DNA of 64,000 bases from contig JNVV01000018.1 of NCBI GenBank assembly GCA_000733355.1, forward strand, positions 554,947 to 618,946, in the 5' to 3' direction. How positions within the stretch are numbered: the stretch's first letter is position 1; every line of letters starts with the position of its first letter. This document shows, piece by piece, positions 1-64,000 of this stretch. This DNA is from Falciphora oryzae. Taxonomy: Eukaryota; Ascomycota; Sordariomycetes; Magnaporthales; Magnaporthaceae. The notes beneath the pieces were generated by a model. It saw nothing but the letters and a program-made list of their open reading frames with translations. It was not told the DNA's origin and searched no databases. The translations under genes and the position numbers were made by a program.

Positions 1-4
1 GCAC

Positions 5-1180
5 ATGGCTATCCGCCATCGGCCCCACCTCTTCGGCAGGCTCCTCCACGTCCTCGCCCTCCTCCTCCTAGGCCTTACTTTCTTCCTCTTCATTCTGGTC
101 TGTGTGTCGGGAACCTGGATCCAGAAGGAGGACAAGAAGTGGCGCCTGGCTCTTGCCAACTTTTCCATGGTCGAGGTGAGTATTGGTGATCTCCCTTCTT
201 GCGATATCCGTCGAAGTGTGCTAACCCTTCTCTTTTAGTTCGACGGCGTCATCCCCAAGCCCAACACCAAGGATGAGTTCAGCGTCAAGATGCACCTCAC
301 CCTGGCCAGCTTCGGCTGGGAGTACCTGAACGCGACCAAGAAGGAGATGCAGGCCGGCATCGTGTACCAAGGGTTCGCGCAGACGCTCAAGTTCCCCGAC
401 CACATCCGCGACGTGGCCAAGCGCCTGGACCTGCCCTCGTCCGACTACGACTGCCTGCACCCGAACCGCGGCACTTGCAACAACGCCTTCTTCAACAAGT
501 TTAAGGACGTCAAGGAGCTGACCTTTGTGACGTGGGTCCAGTGGGTCATTGTTCTGCTCGGCCTGCTCTTCCTGCTCATCGTGTTCATCAAGGACGTGCT
601 CATCACGTTCAAGAAGAGCTGGATGAAGTGCCACTGCTGCTTCCTGTCGTCGCTCTGCCCCAACCCCAAGGGCAGCGTCGAGGAGAACGCTACCCTCCCG
701 CCCTCGTTCTGGGACGGCCTGCGCCTGTACTGGTACGCGACTGGCTTCGTCTACATGTTCATCGTGTCGCTCATCCTCACCATCCGGAGCAAGTCCATCG
801 TCGAGGAGCTCAAGAAGAAGAACGTGCCCAACGCCAGGACGAGCGACGTGTTCCTGGTCCTGATCTGGTTCGGCACCGTCTGCATGTTCTTCACGGTCGT
901 GTGCATGGGCGTCAGCAAGCTCTGCAACCGCGGCCGCGAGAAGCAGGCCTACGCCGAGGCCAGCTCGGCCGACAGGGCGCACCAGCACCACAACCAGCTC
1001 CCCGCCGGCGCGCCCGTCCCGCAGCACCAGGAGCCGTACCCGGCCTACATGCCGCCTGAGCCCAGCCTGCCGTCGCAGGCGCCGCACCCGGCCAACGCGG
1101 GCGGGTTCAATGATGTCAACATCACCACCCCGCCCACCTACGCGGGCAAGTCTGCCGAGAACCCTTACGAGAAGTCGTAA
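5..1180 (+). CDS. Four-TM SUR7/PalI-like plasma-membrane protein
   Basis: Two exons, 5-175 and 239-1180, around a 63-bp intron (GTGAGT..TTTTAG) give 370 aa. Hydrophobic segments lie near residues 13-36, 157-176, 220-239 and 260-282. The large loop between TM1 and TM2 holds a Cys pair (CLHPNRGTC), and a C-rich cytosolic stretch (KCHCCFLSSLCP) follows TM2. The roughly 85-aa tail is rich in Pro, Gln and His. This topology (TM1, long extracellular loop, three more TMs, disordered tail) is that of fungal SUR7/PalI-type proteins of the plasma membrane, which act at eisosomes or in pH sensing; the assignment rests on topology rather than a signature motif. The ATG at position 5 is the first in the window and immediately precedes TM1, so an upstream start outside the window cannot be excluded. 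A 386-aa open frame on the opposite strand is a GC-rich shadow. Confidence 0.7.
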
Positions 1181-1879
1181 GGGTTTTCCTACAGGCCAGG
1201 AAAGAATGTCTGCTGATGTCGCGGGTGTGCGCGGCGGGCGGACGAATTGCATGATGGCACGGAAGCAACCCACGGCCTCCTGAGCATCAATTGAGGTGGG
1301 ATTTTGCGATTGTGAGACGAGAAGCAAGGGACACAGATTGGCTTTGGTATTTTCCTCTTTGGGGGCGCGGCATCTGGTCATCGGAGCAACGGTTTAACTT
1401 TTTGGGTTTTCGCATGGCGGCATTTGCACGGGTTTAGCGATTGCACGGCGTTTGGATGGGATTGCTGGCGCAGAAAAAGGGGCGCTGGTAGGGCTGATGA
1501 AGCTCTAGCACTTTTCATGTCACTACTTCTTTTTTTTTTTTTCCTTTTTGTCGCTATTCTCCCTTGGTTTTCCCATGAGATACATAGCCAACGCAACAAT
1601 TTGGCATACCTCGCGCACGAAATACTGACTTGAAGCATCGCTGGATAGATGATATTCGGAAGGAGGAGACCCCCTTGCATATGCCAACCTGGATACAGTA
1701 AGCGTGCAGTCAGGCACTGCCACAGGGAACATCCTTCACCCATCAGCCTGTCACCATAAGAACCTTAAATGCGACGGGCGTCCTTGAATCTTTGACACCT
1801 GCCAGGGCTGCATTAGGCGAGCCTGGCGGGTACGACATGAGCACACCTGATACAACGTCGGTGACATTGGTTGCTACGA

Positions 1880-1914
<35 letters not shown>

Positions 1915-1997
1915 TTGGCGCATCGTGGCTAAGGTTATTAAATCGCTAGATAAGTGGTGTCAACAACAAAAAGGTGCACCTTCTACGACATCTCAAA
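1181..1997. other. Intergenic, with a 32-nt poly-A run
   Basis: No gene is supported between the SUR7-like gene and the convergent FAD oxidase. Positions 1881-1912 are an uninterrupted run of 32 A, and positions 1529-1543 are T-rich. This is probably shared 3' UTR and terminator sequence for the two converging genes. Confidence 0.6.
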
Positions 1998-3935
1998 CTA
2001 TTTGTGCCTGCAGGGCTTCCCGCCCTTGTGCGCAATGGGCGCGTAGAAGCTGAACTTGTCGGTCGGGTCGTACTTGTCCTTGAGCGCGGCCAGCTTCGCG
2101 ACGCGCGCCGCGTCCCCGTAGAACTGCCCCTCCTCCTCGTCGCCGTAGCCGTAGTTGACGTACGCGGCCGCCCTGCCGGCCCTCCCGCTTCCCGCCTGCA
2201 GCATGTCGCGCAGCCTGTTGCCGAGCTCCTTGCCCTTCGCCTCGACGTCGGTGCCGGGCGCGGGGCGGTACTGGATCAGCGGGGCGTTGAGCAGGCGGCG
2301 GTCGCGGTGGGCAAAGGCGGTCGTGGACGCGTCGACGGCCTGCAGCCCCTGGACCGGATAGCCCTCGAACATGAAGATGGAGCCGTGGAAGGGCGAGTCG
2401 GAGGGCCCGACGGCGGCGGCGTAGGTCGCGTAGGCGTCGGCCATGACGGACGGGTTGTACTCGTCCAGGTAGATAGGGAAGCGCGGGTTGGCCAGGCCGT
2501 CCTTCTGGCAGGGGGGCGACGATAGCGCCACGCCGGCCCAGCCCGAGACCTGCAGGTAGTCGCCCGTCTGCGGAATCGCGACCAGGGGCCCGATGTCGTG
2601 GAATGGCTTGGTGAACTCGGGGCTGACGACCTTGACGCCCTGCTGGATGATGTAGAAGATGATGATGGGCTAGAGATAGTGTAAGTCAAATTGACCCGAC
2701 ACGAGAGAAGATGGGTCAGGTCACGGAGAATAGCTTACGTTATTGGGGTCCAGCGACGCATCGTTGAGCCAGTACGACCAGTTGATCAGGTCCCTGGACT
2801 GGGTGCCGTTCTTGAGCAGGTGCTCGTTGGCGGCCCTGTAGACGGCCTCGACCTTGTCGCCGCTGAAGATGTGCGTCTCGATGGCCCAGTCGCGCGAGAT
2901 GACGTCGTAGATCTTGACGTCGACGGAAGTGACGATGCCGAAGTTGTGCCCCGCACCCTTGAGCGCGTAGAAGAGGTCCGTGTTCTGGCCCTTGTCGGCC
3001 GTCACGGCGCGGCCGTCGGCCAGCACCACGTCGAACGACAGGATGTTGTCGGCCACCAGGCCGTAGTAGCCCTGCAGCCAGCCGTGGCCGCCGCCGAGGG
3101 CGGGGCCCATCATGCTGACGCACTCGCAGGTGCCAGTCACTATTGGTTCGGTTGCGTGGTTAGCGAGGTCAGCCAACGGTCTCGACTCTCTCTGGCACAT
3201 CGGGTGGCCGCAGCTTCTGCTTTACCGAGCGGGCAGGGATGTGGTGCGTGGGGGTGTGTGCAGCAGCAACTACTGACCGGTTTGCTTATCCGCCGCCCAC
3301 AGCGCGTCGATGAGGTCCTTGGACCTGACACCGCCACCGACCTTGGCTGTGTTGCCATCTGCGGCAATCTCGACGCTGTTGAGCGACCTGATGTCGATCT
3401 CAATGCCGTGGTCCATCCTGCCCAGGGTCGTGAGGGTGCCGTGGGCCGTGTTGGTGGCCAGGAAGGGTAGCTGCTTCTCGTTTGCAAACTTGACCTGAAC
3501 CGCGCGCCGAAACCAAAAAAAAAAAAAAAAAAAAAAACATGTCAGATTTCGCATTTTTCGTATGACCAATAGCGCGGGATGCCTAGGCGAGAAAAGAAAT
3601 GAAAAAAAAAAGCAAAGAACCGATAAAGTGTCAGCAAAGGGAAGGTTTTGACGAACCGTAGCAGCAACATCCTGCTGGCTCCCGGGCACGACGACGGCGC
3701 TGAACTTGGGCGGGGACAGGTTGGACCACCGCGTAGTCCGGGCGACGAACTCGGTCGAGCCGGGGAAGAGGATCTGTGCTTCGGCAGACAGGCTGGCGCC
3801 CAGCTCCCCGATGTCGTCGCTCCGGGGGCAGAAGCCCGAGGAGCAGGCACTGCTGCGGGGGACGCTCAGGGACGCGACGGCGGTGGCCAGGACTGCCACG
3901 GCGCCAAGGGCTCCAGCGAAGCCGGGCGAACGCAT
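1998..3935 (-). CDS. Secreted FAD-linked oxidase, VAO/BBE-like (bicovalent flavin type)
   Basis: Four exons read on the minus strand: 3935-3657, 3494-3278, 3139-2739 and 2669-1998, giving 522 aa. The start at 3935 opens a good signal peptide (MRSPGFAGALGAVAVLATAV), so the enzyme is probably secreted; in-frame ATGs farther upstream would bury it. Residues ~60-280 form an FAD_binding_4 (PCMH-type) domain. His111 (NTAHG) sits where the 8-alpha-histidyl link is expected. Cys170 lies 11 residues before GGG, the spacing of the second, 6-S-cysteinyl link in berberine-bridge-type enzymes. The C-terminus (YVNYGYGD, then KDKYDPTDKFSF) is a BBE domain. Family members oxidise alkaloids, oligosaccharides or secondary-metabolite intermediates; the substrate cannot be read here. 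Intron 1 (162 bp) carries a 23-nt homopolymer. Length fits the family. Confidence 0.85.
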
Positions 3936-6470
3936 CTTGTCAAGAAGGGTGGCAGGCCGTGCGGCGGCGGCGGTGGTGGTAGTGGTGGTGGTGGTGTCCT
4001 GCAGCGGCTTCGTGGGAGTGGGAGGGTGGTGGTGGTGGTGGTCCCGTTCTTCCTTTTTCTCGCTATCTGAAGCGTGCACGGTAGGAGAGAGCGCGGAGCT
4101 GACCATGGGAAGACTGCTACCGCTGCTGCTATTTGCTTTTCCTCTGCGCCTTGGCGGCCCTGATCCTTGGGGTTGGTCGGTGAAGAAGCAAGGAAGGGCG
4201 GCACAGCATGGCACGGGGGTTGGCAGCGAGGGCACATTTTATTACGTTCCTTCTGGGGCATCCGCACTGACGAGCAGGACCCGGGATGAAGATGCGCCCA
4301 CCCCATGGCAATGGTTACCGCCCAGCCTCTCGGCGAGGCTCCATCTCTGCAAGTTCGACAAGCAGCAGAAAAGGGGTTAGAGTCCCAATATTGGCAGCCC
4401 AGCAGCAGCAGCAGCAGCAGCACACACACAAGCAGCCAAATCCCCGCTCCCTGCCCGCAAAACGGGGCGTCGCGTGGGAACACACCTTCGCCCGCAAGGT
4501 CGCCATGCAGCAGCGGGCGTCCGCCGCGTGGTGTGGTGGTGACCTTGCCTGATCCGCGTAATAGCGTGCTCGCTTTCCCTGTGGGGTGAGGGTGTATTGG
4601 GCGGGGAGGGGACAGGCCCCCGTTCGGATATGACTCGCCCTCCTGGGGCTGCTTCTCCGCCCGGCGCGCGATTCTCCAGCGGGCCGCTGGATGGCTGGGT
4701 CCAGGAGGGGACGCGGGCGCAAGGCGAAGAAAACAGGGGGCCTATGGCCGGAGCCAGAGAGAGGGCTGTGGCCGCATGCTGCCGGGTGTCCTTGGCTCCT
4801 TGCTCCCCGGTGCATGTCGACGGCTAGATTCCCCATCTGGCTCGCTAGATGGACGGGGTGGGTGAGCTAATCGCACGTAATCAATATTTGCTTGAGCCGG
4901 TGGCGTTTGGGCGCTCGATCCTGCAACCCACCTTCATGTTGGTGCACGTTTGGGGGGTGACGAGGGGCTGGAGATATTGGCGTTTTTGCGAGAGATGGTG
5001 GAATGCGGCAGCGGAGATCCTGTTCGCCGGCGCAGCCTCCCGCAGATATATTTACTCCTTTCTCCCGGGGAAGCTGGAAGGAACGCGCTAGTGGCAGCGC
5101 CAGACGACTTGTCACCCTGCTTAGCTAGGACGACCCTTGGCCCTCGCAGACCGAGACCGAGACAGATATGTGTGCTCGTCGCCCTCTCAATTCTGTGTCG
5201 ACAGGTCGCGCGCTTCCTATCACATCTTCTTTTTTTTCTTCGCCCCCTACACCGTGTTTTATTATCTATTTCCGAGCCTTCCTGACCCTCCTTTTTTTTT
5301 TTTTTTTCCGCCCCTGCTGGCCCATTCCCGTCTCTGATCCTTCTTTTCATTTTATTCGCCTCTTGCCAATAATCCTTCCCAGAACAATCTCTCCTTGCGA
5401 TTCTGTTGCAGCCACATTCGATAGCCCACGGGAAAACCTCGGTGTGTAGGACCCAGGTCTGACGAGTCTTTTTTGTCTCGGTGGTCTGAGAAGGCGGCCG
5501 AGGCTTTTTTTTTTTTTTTTTTTCAGTTCCGTGGGCCAGGGTAACATCGCCTAGACTGTTGGCTTCCATGGCATCCAAGCCGGACCAACGACCTCGTTCG
5601 GGCGGGCCCGGCACAGCACGGTGCCGTGCCGGCAGACGGGACAAATGACAGGGCCTCTTGCTGCCCGGTTTCGTTCTGTCTCCTCCATCCAGCGGTCCAT
5701 CGAACCACCTTCCACACAGTTTTGTTGCGTCCAATTTTACACGCGAGCTCCGAACCGCTTGGCACAAGAAAAAATATCCACTACATGCATAACCGTTACA
5801 TACATTCACCCTGCTGCCGTATTGCTGGGTACACAGGCTGGTGGGGGCACAAGCTAGCTGTGCGTGACCGGACCGCCGCCAGGCTGGACGAAATTCTCGT
5901 AGAATCAGCCCCCGGAGACACACTCCGCGCTGCGTGCCGACTCTGTTTCGCCCGGTGGCTACCCGTCGTCGGCCGGTCAGGGGTGGATGGCGACGCCCAG
6001 AACGTCCAGGGGCACCAGTGCCCTGCCTCGCGGGAAGCCCAGACCAAACACCCTACACAAACCCTGCTTCCAAGCTGAGAAGTGATATATGGGGTGGAGA
6101 AGGAACGAGATCAAACCCTGCGCCTTGCCCCCTCCCGTTTGTCAACACCTGGAACGGGAGGAGAGCTGATTTTTGTCCTACGCATGCGCCCTCTCCCTCC
6201 TCTTCTATGCCGATGTAAACGGAAGCCTGCTCCCAACCTTTCCAATGGCGCTGCCCACGCGCCGAAAAGCAACGGCAAAAGCCAGCGAGCACACATCTGA
6301 ATAAATTCCCGTCCCTGCCCAGCCGCCGATCCAAGTCCGAGCTTCCCGTCTCTCCACAACGGGCCGGTCGAAGGTTAAATTCTCTAATTCTCCTCTGCCT
6401 GCCGATCAGCCACTTCAGGATAACGGCGACACACACGGATCTTAAAACGTCAACGTTGCTGCAGCCAGCC
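3936..6470. other. 2.5-kb intergenic region, no supported gene
   Basis: Open frames here are short and overlapping and lack coding character. Visible features are a CAG/CAC run (4400-4430), pyrimidine-rich stretches (5218-5350) and T runs at 5291-5307 and 5505-5523. It probably holds divergent promoter and 5' UTR sequence for the FAD oxidase (left) and the PTH11-like gene (right). Confidence 0.55.
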
Positions 6471-8366
6471 ATGTCGGGCAGCGACGGCAGCGCCGCCATG
6501 GACCCCGCGGCCCAGGCGGCAGCCATCGCCGCGGCCGAGGCCGCCTTCCACTCGTTCACCATCGAGCTCTTCACCCTCTTCAGCATCGGGGTCCTGAGCA
6601 CGGTGCTGAGGACGTACGCCCGGATCAAGAAGGTCGGGTTCACGAACCTCGCCGCCGACGACTTCTTGGTCTGGCTTGGACTGGTGCGTTTTTTTTTTTT
6701 TCCTCGTTTGCTTGCTGGCGCCTGCAAGCCCCCCTTTTTGGCCCCATTGGCGCTCCAGGGTAGGAAATCCCGACAAAAAAACACAAAGCTGACGGCGGGA
6801 TGCCATTTTGATGCTAGTGTTGCTATGCTACGCAAGCGAGCCTGGGATACAGCATAGGCAACCTTGCCCAGGGGCTCGCCAACAACGGCATGACGGACGA
6901 GCAGCGCATGCGGATCGATGTCAACAGCAAGGAGCACGAGCTGAGGTGAGAGCGAGCCGGGAATTCCCTTTTTTTTTTTTTTTTTTCTTGGAACAAACGC
7001 GGCGTGCCCTCTCCAAGAGGGATGCAATAGCTAACTAATAGTTTCTTCGACTTGCTAGGGTTCTCGGTTCCCAGATCCAGGTCGCTGGCTGGACTGTGTA
7101 CTCGATGCTCATCTGGTGCTTCAAGCTGTCCATGCTATTTTTCTATGTCAGGTTGACGGTACGCAATTTCCCCCGCATGCGAATGGCCCCCTTTATGGCG
7201 CAGAATCCTTCTCGACTCCTGAAGACTGACCACGTCGGTGCTGTCGACAATAGGAAGGACTCGGTCGAGCGTACCGCATGCGCGTGTGGTTCGGGTTTGG
7301 CCTGGTGCTTGCCACATTCCTGAGCACCATCCTGACCATCTTTCTGGGGTGCCGCCCATTCAACCACTACTGGCAAGTCACTCCCAACCCCGGCAGTAAG
7401 TCACTCCGCAATACTCCCATCGCAGCTGTGCCGCCCCCTGCCTTGTTTTCCTCCGGTTGACAATACTCCACGCCGCGCTAGACCACTGCCAACCTGCCCT
7501 GTCCGACCCTATCGTCTGGTCGTCGTTCGCCGCCAATGTGTCGACCGACATCTACCTCATCCTCATCCCGCTGGATCTGCTCTGGAGCTCCACGCTCAAG
7601 CTCTACCAGAAGATTGCCTCTACCATTGTCCTCGGGACCGGCATTTTCGTGCTCGTCTGTGCCATCCTGAAGACCATCTACGTTTTAGTGGTATGTATTG
7701 GTCCATCCTCTCCGCAACACTCCTCTCGCCGCGTCGCCAAAGCCCTCCTGACCCTTTCCCTCACTCTAGGACCCCGTCAATGGCGCCCAGCTAGCAGGCC
7801 AGTGGGGCACGCGCGAGGCCTTCACGTGCGTCATCACGACCAACCTGCCCATGGTCTTCCCGCTGCTGCGTCAGTGGTTCGGCCCTCTCCTGCCAAGCTT
7901 CCTCCGCTCGAGCCGCTACACGAGCGGCAGCGCAAAGAAGTACAAGACCCCGACCGGCTTCCGCACCATCGGCGGCGGCGACGGCAAGGGCGGCGTCGGC
8001 GGCGGCAGCGGCAGCGCGCGGACGGTCAAGAAGAGGAAGGGCGCCAGCCGGCTCTCATCCAACCCGATCGAGAGCAACATCACCTTCACCGAGAGCGAGG
8101 AGCGCATGATGGGCGGCGCCGGCGCCGGCGGCGAGGTCAAGCTGCAGCGCCTCAGCAAGGTGGCGGCGGCTGCCGCGGGTGGCGGCGGTGGTAATCTCGC
8201 TGGCGTGTACCCGCCGACCACCAGGACGGTGACGGTCAACGAGAGGGAGGACGACGCGGCGCTGCCGCCGGGCAACAACATCGTCGTGTCGAGCGAGGTC
8301 GAGGTCACATCGGACCGGGCCAGCCACGGCGAGCAGCGGCCGCAGCGGCCACACGAGACGTGGTAG
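6471..8366 (+). CDS. PTH11-like integral membrane protein (fungal rhodopsin domain)
   Basis: Six exons, 6471-6683, 6818-6945, 7059-7158, 7254-7395, 7482-7690 and 7770-8366, give 462 aa. About seven hydrophobic helices span residues ~20-300. Family landmarks visible are an early RTYAR followed by AADDFLVW, and the LGCRPFNHYW...NHCQP pair that places two cysteines across an extracellular loop. After the last helix comes a disordered Gly/Lys/Arg-rich tail of about 150 aa (GGGDGKGGVGGGSGSA). Proteins of this family (Rhodopsin_dom, PF20684) include plant-surface or nutrient sensors such as Pth11, but most are uncharacterised; no CFEM domain precedes this one. The ATG at 6471 is preferred; another in-frame ATG lies 15 nt upstream. 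Introns 1 and 2 contain T runs of 13 and 18 nt. Confidence 0.85.
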
Positions 8367-9875
8367 CGCTGCTGCCGTCTTGATCCCGGCTGTGCCCCTT
8401 GTTTTCCGAGTTCCAGCGGCTCCGACAGAGCTGTTTGGGGGTGATTTGAGATGTACTATTATCTTTTGTCCCAGCGTTACACTTGACCATCTTGTGAACG
8501 TGTAGTGACCTCCTTATACCTGATGGGGGTCTCCTAGCCAGAGCTAAATCTTTACCGATGGCGATAGTGCCCTTTGGAAATGCGCGGCTGACAGGAAAAA
8601 CGTTGTTTACTCCTGCCTGCGCGCCTTTTTCGGGGCTCGAATTACCACTGGCTCCCACGACATCGCCGGAGACCGCGGATGGTGCATCGAGGCATCCCAT
8701 CCCACCGCTCAGTGCTAATGCGATTCCCAAGCACCCAAGGTGCCAAGGGACCAAATGTCCTGAGAGCCGGCACCTGCCACCAGGCGAAGCGAGCTGGCTT
8801 TTGGCGCCACCGTCCAATCACCGTCAGCACAGAGGGATAGCCCGCACAAATATATGGGGCTTCAAAACGGCGCCGTGGCGCAGCGACCGGGCGTTCAACT
8901 ACCGGAGGCTTGGGTTGATTTTAAATCCATCAAATGCCCGGTCAGCGCGAAACCAAACCGCCGGAACTGCCCTTTTTTCTCCAACATGCACGACAAGCTC
9001 GACGCAATTAATTGTCACCGCCGGGGGAATTGTTTAACCGATAGAGTCGCTTAAGCTTGCATGCTGTGAGCAGCCGTGTTTATCGAGCGAACGATAACCC
9101 GAGCTCACAGCCCACGAACCGCCTTTTGCGTGACGGCCACTTGGTTGAAGGCATTCCCAGCTGCCGTGCGGCGATGAGTAATTGGGCGTGCAGACCCTAC
9201 ACCCATCCACACACGAGGCAGCTGGCACCAAAGCTTACGGGGTTTATTGCGTCGCCACGACGTCTTGGTGAAGCCTCTGGCACGTGTTATTTATTATGTC
9301 TTCCGGGACGTCTCTCAGGGACCTTGCGCAACAACGCCACTCTGACCCAGACAGGCCCAAGTTTCCCCGGCATCGAACCCGCCGATTTTTGATCGGATGT
9401 GGCCCCGTTCTTTCTTAATGATTCCAGCGGCTTCTTCCCAACCGATCAACCACAAAAGAAAGCCCGGGCTGGACGAGACGGAGCCCAGGCGGGCTTTCTT
9501 TCTCCCCAGCAGATCCATCAATATTCCCACATTACTCAAGCACTCCACGCCTCTCGTCGATGCGGTTGGTAATGCTTCACGGTGGAGAGCTTCTTACTAA
9601 TGGTGGCCTCGATACTTGGCGTTGCCGTGTAATCCCCAATTCCACACCTAGGTGGAGGTGGACCTAACGGATGATGTCAGGTTGATGGCAAAAAAATACA
9701 TGCTGTTATACATGTTGCAAACATTGGGACGAAAAGGGTCTCGAGATGGCTCGGTGTATAAAGCCGCACCAGGTCCCCCGACCAAGCCCGGCAGGTTGTT
9801 CTAACGGGCCCGCAACAAAGCCTATCACCGAGCAGAAAAACGCACTCGAGCATCCCCCGCGGGCATCAGACGAAA
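8367..9875. other. 1.5-kb intergenic region
   Basis: No protein gene is supported. A tRNA-like A-box (GGCGCCGTGGCGCAGCGACC) begins near 8869 and is followed by a degraded T-arm-like stretch; see findings. The right end is the promoter of the MDR gene. Confidence 0.5.
9755..9763 (+). promoter_or_regulatory. TATA box of the MDR oxidoreductase gene
   Basis: TGTATAAAG lies about 115 bp upstream of the ATG at 9876, in a GC-rich setting and in the right orientation. Inferred from sequence and spacing only. Confidence 0.4.
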
Positions 9876-11097
9876 ATGGCTTCCCGAACGAACGACCAGT
9901 GGATCGTCAACGGCACGGAGAAGGGCTTCGACGAGCTCGAGTACCGGAAGAACGTTGGCGTTCCCAATGTCGGCGACGGCGACGTCCTCGTCCGCCTGCA
10001 CGGCGCATCGCTCAACTACCGTGACCTGATCATTCCCAAGGTATGTTCAGATCGGCAACAAGATCCCCGGAAAGCAGAGACAAAACATCCCTAGTACTAA
10101 ACAAACCCCCCGCGAAAAAAAAAAAAAAAACAGGGCATGTACCCCTTCCCCCTCGACCTCCCCGTCGTCCCCGCCTCGGACGGCGCAGGCGAGGTGGTCG
10201 AGGTCGGCCCCCGCGTGACGCGCTTCAAGCCGGGCGACCGCGTCGTCACGCTCTTCAACCAGGGCCACCAGTTCGGCTCCCTGACGCCCGCGGCCGCGCA
10301 GACGGGGCTGGGCGGCGTCGTGCACGGCGCCCTGCGGCGCTGGGGCGTCTTCCCGGAGAACGGGCTGGTGCGCGCCCCGTCCAACCTCGACGACCTCGAG
10401 GCCGCGACGCTGCCCTGCGCCGCCCTGACGAGCTGGAACGCCCTGTACGGCCTGCGGCCCGTGAAGCCCGGCGACGTCGTGCTCGTCCAGGGCACCGGCG
10501 GCGTCAGCGTGTTCGCGCTGCAGTTCGCCAAGGCGGCGGGCGCCACCGTCATCGCGACCACGTCTTCGGAGGAGAAGGTGGAGATGGTCAAGAAGCTCGG
10601 CGCCGACCACGTCATCAACTACAGGGAGGACCCCAACTGGGGCGAGACGGCGCGGGCGCTGACCAGGGACGGCGCGGGCGTGGACCACGTCGTCGAGGTT
10701 GGCGGGGTCGGCACGTTCGAGCAGAGCCTCAAGGCCGTCAAGTTCGAGGGCATCATCAGCGTCATCGGGTTCCTGAGCGGCGCCGAGGGCGACAAGTTCC
10801 CGCCCGCAATCGAGTCGCTGGTCCGCATCTGCACCATCAGGGGCCTGCTGGTCGGGTCCCGGGCCATGATGGAGGACATGGTGGCCGCCATCGAGGCCAA
10901 CGACATCCACCCCGTCCTCGACAAGAAGGTCTTCACGCTGGACCAGGTGCGGGAGGCGTACGAGCACATGGTAAGCCTTGTCTGATTGCCTCGTGCTTTC
11001 TTCTCTCTAACAAAGATACCTGACACTGACTTTACCCTTTACCCATCTGCAGTGGGCGCAATCGCATTTTGGTAAAGTGGCCATCAAGATCGAGTGA
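9876..11097 (+). CDS. Zinc-free MDR oxidoreductase (NADPH:quinone reductase-like)
   Basis: Three exons, 9876-10040, 10134-10970 and 11053-11097, all joined in phase 0, give 348 aa. The N-terminal GroES-like fold carries HGASLNYRDLIIPKGMYP and SDGAGEVVEVG; the Rossmann domain carries GTGGVSVFALQFAKAAGATV and ends with EAYEHM and HFGKVAIKIE. The Cys and His zinc ligands of classical alcohol dehydrogenases, including the four-Cys structural lobe, are absent. It therefore belongs with the MDR quinone reductase/YogA-like branch, soluble NADPH-dependent reductases of varied substrates. Intron 1 ends in sixteen A directly before the CAG acceptor. No neighbour indicates a pathway. Confidence 0.88.
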
Positions 11098-11434
11098 ATA
11101 GGTTTCCATAGTGTGTTCCCTTAATTATTATGAGTCCGAGAAGGAAATGCAACTTCCAACGTGCCTGGCAGCAACTGGAGTCAGGGCATTGCGCTGTTGT
11201 TTGACAAAACACAGCAATCTAATCTTCTGGTTATTGTTGGCTTGTGTCCAAGAGTTCTTTTGCCCTGAGATACGGATAGAGAAGTTAAGATCATGTCAGC
11301 CAGGTCGAACCAACATCTGAAGGGCCGCTCAGGAAGCAATGGGGATTTACTTGGAACCGAGGAGGACAGGGTGGGTCGTGAGATGGAAATTCCACAGAGG
11401 ATCAACAATGCGTTTAATTCAACGTCTCAGATAC
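11098..11434. other. Convergent intergenic spacer
   Basis: 3' flanks of two converging genes; no other feature is seen. Confidence 0.6.
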
Positions 11435-12666
11435 TCAATTCTGCGAAGTAAATCGCAAGTGGCTGATCCTGTTGATGTACTGCATCCAATTGTTGGTGCG
11501 CTTACTTCTCGTGAACTCAAACGGCAGCTTCTCGCGCGGGATGTCCTCGAGGTACGTCCCAGGCAGTCCGCGTTCCTCGGGCTCGTAGGGGAGAAGGGGC
11601 ACATCGACGATGAACTCGCCCGTCGGCCTCTCGACCTTCATGAGCCGCGCGAAGAAGCGGTTCTCGTAGACGCGCCTGTGCCAGGGCCGCAGGTCGCTCG
11701 AGTCGAGCCAGATGTGCAGGTCGCGCAGCCCGCCGCCGCCGCCGGTGGCGACGTCCTTGGAGCTGGCGCGCACCAGCGCGTCGCACAGGCGCTGCCAGGG
11801 GTTGTCGTCGGCCGTCACGGGGTCGGGGCGGCCCTTTATGACGGCCTTCTCGCCGCCCCCGGGGCCGAAGTAGAGCTCTGTCAGGAGCGGAGTGACACGC
11901 AGGCTGATCTCCAACGAACGGCAGGGCAGGCCCGAGCGCAGCCGGGAGGTGACAAAGGAGGCGGCCTGCTCGGTGTCGGTCAGGTGGAAGGTGACTGTGT
12001 CGTAGATGGACTCGGAGCACTCCAGGTACCTGACGAATGTAAGGGTTAGGGGTTAAAAGCCAATGGTGGGGTTCGGAACGCGACTAACAGGCGCTTGCAA
12101 GCCAACATGAGAGGCATGAACGGCGACCATGCGGATGAGCAGCAGTCGGGATCTTTGCAAACATCGTCGGTGCTCTTCTTGGTATTCCCTCCGGACTGCT
12201 CGCTCTGGTCGGCCTGCTCAGCCTGGCCGGCCTGCTGAGCCTGGCCGGCCTGCTGAGCCTGCTCCTTCACCTTCTTCAGGTGCTGCTGGCAGGGCCAGTG
12301 GATGTTCCAGTCGGTCATGAGGCCCCTGTCCCAGGACACGGCCTCGCCGCCTCCGCCGCGGCAGGCGGCATGGAAGCCCTCCTTGGACCCGCGGGTCGGC
12401 TTGGGGCCGAAGTCGTCGTCGTTTAGCAGGCATGGGAAGTGGGCCATGCCCCTGCCATGGGGCTCGCGATACAAGTGCTGGCGCTGGCCGTCGAGGCGCC
12501 AGGTCTCGGCGTAGATCATCTTTCGGACCTCGAGCGGTAGCGACGTGAAGAAGCGCGAGAGCGCCTGCGAGTCGGCCGATTCAGCCATGCAGGCCCTGTC
12601 GGGGAATGCAGGCGCCGAGTCGATGGCGGTGGAGGGCGCTGCGTCGGTCGTCATTTCCGTATCCAT
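11435..12666 (-). CDS. 2EXR/F-box-like domain protein
   Basis: Two exons, 12666-12089 and 12029-11435, flank a 59-bp intron (GTTAGT..GTCAG) and give 390 aa. Residues ~35-55 (FFTSLPLEVRKMIYAETWRL) match the opening helix of the large fungal 2EXR/DUF7730 group, F-box-like proteins defined by a leading [LI]P.E[IV]R..I[YW] motif. The middle (~139-160) is a low-complexity run built on QQAGQA and EQADQSEQ. A CPDCC-like cluster (KDPDCCSSAW) and MLACKRLYLECS follow, the latter crossing the splice. The C-terminal half is predicted soluble, with LHIWLDSSDLRPWH resembling the conserved strand of this group. No function is established for these expanded, fast-evolving families. The exon join restores one continuous frame. 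Confidence 0.7.
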
Positions 12667-13117
12667 TCTGGGCGGGTTGCAGCGAGACTCCCTGTATTTT
12701 GCGGATACTTTTTTGACGGATTGTGTCGAGATTTCTGTCGGGACAACCTAGACTCCAATATCTAGCATTTAGAAGAAAGACAAGCTGGAAGAAGCTTGGA
12801 GGCGGCACGCTCGGTCGAGCTATGTGCGGGCTGATTTGCTGTTGCCTGCCAGCAGCCTGTGTCGTCACCTTGGCGCTTCCTCCCCGCAGGAATGTGGGGG
12901 CTGGAGCTAGCTGTGGTTGGTGGACGGCCGTGGCGGTTGGTTGTGAATGTTGTGGGGCCCGGCCATTCAGCGCAGACAACCAACTATGCGTTGTTCTACC
13001 TCACAGCATGCTCCAGCCTGCGTGCCCGCGCAGTGAGCCGAGCAGCCGAGCCCCTCCCCTCGCTTGTCCCTTTGCAACGATTACCTCCAGCGCGCAACAA
13101 ATCATAATGTGCTTATG
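12667..13117. other. Intergenic spacer
   Basis: Promoter side of the 2EXR-like gene and 3' flank of the next FAD oxidase; no feature is recognised. Confidence 0.5.
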
Positions 13118-14680
13118 TTACTTCCGATCGGCCAGCCGCCACATCTTGTCGAACCGGTTTTCCGGGTCGTACCTCGCCTTGAGCTCCCGCAAACGCGCCG
13201 CGTTAGGCCCAAACGCCCCCTCGGCGCTGATTGGCTGGTCCAGGTAGTTCCCATACAGATACTGTGACTCCTCGCCGTTGCTGCCATTCGTCCCGTTCGC
13301 CTGATTGCGCTCCGGGAGGTACATCTTCTCTGAGATGAAATCGGCGAGCTCCTTCTTGAAGCGGCGCACCTCGGCGTCCTTGGACGCATCCGTCCAGTTC
13401 ATCACCAGCCCCACGTTGTAGTACCGCCCCCTGTTGGAGTGCGCCATGGCCGTGGCCGGGACCGAGCAGGCCTTGGCGAAGGGGAAGATCTCGAACCCGA
13501 GCACGGTGTTGCGCAGGTCCTGCGCCCCGCCCGACCCGGCCAGCTCGCCGTCCACGTACGCAAAGAACTTGTCGGCCGCCGCCACGAACGCCCCCGCGTC
13601 GATGGGCGCCGTCAGGTGCGCAACGCCGTGCTGCCACCGCGCCCCGTGCTCCATGAAGTCGTCGAACTGCCGGTTGACCTTCCGGTACGGCATCTCGGCT
13701 GCCGCGTTGAGCACTGGCCCTAACGCCAGCAGCGCCGCGAAAAAGCGCGCGCCCTCGGCCGCCGTGCCGTTGTGGAACACGTACATGGACACGGCCTTGA
13801 TGCGCTCTCCGTTCGGCGCAGGCGGCGCGTACCCTGGCGCCAGCATGATGGCCTGGTTGCCGTCCTCGATCTTGAGGTGCTCGTTGACGGCCCCGATGAC
13901 CTCGACCGCGCGTTCGAACGGGAACGAGAGGACGCCGCTCCAGACGTTACCTTGCGGGAAGACGCGGCTGGTGAAGCGGGTGGCGACGCCGAAACTGGTG
14001 CCGGCACCGCGCACGGCCCAGAACAGATCCTCATCGCCGCCCTCCTCGTCGGACGCCACCACGACGCGGCCGTCGGCGAGCACCATCTCGACCGAAACGA
14101 GGCAGTCTATGGTCAGGCCGGCACGGCCTGACAGCCACCCGAAGCCGCCGCCGAGGACCAGGCCGCCGACGCCCGTGTGCGCGACCGTGCCTCCCGGCGT
14201 CGCGAGGCCGTGCTCCCACGCCGCGTCGTCGACATCGGACCAGAGGCAGCCGCCCTCGAAGGTGATAGTCTGCGCCGCCGCGTCGACCGAGACGCCACGC
14301 ATGCGCCGCAGGTCGATCACGGCGCCCTCGGGCCCCATGGACGACGTGGACGAGGTCGCGTGCCCGCCGCCGCAGACGTTGAAGGGGATCGAGCTCGAGG
14401 TGAGCAGGGTCACCGCCTTGCTGACCTCCTCAGTTGTTCTAGGGAGGACCACCGCCCCCTGTTTGGCGCGGACAGGGTTTAATCAGCCGCAGCACAAGAT
14501 GTTGTCAAAGGGAGCACACCGGTCCCTATTGTATAACGGAAAAATGGTAAGACAAACCGCCCGCTTGACGCACACGGCGCTCCACCGCTTGATGACATCT
14601 TCGTAGCCGTCATCTCCCGGCAGGAGGACACCCCCAGGGAAGGCTTTCTTGAGTGACTCGAAACTCGCCGTAGTCGCCAT
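13118..14680 (-). CDS. FAD-linked oxidoreductase, VAO/BBE-like (mono-covalent type)
   Basis: Exons 14680-14558 and 14458-13118 with a 99-bp intron give 487 aa. Residues ~40-210 form an FAD_binding_4 domain: KRAGAVVLPRTTEEV, CGGGHATSS with the likely flavinylated His74, then TGVGGLVLGGGFGWLSG. Aligned on the GGG, the position of the second covalent Cys is Val133, so only a single His-FAD bond is expected. The C-terminus (YLYGNYLDQ, then ELKARYDPENRFDKMWRLA) is a BBE domain. No signal peptide is present, so it is probably cytosolic, unlike the oxidase at 1998-3935. Such enzymes are frequent in secondary metabolism, but no biosynthetic core gene is nearby. Length is normal for the family. Confidence 0.88.
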
Positions 14681-14758
14681 TATGAACGCACTAGAGTGGC
14701 ACTTCCGTACATAGTGTGCTTCTTGTCCCGCCCCTCGATACTGTGGGGCCGGCCCTCG

Positions 14759-14766
14759 TTATATAG
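14759..14766 (-). promoter_or_regulatory. TATA box of the second FAD oxidase
   Basis: TATATAA reads on the minus strand about 80 bp before the ATG at 14680. Inferred from sequence and spacing. Confidence 0.45.
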
Positions 14767-15974
14767 GGGGATCGGGACACCGGCCTCCCGACCCCATCCC
14801 GCTGCAGCCGACCTCGGCCCACTCGCCATTGCAAACGAATCAAGCTCCGGTGAACCGCTTGCCAAGACAGCGAAACCTGGCCCACACATGTTACATATCC
14901 CGAGGTTTCCTCTCGCGGGAGCTGAAGTCATGACATGTCCTCTAGGCCGTGTCGCGTGGGGCGAAATATGCAGGCTATTCCAAAGGAGGTCGTATACGGA
15001 GCCAGGCAAGCGCCGACAGTCTCCGCTTTCCTCCCTGACCTGCCTATCGCCGAGGTGGAACAAGCGATTACTCAGTCGACCCGTCTGGCTTCCCCCTCCG
15101 CCATCACTTTGCACCCTTTCTGTGATGTGTATGATCACTACTCCTCCTCGTGTTCACTAAACATCGGTACCTAGGTTCGAACAGCCAAGGCCAGACCATG
15201 CTTGATGATGTCACTTCGCAATAATCAAACCCCGACCGGTGGGGATTTTAGAGGAGCGGTCTGGGATGATACCCAAAAGGCACAAATACCCTCCGAGGTC
15301 GCCGGGGCAGTGCCGTGCGAGGATCAAAGGTGACATTGCGTGTAACTCGGAAGACGCTGGAAACAAAGGGGGCCTGGGTAAAGCAACACTGTAATCCTTC
15401 GACGCAGTAGCATCCGTTTCTTTTTCCTTTCCAGGGTGTGTCGCTAACGGATCCTCGAAACCTGTTCGAGTGCGTCTATTAACTAAGCGCAAGTATTCAC
15501 CGCGAGGCAAAGCATCGTTGAACACGGGCCTGCATGCTTGCAGCTAAATCTAGACTGGGAGGTTATTTTGACTTTATGCACTGCCTTTTCCCTTTAGTAT
15601 TTCCGCCGCTGTTATTCTTTTCGACTCCGTAAATCAGCCGGGCCTTTCTACGTGGTCATTTCCCACCTTTTGTTGAACCCCGCCCCGGGTTTCGAGCTTT
15701 TCATGCATGTGTTCAATCGCAAATTCTGCTTCTGAAAGGTTGTCCTTTTGATATCTCTATATCCATCCGCCAATTATTGCTGCCCTCTAATCCCAAATAT
15801 GTTCTTGTCACTGGCCCAGCAGGACACTGAACCTGCTTGGGAGACACGGTACTCCCATTGCCCCGCCCGCTCCTTCTATCCGGAAACACAAGGAAAACTA
15901 CCTACCCTACTCTATAGAACTAGCGGTATACCTCAGGCAATCATTAGACTGCTCACGGCGCGGGTGATACCAAA
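14767..15974. other. 1.2-kb intergenic region
   Basis: No gene is supported. An isolated GGTTCGAA (15174) resembles a tRNA B-box but has no partner A-box or acceptor stem. Confidence 0.5.
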
Positions 15975-17970
15975 TCACCGCTTCTGCCTCAGCAAGCAAT
16001 GGCGACCCCACTTGCGCCGGTACCGCTCCGGCACCATCTCCCAGCCCGGCACCCACAGTGCCCGGGCGAGGAAATTGGTCTTGTTTGCGTCCATAAAGGG
16101 GACGCACTTGACCACCTCCCAGTGATCCTCGTCCGCAATGTAGTCGGGCTCGTTCGGCGGCAGCAACTCTGGTTGCCCCACGTGGTGGCTGTACTGCGTG
16201 TCCACCAGGAAGTCACATGTGCGGAGCTCGACATACTTGCCCATGTCCTCCTCGTTGCGATCGTTCATGCCGCTCGGAGTGAGCCACGTGCCGCCCCAGA
16301 CGCCAAAGCCAATACGGGCTTCGGAGAACTCCCCGGGTAGTAGGCCGCGGAACTCGGACCGGACAAACTTGGCGTGCATCTCGCGAGGCAGGAAGTACGA
16401 TGTCGGGAAGCGGTACCACTCCTTGCCGAAGCACACGAAGTCCCCGTTGCCTCCCAGCGGCTTTTCACCAGCAGTACCCACAGCTAGGGGTTTGTAGATC
16501 TGGAGGGGAGCAGAGTAGGCCGAGTGGATGCCCAGAATGCGAGCCAGAGACACATCGAGTGAGAGGATAACGCCAAAGGCGAGCAAGGCGAGTTTGATCT
16601 TGGCGGGGATCATGCCAATCAGCTTGTTGGGGTTTGCGTTTCCCAAGGCCGTGACCAGAATGTGGAAGGATATGGCGGCATTCAGGGCCAGGAATGGGTA
16701 CGCGGGATACATGAAGCGCTCCTCCTTGTGCGGCTGTAGGGTGAAGATGGCTAGCCACATATAGAAGGGAGTCATGAAAACGAGAGAGCGCATCCCGGAC
16801 CGGAAGTCGTGGCCGGAGGGAACGATGAGGCCGCGGATGACGAAGAGTGGAAGCGAGAGGAGCGCGAGAACGAGCCAGATGTTGAAGTTCAACGCGAGAT
16901 TCTTGAAGTAGAAGGTCCATGGCTCAGTGCCATAGAGGTTTGGACCTCCGCTCGAGGAGAAGATGTTGTACTTGACGATATTCCAAGGCACAATTTCGAA
17001 CTTCCGGTAAAAGAAAGCGTTGATGGCGGTATCAAAGACCTGCGGAAAGACGATGGTACGGTGGTTAGTTCAGCCCCCGAAATAGCACACAGTTCAATAG
17101 ATGCCCACTTACGACGAGAAGTAGCGCAGCAACGACGCCCCTGCCAACCCGGACAAAACACTCGAACTTCCGCTCGCCATCGGCGAAAAAGGCGAAGAAG
17201 ATGTCCTCAGCCACGAAAGGCGCGCACAGGGCGGCAGCGAAAGGCCAACCGATGACGCCGCCGAGGGCGAACCAGAAGATGCCCTGAGACGTCTTCAGTC
17301 CGCCCCGCCAGTGCACAAAGGCGGCAGCCCCCAGCATGGACGCATACATGGCGAAGCTCGAGGGTAGGTAGGCGGTGGCGGCGTGGAAGTTGCCGGGGCT
17401 CGTGGCAAGGGCCAGGATGAACCAGGTGCCAGTGCGAGGGGAGATGGTCAGGCTGACGGCCCTGTACATCAAGGTCTGGCAGAGGGCGCAGACGAAGGCC
17501 ATGACGTAGCGGACGAAGTAGAACTCGCCGACCTTGGTGGACTGGGGCAGGATGCGGCGCAGGTTGGCCACGACGGCGTGGAGCGAGACGTACAGCCAGC
17601 TGCGGATCGAGAAGTCGGGAGAGTACTCCCAGGTCTGCAGGCCGTAGCCATGGCTGAGGTAGTGCGTGGGCTCCCAGTAGTTGAAGGTCTCGTCGCAGTC
17701 TTGAATAGGGGCGAAGAGGGCCGACACGAGGTTCGCGACGAGGAAAATGTAGAAGGCCGAAATCGGCTCGATCGCGTACGGGCTTGGCGGGGTCCTGGTG
17801 GACACGCAGGGAGATGATGTCAGTTCATTCCTTCGCTTGCTGGTGCCGGGCAGCGCAAGGGCCGCGGCCAAGGGAGAGGCGGGTGGCTGAATGTGCGCCT
17901 ACTTCTTCTTCGCGTGGGAGGCTTCCGGGTGGACAAACTCCTTGCGTTTTGGCGCTTCTTTTGGAGGCAT
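15975..17970 (-). CDS. alg9: ALG9 alpha-1,2-mannosyltransferase
   Basis: Three exons, 17970-17903, 17794-17113 and 17039-15975, give 604 aa, the usual length for ALG9. It is an ER-membrane GT22 enzyme that adds alpha-1,2-mannose from dolichyl-phosphate-mannose to the lipid-linked N-glycan precursor in the lumen. Diagnostic features are the first luminal loop FAPIQDCDETFNYWEP with the acidic DxDE, THYLSHGYGLQTWEYSPDF, many membrane helices, and PHKEERFMYPAYPF, the HKEERF signature. The first exon is short (MPPKEAPKRKEFVHPEA...KKK); the 108-bp intron after it starts GTAGGC, contains a CTGAC branch-like site and ends CACCAG. Without splicing, a TAG would follow KKK directly, so this intron decides the start. 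It is divergently arranged with NAF1. Confidence 0.93.
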
Positions 17971-18443
17971 CGTGGGCGTGCAATGGGGAGCGACTCAGTC
18001 GGTCTTGGGCCTTGGACACAGGTGCGCCTGGAAAAAGAGGCGCCAGATTTCCAAAGCTCGAGATGGACAGCTCCAGGGGGTTGCAGGGGTGGGAAGTTGC
18101 CGCTGGACGTTTATTGGAGAATTATAGATCCTGTGGGGGTCATTGGTGCGGACAGAAAAGGGTCCCCGCATAGAATTTCTTATCTTATCGCAGCCAAAAG
18201 CGAGGAGAAAAAAAAAGATTCAATGGCGGAAGGCGCGTCCCATGTTTGGGTCGTCCAGTCCTTGCTGTCGAACAGAATTGCAGATTAGGATATTCAACCT
18301 GCCCACCCTTCGAGCGACAGGATCAAGTTAAAAATTTTCCTACGCGACGGTGTCCTCGAAAAGCAGACTTCCCGCGACTCCTTCGCGCCGATACATCTCA
18401 ACCCCCGACGCTCGAATTCCTCCGGTCCGCTATTTTTATCGCC
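17971..18443. promoter_or_regulatory. Bidirectional promoter between ALG9 and NAF1
   Basis: A 473-bp spacer separates two divergent housekeeping genes. No clear TATA box is seen on either side, consistent with initiator-type fungal housekeeping promoters. This is inferred from gene arrangement alone. Confidence 0.5.
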
Positions 18444-20504
18444 ATGTCGGGCGGGTTCGTCATTCCCGGGCTTGGCCATGCGAAGCCGAACGAGAAGTTG
18501 CCGGCAAACAGTTTTGCCCCAGATGTCCTAGCTGCCGCCGCAAGCTTGGGGCATAGAGCCACAACTCAAGAGGCCGCTGCCACCACGACACCTTCGGGAC
18601 CGACAGGCGACCAGTCGGATAAGGGTGCAGTTCAAGATATGGATACATCAGGAGCAGGACAGGTGCTGGGGAAAGATGCAAAGACCGGTTATTTGGACGC
18701 TATGGATGTGGATCAGATGACGGAGGCGTCCACGACCACCGTTACGGAGCCGGTTGCCGTGGCCGGGTCTACAACGAGCGAGGCAACGACCGTCACCGAG
18801 ACCGCTGGTGACGCTTCCGATTCTCATACTACAGATGCCCTCGACGCAGCCATTCTCGCGATGGCGCGGCCAAACGGTGAGGCACACGGACACGCCGCAA
18901 CGGTCCCAGGCACCTCTCAACCAGAAGAGCAGCCAACTGGACAACCGTCCGCCGAGCAACAAGGAGCGGGTGCTGAATGGGAGGCTGACTCCTCGCCGTA
19001 TGAGTCTTCCAGTGATTCAAGCAGCTCGGATGACTCAGATGACGACTCGGACGTTGAGGTTATGGGCCTCGACGAGACTGTCAGGATGCTGATGGCGGGT
19101 GCGGATGGCTCCGACGACGAGGGCGACGGTGGCGACAAGGCTGGCAAAGGCGCCCAGGTGCGCAGCAAGAACGAGTTGCCCGACTGGATCCCGCCTAAAC
19201 CGGAGGCTCTCGCCGGTGATGCTGTGATCGAGCAGCTGGGCACCGTTACCACGATTGTGGGAACGCAGATCCTCATCACCTCGGGTGAGGATGGCGAGGA
19301 GAAGGTGCTGGATATTGAGACGCCTGTGTGTCGCGCCGATAGGTCTGTGATCGCAGCCATCGCCGACGTGATTGGCAATGTGCTCCAGCCAATGTACATC
19401 CTCAGATTCGCTACACCCGAGGAAGTGGCGAAGGAGGAACTCAAGACCGGGGATGTGCTTTACTACCCGCCGGGTCGGGCCCAGGTTGTGCTGACGCGCC
19501 CCCTTCGCAGCCAAAAGGGCTACGACGCCAGCAACTTGCACGACGAGGAGCTGCCGACGGAGGAGATGGAGTTTTCGGACGACGAGCGCGAGCAGGCGCA
19601 CAAGCGTGAGCTCAAGCTGAAGAAGCGCGGCAACCGTGGCCGCGGCGGCAGTGGTGCTGGTGGTGGTAATCCGAGAGACGGCGGCCGTCCCGGTTCCTCG
19701 GCTAGCGCCATGACCGGCGCGGGCGACGTGGGCCTCAAGTACGATGACGACGACGACGACGATGGGCCGTACAAGCCTTTGACGAGGCCTGCTAACTTTG
19801 GGATGGGCGCGCCGCCATCGCGCGAGGAGACGCTCGCGACCGGTCACAGGCCGCCTTTCAACCATGGCCACCGGGGAAATAGGGATCACTTCCGCGGTGG
19901 CGGACGTGGAGGCAACCGTGGCGGACGAGGCGGGTTCCGCGGAGGAAGGGGTGGTGGCGGTGGCTTCTCCGACGGACACTCCCAGCGCCAGCAGCCTCGT
20001 TTCCAGCACCAGCAACAGTCTCAGTCGCAGCAACATCAATCCCAGCAGCAGCATCAACCTCAGCAGCAGCATCAACCTCAGCAGCAGCATCAACCTCAGC
20101 GGCAGCACCAACCTCAGCAGCAGCAACAGGCGCCGCAGCCGACGCCGGGCGCACCTCAGTGGAACTTTCCTCCTCCGCCACCGTTGCCGTTCGCGCCGCC
20201 TCAGACGGCACAGCCTGGTGCGGCCCCGTTCGCCTTCCCGACATTCCCTCAGCCGTCCAATGCATATGGAGTGCCCGCACCTGTAGCCACTGGGCAATTT
20301 CCTCCCCCGCCTATCCCACCCCCCGTTGCGGGCCAGCCTCCAGCGAACTGGCAGGCGATGAGTGTGCTTTACGCTAATCCGACTTTCGTCCGGGCGCTGA
20401 GGGACGCCGCGCAAATTCAGCAGCAGCAGCAACAACAGCAGCAGCAGGGCCAGGGTCAAGGTCAAGGTCAAGGTCAGCCGTACAATCAGCCGGGTTGGGA
20501 ATAG
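18444..20504 (+). CDS. naf1: NAF1, H/ACA snoRNP assembly factor
   Basis: An intronless frame of 686 aa. The ATG at 18444 (MSGGFVIPGLGHAKPNEKLP) has a good context; the open frame continues upstream without likely coding sequence. An acidic N-terminal half contains SSDSSSSDDSDDDSDVE. The Gar1/Naf1 domain spans about residues 245-390: DWIPPKPEALAGDAVIEQLG, a beta-rich core, and GDVLYYPPGRAQVVLT. RGG/Gly-Arg segments follow (~395-420 and 475-508), then a QQQHQP-repeat tract and a proline-rich tail ending in Q and GQ repeats. NAF1 binds the Cbf5 (dyskerin) complex during nuclear assembly of H/ACA snoRNPs and is later exchanged for Gar1. Long low-complexity C-termini are typical of filamentous-fungal orthologues. 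Confidence 0.92.
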   Translation: MSGGFVIPGLGHAKPNEKLPANSFAPDVLAAAASLGHRATTQEAAATTTPSGPTGDQSDKGAVQDMDTSGAGQVLGKDAKTGYLDAMDVDQMTEASTTTVTEPVAVAGSTTSEATTVTETAGDASDSHTTDALDAAILAMARPNGEAHGHAATVPGTSQPEEQPTGQPSAEQQGAGAEWEADSSPYESSSDSSSSDDSDDDSDVEVMGLDETVRMLMAGADGSDDEGDGGDKAGKGAQVRSKNELPDWIPPKPEALAGDAVIEQLGTVTTIVGTQILITSGEDGEEKVLDIETPVCRADRSVIAAIADVIGNVLQPMYILRFATPEEVAKEELKTGDVLYYPPGRAQVVLTRPLRSQKGYDASNLHDEELPTEEMEFSDDEREQAHKRELKLKKRGNRGRGGSGAGGGNPRDGGRPGSSASAMTGAGDVGLKYDDDDDDDGPYKPLTRPANFGMGAPPSREETLATGHRPPFNHGHRGNRDHFRGGGRGGNRGGRGGFRGGRGGGGGFSDGHSQRQQPRFQHQQQSQSQQHQSQQQHQPQQQHQPQQQHQPQRQHQPQQQQQAPQPTPGAPQWNFPPPPPLPFAPPQTAQPGAAPFAFPTFPQPSNAYGVPAPVATGQFPPPPIPPPVAGQPPANWQAMSVLYANPTFVRALRDAAQIQQQQQQQQQQGQGQGQGQGQPYNQPGWE
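20043..20129 (+). repeat. 18-bp coding repeats (QQQHQP) in NAF1
   Basis: About four copies of an 18-bp unit encoding QQQHQP or a variant, inside the Gln-rich tail. A second CAG/CAA run plus GGTCAA repeats lie at 20418-20475. Such tracts expand by replication slippage. Confidence 0.85.
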
Positions 20505-23500
20505 AATCACCAGTAAAGAGGAAGAGGAACAACCCTGGCTGTCGAGTGTGAATATTGAGAGTCGGAACTATCGAACTCTTGAATTGCAGGCACGGGAAGG
20601 ATTCTGGATTTCTGCACGCTGGGATAGCGTGAAGATACCCATGTTGGAAACCACTACGCAAGTGATCCCGCGGATTGTGGCGTCGTGGCGGGGCTTTTGT
20701 TGCTTCATATTGCCCCTGGCCTCGCACCATACTCATTCCGCTGCGACGTGGCTGAATCGCCCGTCTTGCACGTCTTGTGATCGATCACAGGACTAAACGC
20801 GTTGTGTTGATGAGGTGTCTCCAGAGGCGTATCTAGTATGGCAAGGATGAACTCATCCCGTCGCCTGCGCGTATCGCGCGCCCAGCCTCCTAGAATCTCG
20901 TGGAGATTCCACGAACATCGCCATGACTGTAAGGTTACCGTGTCAGTCGTGTTACCCTTCAAGATCGTTGCTTTTGTGCCCTTTTGGTTCCTCTGTCTTG
21001 ATTCATGTGTCTTGGCAAGCCTGGCTCCTGCGTCCTTGCTCATAATGTGAATGATACGCAGCTACCCCAACTACTCCCCGACCTCGCTACCTCTTTGCCG
21101 AAGGTCCCGGCGGCGATCACTGTACAGATTCTGTCGTCATCGCAATTCACTTCTCTCGCTTTTGATCCGGGCAAACGGCCTTGTCGATGTCTCATGTATG
21201 GCAATCACGTCTGCATTTGGTGTTTGGCATTCATCAAGTCAGTGCTGGTGGGGTTGTGTCCAGGGTGCCGGCCACCAGCTTTTCGCTTCTCTCTCACGCT
21301 TTCACCTGATCTGCATTCGTCGCGAGTCGGCATCTGCAAAGTCGTGTCCGGGTCGGCGTGATCAGAGCGAGAAGGTCAGTGTGCTCCGCGGCGGGACGCG
21401 CGCAAGAGGGTTCGGACGACGATCGTCATCTGATAGCACCGTTGGCGCGTTTCAGAATGGCGGCTGCGCGGGAAGAGCGGGAGTTGTTTGGTTGGCAGCT
21501 CGGGCCTGGCTGGCCGAAGCAGGCAAATGATTGGCGCCGAGGAAAACGAAACGAAACTGGAAGTGGCAGTCAGTTCAATCACTGTGTGATTGTGTTTTCT
21601 CCGGCACACAGTGGCCGATCATTTTGTGAACAGGCCCGACTCGAGCGAGGCAAAAGTAGGGCTTTCCATCATTGTTTTCTTGGCTTTCTTCCATTGCGAG
21701 GGGCGGCGGGCTGGGGGAGCTTTGGGCATCGAAAAAGTCCCGCCGCCAGCCCGCAGTCAAGATTCGATATTCGGGCTCACCAAAACCAAACCCAATAGAT
21801 TGATTGCGTGCAGTTCGCCTAGGTAGACCCTCGACCAGTCCCCAGAAAACCAAAGGTGCCATTCGGGAGCAAAGAAGACACACGAAAAAAAAAAAAAAAA
21901 AAAAAAAAAAAACATGGGCGAAGTCGATCAATAAACCCACCGAGGTGGTCGAGCAACCGTGCTGGTCTCCGTTTTCGTGCAGCCTTCGGCCTCCAGTCCC
22001 AGCCCCCCTCCAGCCTTTTTCAGCTGGGTGATCGCCAGGTCCTGCCCAAGCGTCTGGGCACAGCCGGGGAAGTGAGCCTAGTTGTGAAGGTGAAGCCATT
22101 TGTGAAAACCGCGGAGACGACATTGAAGAGCACAAGCAGCGACTGCCGCAAAAACCAAACGGGCGCGATGAGCACACGGCAACCACCAACACAGACGCAC
22201 AAGGTGAGGTGATGGGAGACGAGGGGGAGGACGACGAAAGCGGCGGCACCCCTGTCAACCACAATCTCGCTTATTGGGCCGACGTAATACTGTGCCACCG
22301 GCGGGTATCCACCCTGCCTGATCCGGCCAATTAGACAACGTGTGCCCCTGGAAATGGTGCCGAGAAGAAAAGCTCCCCGCCCGATCCCCGGCGGGCCTCC
22401 AGGGCGCAGCACGAGGGGCTCGGATCTGCAAGGAACAATCCGACGGCCCAGTCTGCCCAACAGCCGTGTGCCGGGTCGCAGGCGGCACGACGATTGGCCT
22501 CGGACAGCGTTTGCGGCTTTTTGAAACTGTTTGCCATCGGCTGTGTAGGCACTCAAGTTTTTGACTGGATACAGGCCTCCTCCCGTGTGATGTCGTGGTT
22601 CCTGTCTTTGCGATCCCACGGTCGGGTAGTATTGATGCTCGGGGAGACCGTTACCCAGTCAGTCAAATTGCCCACGATTTGGCGACAGTGATTTCCCTCA
22701 GTTTGGTGGTGCCAGCTTAGGCGGCGGGTTGTATCCATTTCTGAGCCAGTGTTCAAATGAGGAAAATGAACAAAATGGCGTGGGGCAGCGCGAGCGGTCA
22801 TCCCTGTACATCTTTGCACGATACTTTTAGCAACCCCCTGCGCGTGGTGGCACTGTGCGCCCGTCGCTGCCTGTGCTGTGCCTGCCCTGCCCCTTGCAGC
22901 ACACATGGACGCAAGCTCAATTGGGAGCAACACGCGCACAACCTACCTAGCCGTGGGCTGGGATGTGGGTGTGGACCCCTGGTCCCGGTGGACCGTTCGA
23001 GCTTGGCCGTCTGCCTCCTGCGACTGCAAGAACGTCTCCCAGCCAGTCGCTCCCGCCTTCTTTCTTCTTCTTCACACTCGCTCCCACCCCAGGCGACTGC
23101 CATTGTTGTCCGTGTGCGGCATCATTGCGAGCAGCTCGTGGTAGATTTTCCCTTTCTACCGTCCATTCTCTTTCAAAGTCTGCTCTCGCCAGCAGCCACT
23201 GGGTTATTTCGGTTTCCCTTTCATTCCTTTTTTGTTTGTGCAAACAAACAATCATCTGCGGTGTTGACGCCGAATCCAGAAGCGTTGTCACTCGCCACAC
23301 TCTTTTTAGGCGAACTTTTTGAGACGTCGGCGTCCAGCATTCCTGTTCTTAGGCACATACCACAATACCCGCGAGTTTTTGTTTGCGACCGACTTCGATC
23401 CGATAGATATCTGTCTCGCACAACCGAGCGCCACATCGCGACCAAAACATCACTGTCGATTAGCCCGCATTCCAGTGAGAGAACGAACAGACGAGCATTT

Positions 23501-23505
23501 CCAAA
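20505..23505. other. 3-kb intergenic region, no supported gene
   Basis: All open frames are short, mutually overlapping and without recognisable domains. There is a 28-nt A run at 21885-21912. The 3' third (22980-23500) is C/T-rich and is probably promoter plus long 5' UTR of the SH3 gene. Confidence 0.5.
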
Positions 23506-25069
23506 ATGCACAACAACAGGCACATGCAGCGCCACAGGCTGCACCGTGAGCTGAAGAGGACAGTCGCGGAGGAAGTGATTGTCCAGTTGGACAAGAGGCA
23601 AAACGGGTGGGACCGGTTCACCGACGGCTTCAAGAGCGTCATCTCCGATATCAAGGCCCCTTTCGCTGCCCCCAAGACCAGCGAAACGCCTTCGCCGACT
23701 CGAGGCTCAGCTCCTACCCAACGTCCGCAGCCAAAAGATGAGGACGATGACGATGATGATGCCAAGGTGACCAAGCCGGCCCCAAAGCCCACCACAACGC
23801 CCGCACCGGCCCAGAAGACTCCAACAACACTCAACAGGGCCGTCACATCCTCGAGCGTTCAACAACGGTCCAGTGTTGGTCTGCCGGCATCGGTTGTGCC
23901 TACGGCCACCAATGACCCCCTTCCTGAGACCGGTCTGGCGTTTGCGACCGACAAGCCAACGCTGTCGTCTGTGCCGCTTGATACCCCCACCACCTCTCTC
24001 TCCCCCGCCCAGACCTCGGCTGCCGCCGCCGCCGCGGACGCGCAGAGGGCCGAGCAGGAGGCGAACAGCACCGCAGCCAAGGCTGGAATCGCCTTTGGCG
24101 TTATCGGTGGTGTCCTTGTTGTGTTTATGGTCATCTGGTTCATCATCAAGCAGCGCAAGGATCAACTGGAGCGCCAGCGCCTCGACGACGAGCGCTTCAA
24201 CGACGAGAAGTTCAACCGTGAATTTGCCAGCCAGAGCTCCTCTAACGCACCCGTCGCGCCCCTCGCCGCTGGTGCCATCGCAACCGACAGACCCAGAACC
24301 GGCAACAGCAACGAAGAGAAACAGCTTCCTGTCTTCCCCAAGAACACCGACAACGCATGGGAAAGGCCAACAACCGGCAATAGCACGCACCCGTCCAACC
24401 CCTTTGGAAACCACGCCGAGACCCTTGACCGCCCTGTCAGCCCGCTCTCTGATATCGGCGTCGCTACGAGCACAGCTCCCGTTTCGCCCGTCCTGAGTGG
24501 CGCTGTCCCTGCCGCTGCCGTCGTTGGGGGCGCCATTGCTGGTGCGGCTGCTGCAGGCGCTCTCACGCGGAAGGCATCGCTGCGAAAGGATCTCCCCCGC
24601 CCGCCTGACCTGACGCTCGACACCCCCGCGGCTGTTCCCATGGCGGCGCAGCAGCCTGGTGCCTCATCGCCCGGTGGCGCTGCCATCGCCGCCGCCGGTG
24701 GACCACCCACTTCTGCCGTTCACCGCGTCCAGCTCGACTTCCAGCCCACGATGGAGGATGAGCTGGAGCTCAAGGCCGGAGAGCTAGTCCGGCTACTGTT
24801 TGAATATGACGACGGCTGGGTAAGTTCACTGTTTCGGCCCTGGAGGAATATCTGGGTGAAAGAATCATCACGTCCCTTGCTAACACTATCTCCAGGCTCT
24901 GTGCATCCGTCTCGACCGCTCCAAGCAGGGCGTTGTGCCGAGGACTTGCCTCTCAGCCCGCCCCGTCAAGCCCCGTCCCGGTCCCGGGAGGCCAGGACCG
25001 CAACAACAACCCATGAGCCGCGGCCCAGGCTCCATCGAGCGCAAGCCCGTCCCAGGCCAGGCTTACTGA
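23506..25069 (+). CDS. Single-pass membrane protein with C-terminal SH3 domain
   Basis: Exons 23506-24819 and 24896-25069 join in phase 0 across a 76-bp intron (GTAAGT..CTCCAG) and give 495 aa. The first ~190 residues are Ser/Thr/Pro-rich with an acidic run (KDEDDDDDDAK). One membrane segment follows (residues 193-215, AFGVIGGVLVVFMVIWFIIK) and then a basic stop-transfer KQRK. The cytosolic part contains a DDERFNDEKFN segment, an Ala/Gly-rich linker, and an SH3 domain at ~405-465 (VQLDFQPTMEDELELKAGEL, ALCIRLD, GVVPRTCL). The intron splits the SH3 domain just after DDGW. No N-terminal signal peptide is visible. The architecture recalls fungal Fus1-like or cell-wall/polarity adaptors, but I do not recognise an exact orthologue. 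Confidence 0.82.
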
Positions 25070-26392
25070 AGTCATCCAATCGATTGGAGAGAAGAAGCAT
25101 GGGCCTACCGGGGGACCCTATCAAACAAATAGAGGCACCTCAACCTCATCCCCGGCTGGACAGTTCTTTCTTGCTCCAGCAAGCCGCGCCCCTTGGAGGC
25201 CTTGCTGGTGTCCCGTTCTTTGGATCATGATAAATACCTCCTTTCCTTGATGACTTTCTCTGGCCATTCTTTTTTTGTCATACCCCCTCTTTTGGTTTTT
25301 GGTTTTCCTCTATCTTTCGAATCTTGACACTCATTCAAAACCTCTTTCGTTGTCCAAAGCCAACAGCCTCCCCCTCCTCAATTGTGTGTTCTCTTGACTA
25401 CGATCGTTTGTGTGTGGGGTATGTGTCTGCTTGTGTGGCGGATCTTTTCGTTCTTGTCCATACTTGTCCATCTACATTTTTTGAGCGATCTGCTAGATAT
25501 AACCGTCTCCGTAGCAACCCACACGAGGCAGCGTTTGGCCTCGGAGGGCCTTGTAACACCACATTTATCCGTGCCTTTCTCTTGTATCCTTGTGTATGCG
25601 TGATTATCAATGGTTGAAGTTTGCGTCCAAATTCGCGACCATGCAGCCGGGGGACATCCCTTTCCCCGTCGCACATGAACACACCCAGGCGCCTATTTTA
25701 TATACCTTGGCGAGGTAGCCGTAGATGGCGCTTGGTGGCTTTTCTAAGAGAGGGGCGATACGTGAGGCCCTGCGGAGCGCTGTTTTAGACGATGCGCCGC
25801 CAATCCCAGTGTGTGTGCCCCACACCTCCTTTGCGGGATGGCCTCACCTAACATGAACCAGACGGTTGCCCGCATCACGCCTGGCGTCGTGGACAGCCGC
25901 AGCCCCCTGAACCGACACTAGGAAAACAAGCGCGAACGAAGTCTGGCGCGAGGAGCGATGCGGGATTCGCAAAGAAACGATCGAAAATGCTGCCGATTGC
26001 ATTCGACAATAACTGCCGGGGCAGAACCGGATGCAGCTCGAACAAAGGCAGCAGGCCAGGCTTGATTCGGCAGCTCTGACTGGATTATTCTGCATGCGGA
26101 AACATGAGGTCAGCAGGCAGCAGCCACCCCAATGGCGGCAATGCCAGACAAAGAAGACATATAAAACACCAGGAGCAGGCGCTTAATCAGGAAAAGCTTA
26201 CTCCTTAAACAATGCGCATCGACTGGCTGGTAGTCCACGAGAATGCCGGATCCGGGGCGCCAGCGACGGCAGTCCGCCACACAAAATGTGGTCGTCTTGC
26301 TCGGCCGAGGGGCGGGCGACGAGCCCCTGCCGCCTCACCCGCAAGAGCAAGAACACACACCAACCCAGTCTCCGACAGAAACAGACATCACG
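25070..26392. other. 1.3-kb intergenic region
   Basis: 3' flank of the SH3 gene (T-rich) and promoter of RCC1. No additional gene is supported. Confidence 0.5.
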
Positions 26393-28234
26393 ATGCCGAT
26401 GATCAGAGCGACCAAGCGCAAGTCCGCGGCCGGCAGCGCTTCTAGAAGGAACAGCGCCGTGTCCGCGGCCGCCCCGGCTCCGGCCCGCATCCTGCCAGTT
26501 CGCGCCGCCAGGGCCGCAAGGGCTGCTGCTGCTGCTGCTCCCGCAGCGGTGACGCCTGCCAAGAAGAAGAAGAAAGCAAAGCCGGCCGCTGCCGCAGCTC
26601 CTCCCAAGAAGAGGGCGCCGCGGACCGCCGTCGCCGCAGCTCCGCCAATCAACGGCATCCCCTCGCAGCCCCTCGACGTGTACACGTTCGGCGGCGGCGG
26701 CAGCGGCGAGCTTGGGCTGGGGGCCGACGCGCCCCTCGCCGGCGACTCGGAGAGCGTGATCCGGCTCAAGCGGCCGCTGCTGAACCCCGTGCTTGCGGAC
26801 ATGGCGGCTGCTAACGCGGACGACGCCGTGGTGCAGGTCTCCGTCGGCGGCATGCACTGCGCCGCCGTGACGGCGGTCGGGCGCGTCGTGACGTGGGGGG
26901 TTAACGACACGGGCGCTTTGGGCAGGGAGACGGGTGCCGGCGGTGGCGAGGAGGATGATGATAACGAGTTTGGGCTCAATAAGCTGGAGAGCACGCCGAC
27001 TGTCATTCCGGATGACAGGTTCGGACCTGCGCCTGTGCCTAGGTTCGCTCAGGTTGCTGCTACCGATAGTGCCACCTTTGCGCTCACTGAGGACGGTAAT
27101 GTCTGGGGATGGGGAACTTTCAGGGTAAGGAAGCCAGTCTAGATTCCACACGGTCACATAGGTATGCACAAAGACCAAAGCTAACCCCTTTTCCAGGACC
27201 AAAACGGCACCTTCGGCTTCCTCAAGTCCTCCCTCGTCGACAAGCCCAACCCCACAGACGATGACAAGATCCAGCTCACCCCCGTCCGCATCCCCGGCCT
27301 GCCCGCCAACAAAATAACCTCCATCTCCGCCGGCTCGGACCACGTGCTCGCCCTGACCTCGACCGGCGACCTGTACGCCTGGGGCGGGTCCGGCGCGCAC
27401 AACGAGCTCGGCCGCCGCCTGGGCTCGGCGCGCGGCAACTCGCGCTACGAGTGCCTGACCCCGCAACACGTCGCGCTCCCCCGCACGCGGCGCGGCCGCC
27501 CCAAAGCCGCGGCCATCTTCGCGGGGCGGCACCACAGCTTCGTGCTGACGGAGGCGGGCAAGCTGCTCGCCTGGGGCGCAAACAACTACGCGCAGACGGG
27601 CATCGCGCCGTCCGAGGTGGAGCTGAAGCAGACGGGCGCCGAGCCGACGGTCGTCACGCCCACGCCGGTGCCGGGGCTTGACGGGGAGGGCGATGCTGCC
27701 ACGGTCGTGCATGTGGCTGGCGGGAGTCACCATAGCGTCGCGTGCGCGAGGGATGGTAGTGTGCTGTTCTGGGGCAGGTGCGAGGACGGGCAGGCGGGGA
27801 TGGACACGGCCGCGCTGCCGGGTGCGGATGTGGAGATGAGCGCTGCGGGCAATGTGAGGAGTGTTAGGGTGCCGACTGTTGTGCCTGGTGAGTCTTTGCT
27901 TTCATGCTTTTCTCTTCTTCCGCCCGTCTTTATCTTTGCCATCACATGCTTCGTTTGCCAGAGGACACGTCGGGTGCTAACACGACAAAACACAGGTATC
28001 ACCGCGGTGCACGTCGCGGCAGGGTCAGACTGCACCTTCGCCGTCGCCGACGACGGCCACGTCCACGCTTGGGGTTACTCGGAGGGCTACCGCACCGGCC
28101 TGGGCACCGAGAACACGGCCGACCGGCCCAGGGAGATCGAGAGAGACGCCAACAAGGCCCTTTTGACCGCCAAGGTCTTCGAAACGGTCGAGCCCGGCGG
28201 GCAGTTCACCGTCATTACTGGGCCATCACCTTGA
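26393..28234 (+). CDS. RCC1: RCC1-type Ran guanine-nucleotide exchange factor
   Basis: Exons 26393-27124, 27197-27887 and 27996-28234 give 553 aa. A basic N-terminal tail with nuclear-localisation character (TPAKKKKKAKP, PPKKRAPR) precedes a seven-bladed RCC1 propeller starting at VYTFGGGGSGELGLG. Blade motifs are plain: GGMHCAAVTAVGRVVTWG, GWGTFRDQNGTFGFL (crossing intron 1), GSDHVLALTSTGDLYAWGG, HHSFVLTEAGKLLAWGANN, GGSHHSVACARDGSVLFWG and GSDCTFAVADDGHVHAWG. It is the chromatin-bound exchange factor that keeps Ran in the GTP form in the nucleus, orthologous to S. pombe pim1 and yeast PRP20. The ATG at 26393 is followed two codons later by another Met; longer in-frame extensions look non-coding. 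Confidence 0.95.
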
Positions 28235-28584
28235 TGTGCTATTTTTCCTTCCTTTCCTGTTTACTCGCTTTACTTGTATGCTTATCATGTTGGTTTTGGG
28301 ATTTCTTTCATTTACTTAGATAGTTGGATACCTCTCCGTAACTCGATTGCTCTTTGTCACTTGTCACTTTAACCGTCGGCGCTTCCGGTGATCATCCATA
28401 TCAGCACACCAAACGGTATTATTTTCTGCCCAAGTGACGTGCTGGGGACCCTAGAGTATGTACAACAAGGAGACAGTCGTCCTCAAAGACCCTTTTTTTT
28501 CTAAACCACTTCTTCCCGACCACGGTAGTGATCTATGAAATCCAACCCCCAAAACCCGGCGTTTGCTCTAGGGCCGCCTCCAAA
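28235..28584. other. Convergent intergenic spacer
   Basis: 3' flanks of RCC1 and the small secreted protein gene; nothing else is seen. Confidence 0.55.
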
Positions 28585-28967
28585 TTAGTGGCACTGCGAG
28601 TTGAACTTGTCGATGTCGCCGTAGCAGCCCTTGTGGCAAAAGACGCCGGTCGATTTGAGCTCGACCCACTGCGCCGGGCCCGACGACATGCGGACGGTCT
28701 CGATGAGGGTGTTCCACTCCCTCCCCTCGCACGTGTCGGACCTCCCGCACACGGCCTTGGCGATGTCGCTCTGGGACCACTTGAAGTCTGCGAGGGGGGA
28801 GTCAGCAAAAAGAACCAAGCTCTGGGGGGCGGAGAGAAGAGCACACAACAAGGGGACAAAGGGGCACACGTACTGCGGCTGTTGACGAGGTTGTGCCCGC
28901 AGGAGAGGAGCCGCTCGGCCGACACGCAGGCGGCGGTAGCGAGGAGGGCGGCGGCGGAGGATTTCAT
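28585..28967 (-). CDS. Small cysteine-rich secreted protein
   Basis: Exons 28967-28874 and 28787-28585 around an 86-bp intron (GTACGT..TCGCAG) give 98 aa. Residues 1-17 are a signal peptide (MKSSAAALLATAACVSA). The ~80-aa mature chain holds six cysteines (LLSCGH, AVCGR, DTCEG, VFCHKGCYG, SQCH), enough for three disulfides. It has no Kex2 site and no recognisable domain. Size, secretion and Cys content are those of fungal effector or antimicrobial-type small secreted proteins, but the sequence matches no named family I know. The next gene on the same strand encodes a secreted-looking FMN oxidase. Confidence 0.75.
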
Positions 28968-29885
28968 TTTGAGGTTTTGGTGGAGCGGAGGCTGCTTGAG
29001 GACTGTTGCAGGGCTGTAGGTGGGTTGGTCGAGGTGGTGGTGGTTGCGTGGAAGGTTTGTGAGTTTGCTGATTGTATGGAAGGCTTGTAGGCTTGCTGAG
29101 TGATGCTGGATGAAGATCTGGAACGACGGAAGGGAGGACACATCTGTGGCGTCTTATACCCGTAGACCTTGAAGAATCCGAGATGCCATCTTCAAAAGCT
29201 GCCCACGCAGCTGCCTACCTCGGCGTTGCTGCACAGGTGTTGAGTCGGCGAAGCCGATCTGTTGGCGCTGCTGGCGACGACAACATCGTCGTCGGGCTTG
29301 TCAGAGCTGCACGCGATGCATGCGATCGGGGCTGGGACTGGGGACGTCTGCGAGGCCTATGCGACTTTCAGCACTCAAACATCACGACCGATTTCCCTAC
29401 TACTGGCGAGAACCGAAGACGCAGTGGAATCGGAACCACAAAGGCTGGACTAATGCGGAAATGCGTGCTGACGGCCGGCGGTTCGCGAAAGCAGAAGGCC
29501 AGCTGAAGGATGGGGCCCAACATCGCCGACCACGTAAGCAGGGCATGTCCGACTGGATGGGGCCGACGCAGACCGCCTGCTTGGCATGATACCTTCAATA
29601 TACACACGAAAAAAAAAAAAAAAAAAACATGGGAATGAAGAAGAAAAAAGGGGATGTTTTTGGTGGTGCAAACCACTCTGTCGACCTACCCGCCCCTCCA
29701 GCGCCAAGCATCGAGGCCAGCAGGTACTTCGACAGACGCCGAATCGCTCTGGGTCGCCCGCGGGTCATTAGCTGGAAGCCCTTGGCACTCACGTCTCCAA
29801 AGGCTGTGGCTAGCAGGTGTTCCACATGTAACGTTTTGTTTATTTTCTGAATTTTCTTGCTGTTCTACGCATCTGTCACGACGCT
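28968..29885. other. Intergenic region with a 19-nt A run
   Basis: Promoter and leader of the small secreted protein gene and 3' flank of the FMN dehydrogenase. A run of 19 A occupies 29609-29627, flanked by ACACACG and CATGGG. Confidence 0.5.
29154..29158 (-). promoter_or_regulatory. TATA box of the small secreted protein gene
   Basis: GTATAAGAC reads on the minus strand about 190 bp before the ATG at 28967. Inferred from sequence and spacing. Confidence 0.35.
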
Positions 29886-31638
29886 CTATTCCATCAGATA
29901 GACGTCGGCCTCGAGGGCACGGGTGTTGATCTACGGCATGCATGATTAGTTCCACAGCTTAGGTACCCAGAACGTCCATAGGGGGAAACAAAAACGCTGG
30001 GGGACCCACGGTCTTGGGGCTGATGTTCTTGATGTCGGCAATGCCCGCCTGGGCAGCGTCGTGCGCAATCTCCGCCTTGAGGATCTGGATGGCCTTGGTG
30101 ACGCCGGGAAGCTTGTAGCAGTTTGCGTACATGAAACTGTTCACCAGAGCAGAGATTTCATCATCTTGTCAGCATCGGATCCAGCAAAGTGGTGGTCATA
30201 ACCCATATCGACGGGAGAAGAAGAAAAAAAAACACATACGGCCGGCCCAGCCCAACGGCCTTGACGCCCAGCGCGAGCAGCTTGAGGACGTCGCTGCCGT
30301 AGCGGACGCCGCTGTCGGCCAGAACCTCGACCTTGTCAAAGACCTCGGGCGCGTTGCGGCGGATCTCGTACGCGATCTCGAGCGGCGACGGCGAGTACTC
30401 GAGCTGCCGTCCGCCGTGGTTGGACAGGTAGATGGCCTTGACGCCCCGCTGGACCGCCTCGAGCGCGTCCTCGACCGTCGTGATGCCCTTGAGCACGATT
30501 GGCAGGCTCGTGTGCTTCTTCATCTCCTCGTAGATGTCCCACTGGTGACGGCAGCGTGCCGCATGTGTTAGCTATAGTTAAGGGGCGGGTGTGAACCGGG
30601 GGAGATGTGGGAAGCTTACGGTCAGAGCAGAGGTCACCGAGTTGCTGCAGGGGGAGCGGGAGTTTGGTTAGCTAGTTAGACCCAGGGGCTCGTTAAAGAA
30701 GTGGTTGCAGCAAAAAGGGCCACATACGCATTGGTCGTGTCGTATCGCGCAGCGCGGTGCCGGGTCGAGTCGGCGGGCGCATCGATGGTCCAGACGATGG
30801 CCTTCGCGCCAGCCGCCTCGGCGCGGCGGATCTGGTCCCAGGTCACGGACAGGTTGGCGTTGGTGTACATCTGCTGGAACGTGACCTGTGGTCCGTTCAG
30901 AGTGCCGTTGCGGTGCTTGGCCTCGCCGATCTGCTCGATAGACTTTGACGCGTACAGGGCCGCCTGGGGTAGGAGAGCTTGGGTCAGCTGGCTGAGATAC
31001 TCCTTTCCACGCTCGTGATAGAAGTGAAACTGTTTCTTACGACGTAGAGGATGTTCTCGTTGGCCGAGGCGTCGACAAAGTTGAGCTCGGCCCGGTCAGG
31101 GTCTCCGTACGCGCCGCGCGCGGCGGGTGCGATGAAGAACGGGGCGCTGAAGTTGTAGCCGAGAATAGTTGTCCTATTAGGTCACATGCTTGTAAGCGAC
31201 ATGCTCGTTTTCGTGAACATTCTACGTGGCTAGTAGACACCCACGGGAGCGTCTCGTTCACACGGGTAACATCGCTGAGTTGCCGGGGCCGGAACTTGGC
31301 CTTGCCCCAGATCTCGAGATTGTTCCGGTAGCCTGTAGTGATCTGTTGTGTCAGCAAAGCCGGCCGGAACCATGTCGCTGGACTCAGACCGAAGACTCAC
31401 TCCACTCGCCAGCGGCAGCGACCCTGTAAAAGGCGTACTGCTGGTTGGTCAGGGACTGGCGCGCGGCCCACTCGAAGTCGGGAATGCCGCGCATGTCCTT
31501 GAGCAGCGGCTGGGTGCCCTTGGTGTAGTTCGTGCTGAAGAGGTAGTCCTCGAGGCCCGTGTCGGGCTCGTTGAGGAAGGGCCTCTCCGCCAGGACGGCG
31601 GCCGCCAGGGAGGCGAGCGCGGCGAGCGAGGTCTTCAT
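29886..31638 (-). CDS. FMN-dependent alpha-hydroxy-acid dehydrogenase/oxidase with signal peptide
   Basis: Eight exons on the minus strand: 31638-31401, 31332-31245, 31173-31041, 30963-30728, 30644-30620, 30541-30240, 30136-30010 and 29930-29886, giving 397 aa. Residues 1-17 (MKTSLAALASLAAAVLA) are a signal peptide. The rest is the (beta/alpha)8 FMN_dh fold of glycolate oxidase, lactate oxidase and cytochrome b2: NNLEIWGKAKFRPRQL, AKAIVWTIDAPAD, LPIVLKGITTVEDA, the active-site YLSNHGGRQLE with catalytic His and FMN/substrate-binding Arg, VLADSGVRYGSD and GLGRPFMYA. Exon 5 is only 25 nt, yet it restores the frame exactly (NSVTSALT). No cytochrome b5 domain is present, so it is oxidase-like. 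A secreted hydroxy-acid oxidase would make peroxide outside the cell; substrate unknown. Confidence 0.88.
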
Positions 31639-33456
31639 TGTGACGGCGGTTGTTCTTGGCACCTCGGCAGCAGGGGTTCTCGGGGGCAGGAGACACCTAA
31701 TACACGGAGCGGCCCGGCGGCGGTCCTAGCGAGCTGACGGCAGGAAAGGAGTGACTGCGGTAGCGCTGGATGACGGTAATCCTACATCACCGCGTCGTCC
31801 GCGCTCGCCGGGCCCCCGCGCTTTTATACCACCTTGGATATGGGGGAAAAAAATCTTGACGGGGATCCACCGGTCCATAGTCGATGCTCCGGCGCTGGCA
31901 AGTTCTGACACAAGTAATTTCAACGGTGACGACAGTCCTCGTCGATGGGGCTGCCGACCTTGTTTGGCGGCGGCGTCATGTCGCAATGCGAAATGCCGCT
32001 AGTTGCCCTGTCTCAACCACCCCCTCGGTTGGGGTTACCCTGGAAAAGTGATCTCAATCAGAAGGTGGCATCCGACACGGGGCCGTTGTGGGGTTCGCCT
32101 CCTCGCGAGCGAGATCGAGAGTGCGAATCGGTCTTCTTCCCGTGGGTATGTGTTGGTGTGCAAGAGGGACTTTTGGGGGAAAGGAAATGACTGCTGCGAT
32201 AAACTTAAGCGGATCCTGGTTTGCGTATAAAAGGCCCAGCGACGCTCCGGAATCGGCTCGGCGGATGGTCTTGTTGAAGCAGTTCGCGATATCGTGGTCG
32301 TCTCCATCAACGCGTGGAGTCCTGGCGGGTCATTCCGGCTGGCATTGCATCAGTCGCTCCCGGAGGCAACTGCCGAGGAACTTGCCCACCCAGGAGACAA
32401 TATCTGACCACGTGCGCGCAACAAGAGTTGAGCAGTTGGGGTGGTGGCCAGTGGACCAATGCGCCAACCAAAACCGTCAAATCTTCCTGGCTATGGCCGG
32501 ACGGGCGGGTGGTGAGGGTGCTCCTTGGCGTTAGTCCGACCAATCAGTCACAAGGAAGGTTTACAGCACCGATACTGGGAGAGGGCCGAGACCGACTTGG
32601 GGGACGGCGCAGTCTCAGGTACTCGAGAGCCCGACCTCAGCTCTTGATATAGCCTGATCTTCCAGTTCAGATAATCCAAAGCACTTGCATGGTTATCCTA
32701 GCCGGGAGCGGTTCTCGACAGGCTGTCATGACTACGAAATGGGTCAGGAAGAACGCCGTTTGGACCGTGAGGGTTGCATGTTTTAGCGACGGGTGTCATC
32801 GGGTCCTTGACCGAGCCAATGACAACGAGACCTTTCCCTGCAGTCAATATAAATACAGACTCGAGTCCTGTTATTTGTCCCGCCCGGTTGGGTGCTTGTC
32901 ACTTTGCCGGCTCGCTTGCGTCCTAGCCGGACCAGAAAACCGACGACAGCTTCTATTTTAATCCACCAGACGCGAGGAGGTTGCCCGTTATGGCTCGCCA
33001 TGCAAAAATGCGCTTCCAATCGCAATCCATCCTATTCCGCCTTGGTACGAGGCTGTGTACCTCGATCTGGGCATATCTGGGCCGATAAGCATCTGGGAAC
33101 AGCCAGACGGTCGCTTGACGGTCGACGCGCTTTAATTTACTGGGCACCAATACGCATCGAGGTAGATATTGACCCGTAAAGTGCTGGGCCCATTCACAAA
33201 GCTGGACATAGAAGCCCAAGCACTTGGATATTGTCTTGCCTGCGACCGGATTCCGATCCGTCCTACCCTGCAATGCGCCAGCCCTGGCCTGGACTGGGAT
33301 GCTAGATCGGTCCGCTCCCTGTACAACTGGCTATATCTAGATCTTTCTGCGCATCCTTTCCTCCTGAGTAGGCCTACTTGCTTCGTTCATCTTGTCCTCG
33401 CCGTCACCGGAGCCCTGAAACAGTGATATCGAGATCCTTCTCAACAACGCGGCAGG
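31639..33456. other. 1.8-kb intergenic region with orphan TATA-like sites
   Basis: No gene is supported. TATA-like motifs on the plus strand lie at 32225-32232 (TATAAAAG), 32847-32855 (ATATAAATA) and 33330-33336. The last is about 125 bp before the CBM1 gene start and is the best promoter candidate for it. Confidence 0.45.
31822..31828 (-). promoter_or_regulatory. TATA box of the FMN dehydrogenase gene
   Basis: TATAAAA reads on the minus strand about 185 bp upstream of the ATG at 31638, in GC-rich surroundings. Confidence 0.45.
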
Positions 33457-35005
33457 ATGCGCGCAACCTCGCATCTCCAGGCCTTGGCCGTGCTGGCCTC
33501 GGGGGTGTCAGCCCAGTGGCAGTCCACATGGGGACAGTGTGAGAAAGCCACCCCGTTCTCTCGCTAAGCTGCTAGGGCTTTCACCTAACTGACGGATATT
33601 TAGGTGGCGGTCAGGCCTACACTGGAATTGCTCGATGTCCCCCAGGCACGTTCTGTAACTATGGAAAGTAAGGACCCCGTCTGCCCTTGGAGCCACCTTG
33701 TGGAATTTCCCTGAAAAGATAGAAGCGCTCCTGACCGGCCTCGAAAATCCAACCAGCCCCTGGTACTCTCAGTGCATACCCCCCGAGCAGCCGCAGCCGC
33801 AGCCGGGCGTGCCCGACTCGCCCATCATCACCGAGACGGTCACGACCATCTTCACCATCGTTCCCGGCCCGGACCCGGTCCTGGTCACGACCTTCTACAG
33901 CTTTCTTACGCCCGGCCCCACGACGACCGCCAGGCAGAGCTACACCGTCATCGACGGTACCACCTGGATCATTGTCCCTGGCCACCGCAAGCGGACCCCC
34001 GCGACCGGGCAGCTGCTGGCGCGCGTCCCGGAGCCCACGGCCCCGGCGCACCTTTCTCCGGCGGCCGTTGCCGCGGAGGAGAAGAAGCGCGATGTGGATC
34101 GCGAGCCGGTCTACGATGCGCCGCTGGCCCCGGGGTTCGTCCGGGTTGTAGAGGCCGTCGAGAAGCGCGACGTCGACCGGCCGCCCGTGCCCGACTCTCC
34201 CCTTGCGGCTGGATTCGTTCGAACGGTGCCGGTCGCGAAGTCGGAAGTCGAGAGGCGGGACGTCGACCGCCCACCCGTGCCCGACGCGCCTCTCGCTCCC
34301 GGCTTCGCCAGGGCCGTGGAGGGTGGTGGCACGGCGGGCAAGAGTAAACGCGACGTCGATCGCGCACCGGTTTACGACGCGCCCCTCGCTCCCGGCTTCG
34401 TCCGGACCGCAGAGGTCGTTGAGAAGCGCGACGTTGACAGGCCGCCCGTGCCGGACTCTCCTCTTGCGGCGGGGTTTGTCCGAACGGCGCCGGCGGTGGC
34501 AGAGTTATCGGTTGAGAGGCGTGACGTCGGCCGCCCGCCCGTTTACGACGCACCGCTCGCGGCAGGGTTCGTCCGGGCGGCCCCTGATGTCGTCGAGAAG
34601 CGCGACGTGGACCGGCCGGCTGTGTACGACTCGCCCCTCGCGACTGACTTTGTCCGCACCGCACCCACGACAGTTAAAAAGCGTGATGTGGACCGTCCAG
34701 CCGTGTACGACTCTCCCCTCGAGGCCGGCTTCGTCCGCAAAGCGCCCAGCAAGGCGGAGGTCGGGAAGCGCGACGTGGACCGGCCGGCCGTCTACGACTC
34801 GCCACTGGATGCAAGCTTCGTCCGGACTGCTGCCCCGCTGATCGAGAAGCGCGACGTCGACCGCCCTCCTGTCTACGATGCTCCCCTTGCTGCGGGCTTT
34901 GTCCGGGAGGCGAAGCCGGGGAAGCGCGATGTCGACCGTCCGCCGGTTTACGACGCTCCCCTCGCGAGGGACTTTGAGCGGAAGGTGGGCCTGGTGCAGA
35001 GTTAA
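33457..35005 (+). CDS. Secreted CBM1 protein with eleven Kex2-bounded repeats (repeat-peptide precursor)
   Basis: Exons 33457-33538, 33604-33667 and 33757-35005 give 464 aa. Residues 1-19 are a signal peptide. Residues 20-57 are a complete family-1 cellulose-binding module, reassembled only by splicing: QWQSTWGQCGG, ARCPPGTFC and NPWYSQC, with four Cys and the Trp/Trp/Tyr cellulose-binding face. A Thr/Pro-rich linker (~58-158) contains TTARQSYTVIDGTTWI and an RKR site. Residues 159-464 are eleven tandem units of about 25-31 aa. Each opens with a dibasic pair (nine KR, two RR) followed by the near-invariant core DVDRPPVYDAPLAAGFVR and a variable spacer. Kex2-type proteases cut after KR and RR, so the repeats should be freed as about eleven related peptides, as in fungal KEP and dikaritin precursors. 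I know of no named family with this fusion. No UstY, tyrosinase or peptidase gene lies beside it. Confidence 0.87.
34085..35002 (+). repeat. Eleven tandem dibasic-bounded peptide repeats
   Basis: Eleven copies of a 75-93-bp coding unit. The 18-residue core is strongly conserved. The centre is PVYD in eight copies and PVPD in copies 2, 3 and 5. The spacers between cores vary in length and sequence. Many differences inside the core are synonymous (for example GAC/GAT, GTC/GTG, CGC/CGG). Confidence 0.95.
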
Positions 35006-35276
35006 TTGGCGTGTTGGAGTGTGTGCAGGCTGGTATTTCAGGGGCGGTGGAGGGCCAAATGGGGGATTTGGAAGGCTGCAGGCGTTGTTTTGCGAAGAAG
35101 CCTGTTGCGAGAAGACCTCGGATCTACTTGAATTCTTTGCCGACAGGGCATCTTTTGTAATAGGAGCTTCTTGATATCGTTGGTACTTGCTACAATTAGC
35201 CGCCCAAGGATGGGTGGGGCACTCCCGATCTCCAGAAATACTCCTGAACCTCGACCCCAAGCAGGAACACTTCCCA

Positions 35277-37081
35277 TCAAAGAGTGTACCTGAAGTTAGG
35301 GTGGCGATGACCCAGGCGGTGGGCGTCAGGCTGCAGTAGCCGGTCGTTCCTGTCCCCACTCTCCCTCTTCTTGTTTTCCCAGCGGAGATAGCCCATGGTG
35401 ACAATGGTGAGGATGAGGGTGAGGACGAGGGCGCCTAGGCTGACGGAGTGGCCAAGGCGGTAGTGGGGCCTGCGTGCACGGTTAGCGATACTCTCCAATG
35501 GAAGGATAGCTATTGGGCCAACTTACATGTCCCGGGCGAGGTAGACAAAGGTGCCGATAAAGGCGGAGCAGTTGGCTAGCGAGATGATGACGCCGACACC
35601 TGTGGCACGCACATAATGCGGTGCGAGATTGTTGGACGCCCAGCCCTGAAAGAGCAACTTGTTAGCAAACTTGGTGACCACGATAGTCGTAAAGACAGGA
35701 TGTAGTTGCAAGGGTAAACTAGGGAATGGTGTGCAGGATCTCACCATCATAAGCGCGGAGCACTGAAAGACACCCAGTCCAATGAAGAAGGTTCCAGCGT
35801 ATTTTACCGGGTTCTGGTCCGAAACCAAAAGCATGATGTACCCAAAGATGCCCAGAAGAGATCCGCCGGCGATAAAGGGGCCGCGGACCTTGGTCTTGTC
35901 GGAGAGGTACGAGCAGACGATGACGGATATGAAGCCGGTGACGTTGGGCGGCGCAGTAAGCAGCTGTGCGTGCGTCGCCTGGTATCCCATACCGGAGATG
36001 ATGGACGGGAGGAAGAGGGAAAAGCTGTACAGGGGCACGAGCAGGCAGAACCACAGCAGGGACAGCAGGTAGGTCTGGGGCGCTAAGAGGGCCATCTTGA
36101 CCCAGTGCCAGTTGAACTTTTCGTCGTCGACGTCGATGCTGCTGGAGCCGCCGGCGTCCATGCGCATGCGGCGCAGGGCGTGGTCGCGCTCCTCCTCGGT
36201 CAGGAAGCGCGACTCGGCCGGGGTGTTTGGCATGAAGAAGAAGCAGAGGATCCCAAAGACGACCGTAATGGCGCCCTCGACTAGAGAAAGGGGCGGGGGA
36301 GGACCTGTTAGCCGTCTGCTGCTAGACGAATCTGGGTTACTATGATGCCAACGCACTGAAGAAAATCCACGGCCAGCGGTTGTAGCCGCCGTACGAGATG
36401 CGGCCGAGCCCCGAGGCGAGCAGGCCGCCAAAGGCGCCGGACAGCGGGGCGGCCGAGTAGAAGAGGCCGCAGCGCAGGACCATCTGGTGGCGGCGGTAGA
36501 ACATGGCGAGGTAGATGATGACGCCGCCGAGGATGCCGCCCTCGAACAGGCCGAGCAGGACGCGGCAGGCGACGAGGGCCGGGAAGGTCTTGACGAAGCC
36601 GGTGCAGGTGCAGACGAGGCCCCAGGCGGTGATGAGGGCGGGCAGGTAGATGCCGGCCCTCACGCGCTTGATGACCCAGTTGCTGGGCACGTCGACGGCG
36701 ATGTAGGGCGCGTAGAAGACGAGGAGCGCGACGTTGAAGTCGGTGCCTGTCTCAATGCCCAGGTCTGTGGTCAGGCCGTCGATCTTGGCGTTGCCGATGT
36801 TGCTGCGGTCGATAAAGGAGAAGAGCCTAGACGAAGGGGCTGCTGTTAGCTGGCTCCTTTTTTTTTTTTTTCTGGCGAAGCTAGCTGTGGGATATAGAGG
36901 AGCAGCAGACTCACCAGATGCCGAACAAGAAGGGGAGAATGTGCAGGTCAAACTTGCGATCCAGTCTCTTGTCGATGGCCGGATCGAACTCCCCGTGCTC
37001 GTTGCCTGCTTTCTCGAGGGCCACATCTTTGGCCGAGGTTCGATCGGCCTCGGCCACTTGCGGAGACTCCTCTGACTTCAT
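35277..37081 (-). CDS. MFS transporter, allantoate permease (DAL5/TNA1-like) family
   Basis: Five exons, 37081-36915, 36826-36357, 36280-35745, 35645-35527 and 35469-35277, give 494 aa with about twelve membrane helices. Family features are an N-terminal soluble stretch ending DRKFDLHILPFLFGIWLFSF, the helix-1 motif IDRSNIGNAKIDGL, RVLLGLFEGGILGGVIIYLA, the ERD-containing central loop (EEERDHALRRMRMD), WASNNLAPHYVRATGVG and a C-terminal RWENKKRE. Members of this anion:cation symporter group take up allantoate, nicotinate, biotin or other small carboxylates at the plasma membrane. The substrate is not readable. Intron 1 carries a 14-nt homopolymer. It converges on the CBM1 repeat gene, with only 271 bp between the two stop codons. 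Confidence 0.9.
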
Positions 37082-38111
37082 GATGGGATGCTGAAACTGG
37101 TCCTCTGGAGCTGCTGACTGGCACTCTCGCGTGTGCTGTTCTCTTGCTTGTCCAGCCGCAGCCTACCAGGCTCTACCCTCGACCGTAAGGGGAACCAGAA
37201 CAGATAGCAGCGGTGCAGAAACGGGCCAAGGAGAGGGCAGCGCGCCCATGGCCTTTTTGTGGCGGGCGGGCGGGTCACCACCCAACAAAAAAGCCTTCCC
37301 GTCCGCTATCCACTCTCGGGGATGCAACGTCGGCACGCATTCTCAAGGGGAGCCGGGGCACGCTGGGGCCGCCCAAGACGCGAAGGAAGTCCACGGGGAG
37401 CGCATGCGGGGTAGAGTATTGATATGGAAGATGGGGGTGTGCATGCGGCTGTCCAAGCCGGGTCGCCCACCCAACCACAACCTATCCTCGCCCTGACCAC
37501 GAACCCTCCCTGTGGAGTCGAGCTCCGGAGTCAGCAATCATTGCAGCCGCCGAGCCCCATTCTTGCCGCGACCAGGGCGAGGCCGGCGGACCAGGTGGAG
37601 GGAGGGAGGAGGCGACGGTTGTTTGTCAGCATTTGCTGGTGAGGGATTTGAGTAGTAGAAGTTGGAGGAGGGCTCAGAAAAGAAGAAATCCAACTGCCGG
37701 TCTAAAGCTGCCGACAGGAATCTCCGAGGAGGCCCAGCCGGCCCCGCTCTGCGAGTGCCCCAACTCCAGCCCCAGGTTGCAGTGCACAGCTCGCTGTCTC
37801 CGCCAGCACGCAATGGATACGGGCTAGATACTTGTTCACCAGGAGATAAGACTTTCACGTTGTGTGCGCCAGTCCATGCGAGAGCAGATTATTGATCTTT
37901 TGTCATTGCTTTCCATGCAATTAATTCCATTCTTTGCACAGTAATTGTAACCTAGCGGGCGGCAAGAGCTGCGACCGCCACGAATCAAGTGGGGAACGAA
38001 AATTTGGAGAAGCCTGGCGGGCGTTCAACACCGCAAAGGAGAAGTAATCAACTTTCTGCCTCCCCATTGCCTCTTTCCTATTGCCTTAGGTCCCTAGCCG
38101 CCCTGAATCAT
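37082..38111. other. 1-kb intergenic region
   Basis: Promoter of the MFS gene and 3' flank of the SDR gene. No further gene is supported. Confidence 0.5.
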
Positions 38112-39332
38112 CTAATCACCCAGGGGATACGCGTGCAGGATCTGGCCGTGGTAAAGCGTCGCGTCCTTGGACGCCAGGAACACGAAACTCGGCGCGATCT
38201 CGCTCGGCTGCCCGACGCGGCTGAGCCCGGACTGCTTGCCGAAGCCCTCCATCTGCTCGGCCGGCCTCGACGCCGGCTGCAGCGGCGTGTGCACGGGGCC
38301 CGGCGCGACCGCGTTGACCCGGATGCCGCGCGGCATGAGCTGCTTGGACAGCGCGTACGTGAAGGACGCGACGGCGCCCTTGGTGGCCGCGTAGTCGACC
38401 ATGGACCCCGTGCCGCGGAACGCCACCGTCGACGTCGTGTTGATGATGGACCCGCCCTTCTCCATGTGCGGGACCGAGAACTTGGTGACGGCGAACATCT
38501 GGATGATGTTGCTCTGGAACATGCTCTGCACGTCGTCGAGGTCGATGTCCTCGATCTTGTCGCACATGACCTGCTTGGACGCGTTGTTGACCAGCACGTG
38601 GATCTTGCCGTACTTGTCGACGTGCGCCTGCACCGCCTTCTGGCACGTCGGGTTGTCCATCAGGTTGCCCGCGAACAGGAGGCACTGCCGGCCCTCCTTC
38701 TCGACCAGCCTCTTGGTCTCGCGCGCGTCCTCCTCCTCCTCGGGCAGGTACACTATGGTGACGTCGGCGCCCTCGCGCGCAAACAGGACGGCGGTTGACC
38801 GACCAATTCCAGAGCTTGGGGAGAATATGCCGTATTAGCTGCCTGGGTCGGACAAGACACGTGAGGTGCGGCATAAGGGGTGGTGGGCTAGTTGGGCGCT
38901 TACTCTCCACCCGTGATGAAGGCCTTGACGCCCTCCAGCTTGTTGGCCGCGCGGTACTCTTGGAACTCGTTCTTGCCCTCGAGCTTAGTGGGCTCGCTGG
39001 TGGGCTTCATGTCCTTCTCGAGTCTATGTCTGGGGTGTCAGCTGACTGGTCTTCCAGGGCGAGGCCGGCGTGCGCTCTCAAGGGTGGACAGCATACCCCG
39101 GCAGGTTCTGGGCCTGCGAGTCCTTGATGGGCTGGAAGGTGCCATCTTTTCCGCCCTGGGCCGACATTTTCCTTGTGATCGGGGTTGTAGATATGGGTCT
39201 TGTTGCCGCCTTTAAAGTTAGGGAGTGCTGACATGGGTTCGTGATGCTCTGGTGCTTCACGGTCGATGGTCGAGAGATTGTTGCAGATATCGAACCTCGA
39301 AAAGCAGACAGAAGACCAGATTTAAGCCGCAT
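38112..39332 (-). CDS. Short-chain dehydrogenase/reductase, possibly dual-targeted
   Basis: Exons 39332-39097, 39023-38904 and 38814-38112 give 352 aa from the first ATG, or 297 aa from the ATG at 39167 (MSAQGGKDGTFQ). It is a classical SDR of the YhdF/general-stress-39 type: KAFITGGDSGIGRS cofactor loop, LVNNAS, the Ser of INTTSTVAF, catalytic YAATK, and NAVAPGPVHTPLQPA; it ends GQILHAYPLGD. The 55 residues before Met56 contain many Arg, Ser and Thr, almost no acidic residue, and amphipathic character (MRLKSGLLSAFRGSISATIS), i.e. a plausible mitochondrial presequence. Alternative starts could give a mitochondrial and a cytosolic form. Substrate unknown; bacterial relatives are stress-linked aldehyde or sugar reductases. 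Confidence 0.87.
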
Positions 39333-39833
39333 TTTGTTCCCGAGGAAGCACAGAAAACCTCAGGACCCTTTCCGCCCCTCGAATGAATTGGGTTTAAAAG
39401 AAAACGACGTGATGTCATTTTTCCGTCGTCGCGCCTTCCACTCGGCCCCGTTGCGTACTGGAGCTCAAACCGGCGCGGCTTCGAGATCCATGACGTCTTC
39501 CTCACCCCCACCTTCTCGACAATCGACGCGGTCGTACCCGCGTCACAATGATAGAAAATTGATGCCGAACTGACCTTCTAACGGGAGTACCTGTTTGATC
39601 ATGGTTTCTCCCTTCGTGTGTCAATTTTGCATCTAGAACCGGACACTGGTGGAAAAACGCGAGCAGTAAATTTCTATCAACCTTCTCGATGCCCTGCTCC
39701 CGTTCGTATCCAATCCAATGCCTAACCCTTACCATGCAATGTACCTAACCAATACGCCAAAACGCCTGAAAACATAGAGGCACTCGCCTGAAAACAATCC
39801 CGCACAAAAACCCCGCCCAGCGGTCCCAGGCAC
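39333..39833. other. 501-bp intergenic spacer
   Basis: Upstream of the SDR gene and downstream of the next minus-strand gene. Nothing is recognised. Confidence 0.5.
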
Positions 39834-42353
39834 TCAGGGTTGAGCACCCTTCCCCCGGCTTCTGGTGTTGCCCGCGGGCCCATCTATCGGCGGCGGTGCA
39901 GGCTTGGGTGTTTGACCTTTTGCACTCCCGTCTCCGGCGGCGCCGCCTCCACCCCCGCCCTTGCCGCCGCTCCCACCCTTGGTGTCGCCGCCGCCCCTGC
40001 CACCGTTGCCGCTGCCGCCCTTAGTGTCACTGCCGCCTTTGGTGTCGCCCTTGCCTCCGCTGCCGCCCTTGCCATCGTTCCCGCCCTCAGCGCTGCTCCC
40101 GCCCCCGGCGCCGCCCCGGCCCGATGGCGCCCAGCCATAGAACTTGCCTGCAGCCTTCCACTGTTTGCATTTCGTGAGTATAAATTCCGACGTTAGCTTC
40201 TCCGCCAAACTGTCCGCCATGAACTCCAGGCTCACTGCGCCGAACCCTTTGTTCAAAATCTCGTCGCGTTCCGGCGGGACTCCAGCAGCTCCCAGCTTGC
40301 TTGGCGTATCGGGGTAGTCGTTGATATTCATGTCCTTCAACTTTTTGTCGGGATCGTCCACCTCGACCTGTGGCTTCTTCGGCGCCGGGGGCGCATTCGG
40401 ATCCTGGGGTGTGTTGGGCTGGCCGAGCTGCGTCGGATTCCAGGCGCCCCCTCGTCCGGAGCCTGAGGCGTCGGTCTGGTCGGTCTTCCCGGACTGTGTG
40501 GACCCGCGGACGTTCTGTCCTGTCTTCCTCCCTCCCTCGAAAGGGTTGTTGAGCGGCACGTTGACAACCCCGTCAGCGCTGCCCGCGGAGCCGGGCCTAC
40601 CCTCACGCGGAGGGTTAGCAGGAGTAGAGGGGGCCATCTGAGATCCTGCAGCCTGAGGCTTGAGCAACTGGTACGACGGGGACCAGGACGGGATGCCGTC
40701 CTTGGTAAAGTCGTCGACTGGGTCCGCCACCTCGTTGTCGTCCTCTTCCGTTTCGGCCATTTTGTGGATGGGATCATCGGCTCGGATCTTCAGGAGCTCG
40801 GCGCGGATCTTCTGGAGCTCAGTACGGGCCTCATTAGGATCAGTGTGCTAGGAGCGTCATTGTTGGCGCCCCTTTCTTCTGGAACTTGTTCACAAACTTG
40901 GGCCCCCACTCTTCTAGCCATGCTGTAGTTTTTTTGAGGAAGATAATAAGTTAGCTCGATACAGATTGATACTGGCGGGCAAAGATTCGACTGCGTAGCT
41001 GGGTCTGTAATTACCTATCGTTTTTGCAAGGGATCGTCGGGACTGAAGCATGAGCATTTCTTCCCATGCTGTGGAAAAATGCAGCTTTTGATACGTGATA
41101 GATTTATCTTTCACCCTGTTGTCCTCAATCGTTTCCCTAAGCAGAAGTTAGCCTTCAATCTTTCATAAGTGCGCATTAACGGACCGGAAATGGGCTTTAA
41201 AGCTCACAGGTGTATCGAGATTCGTGATGCTTGATCGTTGAAATAGCCACTGATAATTGGGTCGACCATCTAAGCCAGAAATAAAAACAGATTAGCTATA
41301 ATTAGTAATCGCCCAGCACATTTTTAACGCCTACAGGGAGCCAACGAAAGTTCGGCGCCGGTAACGTTGCAACAATCAAAAGGGTAACTTACATATTCGA
41401 GGGCAAAAATGGTGTGTTTGATAGCAAAAAACGCCTTCCTTGCTGTGACTTCTTCCTTCACCTGGTCGTCCATGAACTTTTTCGTTCTCATTCCCTTTGT
41501 AACGGGCGACCAGATCCTAAAAGATGATATCTTTAGCCGTGCTTGGAAATAGGTTAGATATAAGGTAGAGGTGATGAGGATGCGGCTACTTTTCCTTGAC
41601 TCCGTTTGTGAACTTATCTAAGAGGACAAGCTCGTTCCTGTGGTGCTTGCTGTTGGGAAAGGAGAGCGAGAGGATGTCCATAGGCTGGCCTGAGATCTGA
41701 CCCAGCGTTATCGGCTTGGACGTTGGCCCCCAAGTCGCGTCCATGAAACCGCAAAAGTTGATCGCTCCTTCCCCCGTCTTTGGGTTGAGAAGGGCCTCCC
41801 TTTTGCCGTACGCCTCGCGAGGGCTCGAGGTGAAGGTAGGGTCAGGCAGATTCTGTATCTTCCCCAGAAATCCATTGTTGGAGAAGACGAGCTGGTATTC
41901 CAGGATATGCTCGCTAGCGTAGTTGTCGGTTGTTCCCTTTTCCGGAGAATTGAGCCGCCCGAACCGGAAGTCCGAGTCTATATTCCAGGCTACAGGCGCG
42001 TATGCGATAGGCTTCTTAAGATCGCCTGAGCTAGGGTATGAAAATGCTGGGGTCGGAAACTTGCCTCAGACCTGGAACTTGGGGCTCTTATTGCGGGCAA
42101 GAAGTCGAGAGGCCACGTACTGCTCGTTCGGGCTTGTAGTAATAGGGAGACAGCGGACGAGGACGGTGAAGGGTAATAAAAGCAACGAGAATATGGCGGC
42201 TTTTGGCCATCTTGAAGAGCGGGGTGAAAGTAGTAGAGGTGAAGAGTAAAGTGGATGTAGAGCAAATGCCGTTGAGATAGGTGGGCTGCGGAGATGAGTG
42301 TCGAGCTTGAGAAGGTGTGGATGTGTGAGGTACAGACAGCAGCAGAGGATCAA
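39834..42353 (-). CDS. Multi-exon protein of unknown function with Gly/Lys-rich tail
   Basis: A proposed seven-exon model is 42353-42121, 42030-41590, 41516-41393, 41269-41208, 41136-41015, 40922-40894 and 40847-39834, about 674 aa. All joins keep one frame. Exon 1 contains a hydrophobic run (IFSLLLLPFTVLVRCL), so the protein may be secreted or anchored; this start is uncertain. The middle (VAWNIDSDFRFG, SEHILEYQLVFSNN, FCGFMDATWGPTSKPITLG, HHRNELVLLDKFTNGVKEKI) loosely recalls the region after the catalytic domain of large fungal GH18 chitinases, but no GH18 domain is present. The tail is disordered: NPFEGG, then a long run of GGSGGKGD and KGGS repeats ending TRSRGKGAQP. The last 46-nt intron (GTGAAC..CCTAG) is weak; without it translation stops at 40840. 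I do not recognise the family. Confidence 0.5.
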
Positions 42354-43395
42354 GAGGACGGCATGGAAGCGGTTAATATAATCGATACTTCCCAGATGCC
42401 ATAGGGTGCTAGGGACTTAACCTTGTCGTCCATTACCCCTGTTCCAACACCGTTCCGCTGAGAACGCCATCAAACTCCCTCTCTGGTCCGCAAGGCCCCC
42501 CTGGCCTGAGAGGCACAGTACGCCAACAAACAAGCTCGAGGAGGTAGTCCTAGTAAGCTGGGCTATCGGATTCCATCTGTTGGTTTGTTCTGGAGGAACA
42601 AAAATAGAGGAACTTCTCTAATTAGGTATCGGGTAAAATTCAGCCGGTGCCGCAGCGCCAGTGTTGGCTCCATGGAGTGCTGTGATATCATATCCGGCTT
42701 AGTTCCACGACCTTAGTTCCAGTGGCTGTGAAATGGCCAATAATGACAACATAAACGCATCTGAAGGGCACGGGCACTTGGGGGGTGGTGTGGGCAGTCG
42801 TGTGGTTGGTTGGCCCAGGCTGATGCCCGATAGGTTCCCTAGCATGGAGCCGTGTGGCTCGTCCCATGAGGACAGCAGGTACCAGTCAGCATCTAATAAC
42901 ATACCGTGGTGTTGGTGAACCAACAACCCGCCCTCACGAAGCAACAACCTCTTTTCACGCCTCTACTCCAGAATTACTGCTCCGGCCCAACTAATTACGG
43001 AAATTGAGCGGGCCGAGCACTGGTGTGGATGGACAGTTGAGACACTAGGCCGGGTGTGGCAGGAGAGGGGAAAATGCTCAACTCGGTGCCCCAGCTGCCA
43101 GACTGGATTGTGCAGTCCAAATTCGACTTGGTGGAAGCATGCGGGACTAAAAATGTCAACCCCATGTCGGTAATTACAGCTTTTGAGCGCCCCTACGACA
43201 GCTCCCCCTTCCTGCACGCCAAGCGCACTGCCAATGTACCGCCTCCACGTTGCCTGCAATTTTCCTCGCACTCAAGTCTGCACTTATTCTCGCAATTCCA
43301 TCAGCTCCATTGACGCATCTAGCTAACGACGCTGTCCAACGCACAGATCCCCCCAAGATTCTCGGCTTCCAGCTCCCACATCGACGACAGCGCAA
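42354..43395. other. 1-kb intergenic region
   Basis: Divergent promoter region of two uncharacterised genes. No feature is recognised. Confidence 0.5.
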
Positions 43396-44817
43396 ATGCA
43401 CAAATCTCTTGAGTCGCTTGTAGACTCCTGGCAGATAGACTCTCAAGCAGACTCGCCTCTCTTCAACGGCACGATCCCGGCTGAGATCCGCCTCGAAATT
43501 TTCCGCTACGCCCTGACGCCTTATACCTCGATTTACGAGAGGGAGGACGACTACATCCGCCCCCTTCCCCATAACCCTGCCGACCCCTTCTATCCCAATG
43601 ATCCTGGCGACTACTTGGATGAGTACTGGATTCACGATTTCCGCACGCGAAGCGGCCACGATAACAATGTGGACTCGGATCTCCCCGTTGACCTCGGCGA
43701 ATTGCGCAGCATCGCTCGGCTGACTCCATTTGGCGACAACGAGCTGTCTTGGTGCCGGCCCGGCTACCGCGGCCGTCCCGTCCTCTCAACCAACCTGCTC
43801 GCCTCGTGTCGCCGCACTTTCGTCGAGGCGCGCCCGTTCTGCTTCCAGAGCGAACGCTGCTGGTGGTGGTGGGCGGGGCCGTGGCACCCATTCCCCCGCC
43901 AGCTCGACATCGAGTTCGACTCGTGGCGCTGGTGCCCACCGGGCGTCGCGGGGAGGGCGTTGGACGCCTGGTCGCGCGAAAGGGTTGAGTGGGAGCAGAG
44001 ATTCCGGAGCGCGCGCATCTTTGGCCACCCGGGCTTCCCGAGCGACGACTACCTGCTCGGGCACCGCCGCCCGCCCCCGTTCCTTAAATTGCAGCACCTT
44101 CGCATCACCATCCCCAAATCTGGGATGGACGGCTCCTTTGTCCCAGAAAGGCGGGTGATCAACCCTTTCGGTGCACAAAAGGACATGGAAGAGGCCATGC
44201 GGATATCTAAAAATTTCACCCTGGAGCGGGCGCTGAAACGGGGCAGGCAGGGCTCCGCGGATGGGCGTCCTGCCTGGATGCCGCCTGACCTGGGCTTCCA
44301 GCTGCTGGAGAACGATGCCGAGTTTCAAGGGCCCTGGGGCCGCAAGTTCGTTAATCTCCCGGAGTTGAGGACACTTACCATCGACTTTGACATCAACGAG
44401 CACCGCAGGAAAGAGATGGGGGCGATCGTGGAGTGGGCCGCACGCGTTTGGCAGCTGCCGCTCAACCCGAACATCAACGGCGGTTACCACTACCTTTCCG
44501 CCGACGGGAATCCGGTCGAGAAAACGTCGTGGCGCGGATCAATCATACATCTGGACTGCAACTGCCTCTGCAGGGGCTTCGGCTGCCTTCAGGGCAATCC
44601 CAAAAAGTATACCGAGAGATTATGGAAGGGCCTCGGGCCTCGGATGTACACGTGGACGGTCAGGTGGACGCGGAGGCGCCACGACGGGCCCGAGGTTTAT
44701 CCATATAATGGGGCTATAGGGATTCGCGAGGATGACCTGCAGAGCGCCGATTACGCAGAAGAAGGGAAAAATGACGAAAACAGCGATGATCCTTCCGCTG
44801 CCTCTGGTTCGCGTTGA
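43396..44817 (+). CDS. 2EXR/F-box-like protein of unknown function
   Basis: An intronless frame of 473 aa. Residues ~22-42 (LFNGTIPAEIRLEIFRYALT) form the same leading helix as other fungal 2EXR/DUF7730-type proteins, though the rest differs from the copy at 11435-12666. Further features are LLASCRRTFVEARPFCF, a Trp cluster (CWWWWAGPWHPFP), LQHLRITIPKSGMDG, LRTLTIDFDINEHRR and a Cys-rich LDCNCLCRGFGCLQG. The C-terminus is acidic. Typical members are cytosolic or nuclear proteins of unknown role, many carrying degenerate F-boxes. There is no signal peptide or membrane helix. Confidence 0.75.
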   Translation: MHKSLESLVDSWQIDSQADSPLFNGTIPAEIRLEIFRYALTPYTSIYEREDDYIRPLPHNPADPFYPNDPGDYLDEYWIHDFRTRSGHDNNVDSDLPVDLGELRSIARLTPFGDNELSWCRPGYRGRPVLSTNLLASCRRTFVEARPFCFQSERCWWWWAGPWHPFPRQLDIEFDSWRWCPPGVAGRALDAWSRERVEWEQRFRSARIFGHPGFPSDDYLLGHRRPPPFLKLQHLRITIPKSGMDGSFVPERRVINPFGAQKDMEEAMRISKNFTLERALKRGRQGSADGRPAWMPPDLGFQLLENDAEFQGPWGRKFVNLPELRTLTIDFDINEHRRKEMGAIVEWAARVWQLPLNPNINGGYHYLSADGNPVEKTSWRGSIIHLDCNCLCRGFGCLQGNPKKYTERLWKGLGPRMYTWTVRWTRRRHDGPEVYPYNGAIGIREDDLQSADYAEEGKNDENSDDPSAASGSR

Positions 44818-45974
44818 ACTTGTACCTAAGGGCCTCGTATCTCTCAAGAAAGAGAGCCTTGCGACTCGACTGCGTCTTGGTGTTTTCCTGCTTGGGCTTG
44901 TTCAGCCGGTGGTGATGCTTGCCCTGTCGAGACGTAGATGGAGGTGATGGAGCGTTGACTCGGCTATCGCCCCAACATTGCGCAGCGCGAACATAAAAAT
45001 ACAATATCTTCAAGACGGTCGACGGGACGAGCACTTTGTCGGGCCTGTGCTGGACGATCAGACCCCCAGAATCCTCCAGCGGTTGCCTCGCCGGCCGTGA
45101 TCACGTGCTGGAAGATGGTGTGAGGTAGAGCGGTGGCGAAGCTGCGACGGTTCGTCTCGAGCGAGATTGAAAAGCCGCCTACTCTCGTGCATGATAGTCC
45201 GACTTTCCCCGCAGGTGGTGTTAGGGCCAGCGCCCTCAATGACATCTGCGATCTCCGCGTCTTCGCCGCTCAAAGACCCTTCGTATCTCCCCATCCGCTC
45301 CGACTGGCTGCTATGGCGAGGCGAGACCATTCGTTCTCTCCCTCCGTGCCTCCCCCTCCAACTACGTCAGCACGAACCCCGCACTCATACACCAGGCATG
45401 TGCAAGGATGCAGTGCAGCTTGAATGGTCGCCCTATAGGAACGTCTCGCTTTTAGCTGGGGGTCGCATGATTTTCGGCAGAGTTCACGTTTGTGGAAACT
45501 TTGGGCGCACATCCTTTCTTCGGCACCTCTGCACCCCGTAACGCCATCAAAGGGCTGCAGGAGTCCGGTACACTGTGATCTCGCGATGCAGAATGACGGG
45601 GACGGTTAGTCTAGTCTGCTGATCTGCAGCCTGTTTAAGGTTCTCGTGCGCCTCCCTTTCCCCCAAACGCGGGGGAGAAAACAAAAAGTCTGGACATCCG
45701 TTGCATCCGTGACGTCTGCCCACCATCATCCCTGGAGAACGAGGGGGAGGTAGGACGCATTGATCGGACGGGGAAGAATGGAAGGTTCTACATGCTGGCA
45801 TCTTTGGGGATAAAACGACGGGCTGCTGCCCCCTTGCTTCCCCTGAGCACCCGTGCTTTCTGTTCTTCATCGTGCCTAGACCAAAACGCTCACACAGTGA
45901 TAGCGCAGAACAACGATAACAAAACATCTCCACTTGCCGTTCCACACACTGGGAACACCCGATAGCAAACCAAG
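44818..45974. other. 1.2-kb intergenic region
   Basis: No gene is supported on either strand. Confidence 0.5.
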
Positions 45975-46338
45975 ATGACCAAGCACCACCTGCCCAAGCC
46001 ACACGACCCAACCGGCGTCACCGACAAGGCGGTCGACAACGCCCATGACTTCATCGAGACGACCGAGGCTCAGGAGCACAAGGTAAGTTATTAGGCCAAG
46101 GGCAGGAAACCGCGTCCACTCGGATCCATCCCGTCCATCCCACTGCATGCACTTGCATGGTTTGCTGACAGGCTCTCCCTTCCGGCAGCTCCACCCCGAA
46201 GCCCAGCTCGACCGCGGCGAGGCCAACCCCGAAGCCAACAAGGGCCTCGGAAGCCAAGACGCGAGCGACGACCAAAGTCAAGGCCAACACAAGTCCAAGA
46301 TGGACACAATCAAGGAGGCGCTGCATTTAAAGAAATAA
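45975..46338 (+). CDS. Small hydrophilic protein, 85 aa
   Basis: Exons 45975-46082 and 46189-46338 around a 106-bp intron (GTAAGT..CGGCAG, phase 0). The start is MTKHHLPKPHDPTGVTDKAV and the end MDTIKEALHLKK. It is almost entirely charged or polar, with no hydrophobic core, and is predicted disordered. Small fungal proteins ending in a K(M)D.IKEALH-type amphipathic helix are common and often stress- or conidiation-induced; I place this one there only by resemblance. The clean splice and good start context support it as real. An earlier AG (46171) is a possible alternative acceptor. Confidence 0.65.
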
Positions 46339-46731
46339 AGCAGATCTCCGAATGGCTACCGCTCACAAGCCGACGTGGACATGGGGCCCTTCGTCATTCC
46401 TTTTATCGCTACATATGAGGGGCAGTAAGGGGCTGTATCAAAACAGATTGTATTATAATTAGCCGAAGCCTATTACCAAACTGGTTTATTGACATATTCC
46501 ACGACTATCTGGTCACTTTAGTTAGTACAAGTGATGTTCCTTTCATCTTTTTAACTCTCTTGTTTCTTAAGCGTCTCATTTTACTCCTCTTTTACTGCTA
46601 TCATTTCTCTTTTTCCCGATGAGAATTATGAGATTGGAAACTGGATAATGGTTAAACGTACTTATTAATTCGGGAACATTAATTGAGCACTTTTGGCACG
46701 TGTCGTTTTCCTTCCCATGTAATGCCGTTCC
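46339..46731. other. AT-richer intergenic stretch
   Basis: It contains TAAGGGGCTGTATCAAAACAG near 46427, which resembles one terminus of a Harbinger-type MITE, but no matching inverted end was found. Otherwise nothing is seen. Confidence 0.35.
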
Positions 46732-47140
46732 TGTTGGATCATTATCCCAGCACTATTCCGGCGCATGCATTAAAGGGATCTGGAAGCCAGGAAGGCTTAG
46801 GAGGATACAAGCCGTGCATGCGCATAAAAGAAAAAGTTGCCAGTGTTGGATTATTATTCCAGCACTATTCCGGCGCATGCACTGAAGGGATCTGGAAGCC
46901 AGGAAGGCTTGGGAGGCCCGGGCCCTCCGGGGCCCATGGGGCCCACGGGGCCCATAGGGCCCCCGTGACCTGGAGGGCCAAGCCCTGTTGGCAATGTATA
47001 TAAGGGGCTTCGTTGCCCTCCCTTCTAGCAGATAGATCCCTTTCCTCTTCACGCGCACAATAGAGGATCCAACCAACCGTTAGGATCCGTGTTCGTCACT
47101 CCTGGGAGATCTCCGTGTCCGGCCCCCATTGGGGCCAACA
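46732..47140 (+). mobile_element. Putative solo LTR with internal duplication
   Basis: The stretch begins TGTTGGATC and ends GGGCCAACA, i.e. TGTTGG..CCAACA terminal inverted repeats as in many Copia LTRs, with TATATAAGG at 46996 as a promoter candidate and about 400 bp length. Two near-identical copies of a ~70-bp segment (CAGCACTATTCCGGCGCATG core) start at 46732 and 46844, so the left end is tandemly duplicated. No 5-bp target duplication is evident (GTTCC versus GGAGT), and no internal element sequence follows. Confidence 0.45.
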
Positions 47141-47772
47141 GGAGTACCACTCCTACCGACAGTTCCTTTTATTATGACGATGTGGGTAGTTAAAAAAAGA
47201 CAGGCTACACACTTTTATTTTTCAGTGATCAGGACTATCTGGAAATTTATCTCGTGTCGAGTAGCAAGAGTTTTGACTTTTTATCGCCGAGCTTTTGGTC
47301 ACTGAAATGTGGGGAGTTCGGAGCGCGTTATGAGGCTTCAACGTCTTCTTTGCATTCTTTCCATCTGTCTAGCCACGATAGCCATGGAATGCGGAACAAA
47401 CTAGTAGTTGTGGCCAGTAGAGATGCGCCGAGTCGGCATCCACCTCTTTTTCATAAGGAGAAACCGGGTACTGCGCAGTCCATCAAACACCCCGCAACGA
47501 AATAAAAAGAAAAGCAAAGTAAATAAGGGATTGTCAGTTGAGCGGCCGGCATCAAAAGAAGTAAGGAGAAGAAAAGAGAAAAAAAAAAGAGCATTAGGTT
47601 CAACAAAGAAAAGAGATGCGGCGGTCTTGCTAGCAGCCCAGCCAGCGGAAACCAGCACCTCGCTTGCCAAGGCAAGGGACAGACAAGATTCCATCAGCCC
47701 GTTCAAGTCATCCAGCGAGCAGCAGCGATTGTTCTCGGATTTCGCTCGTGAAGTAGCGGGGTCTCGAAACGC
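47141..47772. other. Intergenic region
   Basis: A-rich 3' flank of the hydrophobin gene. No gene is supported. Confidence 0.45.
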
Positions 47773-48254
47773 TTAAACACCGGTGGGGCGCTGGCAGAGA
47801 ACAGCTTGGCCGAGCTGTCGGAGACGAATACGATTGGGCCTTGGTTAGCAACCGCGCTTGGTCATCGGCGTCTTGCTTTCAATGTCGTTTGAGGGTTACT
47901 TACAATCGGAAGAGTGCAGCACACCGCCTGCTGACCTCCGACCACCTTGGAGCAAACATCCCTGAAGTTCGTGGCCGAGACGGGCGACTCCGGGACTGTC
48001 GGGTTGGAGAGGGAGTGGTCAGCGAACAAAAATGGTTGTCAAGTCGCTTTGCATTGAGTCGGGGCCACCTTACCGTGCTTGCAGTCGAGGCCCAGGACCC
48101 CACCGACATCGGTAGCGCAGCACTGAGGAACGCTGTAGAGAGTACCGGGGCAAGGCTTGTAGGCGCCGCCGGAGCCGCCACCGGAGCCGCCGCCAGTGGG
48201 CACAGCGATAGCAGCGCCGGCGAAGAGGGCAACGATGGTGCTCTTGAACTGCAT
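47773..48254 (-). CDS. Class II hydrophobin
   Basis: Exons 48254-48074, 47995-47904 and 47814-47773 give 104 aa. Signal peptide MQFKSTIVALFAGAAIAVP; then a Gly/Ser linker; then the eight-Cys hydrophobin pattern in class II spacing: KPCPG, QCC, GLDCK, RDVCS, AVCC, LCQ. The end, CCTLPILGQAVLCQRPTGV, is typical of class II. The three-exon layout with introns between Cys4/5 and Cys7/8 matches other class II genes. Secreted hydrophobins self-assemble at air-water and wall interfaces, giving hydrophobic aerial hyphae and spores. It lies less than 500 bp from a transposon insertion on its promoter side. Confidence 0.95.
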
Positions 48255-48413
48255 CTTGATGATTGGGGGCTTGAGAAGCTGAGGGGTTCAAAAAGAGGAC
48301 CTGTTGTGCTTTTGGGAGCTGGTGCTGTGGGCTGGAGGCTTGAAGAGCTGAGATGAGGATGCTGATGAGGAGCAAGAAAAAAGACCGAAGAGAACGAGGG
48401 GATCAGGACCACA

Positions 48414-48419
48414 TTTATA
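48414..48419 (-). promoter_or_regulatory. TATA box of the hydrophobin gene
   Basis: TATAAA reads on the minus strand about 160 bp before the ATG at 48254. The rest of 48255-48739 holds no other recognised feature. Confidence 0.5.
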
Positions 48420-48742
48420 CATGGAGATTCACAGCGAATCATCTCGAGGACGCTGTGGATGCTCCTTCGAACGGGCAGGAATAGGGAAACTGCGAGGCAT
48501 GGTCGTGATGCTGGTAGAGGGATTGAGTCGATCGACAGCAAAGGCAATGATCGTCATCAGTGTGTTCGCCGGCCAAAGTCCTCCGCTGGTGCCAAGATGC
48601 GTTTCTCCGGCCCATGAATGTAGTAACCATCTTCAAGACTTGGCACGATGTTCCCCCCTGTACAGGGGAACATACCCGGGGGCCGGCCGCGCCAAGGAGT
48701 CAATGACATAGTTCATGCCTCGCTGTATAACTGTGGCACTTA

Positions 48743-49589
48743 GGGGCTGTTCAATACAAAAGGTTTTTTAGTTTTTCCCATACTAATCCTAAAAACCGGC
48801 GGTTTTTAAGATTTTTGAAAAAAGCATAACGTGGTTCACAAGCGAGTGGACCACACAAGCGAGTGGGCCACTTCCAAATCCTATACTAAACGCCGTTTCC
48901 GACCCCCTTGCTATATCGACCAATTTTTATCCAAATTGGCTAAAATTTGTTATAGTAACTCTCAATTATAAAATTGAATTTTTGTAATTTTCTTGGATTT
49001 TTTGGCACTAAATCGGGTTAGATGCACTAATTTAACCCCTGTGTTATAGCGTGGCGTGAGGTCCGGCTGACTCAGCCATGCACGTGCCCACCACCTGGCG
49101 TTTAGGTGCGGGCACGAGCACACGCACTTTGTAAATTCCCTCGTTCCTTTTCCATCTTCAATTCTAAGGTCTGTTTGGCAGATTACATGTGACCTTTGTG
49201 CCGGTCCGTGACACCCTGTAAAACTTAAATTTTTAAATAACTAACCCAATTTAGTAATAAAAATTTAAAGAAAAATCTAAAAATTCAATTTTATAATTAA
49301 AAGCCGGTATGCCAAAATTTAATCGATTTGGATAAAAATTGGTCGATTTAGCAAGGGGGTCGGAAACGGCGTTTAGTATGGGATTTGGAAGTGGCCCACT
49401 CGTTTGTGTGGTCCACTCGCTTGTGAACCACGTTAAATGATGCAAAACCTTATAAAAATGAAATTTTAGCCGACTAAAAGTATTTTTTTAACCGAATTTC
49501 CCAGGTTTTTACGTGCATATTTTGGTGAAAGCATTTTTGACTCCTAAAAAACTAAAAAACTAAAAAACCATTTTGTATTGAACAGCCCC
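48743..49589. mobile_element. PIF/Harbinger-type MITE, interrupted by a second MITE
   Basis: The ends are perfect 19-bp inverted repeats, GGGGCTGTTCAATACAAAA and its complement, flanked on both sides by TTA (48740-48742 and 49590-49592). TTA duplication and GGGGCTGTT-type ends are hallmarks of PIF/Harbinger MITEs. Subtracting the inner insertion leaves about 242 bp of AT-rich, non-coding element. Confidence 0.85.
48829..49433. mobile_element. Fold-back MITE of pogo/Fot1 type nested in the Harbinger MITE
   Basis: Flanked by TA on both sides (48827-48828 and 49434-49435). The ends are ACGTGGTTCACAAGCGAGTG and its complement. The inverted arms run about 200 bp each with few mismatches (both contain GACCCCCTTGCTA and CCAATTTTTATCCAAAT on opposite strands), around a central region of about 190 bp. 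There is no coding capacity. The ends closely resemble those of the full-length element at 59115-60975. Confidence 0.85.
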
Positions 49590-49592
49590 TTA

Positions 49593-52500
49593 GTCCCGAC
49601 GTCGGGGCCATCCACAGAGGCCAGTCAGAGGCCACAGGCCATCAATTTCCACTTGGAACCTTGGCGGGAGGAGGTGTGCCGCCGGCCGAGCGGCGCTTGC
49701 GAGAGATGCGCGATGACGATCTCTACCGAACAGGGGAGGCAGGAGAAATTGCTGATGGCTTCGATGGTTGGCTGTAAGTGTGATGTGAAGGCGGGAGCGG
49801 GGGCGGCGGTACTCGTCGGCTGTCAATGGATGTATGTGTGGCTCAGCGGGACCCCGGCTTCCGCCTCGCAGTGCTCCCTTGGACTCTATCAAACGTCGAA
49901 TAAGGACAGGGTAGTCTAACTTGTGCCCGAGAAAATCACCGGGTAACTGTGCCTTGCTGAACAGGAGACGGCAGAAAAATGGTAGGATACGATGGATGGA
50001 CTAAGAATAGGATCCTTGCCCTGGAAACGGCTCGACGCCGATCACCCTTCGCTCGTCGCCTGGGCCGTGCAGGCGAGAGGCACGGCACCTGGGCGTGATT
50101 TCGGCAGGACTTGCCAGACTTAGTAGGCCCCGCCGGTAGTCAAGTACACTAATTACGCTATCAACAGCTGCCGCTTCCTCTTCCTAGACTGCGGGTGCTG
50201 CCGCGGCCAGATCTGGACTCGGCCCCAGGCTCGGCTAAGGGCGACGCGAGCGAGCAACGGGCCGTTGTGGCTACCGCTGGCTCCGGACGCTAGATTCTTC
50301 CTAGAAGGCAGCTTGTGGCGTGCGCATGACGTCTATTAAACCATCACGCAGTAATCTCGGCGTCTTCTAGGGCGCAAACAATGCACCGAGCCGCTCCCAA
50401 GGTGGACGGCTGTGTGGCCGCGTAGATGAAGCTGCATGCAACCTGTTCAGACGCGCCCCCTGGTCGCCCATTGGCCTCCAATCTTCCTCCCGCTGCCAGC
50501 CCCGATGGTTGACCTTCCCCGCCGGAAATTTAGTAGGTCACTCACCTTCCCTTTCCCTTTCGTCTCCTGCATGCACGGCCTGACATTTTCTTATTTTTCA
50601 TCCCTTGGCCCATTGAGGAGGGTGGAACGAACGACTCTGATCAGGCCAGTGGGACCTTGGGCTAGTGGGCTGGGCCACATATGCGCGTTTGGCCACCAAG
50701 CGGAAACCCTGCAAGGAGACGTGGCCAGCGGTTCGGGGTAAGTCCCCGGCATCCAGCCCCCCCTGGGCTGGAACTCGCTGGACCGCCCGATCAAATAAGA
50801 CTGGAGCACGCCCCGTCGATCCTTCCCGAGACGGGTAGTGGATGCATCATTCAATGTTGCGAGCTGTCGAGGGGCCGGTTCGCGGGTTGAGATTGCATGT
50901 ATTTTCCCCGCAAACCTGCGTCGCCCAGACCACTACCCTCGTCCCCTTGGCCCGTCCTCCTGATCCCTGTCACCGTCCACCAGATCGATCGCCCGTTCTT
51001 GCTTTGACGGAGCATCCCTAGCCGGTATTGCGAACGACATGCGCAGGCGTACGAGGTTCGCATTTTGTGCCTTGATCAAGTCACCCAAAGACTGCGTGGG
51101 ACGAGCCTACATTGTGAGTGCCTAGGCATTCCTAGGTACCCGTTTGATAGATCCACTTTCTCTCGTGCTTCTCTGCCGCTCGCTTCGCCGACGGCCGGTG
51201 TGTCGAAGCAGCACCTAACAACAACAACACCTTTCACTCATTCTCTCCCGACGATTCCGGGCTTTGGCATAGCCATGCCGGCATGGCCAGACTCCACCGA
51301 ATCTCCGAGACTACCGCCGAAGGTCCGCCCGAAGCAAAAGTAAGCCGACTCATTCGAGCGTCTTCCATTGTTGCCTCCCCCTTCCCCTTTCCGGCCCTTC
51401 TTCGGGAAGCAGACCACACCATTACACGCCGGCAGCCGCGCGGGAAATCAATATACGGGCAGGCGCGTAATACTGACGGTGCGTTTCTCTTTTCGTGTTA
51501 GCAGGTGAGCAGCCACAAAAAAATTCACCTCGGCGACTTGGACGACGTCATGGTCCATGTAGGTGCCCGAAGAACCCAAGCAGACGGGGCACCCTTCAGA
51601 GACCGAAAAAAGAGAACACACCAAGATTTACCACAATACTGATCCCCGGGCATGCAGAATGCTCTGGCGTCCCGTGGCATCCCACATCGTCTTCGGCTAC
51701 AGCGGCAGAAGCAGGAGGAGACTGCCAGTGGGACCTCGTGTCGTGGGCATCTCGAGATCCAAGACGGTTGCTGTGCCCCGGAATGCCCTTCTATGAGCCC
51801 GTCCCCACGAATGACTCTCCACATACGTTAGTCTCTACTGCACTGCAACACAAAAAGCCCAGCCCCCCTCGTAGGCCTCATGCAGGCAGTGCCGGGGGTC
51901 ATCTCAGCCGTTCCAAGTTTCCCGATCCCCGATCCCATGGTGGTCGGGTGTCGCTGCTCAGCCGCTTCGTCTCTGTATCTCCCCCTCGGCTCCATGCAAG
52001 CACCCAGGCGTTCAGCTGGGCTCTCTCCTCCCGCCCCTCGCCATTTTCTTGGAACAAGGAAATATCGTTGCACCTGCTCCTTCCTGAGATAGATAAAGAT
52101 CGTCATCGGGCGTCGACCGGGCATGCAGATGTTTTTTTCTCCATCCGTCTTTCTATACTCCGGATATCGTCGTCGGAACCTGTCCATGGTCGCAGCAACT
52201 CGTGTCCTGGCCGATCACTGCCTGTCCAAGCAAGATCAGACACAGCTCCGTCCCACAAGATTACCGGGAAGTGCCAAGAGAAGAGCCTTGAGGGGATTTT
52301 CAGGACCTTTGACCACCCGGGTCAACTTCACGGTTGGTTGCCTGCCCGGCTCCGCCCCGGCGGACTCCTGACGTGGCACCGCTCGAGGCCACCGTCGAGG
52401 CCACCGGAGGGTGTGTTGACAACTTGGGCACCAGAGAGCTGTTCTGCCCAGGTATAGAGGGAAAGAATACCCGAGCAACGGCAAGTCAGGCTCTTCGATT

Positions 52501-54713
52501 CGTTCTCCTGGGTAAAGCCACCTTGTCATCGAGCCCAGCATACCGTGGGGAGCATGCCGTCCTTTTGCGCACTTTGAAGTGTGGGAGCTTCGGTAATGTG
52601 ACAACCCAATGATCAGCTTCCGGCAGGCAACAGAGAAATGTCGAGAAGTGGGATCACGGCAGAGCACCCAGAGACTTCACTCTTCGGACTTGCGCCCTCA
52701 GACAGAGTGCTGTCAACAGGGAAGTGTCATGAGGCAGAGTTGGTTAGCCACGTACGATGATCACTTTCCTTGGGTTCTTTCTTCCTGTCATCCGGCCACA
52801 GTATCATAACCAACCATGGTGTTCCCGTCGATTACCCACTATTCGGGCAATGATGATCACTTCCATTCTTAACCCGTCCAATTGACCTTTCCAGCTCTTG
52901 CCACAGACAAAAGAATGCTGCAATATGAATAATTCCAAATCTGCGGTGTCGATGCCGTGTCGCTTTCGACACCGCAATCCTCACTATCATGACGTCGACT
53001 TCTTTTTCGCCACATTGCCATCCACCCAGATGCACGAAAAAAAAAACTCGATTTTACTCTGAAAACAGCACAAGGAACTTGCCGATTTCATCGATGGGAC
53101 CGTAGCCATGGTCTGGTAATGGCAAACGGGTATGTGCCTCGACCCGCCGGTGAATCGGAAGTCGTGAGAACCCTTGATCATGATTGGTGGATCATCTCTG
53201 GAATTCCCTTCTTCGCTGCAGGGGTTCTCACACTTGCCACCGGCAGAGCCGAATAAGAATAGCGGCCGACGGGGCAGCTGAGAGCTCCCCGCTTCCTTTG
53301 CTCCTTTGCCAGTCTGCTGTGCCTCTTTTCCCGACCTGCATGCAGCGCCCAGGATCAAACTTTTCGGCGAATCCAATCCTCCGGGATTTGAAAGGAAAAA
53401 AAAAAAAAGCCCAGCGCTGTAAGCTCCCGCGCCAACCGCGCCTTTCACAGCTTTCCCCGTGGAGCCGGCGAAAAGCCCCGACATCTCTGTGGGACCAGAC
53501 GAAGATGGGATGACACGTAGATCCAGGAACGAGGAGGGTCCGGGGAGGCTGACGAGAAAAGTGGAAGAAAATGAAAGAAAACAAAAAGGCAAAATAAACG
53601 TATGATGAGGCTCTCCGGCGGCTGCCGCTTGACTGCTGATATCTGCAGCTTGTGCACCCAGCGCACAGGCCACCGAGGCGGACTGTGGTTGGCGCGGTGG
53701 GGAGCACGATAATTGGGAGACGCAAAAAATCAGGGAAGTGAGATGAGGCAGGAAGAAAGAGCACCAAACACGTACGGGTGGCTGCAGCTCATACTCATCT
53801 CGTCAGTCGCCGTGGCTGCCATGCGGTGCCACGTCCCACCGTCACTTCGCTGCTGCTCCGGCCGCCCAAGTCGTCGGCCAACGGTAGGCTAGCCCCCTGG
53901 GTGGTGTGGGCGTCTCGTGTGGCGTGAGCGGCCAGAGCAAGTGGCGCACCCGGAGAGGCTGAGCCCGGGACCTTGGGTCTGTGTCCGCCTTGGGGGTGGC
54001 ATATATTTGTGCGGTGTTGTGAATATCGACGGGTAATATGTGCGACCTTCGGGTGTGGGCCCGCGGCGAAAATGGCCCAAACAGGTCGCATGCTTTCTCA
54101 CGGCGAGAAGAAGACTTGTATCCCGAGAGCTTGATCCTACGGAGGCTTCGTACAAAAATAACAGCCCACCCCAACGTACCTGCTAGGGACCCCGTGTTTC
54201 GAGCAATCCAATCAGCGATTTTTAAACCAAAAAAAAAATCACCCCTGCTTGGAAGTATATACGTACATTTGCAACCTTCCCCAAGTTCAGCGCCGCGCTG
54301 ATCAAGGTCGACTTCTGAATTCTATGCTGAGACGAGCCAGGATAGCCCTCCATCTAGCCGGGGACCTAACCCGGGCCCTGTTATGGCACGTAGCCTTGGT
54401 TGGGCTCGGCGCCAGGAAGACCCACTGGTTGCACGGGCGCCTGGCAGATCCGTGCAACGAATGGAGCCCGGCCCAATTGCCCTACCTAAAGCAATCGATC
54501 CGAACAAATGCAACGCACAACTCTTCCTTTTTTGTTCCTTAACTCTAAATAGCCAAATCAACCTAAAGGTTTGTTACAGCTCGGCCTCTTCGCCCTCGTT
54601 AGTGCCGTAACAATCTAAAGTTCAACTCTTTATGCCTGGAAAGGCTTAATATCCCCGATTAATCCAAAAACCGATATTAAACGCGCACGCGCGAAAACCC
54701 GAAAAACGCATGC
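49593..54713. other. 5.1-kb region without a recognisable gene
   Basis: Open frames up to 320 codons exist but overlap on several strands and show no domain, signal peptide or consistent exon structure. GC content stays moderate and nothing clearly repetitive was found. It is the gene-poor flank of the transposon cluster. Confidence 0.5.
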
Positions 54714-54828
54714 TGTCACGGGACAAGACCAAGGTTGTACCACGTGCACCACGAAGGCAAAAGAGGAACGTTGTTGTAGCTAGGACTACAACCGTGCGAG
54801 GTCCTTATCAAGGGATCGCACCGTGACA
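54714..54828. repeat. Short element with TGTCACGG..CCGTGACA ends
   Basis: A 115-bp stretch with 8-bp perfect inverted ends of the TG..CA form. It also contains an internal inverted pair (GTTGTAG..CTACAAC). No target duplication is seen. It could be a small LTR remnant or a chance hairpin. Confidence 0.3.
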
Positions 54829-54849
54829 ACGGGAGTAACCGCATTAAAA

Positions 54850-55089
54850 AAACAAGCCAGGGTCAAAATACAAAAAAACAGCTACCACCAAACATGCCCT
54901 TAGCTTTAGGGCGTGTTTGATACTAATGGCTTTTTGGTTTTTGTAACAAACTTACCTCGTGGAGACGGTCCAGTTTTACCCGCAAATATCTCCGGGGCTA
55001 CGCAAGGGGTGCACGTACCCAATACCACATTGAAAAAGGCTATATCCGGGCATTCCCCTTTTTTGCTATTAGCACTCACCGTCCTCCGA
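54850..55089. mobile_element. Abutting termini of two Harbinger-like elements
   Basis: One terminus ends ..ACCACCAAACATGCCC at 54899, followed by TTA. Six bases on, after a second TTA (54906-54908), another terminus begins GGGCGTGTTTGATACTAATGG at 54909. The second element is cut at 55089 by the Gypsy insertion. Its far end was not found. Confidence 0.4.
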
Positions 55090-55614
55090 TGTAACAGGCC
55101 TCCGCCCTACTATAGCCAGCTACAGTAGTGTCAGGCCTGGAAAAGGGGGGTTCTCGCAGGGAGGTCTCAGAGGTTCAGCAGCTCAACAGTCGTATTCGTC
55201 AAAACTCAACAAGTTGTATTGATCGTAAAACAGAAACGATAGCTTGCCCTTCGGACCTCCTTCACAGGGGGTCTCTCGGGCCCTCCTTATGCTCTAACCC
55301 TCCGGCCGTCCTTCGGCTGTCGTCGGCGCTGCCTCCTCCTTCGTGGCGTCCGTCGGGGTCTGCCTTTCGGTTGTTATCGGCACGCTGCCTCCTCCGCGGC
55401 GTCCGTCGGAGCCGGATGTGTTTCGTCCCTTTTAGGGTTCCGGGCCGGGCTGATTTGCGGGGGCTAATCGGCGCGCGTATCGCAAAGTTAAACTCTCCTA
55501 ATCCGCACATCCGTCAGGGCTTACGCCCCTCCGGCTACCACCCGGAGGCCTCCCTTGTGGTCACCGGTGGCGTCCCCTGCGGCTGCTGGCCATCATTCTG
55601 TGTGGGGTGTTACA
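55090..55614 (-). repeat. 3' LTR of the Gypsy element
   Basis: 525 bp, TGTAACAGGCC..GGGGTGTTACA. It contains an internal near-duplicate of about 80 bp (GCTGCCTCCTCC..GTCCGTCGG twice). It keeps more C and G than its partner LTR. Confidence 0.93.
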
Positions 55615-55632
55615 ACTATCCCCCTCCTAAAG
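55615..55632 (-). other. Polypurine tract
   Basis: On the minus strand AGGAGGGGGATAGT immediately precedes the LTR. This is the plus-strand primer position for reverse transcription and fixes the element's orientation. Confidence 0.8.
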
Positions 55633-58600
55633 AGGCTATCCTCGGCCTTTAACTTTCTCCTTTTTCCCTAATGCAACGACAAGTTTTCGTGGACTCGCAA
55701 AGGCGTTAACCGTCTTTTTCCCTCGCCTGGTAGGCGCTGGTTTCCAATAAAACCCTTGAAAAAGGATAACCAATTTGGCGATTTCAGGTGTCCCTTTTTT
55801 TATTGCTTGGCTCCACGTCCTGGAGCTCGCGGATCTTTCAGTTCCTTTTGTTCCGGGCCCTTTGGAAGGCTCGTATTTTCGTAGGTGCGCCGCGAAGGTG
55901 TTTTTCGGGCTCCCAAATGTTATACTTTGCCGGCCAATCCATCCATTTAATTAGGTAGTACTTTTTGCCTCGGATCCGTCCCTTATCTCGTACTTTTTCG
56001 ACCTCCCATTCCTTTTGGTCGTCCTTATACTTTGGTATAGGTAGCGGCACTTCGTTTCTTTGTTTTTTTAGCAGTATACCGCTCGAGGTTCTGCACGGGA
56101 ATAACGTTGTAAAAACGGCGGTAATGTTTAGGAAATGCCAAACGGTAGGCCTATTAGCCTATGCGTTCGGTAATCCGGAAAGGACCGATCTATTTAGGTG
56201 CTAACTTTTTATTTTTTAAACGCAGGTTTTTCGTAAACATTTTAACCAAATCTCCAATTGCGAACTGCATAGGGATGTGGTTTTTGTTATAGTATTTAGC
56301 TAACCGTTTTTATGCTTGTAGCAACGTTTTTTTTAAGCTTTTTGCGCAATGCATAAAGTCGTTCGATGCGGTTTTTTGCTGCGGGTACCCTCCCTTTAGG
56401 GATATTATCCGCGATATTAATCCGTATCTCGCAATCCGATCCGTATAGGAAATAGAACGGCGAGTGCTTTGTAATAAAGTTCTTGCTGTTGTTATAAGCG
56501 TAAGCTACTAACGGTAGCAGTAATGCCTAGGAATTTTCCGAACCGGCGCAATAATTGCGGAAGTAATCTTCGATAACGCGGTTAAAAACTTCCGTTTGCC
56601 CGTCCGTTTAAAAATGGTAAGCGGTCGATATACGTTTTTTAATGATCTAGTGTTTGCACACTTTTTCCCAAAAGCTACTGGTAATGCGGCTATCGCAATC
56701 GCTAACGATGCTTTTGGGGGTACCGAATACGCATTCGATACGCTCGAAAAACAGCTTTGCGAACTGTCCTGCACTTGTGTTAGCTCGTATGGGGATAAGG
56801 ACTACGTATTTGGTTAATCGGCACACAACGACGAAAATCGCGTTAAAAAGCTGACCACCCGCCGTCCTGCTTTTAGGTAAGCTGGTTACCCAGTCCAAAG
56901 AAATCTCTTTTATAAGCTGCCCGTTTTTTGGCGGTAGTAGGGGTTTAAGTTTGCCGTAAAGCTTGTAACGATAAATCGCCTTCCTTTGGCACTAAAAGCA
57001 CGATGCCATATATGCCGTAACATCCCCTTTAACTCCATCCCACCAAAAAAAGCACTGGATAAAATTTAAAGTTTTGGCCACGCCTTAATAACCGGCTCCC
57101 GGGAAATCGTAAAACTATTTTAAGATTTCAGTCCTTAAAGCCTCGTTTGCAGGGACATAAACCTAATTTCCCCAGAAAATCAACTCGTTACCGTTAATTA
57201 GGTGGAAATACGATGCTCCTTACTGCCGAGTTGTTATCGCAATATTTCCGTGCAGTGCGGTGTATTTCGCGTTAGGTACTACCAGGCGGGGCTTTTTAAC
57301 TACTGTCAGCCTTTTAAACAAATTTATACTCGCCGGATCCCGCTTTTGTACGTCCCTAATCCATTTCCTTAGCGGCGTTGGGATTTCCTCCGGGGAGTCC
57401 GTAACTACGCTGCTTTCAAACCAATCCAAAGCAGTGCGTACCTCCTAACGAGTAACAGATTGCACCTGTAAGGCATGGATAACCTTAAAGGCGTCTGGAT
57501 CGTTAGCTAACGTAAGCTGTGCCAAACGTACGTTATCCCGCTCGCTTCGCCGGTTAAAGGTAAAACCTTTAAAGGATCGCTCGTTAGGTGCGCTTTTTGC
57601 GCTTATTAGCTAGGGAGGCTTATTAAGCGACGCTCCCTCGGCAATATCCTTTGCGTACTGCTTATAACTAAACACGTTTTGTTCCCGACCCATTTTATTT
57701 AATAACGTTGGCAAAAGTTTTTTAATAAAAATTTCTTATCCTTTTTTTGCGACCGTTTATATAGTCCGGCCGGCGAAACGGAGCGTCGGTGTAACAAGGG
57801 GTCAAAGACGGCTTGGAGAAAGAATCTCTATATTGCAGATAATCTTTTTATGGGCTTAAGAGATGCTTGAGGAGGGAGGAATTTTTCGTGAAGGACATAG
57901 GAGATGGCAGGGTTTATATAGACCCTTTGTGATCCGTGCGAAGTATCGAGTACATGATTCACACTGCCTTCCGACCTTCACCGCTTGGCTTTGGGGCCGC
58001 TGACCGCTTATGCGGGTTTTCGAACCTCCGTAAAGCCGACTCGTGATGCCGACTAGTTAGGTCCACAGGGTCTTCCGTGTGACAGTCGGCTAGGTTTAAA
58101 AACCCTAGCCGGTATTTAATTTCGAAATCGTAAGGTGCTAACTGCAATAGCTAACGTGCCTATCGTCCGTTCAAACGCTCCTGCTTTATAAAAGCTTTAA
58201 GGTTTTTATAATCCGAAAACACCTCCGTAGCTTACGCCCCCTTAAGTAAATATCGCTAATGGCGAAAACTTCCTACTATTGCGAAAAGTTCCTTATCGTA
58301 TACAGGATACCGAGTTTCGGCACCTTTAAACTTTTGGGACCAATAAACTATAGGGTGCTACTGGCTATCGTGCTTCTGCGATAAGGTACCTGCTATAGCA
58401 AAATCGGAAGCGTCCGTTTCAACCCGTAATGGTAAAGTCGGGTTGTAATGCCGCAGCATTGGTGCGGTCGTAAACGCGTTAATTAGGTCTTCGAATGCCT
58501 ACTATTGGGGTTCCTGCCAATAATAGCCTATTTGGCCTAGCTTGCGTCCGTTCTTCATTTTTTGCAATAAATCGTACAAAGGCTTCGCCATGCGGGAAAA

Positions 58601-59114
58601 GCCGTGGATAAACCGTCGATAAAAGTTGCAAAATCCCACAAAAACCTGGATGTTTTTGTACGTACGAAGTGGGTGGTCGATCCATTCGCGGACGACCTAA
58701 ACACGCGCAGGATCTATTTTAAACCTTTCGGTATTAACGATAAAACCTAAAAACTTAAGTTTTTGCTGGAAAAAGGTGCACTTTTTGGGATTGGCATAAA
58801 GCTTAAAGCTACGAAATCGATTTAAAACCAGCTTTAAGTGGTACTGGTGCTTTTTTTTACTACCGGAGTAAATAAGGATATCGTCTAAATAAACGATAAC
58901 GAAATCGTTTATTAAGCCCCGTAAGGCTTTATTAATATAGGTTTGGAACGATGCCGGGGCGTTGGTAAATCCGAACGGTAGCACGAGGTATTCGTAATGC
59001 CCGTACTTGGTACAGAACGCGGTTTTCCATTCGTCCCCCTTTTTAATGCGAAATCGGTAATACGTATTAACGAGGTCGATTTTAAACAAGCATTTGGCAC
59101 CGTTTAAACGGTTA

Positions 59115-60975
59115 ACGTGGTTTATAAGCGAGTCGCGCACATAAGCGAGTCGCGCATTTTCCAATGCGACGCGTGTCTCCCACTTCCAACCTCAATTGCT
59201 CAACAACCACAAATGGCATCGACATTAAAAGAAGCTCGGATTGCCCTTGCTTTACGGGCAATCCAATCTAATGCACAATTAAATATGCGAAAAGCAGCCA
59301 AAATCTACGATATTCCTCAATCCACATTGCGCGACCGACGCGCCGGCCGACCTGCTCGACGCGACAGCATGCCCAAATCACGGAAATTAACGGAATCCGA
59401 AAAGGAGGCGCTTGTCAAATACATCCTCAAGCTGGATTCTCGCGCATTCCCTCCCCGGCGTTCTGGTGTTAAAAATATGGCCAACCGATTGCTCGCCGAA
59501 CGCGACGCGGACGCCGTCGGCAAATGCTGGGTCGCGAACTTCGTCAAACGCCGCGCAAAGCTCGGCACGCGTTGGATTCGAAAGTACGACTACCAAAGGG
59601 CCAAATGCGAAGATCCCAAGCTCGTTTCTGCGTGGTTCGACCTTGTGCGGAATACTGTCGACAAATATGGCATCCAACCTAACGACATTTACAACTTCGA
59701 CGAAACCGGCTTCCTTATGGGCATGATCGCGGCCGTTATGGTCATCACAACATCTAAAGGGCGAAGCAAAGCAAAGCTGGTCCAGCCTGGCAACCGGGAA
59801 TGGGCTACAGTCATCCAAAGGGTCAATTATTGCGGTTAGGCGGTCCCTCCTTTCATCATCGTCAAAAGGCAATACCACCTAGCCAATTGGTACTCGGAAA
59901 CCGACCTTTTACGCAACTAGGTCATCGCAACAAACGCCAACGGGTGGACTACGAACGAGCTCGGCCTGGAATAGATCCGGCATTTTGATAAACACATTGC
60001 AGTTCGTTCCACGGGGTCCTATCGTTTGTTAGTGCTAAACGGCCACGAAAGCCACTACTCGACGGATTTCGAGCTTTACTGCCAAAAACACAACATTATT
60101 ACGCTTTGCATACTTCCGCATTCATCTCACTTCCTTTAGCCGCTTAACGTCGGGTGCTTCGGCCCAATGAAGCGGGCGTACGGTCAACAAATCGAAAACC
60201 TGATGAGGTTACACGTTAGCCACGTAACCAAGGTCGAATTCCTTTCGGCGTTTAAAGCGGCATTTTTTAACTCCATAACCGAAAAAAACATCCGAGGAGG
60301 TTTCTGAGGGGCTAGCTTTGCTCCTTTCAATCCGGATTCGGTTCTGGAAAAGCTGGATGTGAGGCTACGGACTCCAACGCCCCCGAAAACGCCCCTAAAC
60401 GACCCCGAACCTTGGACCTCCAAAACGCCCAAAACAGCCAGGGAAGCAACTTCGCAATTTGAACATATCAAAATTCGAATTTCCAATCACCAGGGCAGCT
60501 TTCCAACTCCTATTCATACGGTTATGGACCAAATTGCAAAAGGGGCGAAAGCGATAATGCATAAGGTGGCCCTTCTCCGAGCCGAGGTGACCACGCTTAG
60601 AAAGGCGAACAAGGCACTAAGCAAACGCCGGAAGGCCAAAAAAACACGTGTCCGATTTGGAGGGTCACTTACTATCGACGAAGTACGAAATGTTTTAAAC
60701 CAGCAGGAGCTAAATGGACAGCTACAGCAAGAAATGCGCGACTATGGGGGTTAGGAAAGGAGGGCGACAACGACTCGTCGGCGATATAGCACCTGCGGCA
60801 AGACCAAACACAATGCGCGCACCTGTTAAAAAAAAGTAGAAATGTCCGATGTATATAGTTCAAAATAGTTTGAATGGATTGCTGGCGTTGTTGGGTTAGC
60901 ATGCGCGTCGATTAACCAAAGGTCGGGTGTGGGTGCGCGACTCGCTTATATGCGCGACTCGCTTATGAACCACGT
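59115..60975 (+). mobile_element. Pogo/Fot1-type DNA transposon nested in the Gypsy RT
   Basis: 1861 bp, flanked by TA (59113-59114 and 60976-60977). The terminal inverted repeats are about 45 bp; each begins ACGTGGTT and holds two copies of the AAGCGAGTCGCGC-type motif. The insertion lies between the codons for Leu and Asn in the RT segment RKML/NRLNGAKC; removing it with one TA joins the Gypsy frame exactly, which proves the order of insertion. Confidence 0.93.
59213..60754 (+). pseudogene. Inactivated pogo/Fot1 transposase (HTH_Tnp_Tc5 + DDE_1)
   Basis: A single collinear frame of 513 codons with five in-frame stops and no frameshift: TAG at 59837, 59918, 59972 and 60137, and TGA at 60305. 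N-terminal residues (~15-50, MRKAAKIYDIPQSTLRDR) are the helix-turn-helix; a CENP-B-type HTH follows (SGVKNMANRLLAERDADAVG). The DDE domain begins at YNFDETGFLMG with the first Asp. The second catalytic Asp position reads NGHESH, Asn replacing Asp. The tail is basic and coiled (RKANKALSKRRKAKK). Every lesion is explained by a C-to-T or G-to-A change (Trp, Gln or Arg codons to stop; Asp to Asn). Confidence 0.92.
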
Positions 60976-61949
60976 TAAGCATCTTCCTAATTAACGGAAG
61001 CGGTGCTCTATTTTTAATGGTAATATCGTTAAATTCTCGATAGTTAACGCACAATCGTAACGTGCCGTTTTTTTTCGGAACGAAAATGACAAGGGCTTTT
61101 GCTAATAACTATAACTCGCGGATAATGCTTTGTGCGAAGGCATCGGTGAGGTACTCCTAAAATGCCGTCGATTCAGCTGGAAACAGGTGGTAAATCTGCT
61201 TTTACGGGGGCTTTTTGCCTGGGAGCAAATTAATGGCATAATCGCCGTAGCCATGCTTTGAAAGCATTTTCCTTTTGCGGACGTCGAATACGTCGAAATG
61301 GCTTATCCGTAAATTTGCAGGGACGTTTTTCAAATTTAGCGGTTCGTTTAAACGGTTTTCGAAAAGGTCGTCCTCCCCGGTGCTGCCAATAAAAGGGTTA
61401 AAGCGAAAGGAATAAATAAACACGCGATTTTTAATTTAAAAGCTTTTTCGGAAATGGTATGCGGATAGCTAATAAATACGAGGACGTTGGTTAAAACACT
61501 AGGTGCTTTTAGCCGGGTGGAGGTCCATAGCTAGTTCCTACATTAGTGGCATACCTATAAAGATAGGGGCGTTTGCTAAATTTCGTTCGATAGCGAAAAA
61601 TAGCCGGATAATTTTTACCGGAATACTATTTTAGTTACGAAAGCTTAATCGTAAATAGTAAATACCATAGGTTTTAACGCTTTAATCGCTTACGGCGGCG
61701 AAAGTGAGGGATTAGTAATCGTATTTAAAACGGTTGCATGGCTTATAGCCTAAAAACTTGCAAAAGGTAATGGAAACGGTATTAACTTTGGCGGACGTAT
61801 TTAAACCGATTTCGACTTTAACTTTCAGGCCGCTGTTAGAAAAGCCAACGGTCCCTTTAGTAACGAACGCAGGGGCTATGCGTATCTGGTCGTTACGGAA
61901 CGTCGGTGCGGGGATGACCGGGTTCCCTTTTAGTTTTTTTTAGCGTTTT

Positions 61950-62900
61950 TCGCTCTGCTTTTTTCCACCTTCCTCCTTTCGGCGTTTTAAGGAATTAATT
62001 TTAGCTTTTTCCTTCTAGGGGGATTCGCCCTTTTTGGTCGAAGGTTTGGTAGCGGAAAAGGGGTTTTTGAAATTTTTCGCCATATGGTTAGGCTTGCCGC
62101 ACTTAAGGCATACGCTTTCGTCCTGGCGTCGTTAGCGTTCGGCGTTTAAAAGCGTCAAGCGTCCGTTGCCTTTGCTATTGCCGTTGCGTTGGTTACGCCC
62201 CTTTTATTTGCTTCGAAACTTGTGCTTCCCGTCTTTGTTCAATTCCTTTTGGTCCTTTTTATAGGAGGACTTATGGGAATTTTTTTTTTCGTCGTACGGG
62301 GCGCGAGCACCCGTACTTAAGGTATCCCAAAGGACTTAGGCTATAGCGACGAGGTTTTCCAAAATTTCCGCTTTATAATGCATTCCGCGGGTAATTTAAA
62401 CTTTTAAGGTAGGGATTAAACGGATAACGTAGCTGTTAATATTTGCTATTTGTCCTGCTTTACTGCACATACGTCGGTACCGTATTGCGAAAACACTAGG
62501 GTCCTCGTTATTTTTTTGCATAAGTTGCTGTAAATCGTTAGTAGCCCTTAAAAGTAAAAAATTTCCTCGCAATGTGGTATTGCGGAGCCATCGCATAAAT
62601 TTGCGCTAATATAGGCCCAATACCGGGCTGGCTTTACGCGAACCGTTATAGGCGGAATTAAAGTCGCTATCAAAGGTTCTGATAGCGGCTGCGATACGTA
62701 ATTTAGCCGTAATAAAGCCGTTAAAGTTGGTTTCGAACGTAAGGTTAAATTTGCTTTCCTAATAGTCGAAATCCTGCATTAAATTTGGAAGCTTTAATTT
62801 GGGCATTTTCCATAAAATTTTGTAACTGCCTTTATTTTTATCGTACGAAGGAAAAATGTCGTTTTTTTCGTTATCGTCCCTTATTAAGGTATGGTGCGAC
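61950..62900 (-). pseudogene. Gypsy gag remnant with zinc knuckle
   Basis: The minus strand at 62596-62396 encodes a retrotransposon-gag-like segment (NNEDPSVFAIRYRRMCSKAG). At ~62120-62069 lies a CCHC-type knuckle, CLKCGKPNHMAKNF, in which the last Cys is now Phe. The remaining frame is interrupted by stops. Confidence 0.75.
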
Positions 62901-63359
62901 GGTACCCGGGGTATCGATTAGTTGCCGGGTTTTTTTAACGGGCGGTTAACCTTTTGGCCGTGCTGCTTTAAGGTTAAACTTTGGGAACGAGCTGGAATTT
63001 AGGGCTTATGGTTAGGGCGATTTGGATCGTTCGAATCGTTTAAAAGGCTAAAGGCCTCGCGAATTGCCTTCCGTTCCACAAATGCTTTTTGGAACTATGG
63101 CAGGATTTTGGTAGGGATGCAGTCTCGCGTTACGTAGTAGGCGAGCTGCGAACGAGTGTAGGATACAACGCTATGGATGCTAAAGTTAGGGTATCTACGA
63201 AGGTTGTTAGGGGTAGGTTGCTCGCGTTCAGGGGGAAAGGTGGATATTCCCGTTCCTGGATCCTCGTTCTGGCCTAAGTCGTTAATGTTAACGAAATCGT
63301 CGGAGTCCGATATGGTAACTAATAAATGCTAAAGGTTTAAGCAAAGGAAGCTATCGAGT

Positions 63360-63884
63360 TGTAACAAGCCTCCGCCCTATTATAGCTAGCTATAGTAATG
63401 TTAGGCCTGGAAAAGGAAGGTTTTCGCAAGGAGGTTTTAAAGGTTTAGCAGCTTAATAATCGTATTCGTTAAAACTTAACAAATTGTATTGATCGTAAAA
63501 CAGAAATGATAGCTTGCCTTTCGGACCTCCTTTACAGGGGGTCTTTCGGGCCCTCCTTATGCTTTAACCCTCCGGCCGTCCTTTAGCTGTCGTTGGCGCT
63601 GCCTCCTCCTTTGTGGCGTCCGTCGGGGTTTGCCTTTCGGTTATTGTCGGCACGCTGCCTCCTCCGCGGCGTCCGTTGGAGCCGGATGTGTTTCGTCCCT
63701 TTTAGGGTTCCGGGCCGGGCTGATTTGCGGGGGCTGATCGGCGCGCGTGTCGCAAAGTTAAACTTTCCTGATCCGCATATCCGTTAGGGCTTGCGCCCCT
63801 CCGGCTACCACCCGGAGGCCTCCCTTGTGGTCACCGGTAGCGTCCCCTGCGGCTGCTGGCCATGGTTTTGTGTGGGGTGTTACA
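63360..63884 (-). repeat. 5' LTR of the Gypsy element
   Basis: 525 bp, same ends as the left LTR. It differs from the left copy by dozens of transitions, nearly all C-to-T or G-to-A in this copy (for example CCAGCTACAG to CTAGCTATAG), and no indel was noticed. Confidence 0.93.
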
Positions 63885-64000
63885 TCCGATATCGGCCGCC
63901 ATGCAACTTTTTATGGCGCACCCACACAAATGCACATGGGCAGCGGTGCAAAGGTGTGAAGGTGCACAGGTGCAAAGGTAAATTTTTTTTTTTTTTTTTT
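63885..64000. other. Flank after the Gypsy element, ending in a T run
   Basis: It holds the second TCCGA, then short imperfect repeats of GGTGCAAAGGTG (63942-63980) and an 18-nt T run that reaches the window edge. No gene is seen. Confidence 0.6.

Follow-up and report, generated by a model that had tools for sequence, protein, structure and literature searches.

Gene structure and genomic neighbourhood

The window (i.e., the whole stretch of DNA analysed, 64,000 nucleotides in length) is the final 64 kb of contig C18 (618,946 bases), in an assembly of 50.2 Mb. At positions 33457-35005 of its forward strand lies a gene with three exons, whose in-frame coding sequence of 1395 bases is translated into 464 aa. 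From one end to the other, this fusion protein presents a signal-like peptide, a CBM1 module, a linker, a spacer and an array of eleven units, each opened by a pair of basic residues. A preliminary description had proposed a spliced gene joining a CBM1 to a repeat-peptide precursor at this place, and its coordinates, strand, introns and coding sequence were verified in the sequence. The features are presented in Table 1.

Table 1. Features of the fusion gene, in positions of the window.
Feature	Positions	Strand	Description
Exon 1	33457..33538	+	Start codon and signal-like peptide MRATSHLQALAVLASGVSA; QWQSTWGQ opens the CBM1
Intron 1	33539..33603	+	65 bp, GT-AG, phase 1, within the codon of the first CBM1 Cys
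Exon 2	33604..33667	+	Middle of the CBM1, with Cys 2 and Cys 3
Intron 2	33668..33756	+	89 bp, GT-AG, phase 2, within the Asn codon preceding PWYSQC
Exon 3	33757..35005	+	PWYSQC (end of the CBM1), linker, RKR, spacer, 11-unit array, stop
CBM1, W25 to C55	33529..33775	+	Two introns inside; PF00734 match
Linker, Thr/Pro-rich	33776..33994	+	Ends in RKR
RKR	33986..33994	+	Predicted Kex2 site severing the head; residues 126-128
Spacer, head to array	33995..34090	+	32 residues; ends in KKR, residues 158-160
Array, 11 units	34088..35002	+	Majority [KR]R-DVDRPPV[YP]D[AS]PLAAGFVR plus variable spacer
Starts (D1) of units 1-6	34091, 34169, 34259, 34352, 34430, 34523	+	
Starts (D1) of units 7-11	34604, 34685, 34772, 34853, 34928	+	

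Exons 1 and 2 might have been misassigned in the gene model, in which case the CBM1 and the array would belong to two genes, or the first exons would go unused. We regard this as extremely improbable. The open frame that contains exon 3 spans 448 aa (33659-35005), and in it PWYSQC and the linker run on uninterrupted into the array. Met is found only at residue 1 among the 464 aa, the array having no in-frame ATG of its own, and exon 1 read without splicing runs into a stop codon (TAA) at 33565-33567. Support for both introns comes from the open reading frame and from a paralogue on contig C14, which keeps them at identical positions and phases. Since exon 3 alone links the last CBM1 Cys to the array, and given the single Met, the fusion is, as far as the sequence goes, no gene-model artefact.

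The N-terminus of the protein is hydrophobic and ends in VSA, followed by QW; it is signal-like as judged by eye, and beyond residue 30 the highest 19-residue Kyte-Doolittle mean is 1.21. A TATA-like sequence, ATATAAATA, is present at 32847-32855, about 600 bases 5' of the start codon. It is the sole one in the window, and 4 of 100 shuffled windows contain one; given its position, the 5' leader would have to be long, or an upstream exon would have to lie outside the model.

Upstream of the fusion gene lies an RCC1-repeat gene, and downstream an MFS transporter gene (minus strand) followed by a short-chain dehydrogenase. A FAD-binding oxidoreductase with a BBE domain is found at 13118-14482, about 19 kb upstream. 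When 39 hand-picked neighbouring open frames of at least 128 aa were scanned against Pfam, a set from which many overlapping frames were left out and whose scope does not extend to small exons, no fungal-RiPP peptide-modifying family was recognised, most of these frames having no match at E 0.01. Positions 56000-64000 have a GC content of 44-47%, against 49-65% elsewhere in the window, and an open reading frame at 59108-59839 carries Psq and Tc5-transposase DNA-binding domains. This part is likely a transposon-rich, gene-poor contig end.

The CBM1 head and its relatives

The CBM1 matches PF00734 with 31.7 bits (Pfam cut-off 20.6), and its four Cys, at residues 28, 39, 45 and 55, are complete, in keeping with the four-Cys module of the preliminary description. 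Searching the PDB yielded 10 sequences at E ≤0.001, including 4bmf and 1cbh, with names of cellulases, a cellobiose dehydrogenase and a glucuronoyl esterase. The module aligns along its length with solved cellulase CBM1s and the aromatic residues are present; its Trp, Trp and Tyr presumably occupy the cellulose-binding-face positions of the Cel7A CBM1. The head is predicted to bind crystalline cellulose. Among the genome CBM1 matches listed, 17 of 21 reach across positions 3-29 of the profile, or further, in a single frame, intronless; the other four are partial, and split genes are absent from the list, so 21 is a lower bound.

A search with the full-length protein (7997 candidates scored) returned three proteins at E ≤0.01, all with a CBM1 and none with an array, and a search with residues 15-132 also returned three, at E ≤0.1 among 84 candidates. 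The best match to residues 15-132 is a hypothetical protein of Thozetella sp. PMI_491 (P0004; E 2.8e-10), which presents 45% identity over 100 alignment columns of CBM1 and linker. This homologous head is followed, where the fusion protein has its array, by a DUF7908-like tail, whose 26.5 bits are just below the cut-off of 27. The two linkers align with a score of 76 versus 34.9 ± 6.5 for shuffles, none of 1000 being as high. Homology of the stretch following RKR with the start of the P0004 DUF7908 was considered and rejected, the score being matched by 187 of 1000 shuffles. Cladorrhinum is also among the matches to residues 15-132, and the protein matches in Panaeolus, Phytophthora, Discula and Serendipita rest on the CBM1. 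The sole DUF7908 match of the source genome, on contig C20 (G000:C20; L044 856-2232), is in an open reading frame where an extended Ser/Thr-rich region is present and the poly-basic site RRR/EKRRR comes shortly before the DUF7908, a layout like that of the AKR before the P0004 tail.

When the source genome was searched with the linker, two further places were found, C14:452152 and C80:17761. The former is the paralogue mentioned above (G000:C14:452152; L071 1100-1713), which appears to encode 155 aa with the CBM1 and linker of the fusion gene and an additional Gly/Asn-rich stretch N-terminal to the CBM1, and to have neither tail nor dibasic array. Its linker scores 78 against the fusion linker, versus 37.3 ± 6.9 (0 of 1000 shuffles as high). 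Aligned with the P0004 linker, that of the C14 paralogue scores 52 versus 34.1 ± 6.3 (15 of 1000 shuffles), which is weaker than either against the fusion linker. The latter place is a decayed partial copy of the linker, 78% identical at the DNA level over 88 aligned bases (E 7.8e-16), and its pieces are not all in the same frame; an RKR-like stretch comes next and no repeat array (L070 1400-1700; L073 about 3739-3920).

Given the C14 paralogue is tail-less and P0004 has a DUF7908-like tail, the head is, judging from these relatives, a separate module that carries different tails. The array probably joined the 3' end of an already existing CBM1-plus-linker gene, and the gain of a Kex2-repeat tail by such a gene is the simplest history. 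The linker also contains GVPDSPI, which resembles PVPDSPL of the core with a score equalled in 3 of 300 shuffles. A derivation of the array from this VPDSPI motif is possible but weak, because the C14 paralogue has no such motif; if it were true, a small CBM1 protein would have become a peptide factory. Judging by the tail-less paralogue and the differently tailed relative together, a 3' peptide array can apparently be acquired by a small secreted CBM1 protein, which would be a concrete route to the birth of new peptide families.

The repeat array

All eleven units are opened by a dibasic, just as the preliminary description had it, KR in nine cases and RR in two. The core it proposed, DVDRPPVYDAPLAAGFVR, is indeed the majority sequence, yet it is present exactly in only one of the eleven units, and the additional basic site RKR at residues 126-128 had been overlooked. 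Core variants include P for Y8 in three units and G for D3 in one, while D1, V2, R4, V7, D9, P11, L12, F16 and R18 are invariant after the dibasic. The start-to-start spacing of the units is 75-93 nt. R18 is the same in 11 of 11 units, via four different codons.

Among the eleven copies, KR plus the 18-aa core (20 codons) presents a pN of 0.123 and a pS of 0.642, versus 0.555 and 0.662 for the control, i.e., the first five residues of the spacer alone in a gapless alignment; these are raw proportions among copies with a shared history. Split by first, second and third codon position, the copies differ by 0.147, 0.115 and 0.528 in the core, versus 0.455, 0.625 and 0.684 in the spacer. These values indicate the array is kept by selection at the protein level, acting on KR and the 18 residues, not on the spacers. 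The conserved block has the dibasic as its 5' edge and R18 as its end. Since conservation stops sharply at R18, this suggests the active part is DVDR...FV(R), with the remaining tail trimmed or tolerated.

The six frames of the window were scanned for stop-to-stop frames in which one tripeptide comes after a dibasic three or more times, and, K/R runs aside, the array described here was the only one. Dibasic-repeat scans found no further array beyond simple runs in loci L001-L045, and no further array in loci L069-L073. A genome search gave no second place for the array (four matches, all inside the fusion gene), and a protein database search yielded nothing related at E ≤1 among the 7999 candidates sharing most words that were scored. 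NCBIfam matches were far below cut-off and confined to the array, with none to the head. The Cin1 repeat (PF20738) was considered and rejected as a family for the array, with 17.1 bits for the whole protein and 22.9 for units 6-11 alone against a cut-off of 27; the name Cin1 is absent among the three PDB matches at E ≤10.

A 160-nt stretch of units 1-2 matches units 4-5 at 80% (window 34073-34493), hinting that the array grew partly via duplicated blocks of two or three units. An AlphaFold2 model of the exon-3 product, computed with no alignment, has a mean pLDDT of 34.8 and an array without secondary structure, which is consistent with a disordered array but no proof of it.

Proposed processing and alternative explanations

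Kex2-processed repeat proteins (KEPs) are delimited in PMC6339444 by at least four KR/RR fragments, at least three of them similar, and a motif covering at least 15%. A signal peptide and the lack of a transmembrane segment also belong to the KEP definition, for which the fusion protein has a signal-like N-terminus. It has 13 KR/RR fragments (residues 20-464), 11 of which are similar, and KR plus core gives 47% coverage. The genome presents one over-cut-off P_proprotein match, at C1:621802, in an open reading frame where the end of a subtilase domain, a P domain, a transmembrane stretch and an acidic tail were recognised by eye, i.e., a kexin gene. Together with conservation confined to KR and the core, this bears out the KEP layout of the preliminary description. 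The fusion gene is thus probably a KEP gene with a CBM1 head.

Kexin works in the late Golgi. In the proposed mechanism, the 464-aa chain would enter the ER, where the CBM1 would fold with two disulfides and the array would remain unfolded. Kexin in the late Golgi would then cleave after RKR128, KKR160 and the ten internal KR/RR sites, and a Kex1-type carboxypeptidase would remove the terminal K/R. Cleaving at KR/RR in silico gives a head of 109 aa, the spacer of 32 aa and, prior to K/R trimming, eleven peptides that are 25-31 aa long. The secreted products would be one cellulose-binding head of 106-109 aa and, after trimming, about eleven peptides, linear, unmodified and roughly 23-29 aa long, with the common core DVDR..V.D.PL...F.R. 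Because of the RKR site and the location of kexin in the late Golgi, head and peptides should separate before export, which argues for their co-release. By analogy, a role as secreted signals or as effector-like molecules is the most likely one for the peptides, which would be produced alongside a wall-binding protein while the fungus grows on plant material.

The preliminary description had proposed that either the precursor or its N-terminal part docks on wall material. For the whole precursor this is weakened because RKR should cut the head off first, while docking by the head fragment alone is plausible. A cellulose-tethered depot, in which the CBM1 sets the eleven-peptide array on the plant wall and local wall proteases free the peptides, would require incomplete RKR cleavage, or a head that retains spacer and peptides through other contacts; we consider it quite improbable. 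It is also unlikely, albeit worth some weight, that the protein stays mostly uncut in the wall, the CBM1 anchoring a disordered Pro-rich repeat tail to cellulose as an adhesive or as a mimic of plant proline-rich proteins, with dibasics that are incidental or partly cut. PPVY motifs are found in plant proline-rich proteins, head and tail are on a single chain, and the tail is without predicted structure (at low confidence). Extensin_1 (PF02095) matches with E 9.7e-17 and 61.7 bits, which is below the Pfam cut-off of 105, and the second half of the array alone gives 48.9 bits. Matches below cut-off in low-complexity sequence are often due to chance, yet none of four scrambled controls (three core-permuted, one fully shuffled) matched at E ≤0.1. 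The match therefore depends on residue order, which keeps the wall-protein or mimicry explanation alive. Against it, dibasics are found in 11 of 11 units, at the very 5' edge of conservation, RKR and KKR part the head from the array, and the genome encodes a kexin.

The KEP layout is shared by precursors of dikaritin-type RiPPs (ustiloxin, phomopsin, asperipin), whose cores are cyclised via Tyr by UstYa-family enzymes, in this case encoded elsewhere, and by alpha-type sexual pheromones or pheromone-like autocrine signals. The preliminary description had entertained both, and neither holds up well. Eight of the eleven cores have Tyr, and searching the genome gave matches to UstYa (13, on other contigs) and to tyrosinase (33). 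However, Pro replaces Tyr in the other three cores, none of the tyrosinase matches is within the window, the nearer of the two on contig C18 is about 530 kb off, and none of the 13 UstYa matches is on C18 (six-frame, exon by exon). According to PMC7329392, DUF3328 (UstYa) is near 22% of KEPs, at an average distance of 3.09 genes when present. Since contig C18 has no UstYa match, a dikaritin RiPP is highly unlikely. Elsewhere in this genome, four UstYa matches, possibly of two genes, are found within about 3 kb of contig C65 (G000:C65 188069-191078; L002, L005), which is a candidate RiPP locus.

The single genomic place of the array would also suit an alpha-pheromone, to which we nonetheless give hardly any credence. 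Sordariomycete alpha-pheromones have two conserved Cys (PMC6339444), whereas the repeats here have neither Cys nor Trp, and all eleven units open with DV rather than with the STE13 signature XA/XP. A separate pheromone gene was searched for in the genome with the pattern WCxxxGxxCW, yielding 17 matches versus 3 in the reversed control. This pattern is the alpha-pheromone motif. Two of those 17 places were inspected, and neither is precursor-like.

Comparison with known systems

KEPs occur widely, with functions that are for the most part unknown (PMC9769878). Like the KEPs described in PMC6339444 and PMC7329392, the fusion protein combines a putative secretion signal with near-identical tandem peptides flanked by KR/RR, in more than three repeats and over more than 15% of its length. 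Unlike those of PMC6339444, it has an N-terminal CBM1, and its repeats differ from the conserved core motifs named there; the main text of that paper makes no mention of CBM, cellulose, carbohydrate, chitin or hydrophobin. CBM1 is likewise absent from the main text of PMC10942635. No related paper on DVDRP was found in the literature, and none on DUF7908.

By description, the nearest known layout is that of Ustilago maydis Rsp1 (260 aa), in which putative Kex2 motifs separate eleven tandem repeats that are imperfect and 18 or 21 aa long; unlike in the fusion protein, a CBM1 is unmentioned in the available text of PMC4617103. The same source describes U. maydis Hum3, in which 17 repeats, 14 of them separated by putative Kex2 motifs, are fused to a hydrophobin, and Rep1, a Kex2-repeat array whose peptides form surface-active fibrils. 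The repeats of these two proteins are longer (31-36 and 34-55 aa), and the hydrophobin of Hum3 lies after the repeats, whereas the CBM1 lies at the N-terminus here. A Kex2-released peptide is also combined with a carbohydrate-related domain in the GH128 protein 365456 of Coprinopsis cinerea (PMC9769878), as in the fusion protein, yet that domain is an enzyme and C-terminal; its peptide was detected in cultures and tissues.

Table 2 of PMC7329392 lists a KEP type with Hydrophobin_2 (G-7) and another, S-6 (Neocallimastix, Piromyces), which also has a carbohydrate-binding Pfam domain, Chitin_bind_1. The latter belongs to a chitin-binding family and not to CBM1, and its genera are listed there under Chytridiomycota. 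Hence, the statement of the preliminary description that no KEP with a carbohydrate-binding head is known has to be qualified, given type S-6. As for CBM1, within the literature matches listed for Kex2 or kexin with cellulose or carbohydrate binding, a scope that does not extend to supplementary KEP tables, no CBM1-bearing KEP was found. Domain-fused KEPs are thus already known, with hydrophobin, Chitin_bind_1 and GH128, and the CBM1 head is, as far as these sources go, the new element. A head of known binding specificity hints, in a testable manner, at where such a KEP precursor acts.
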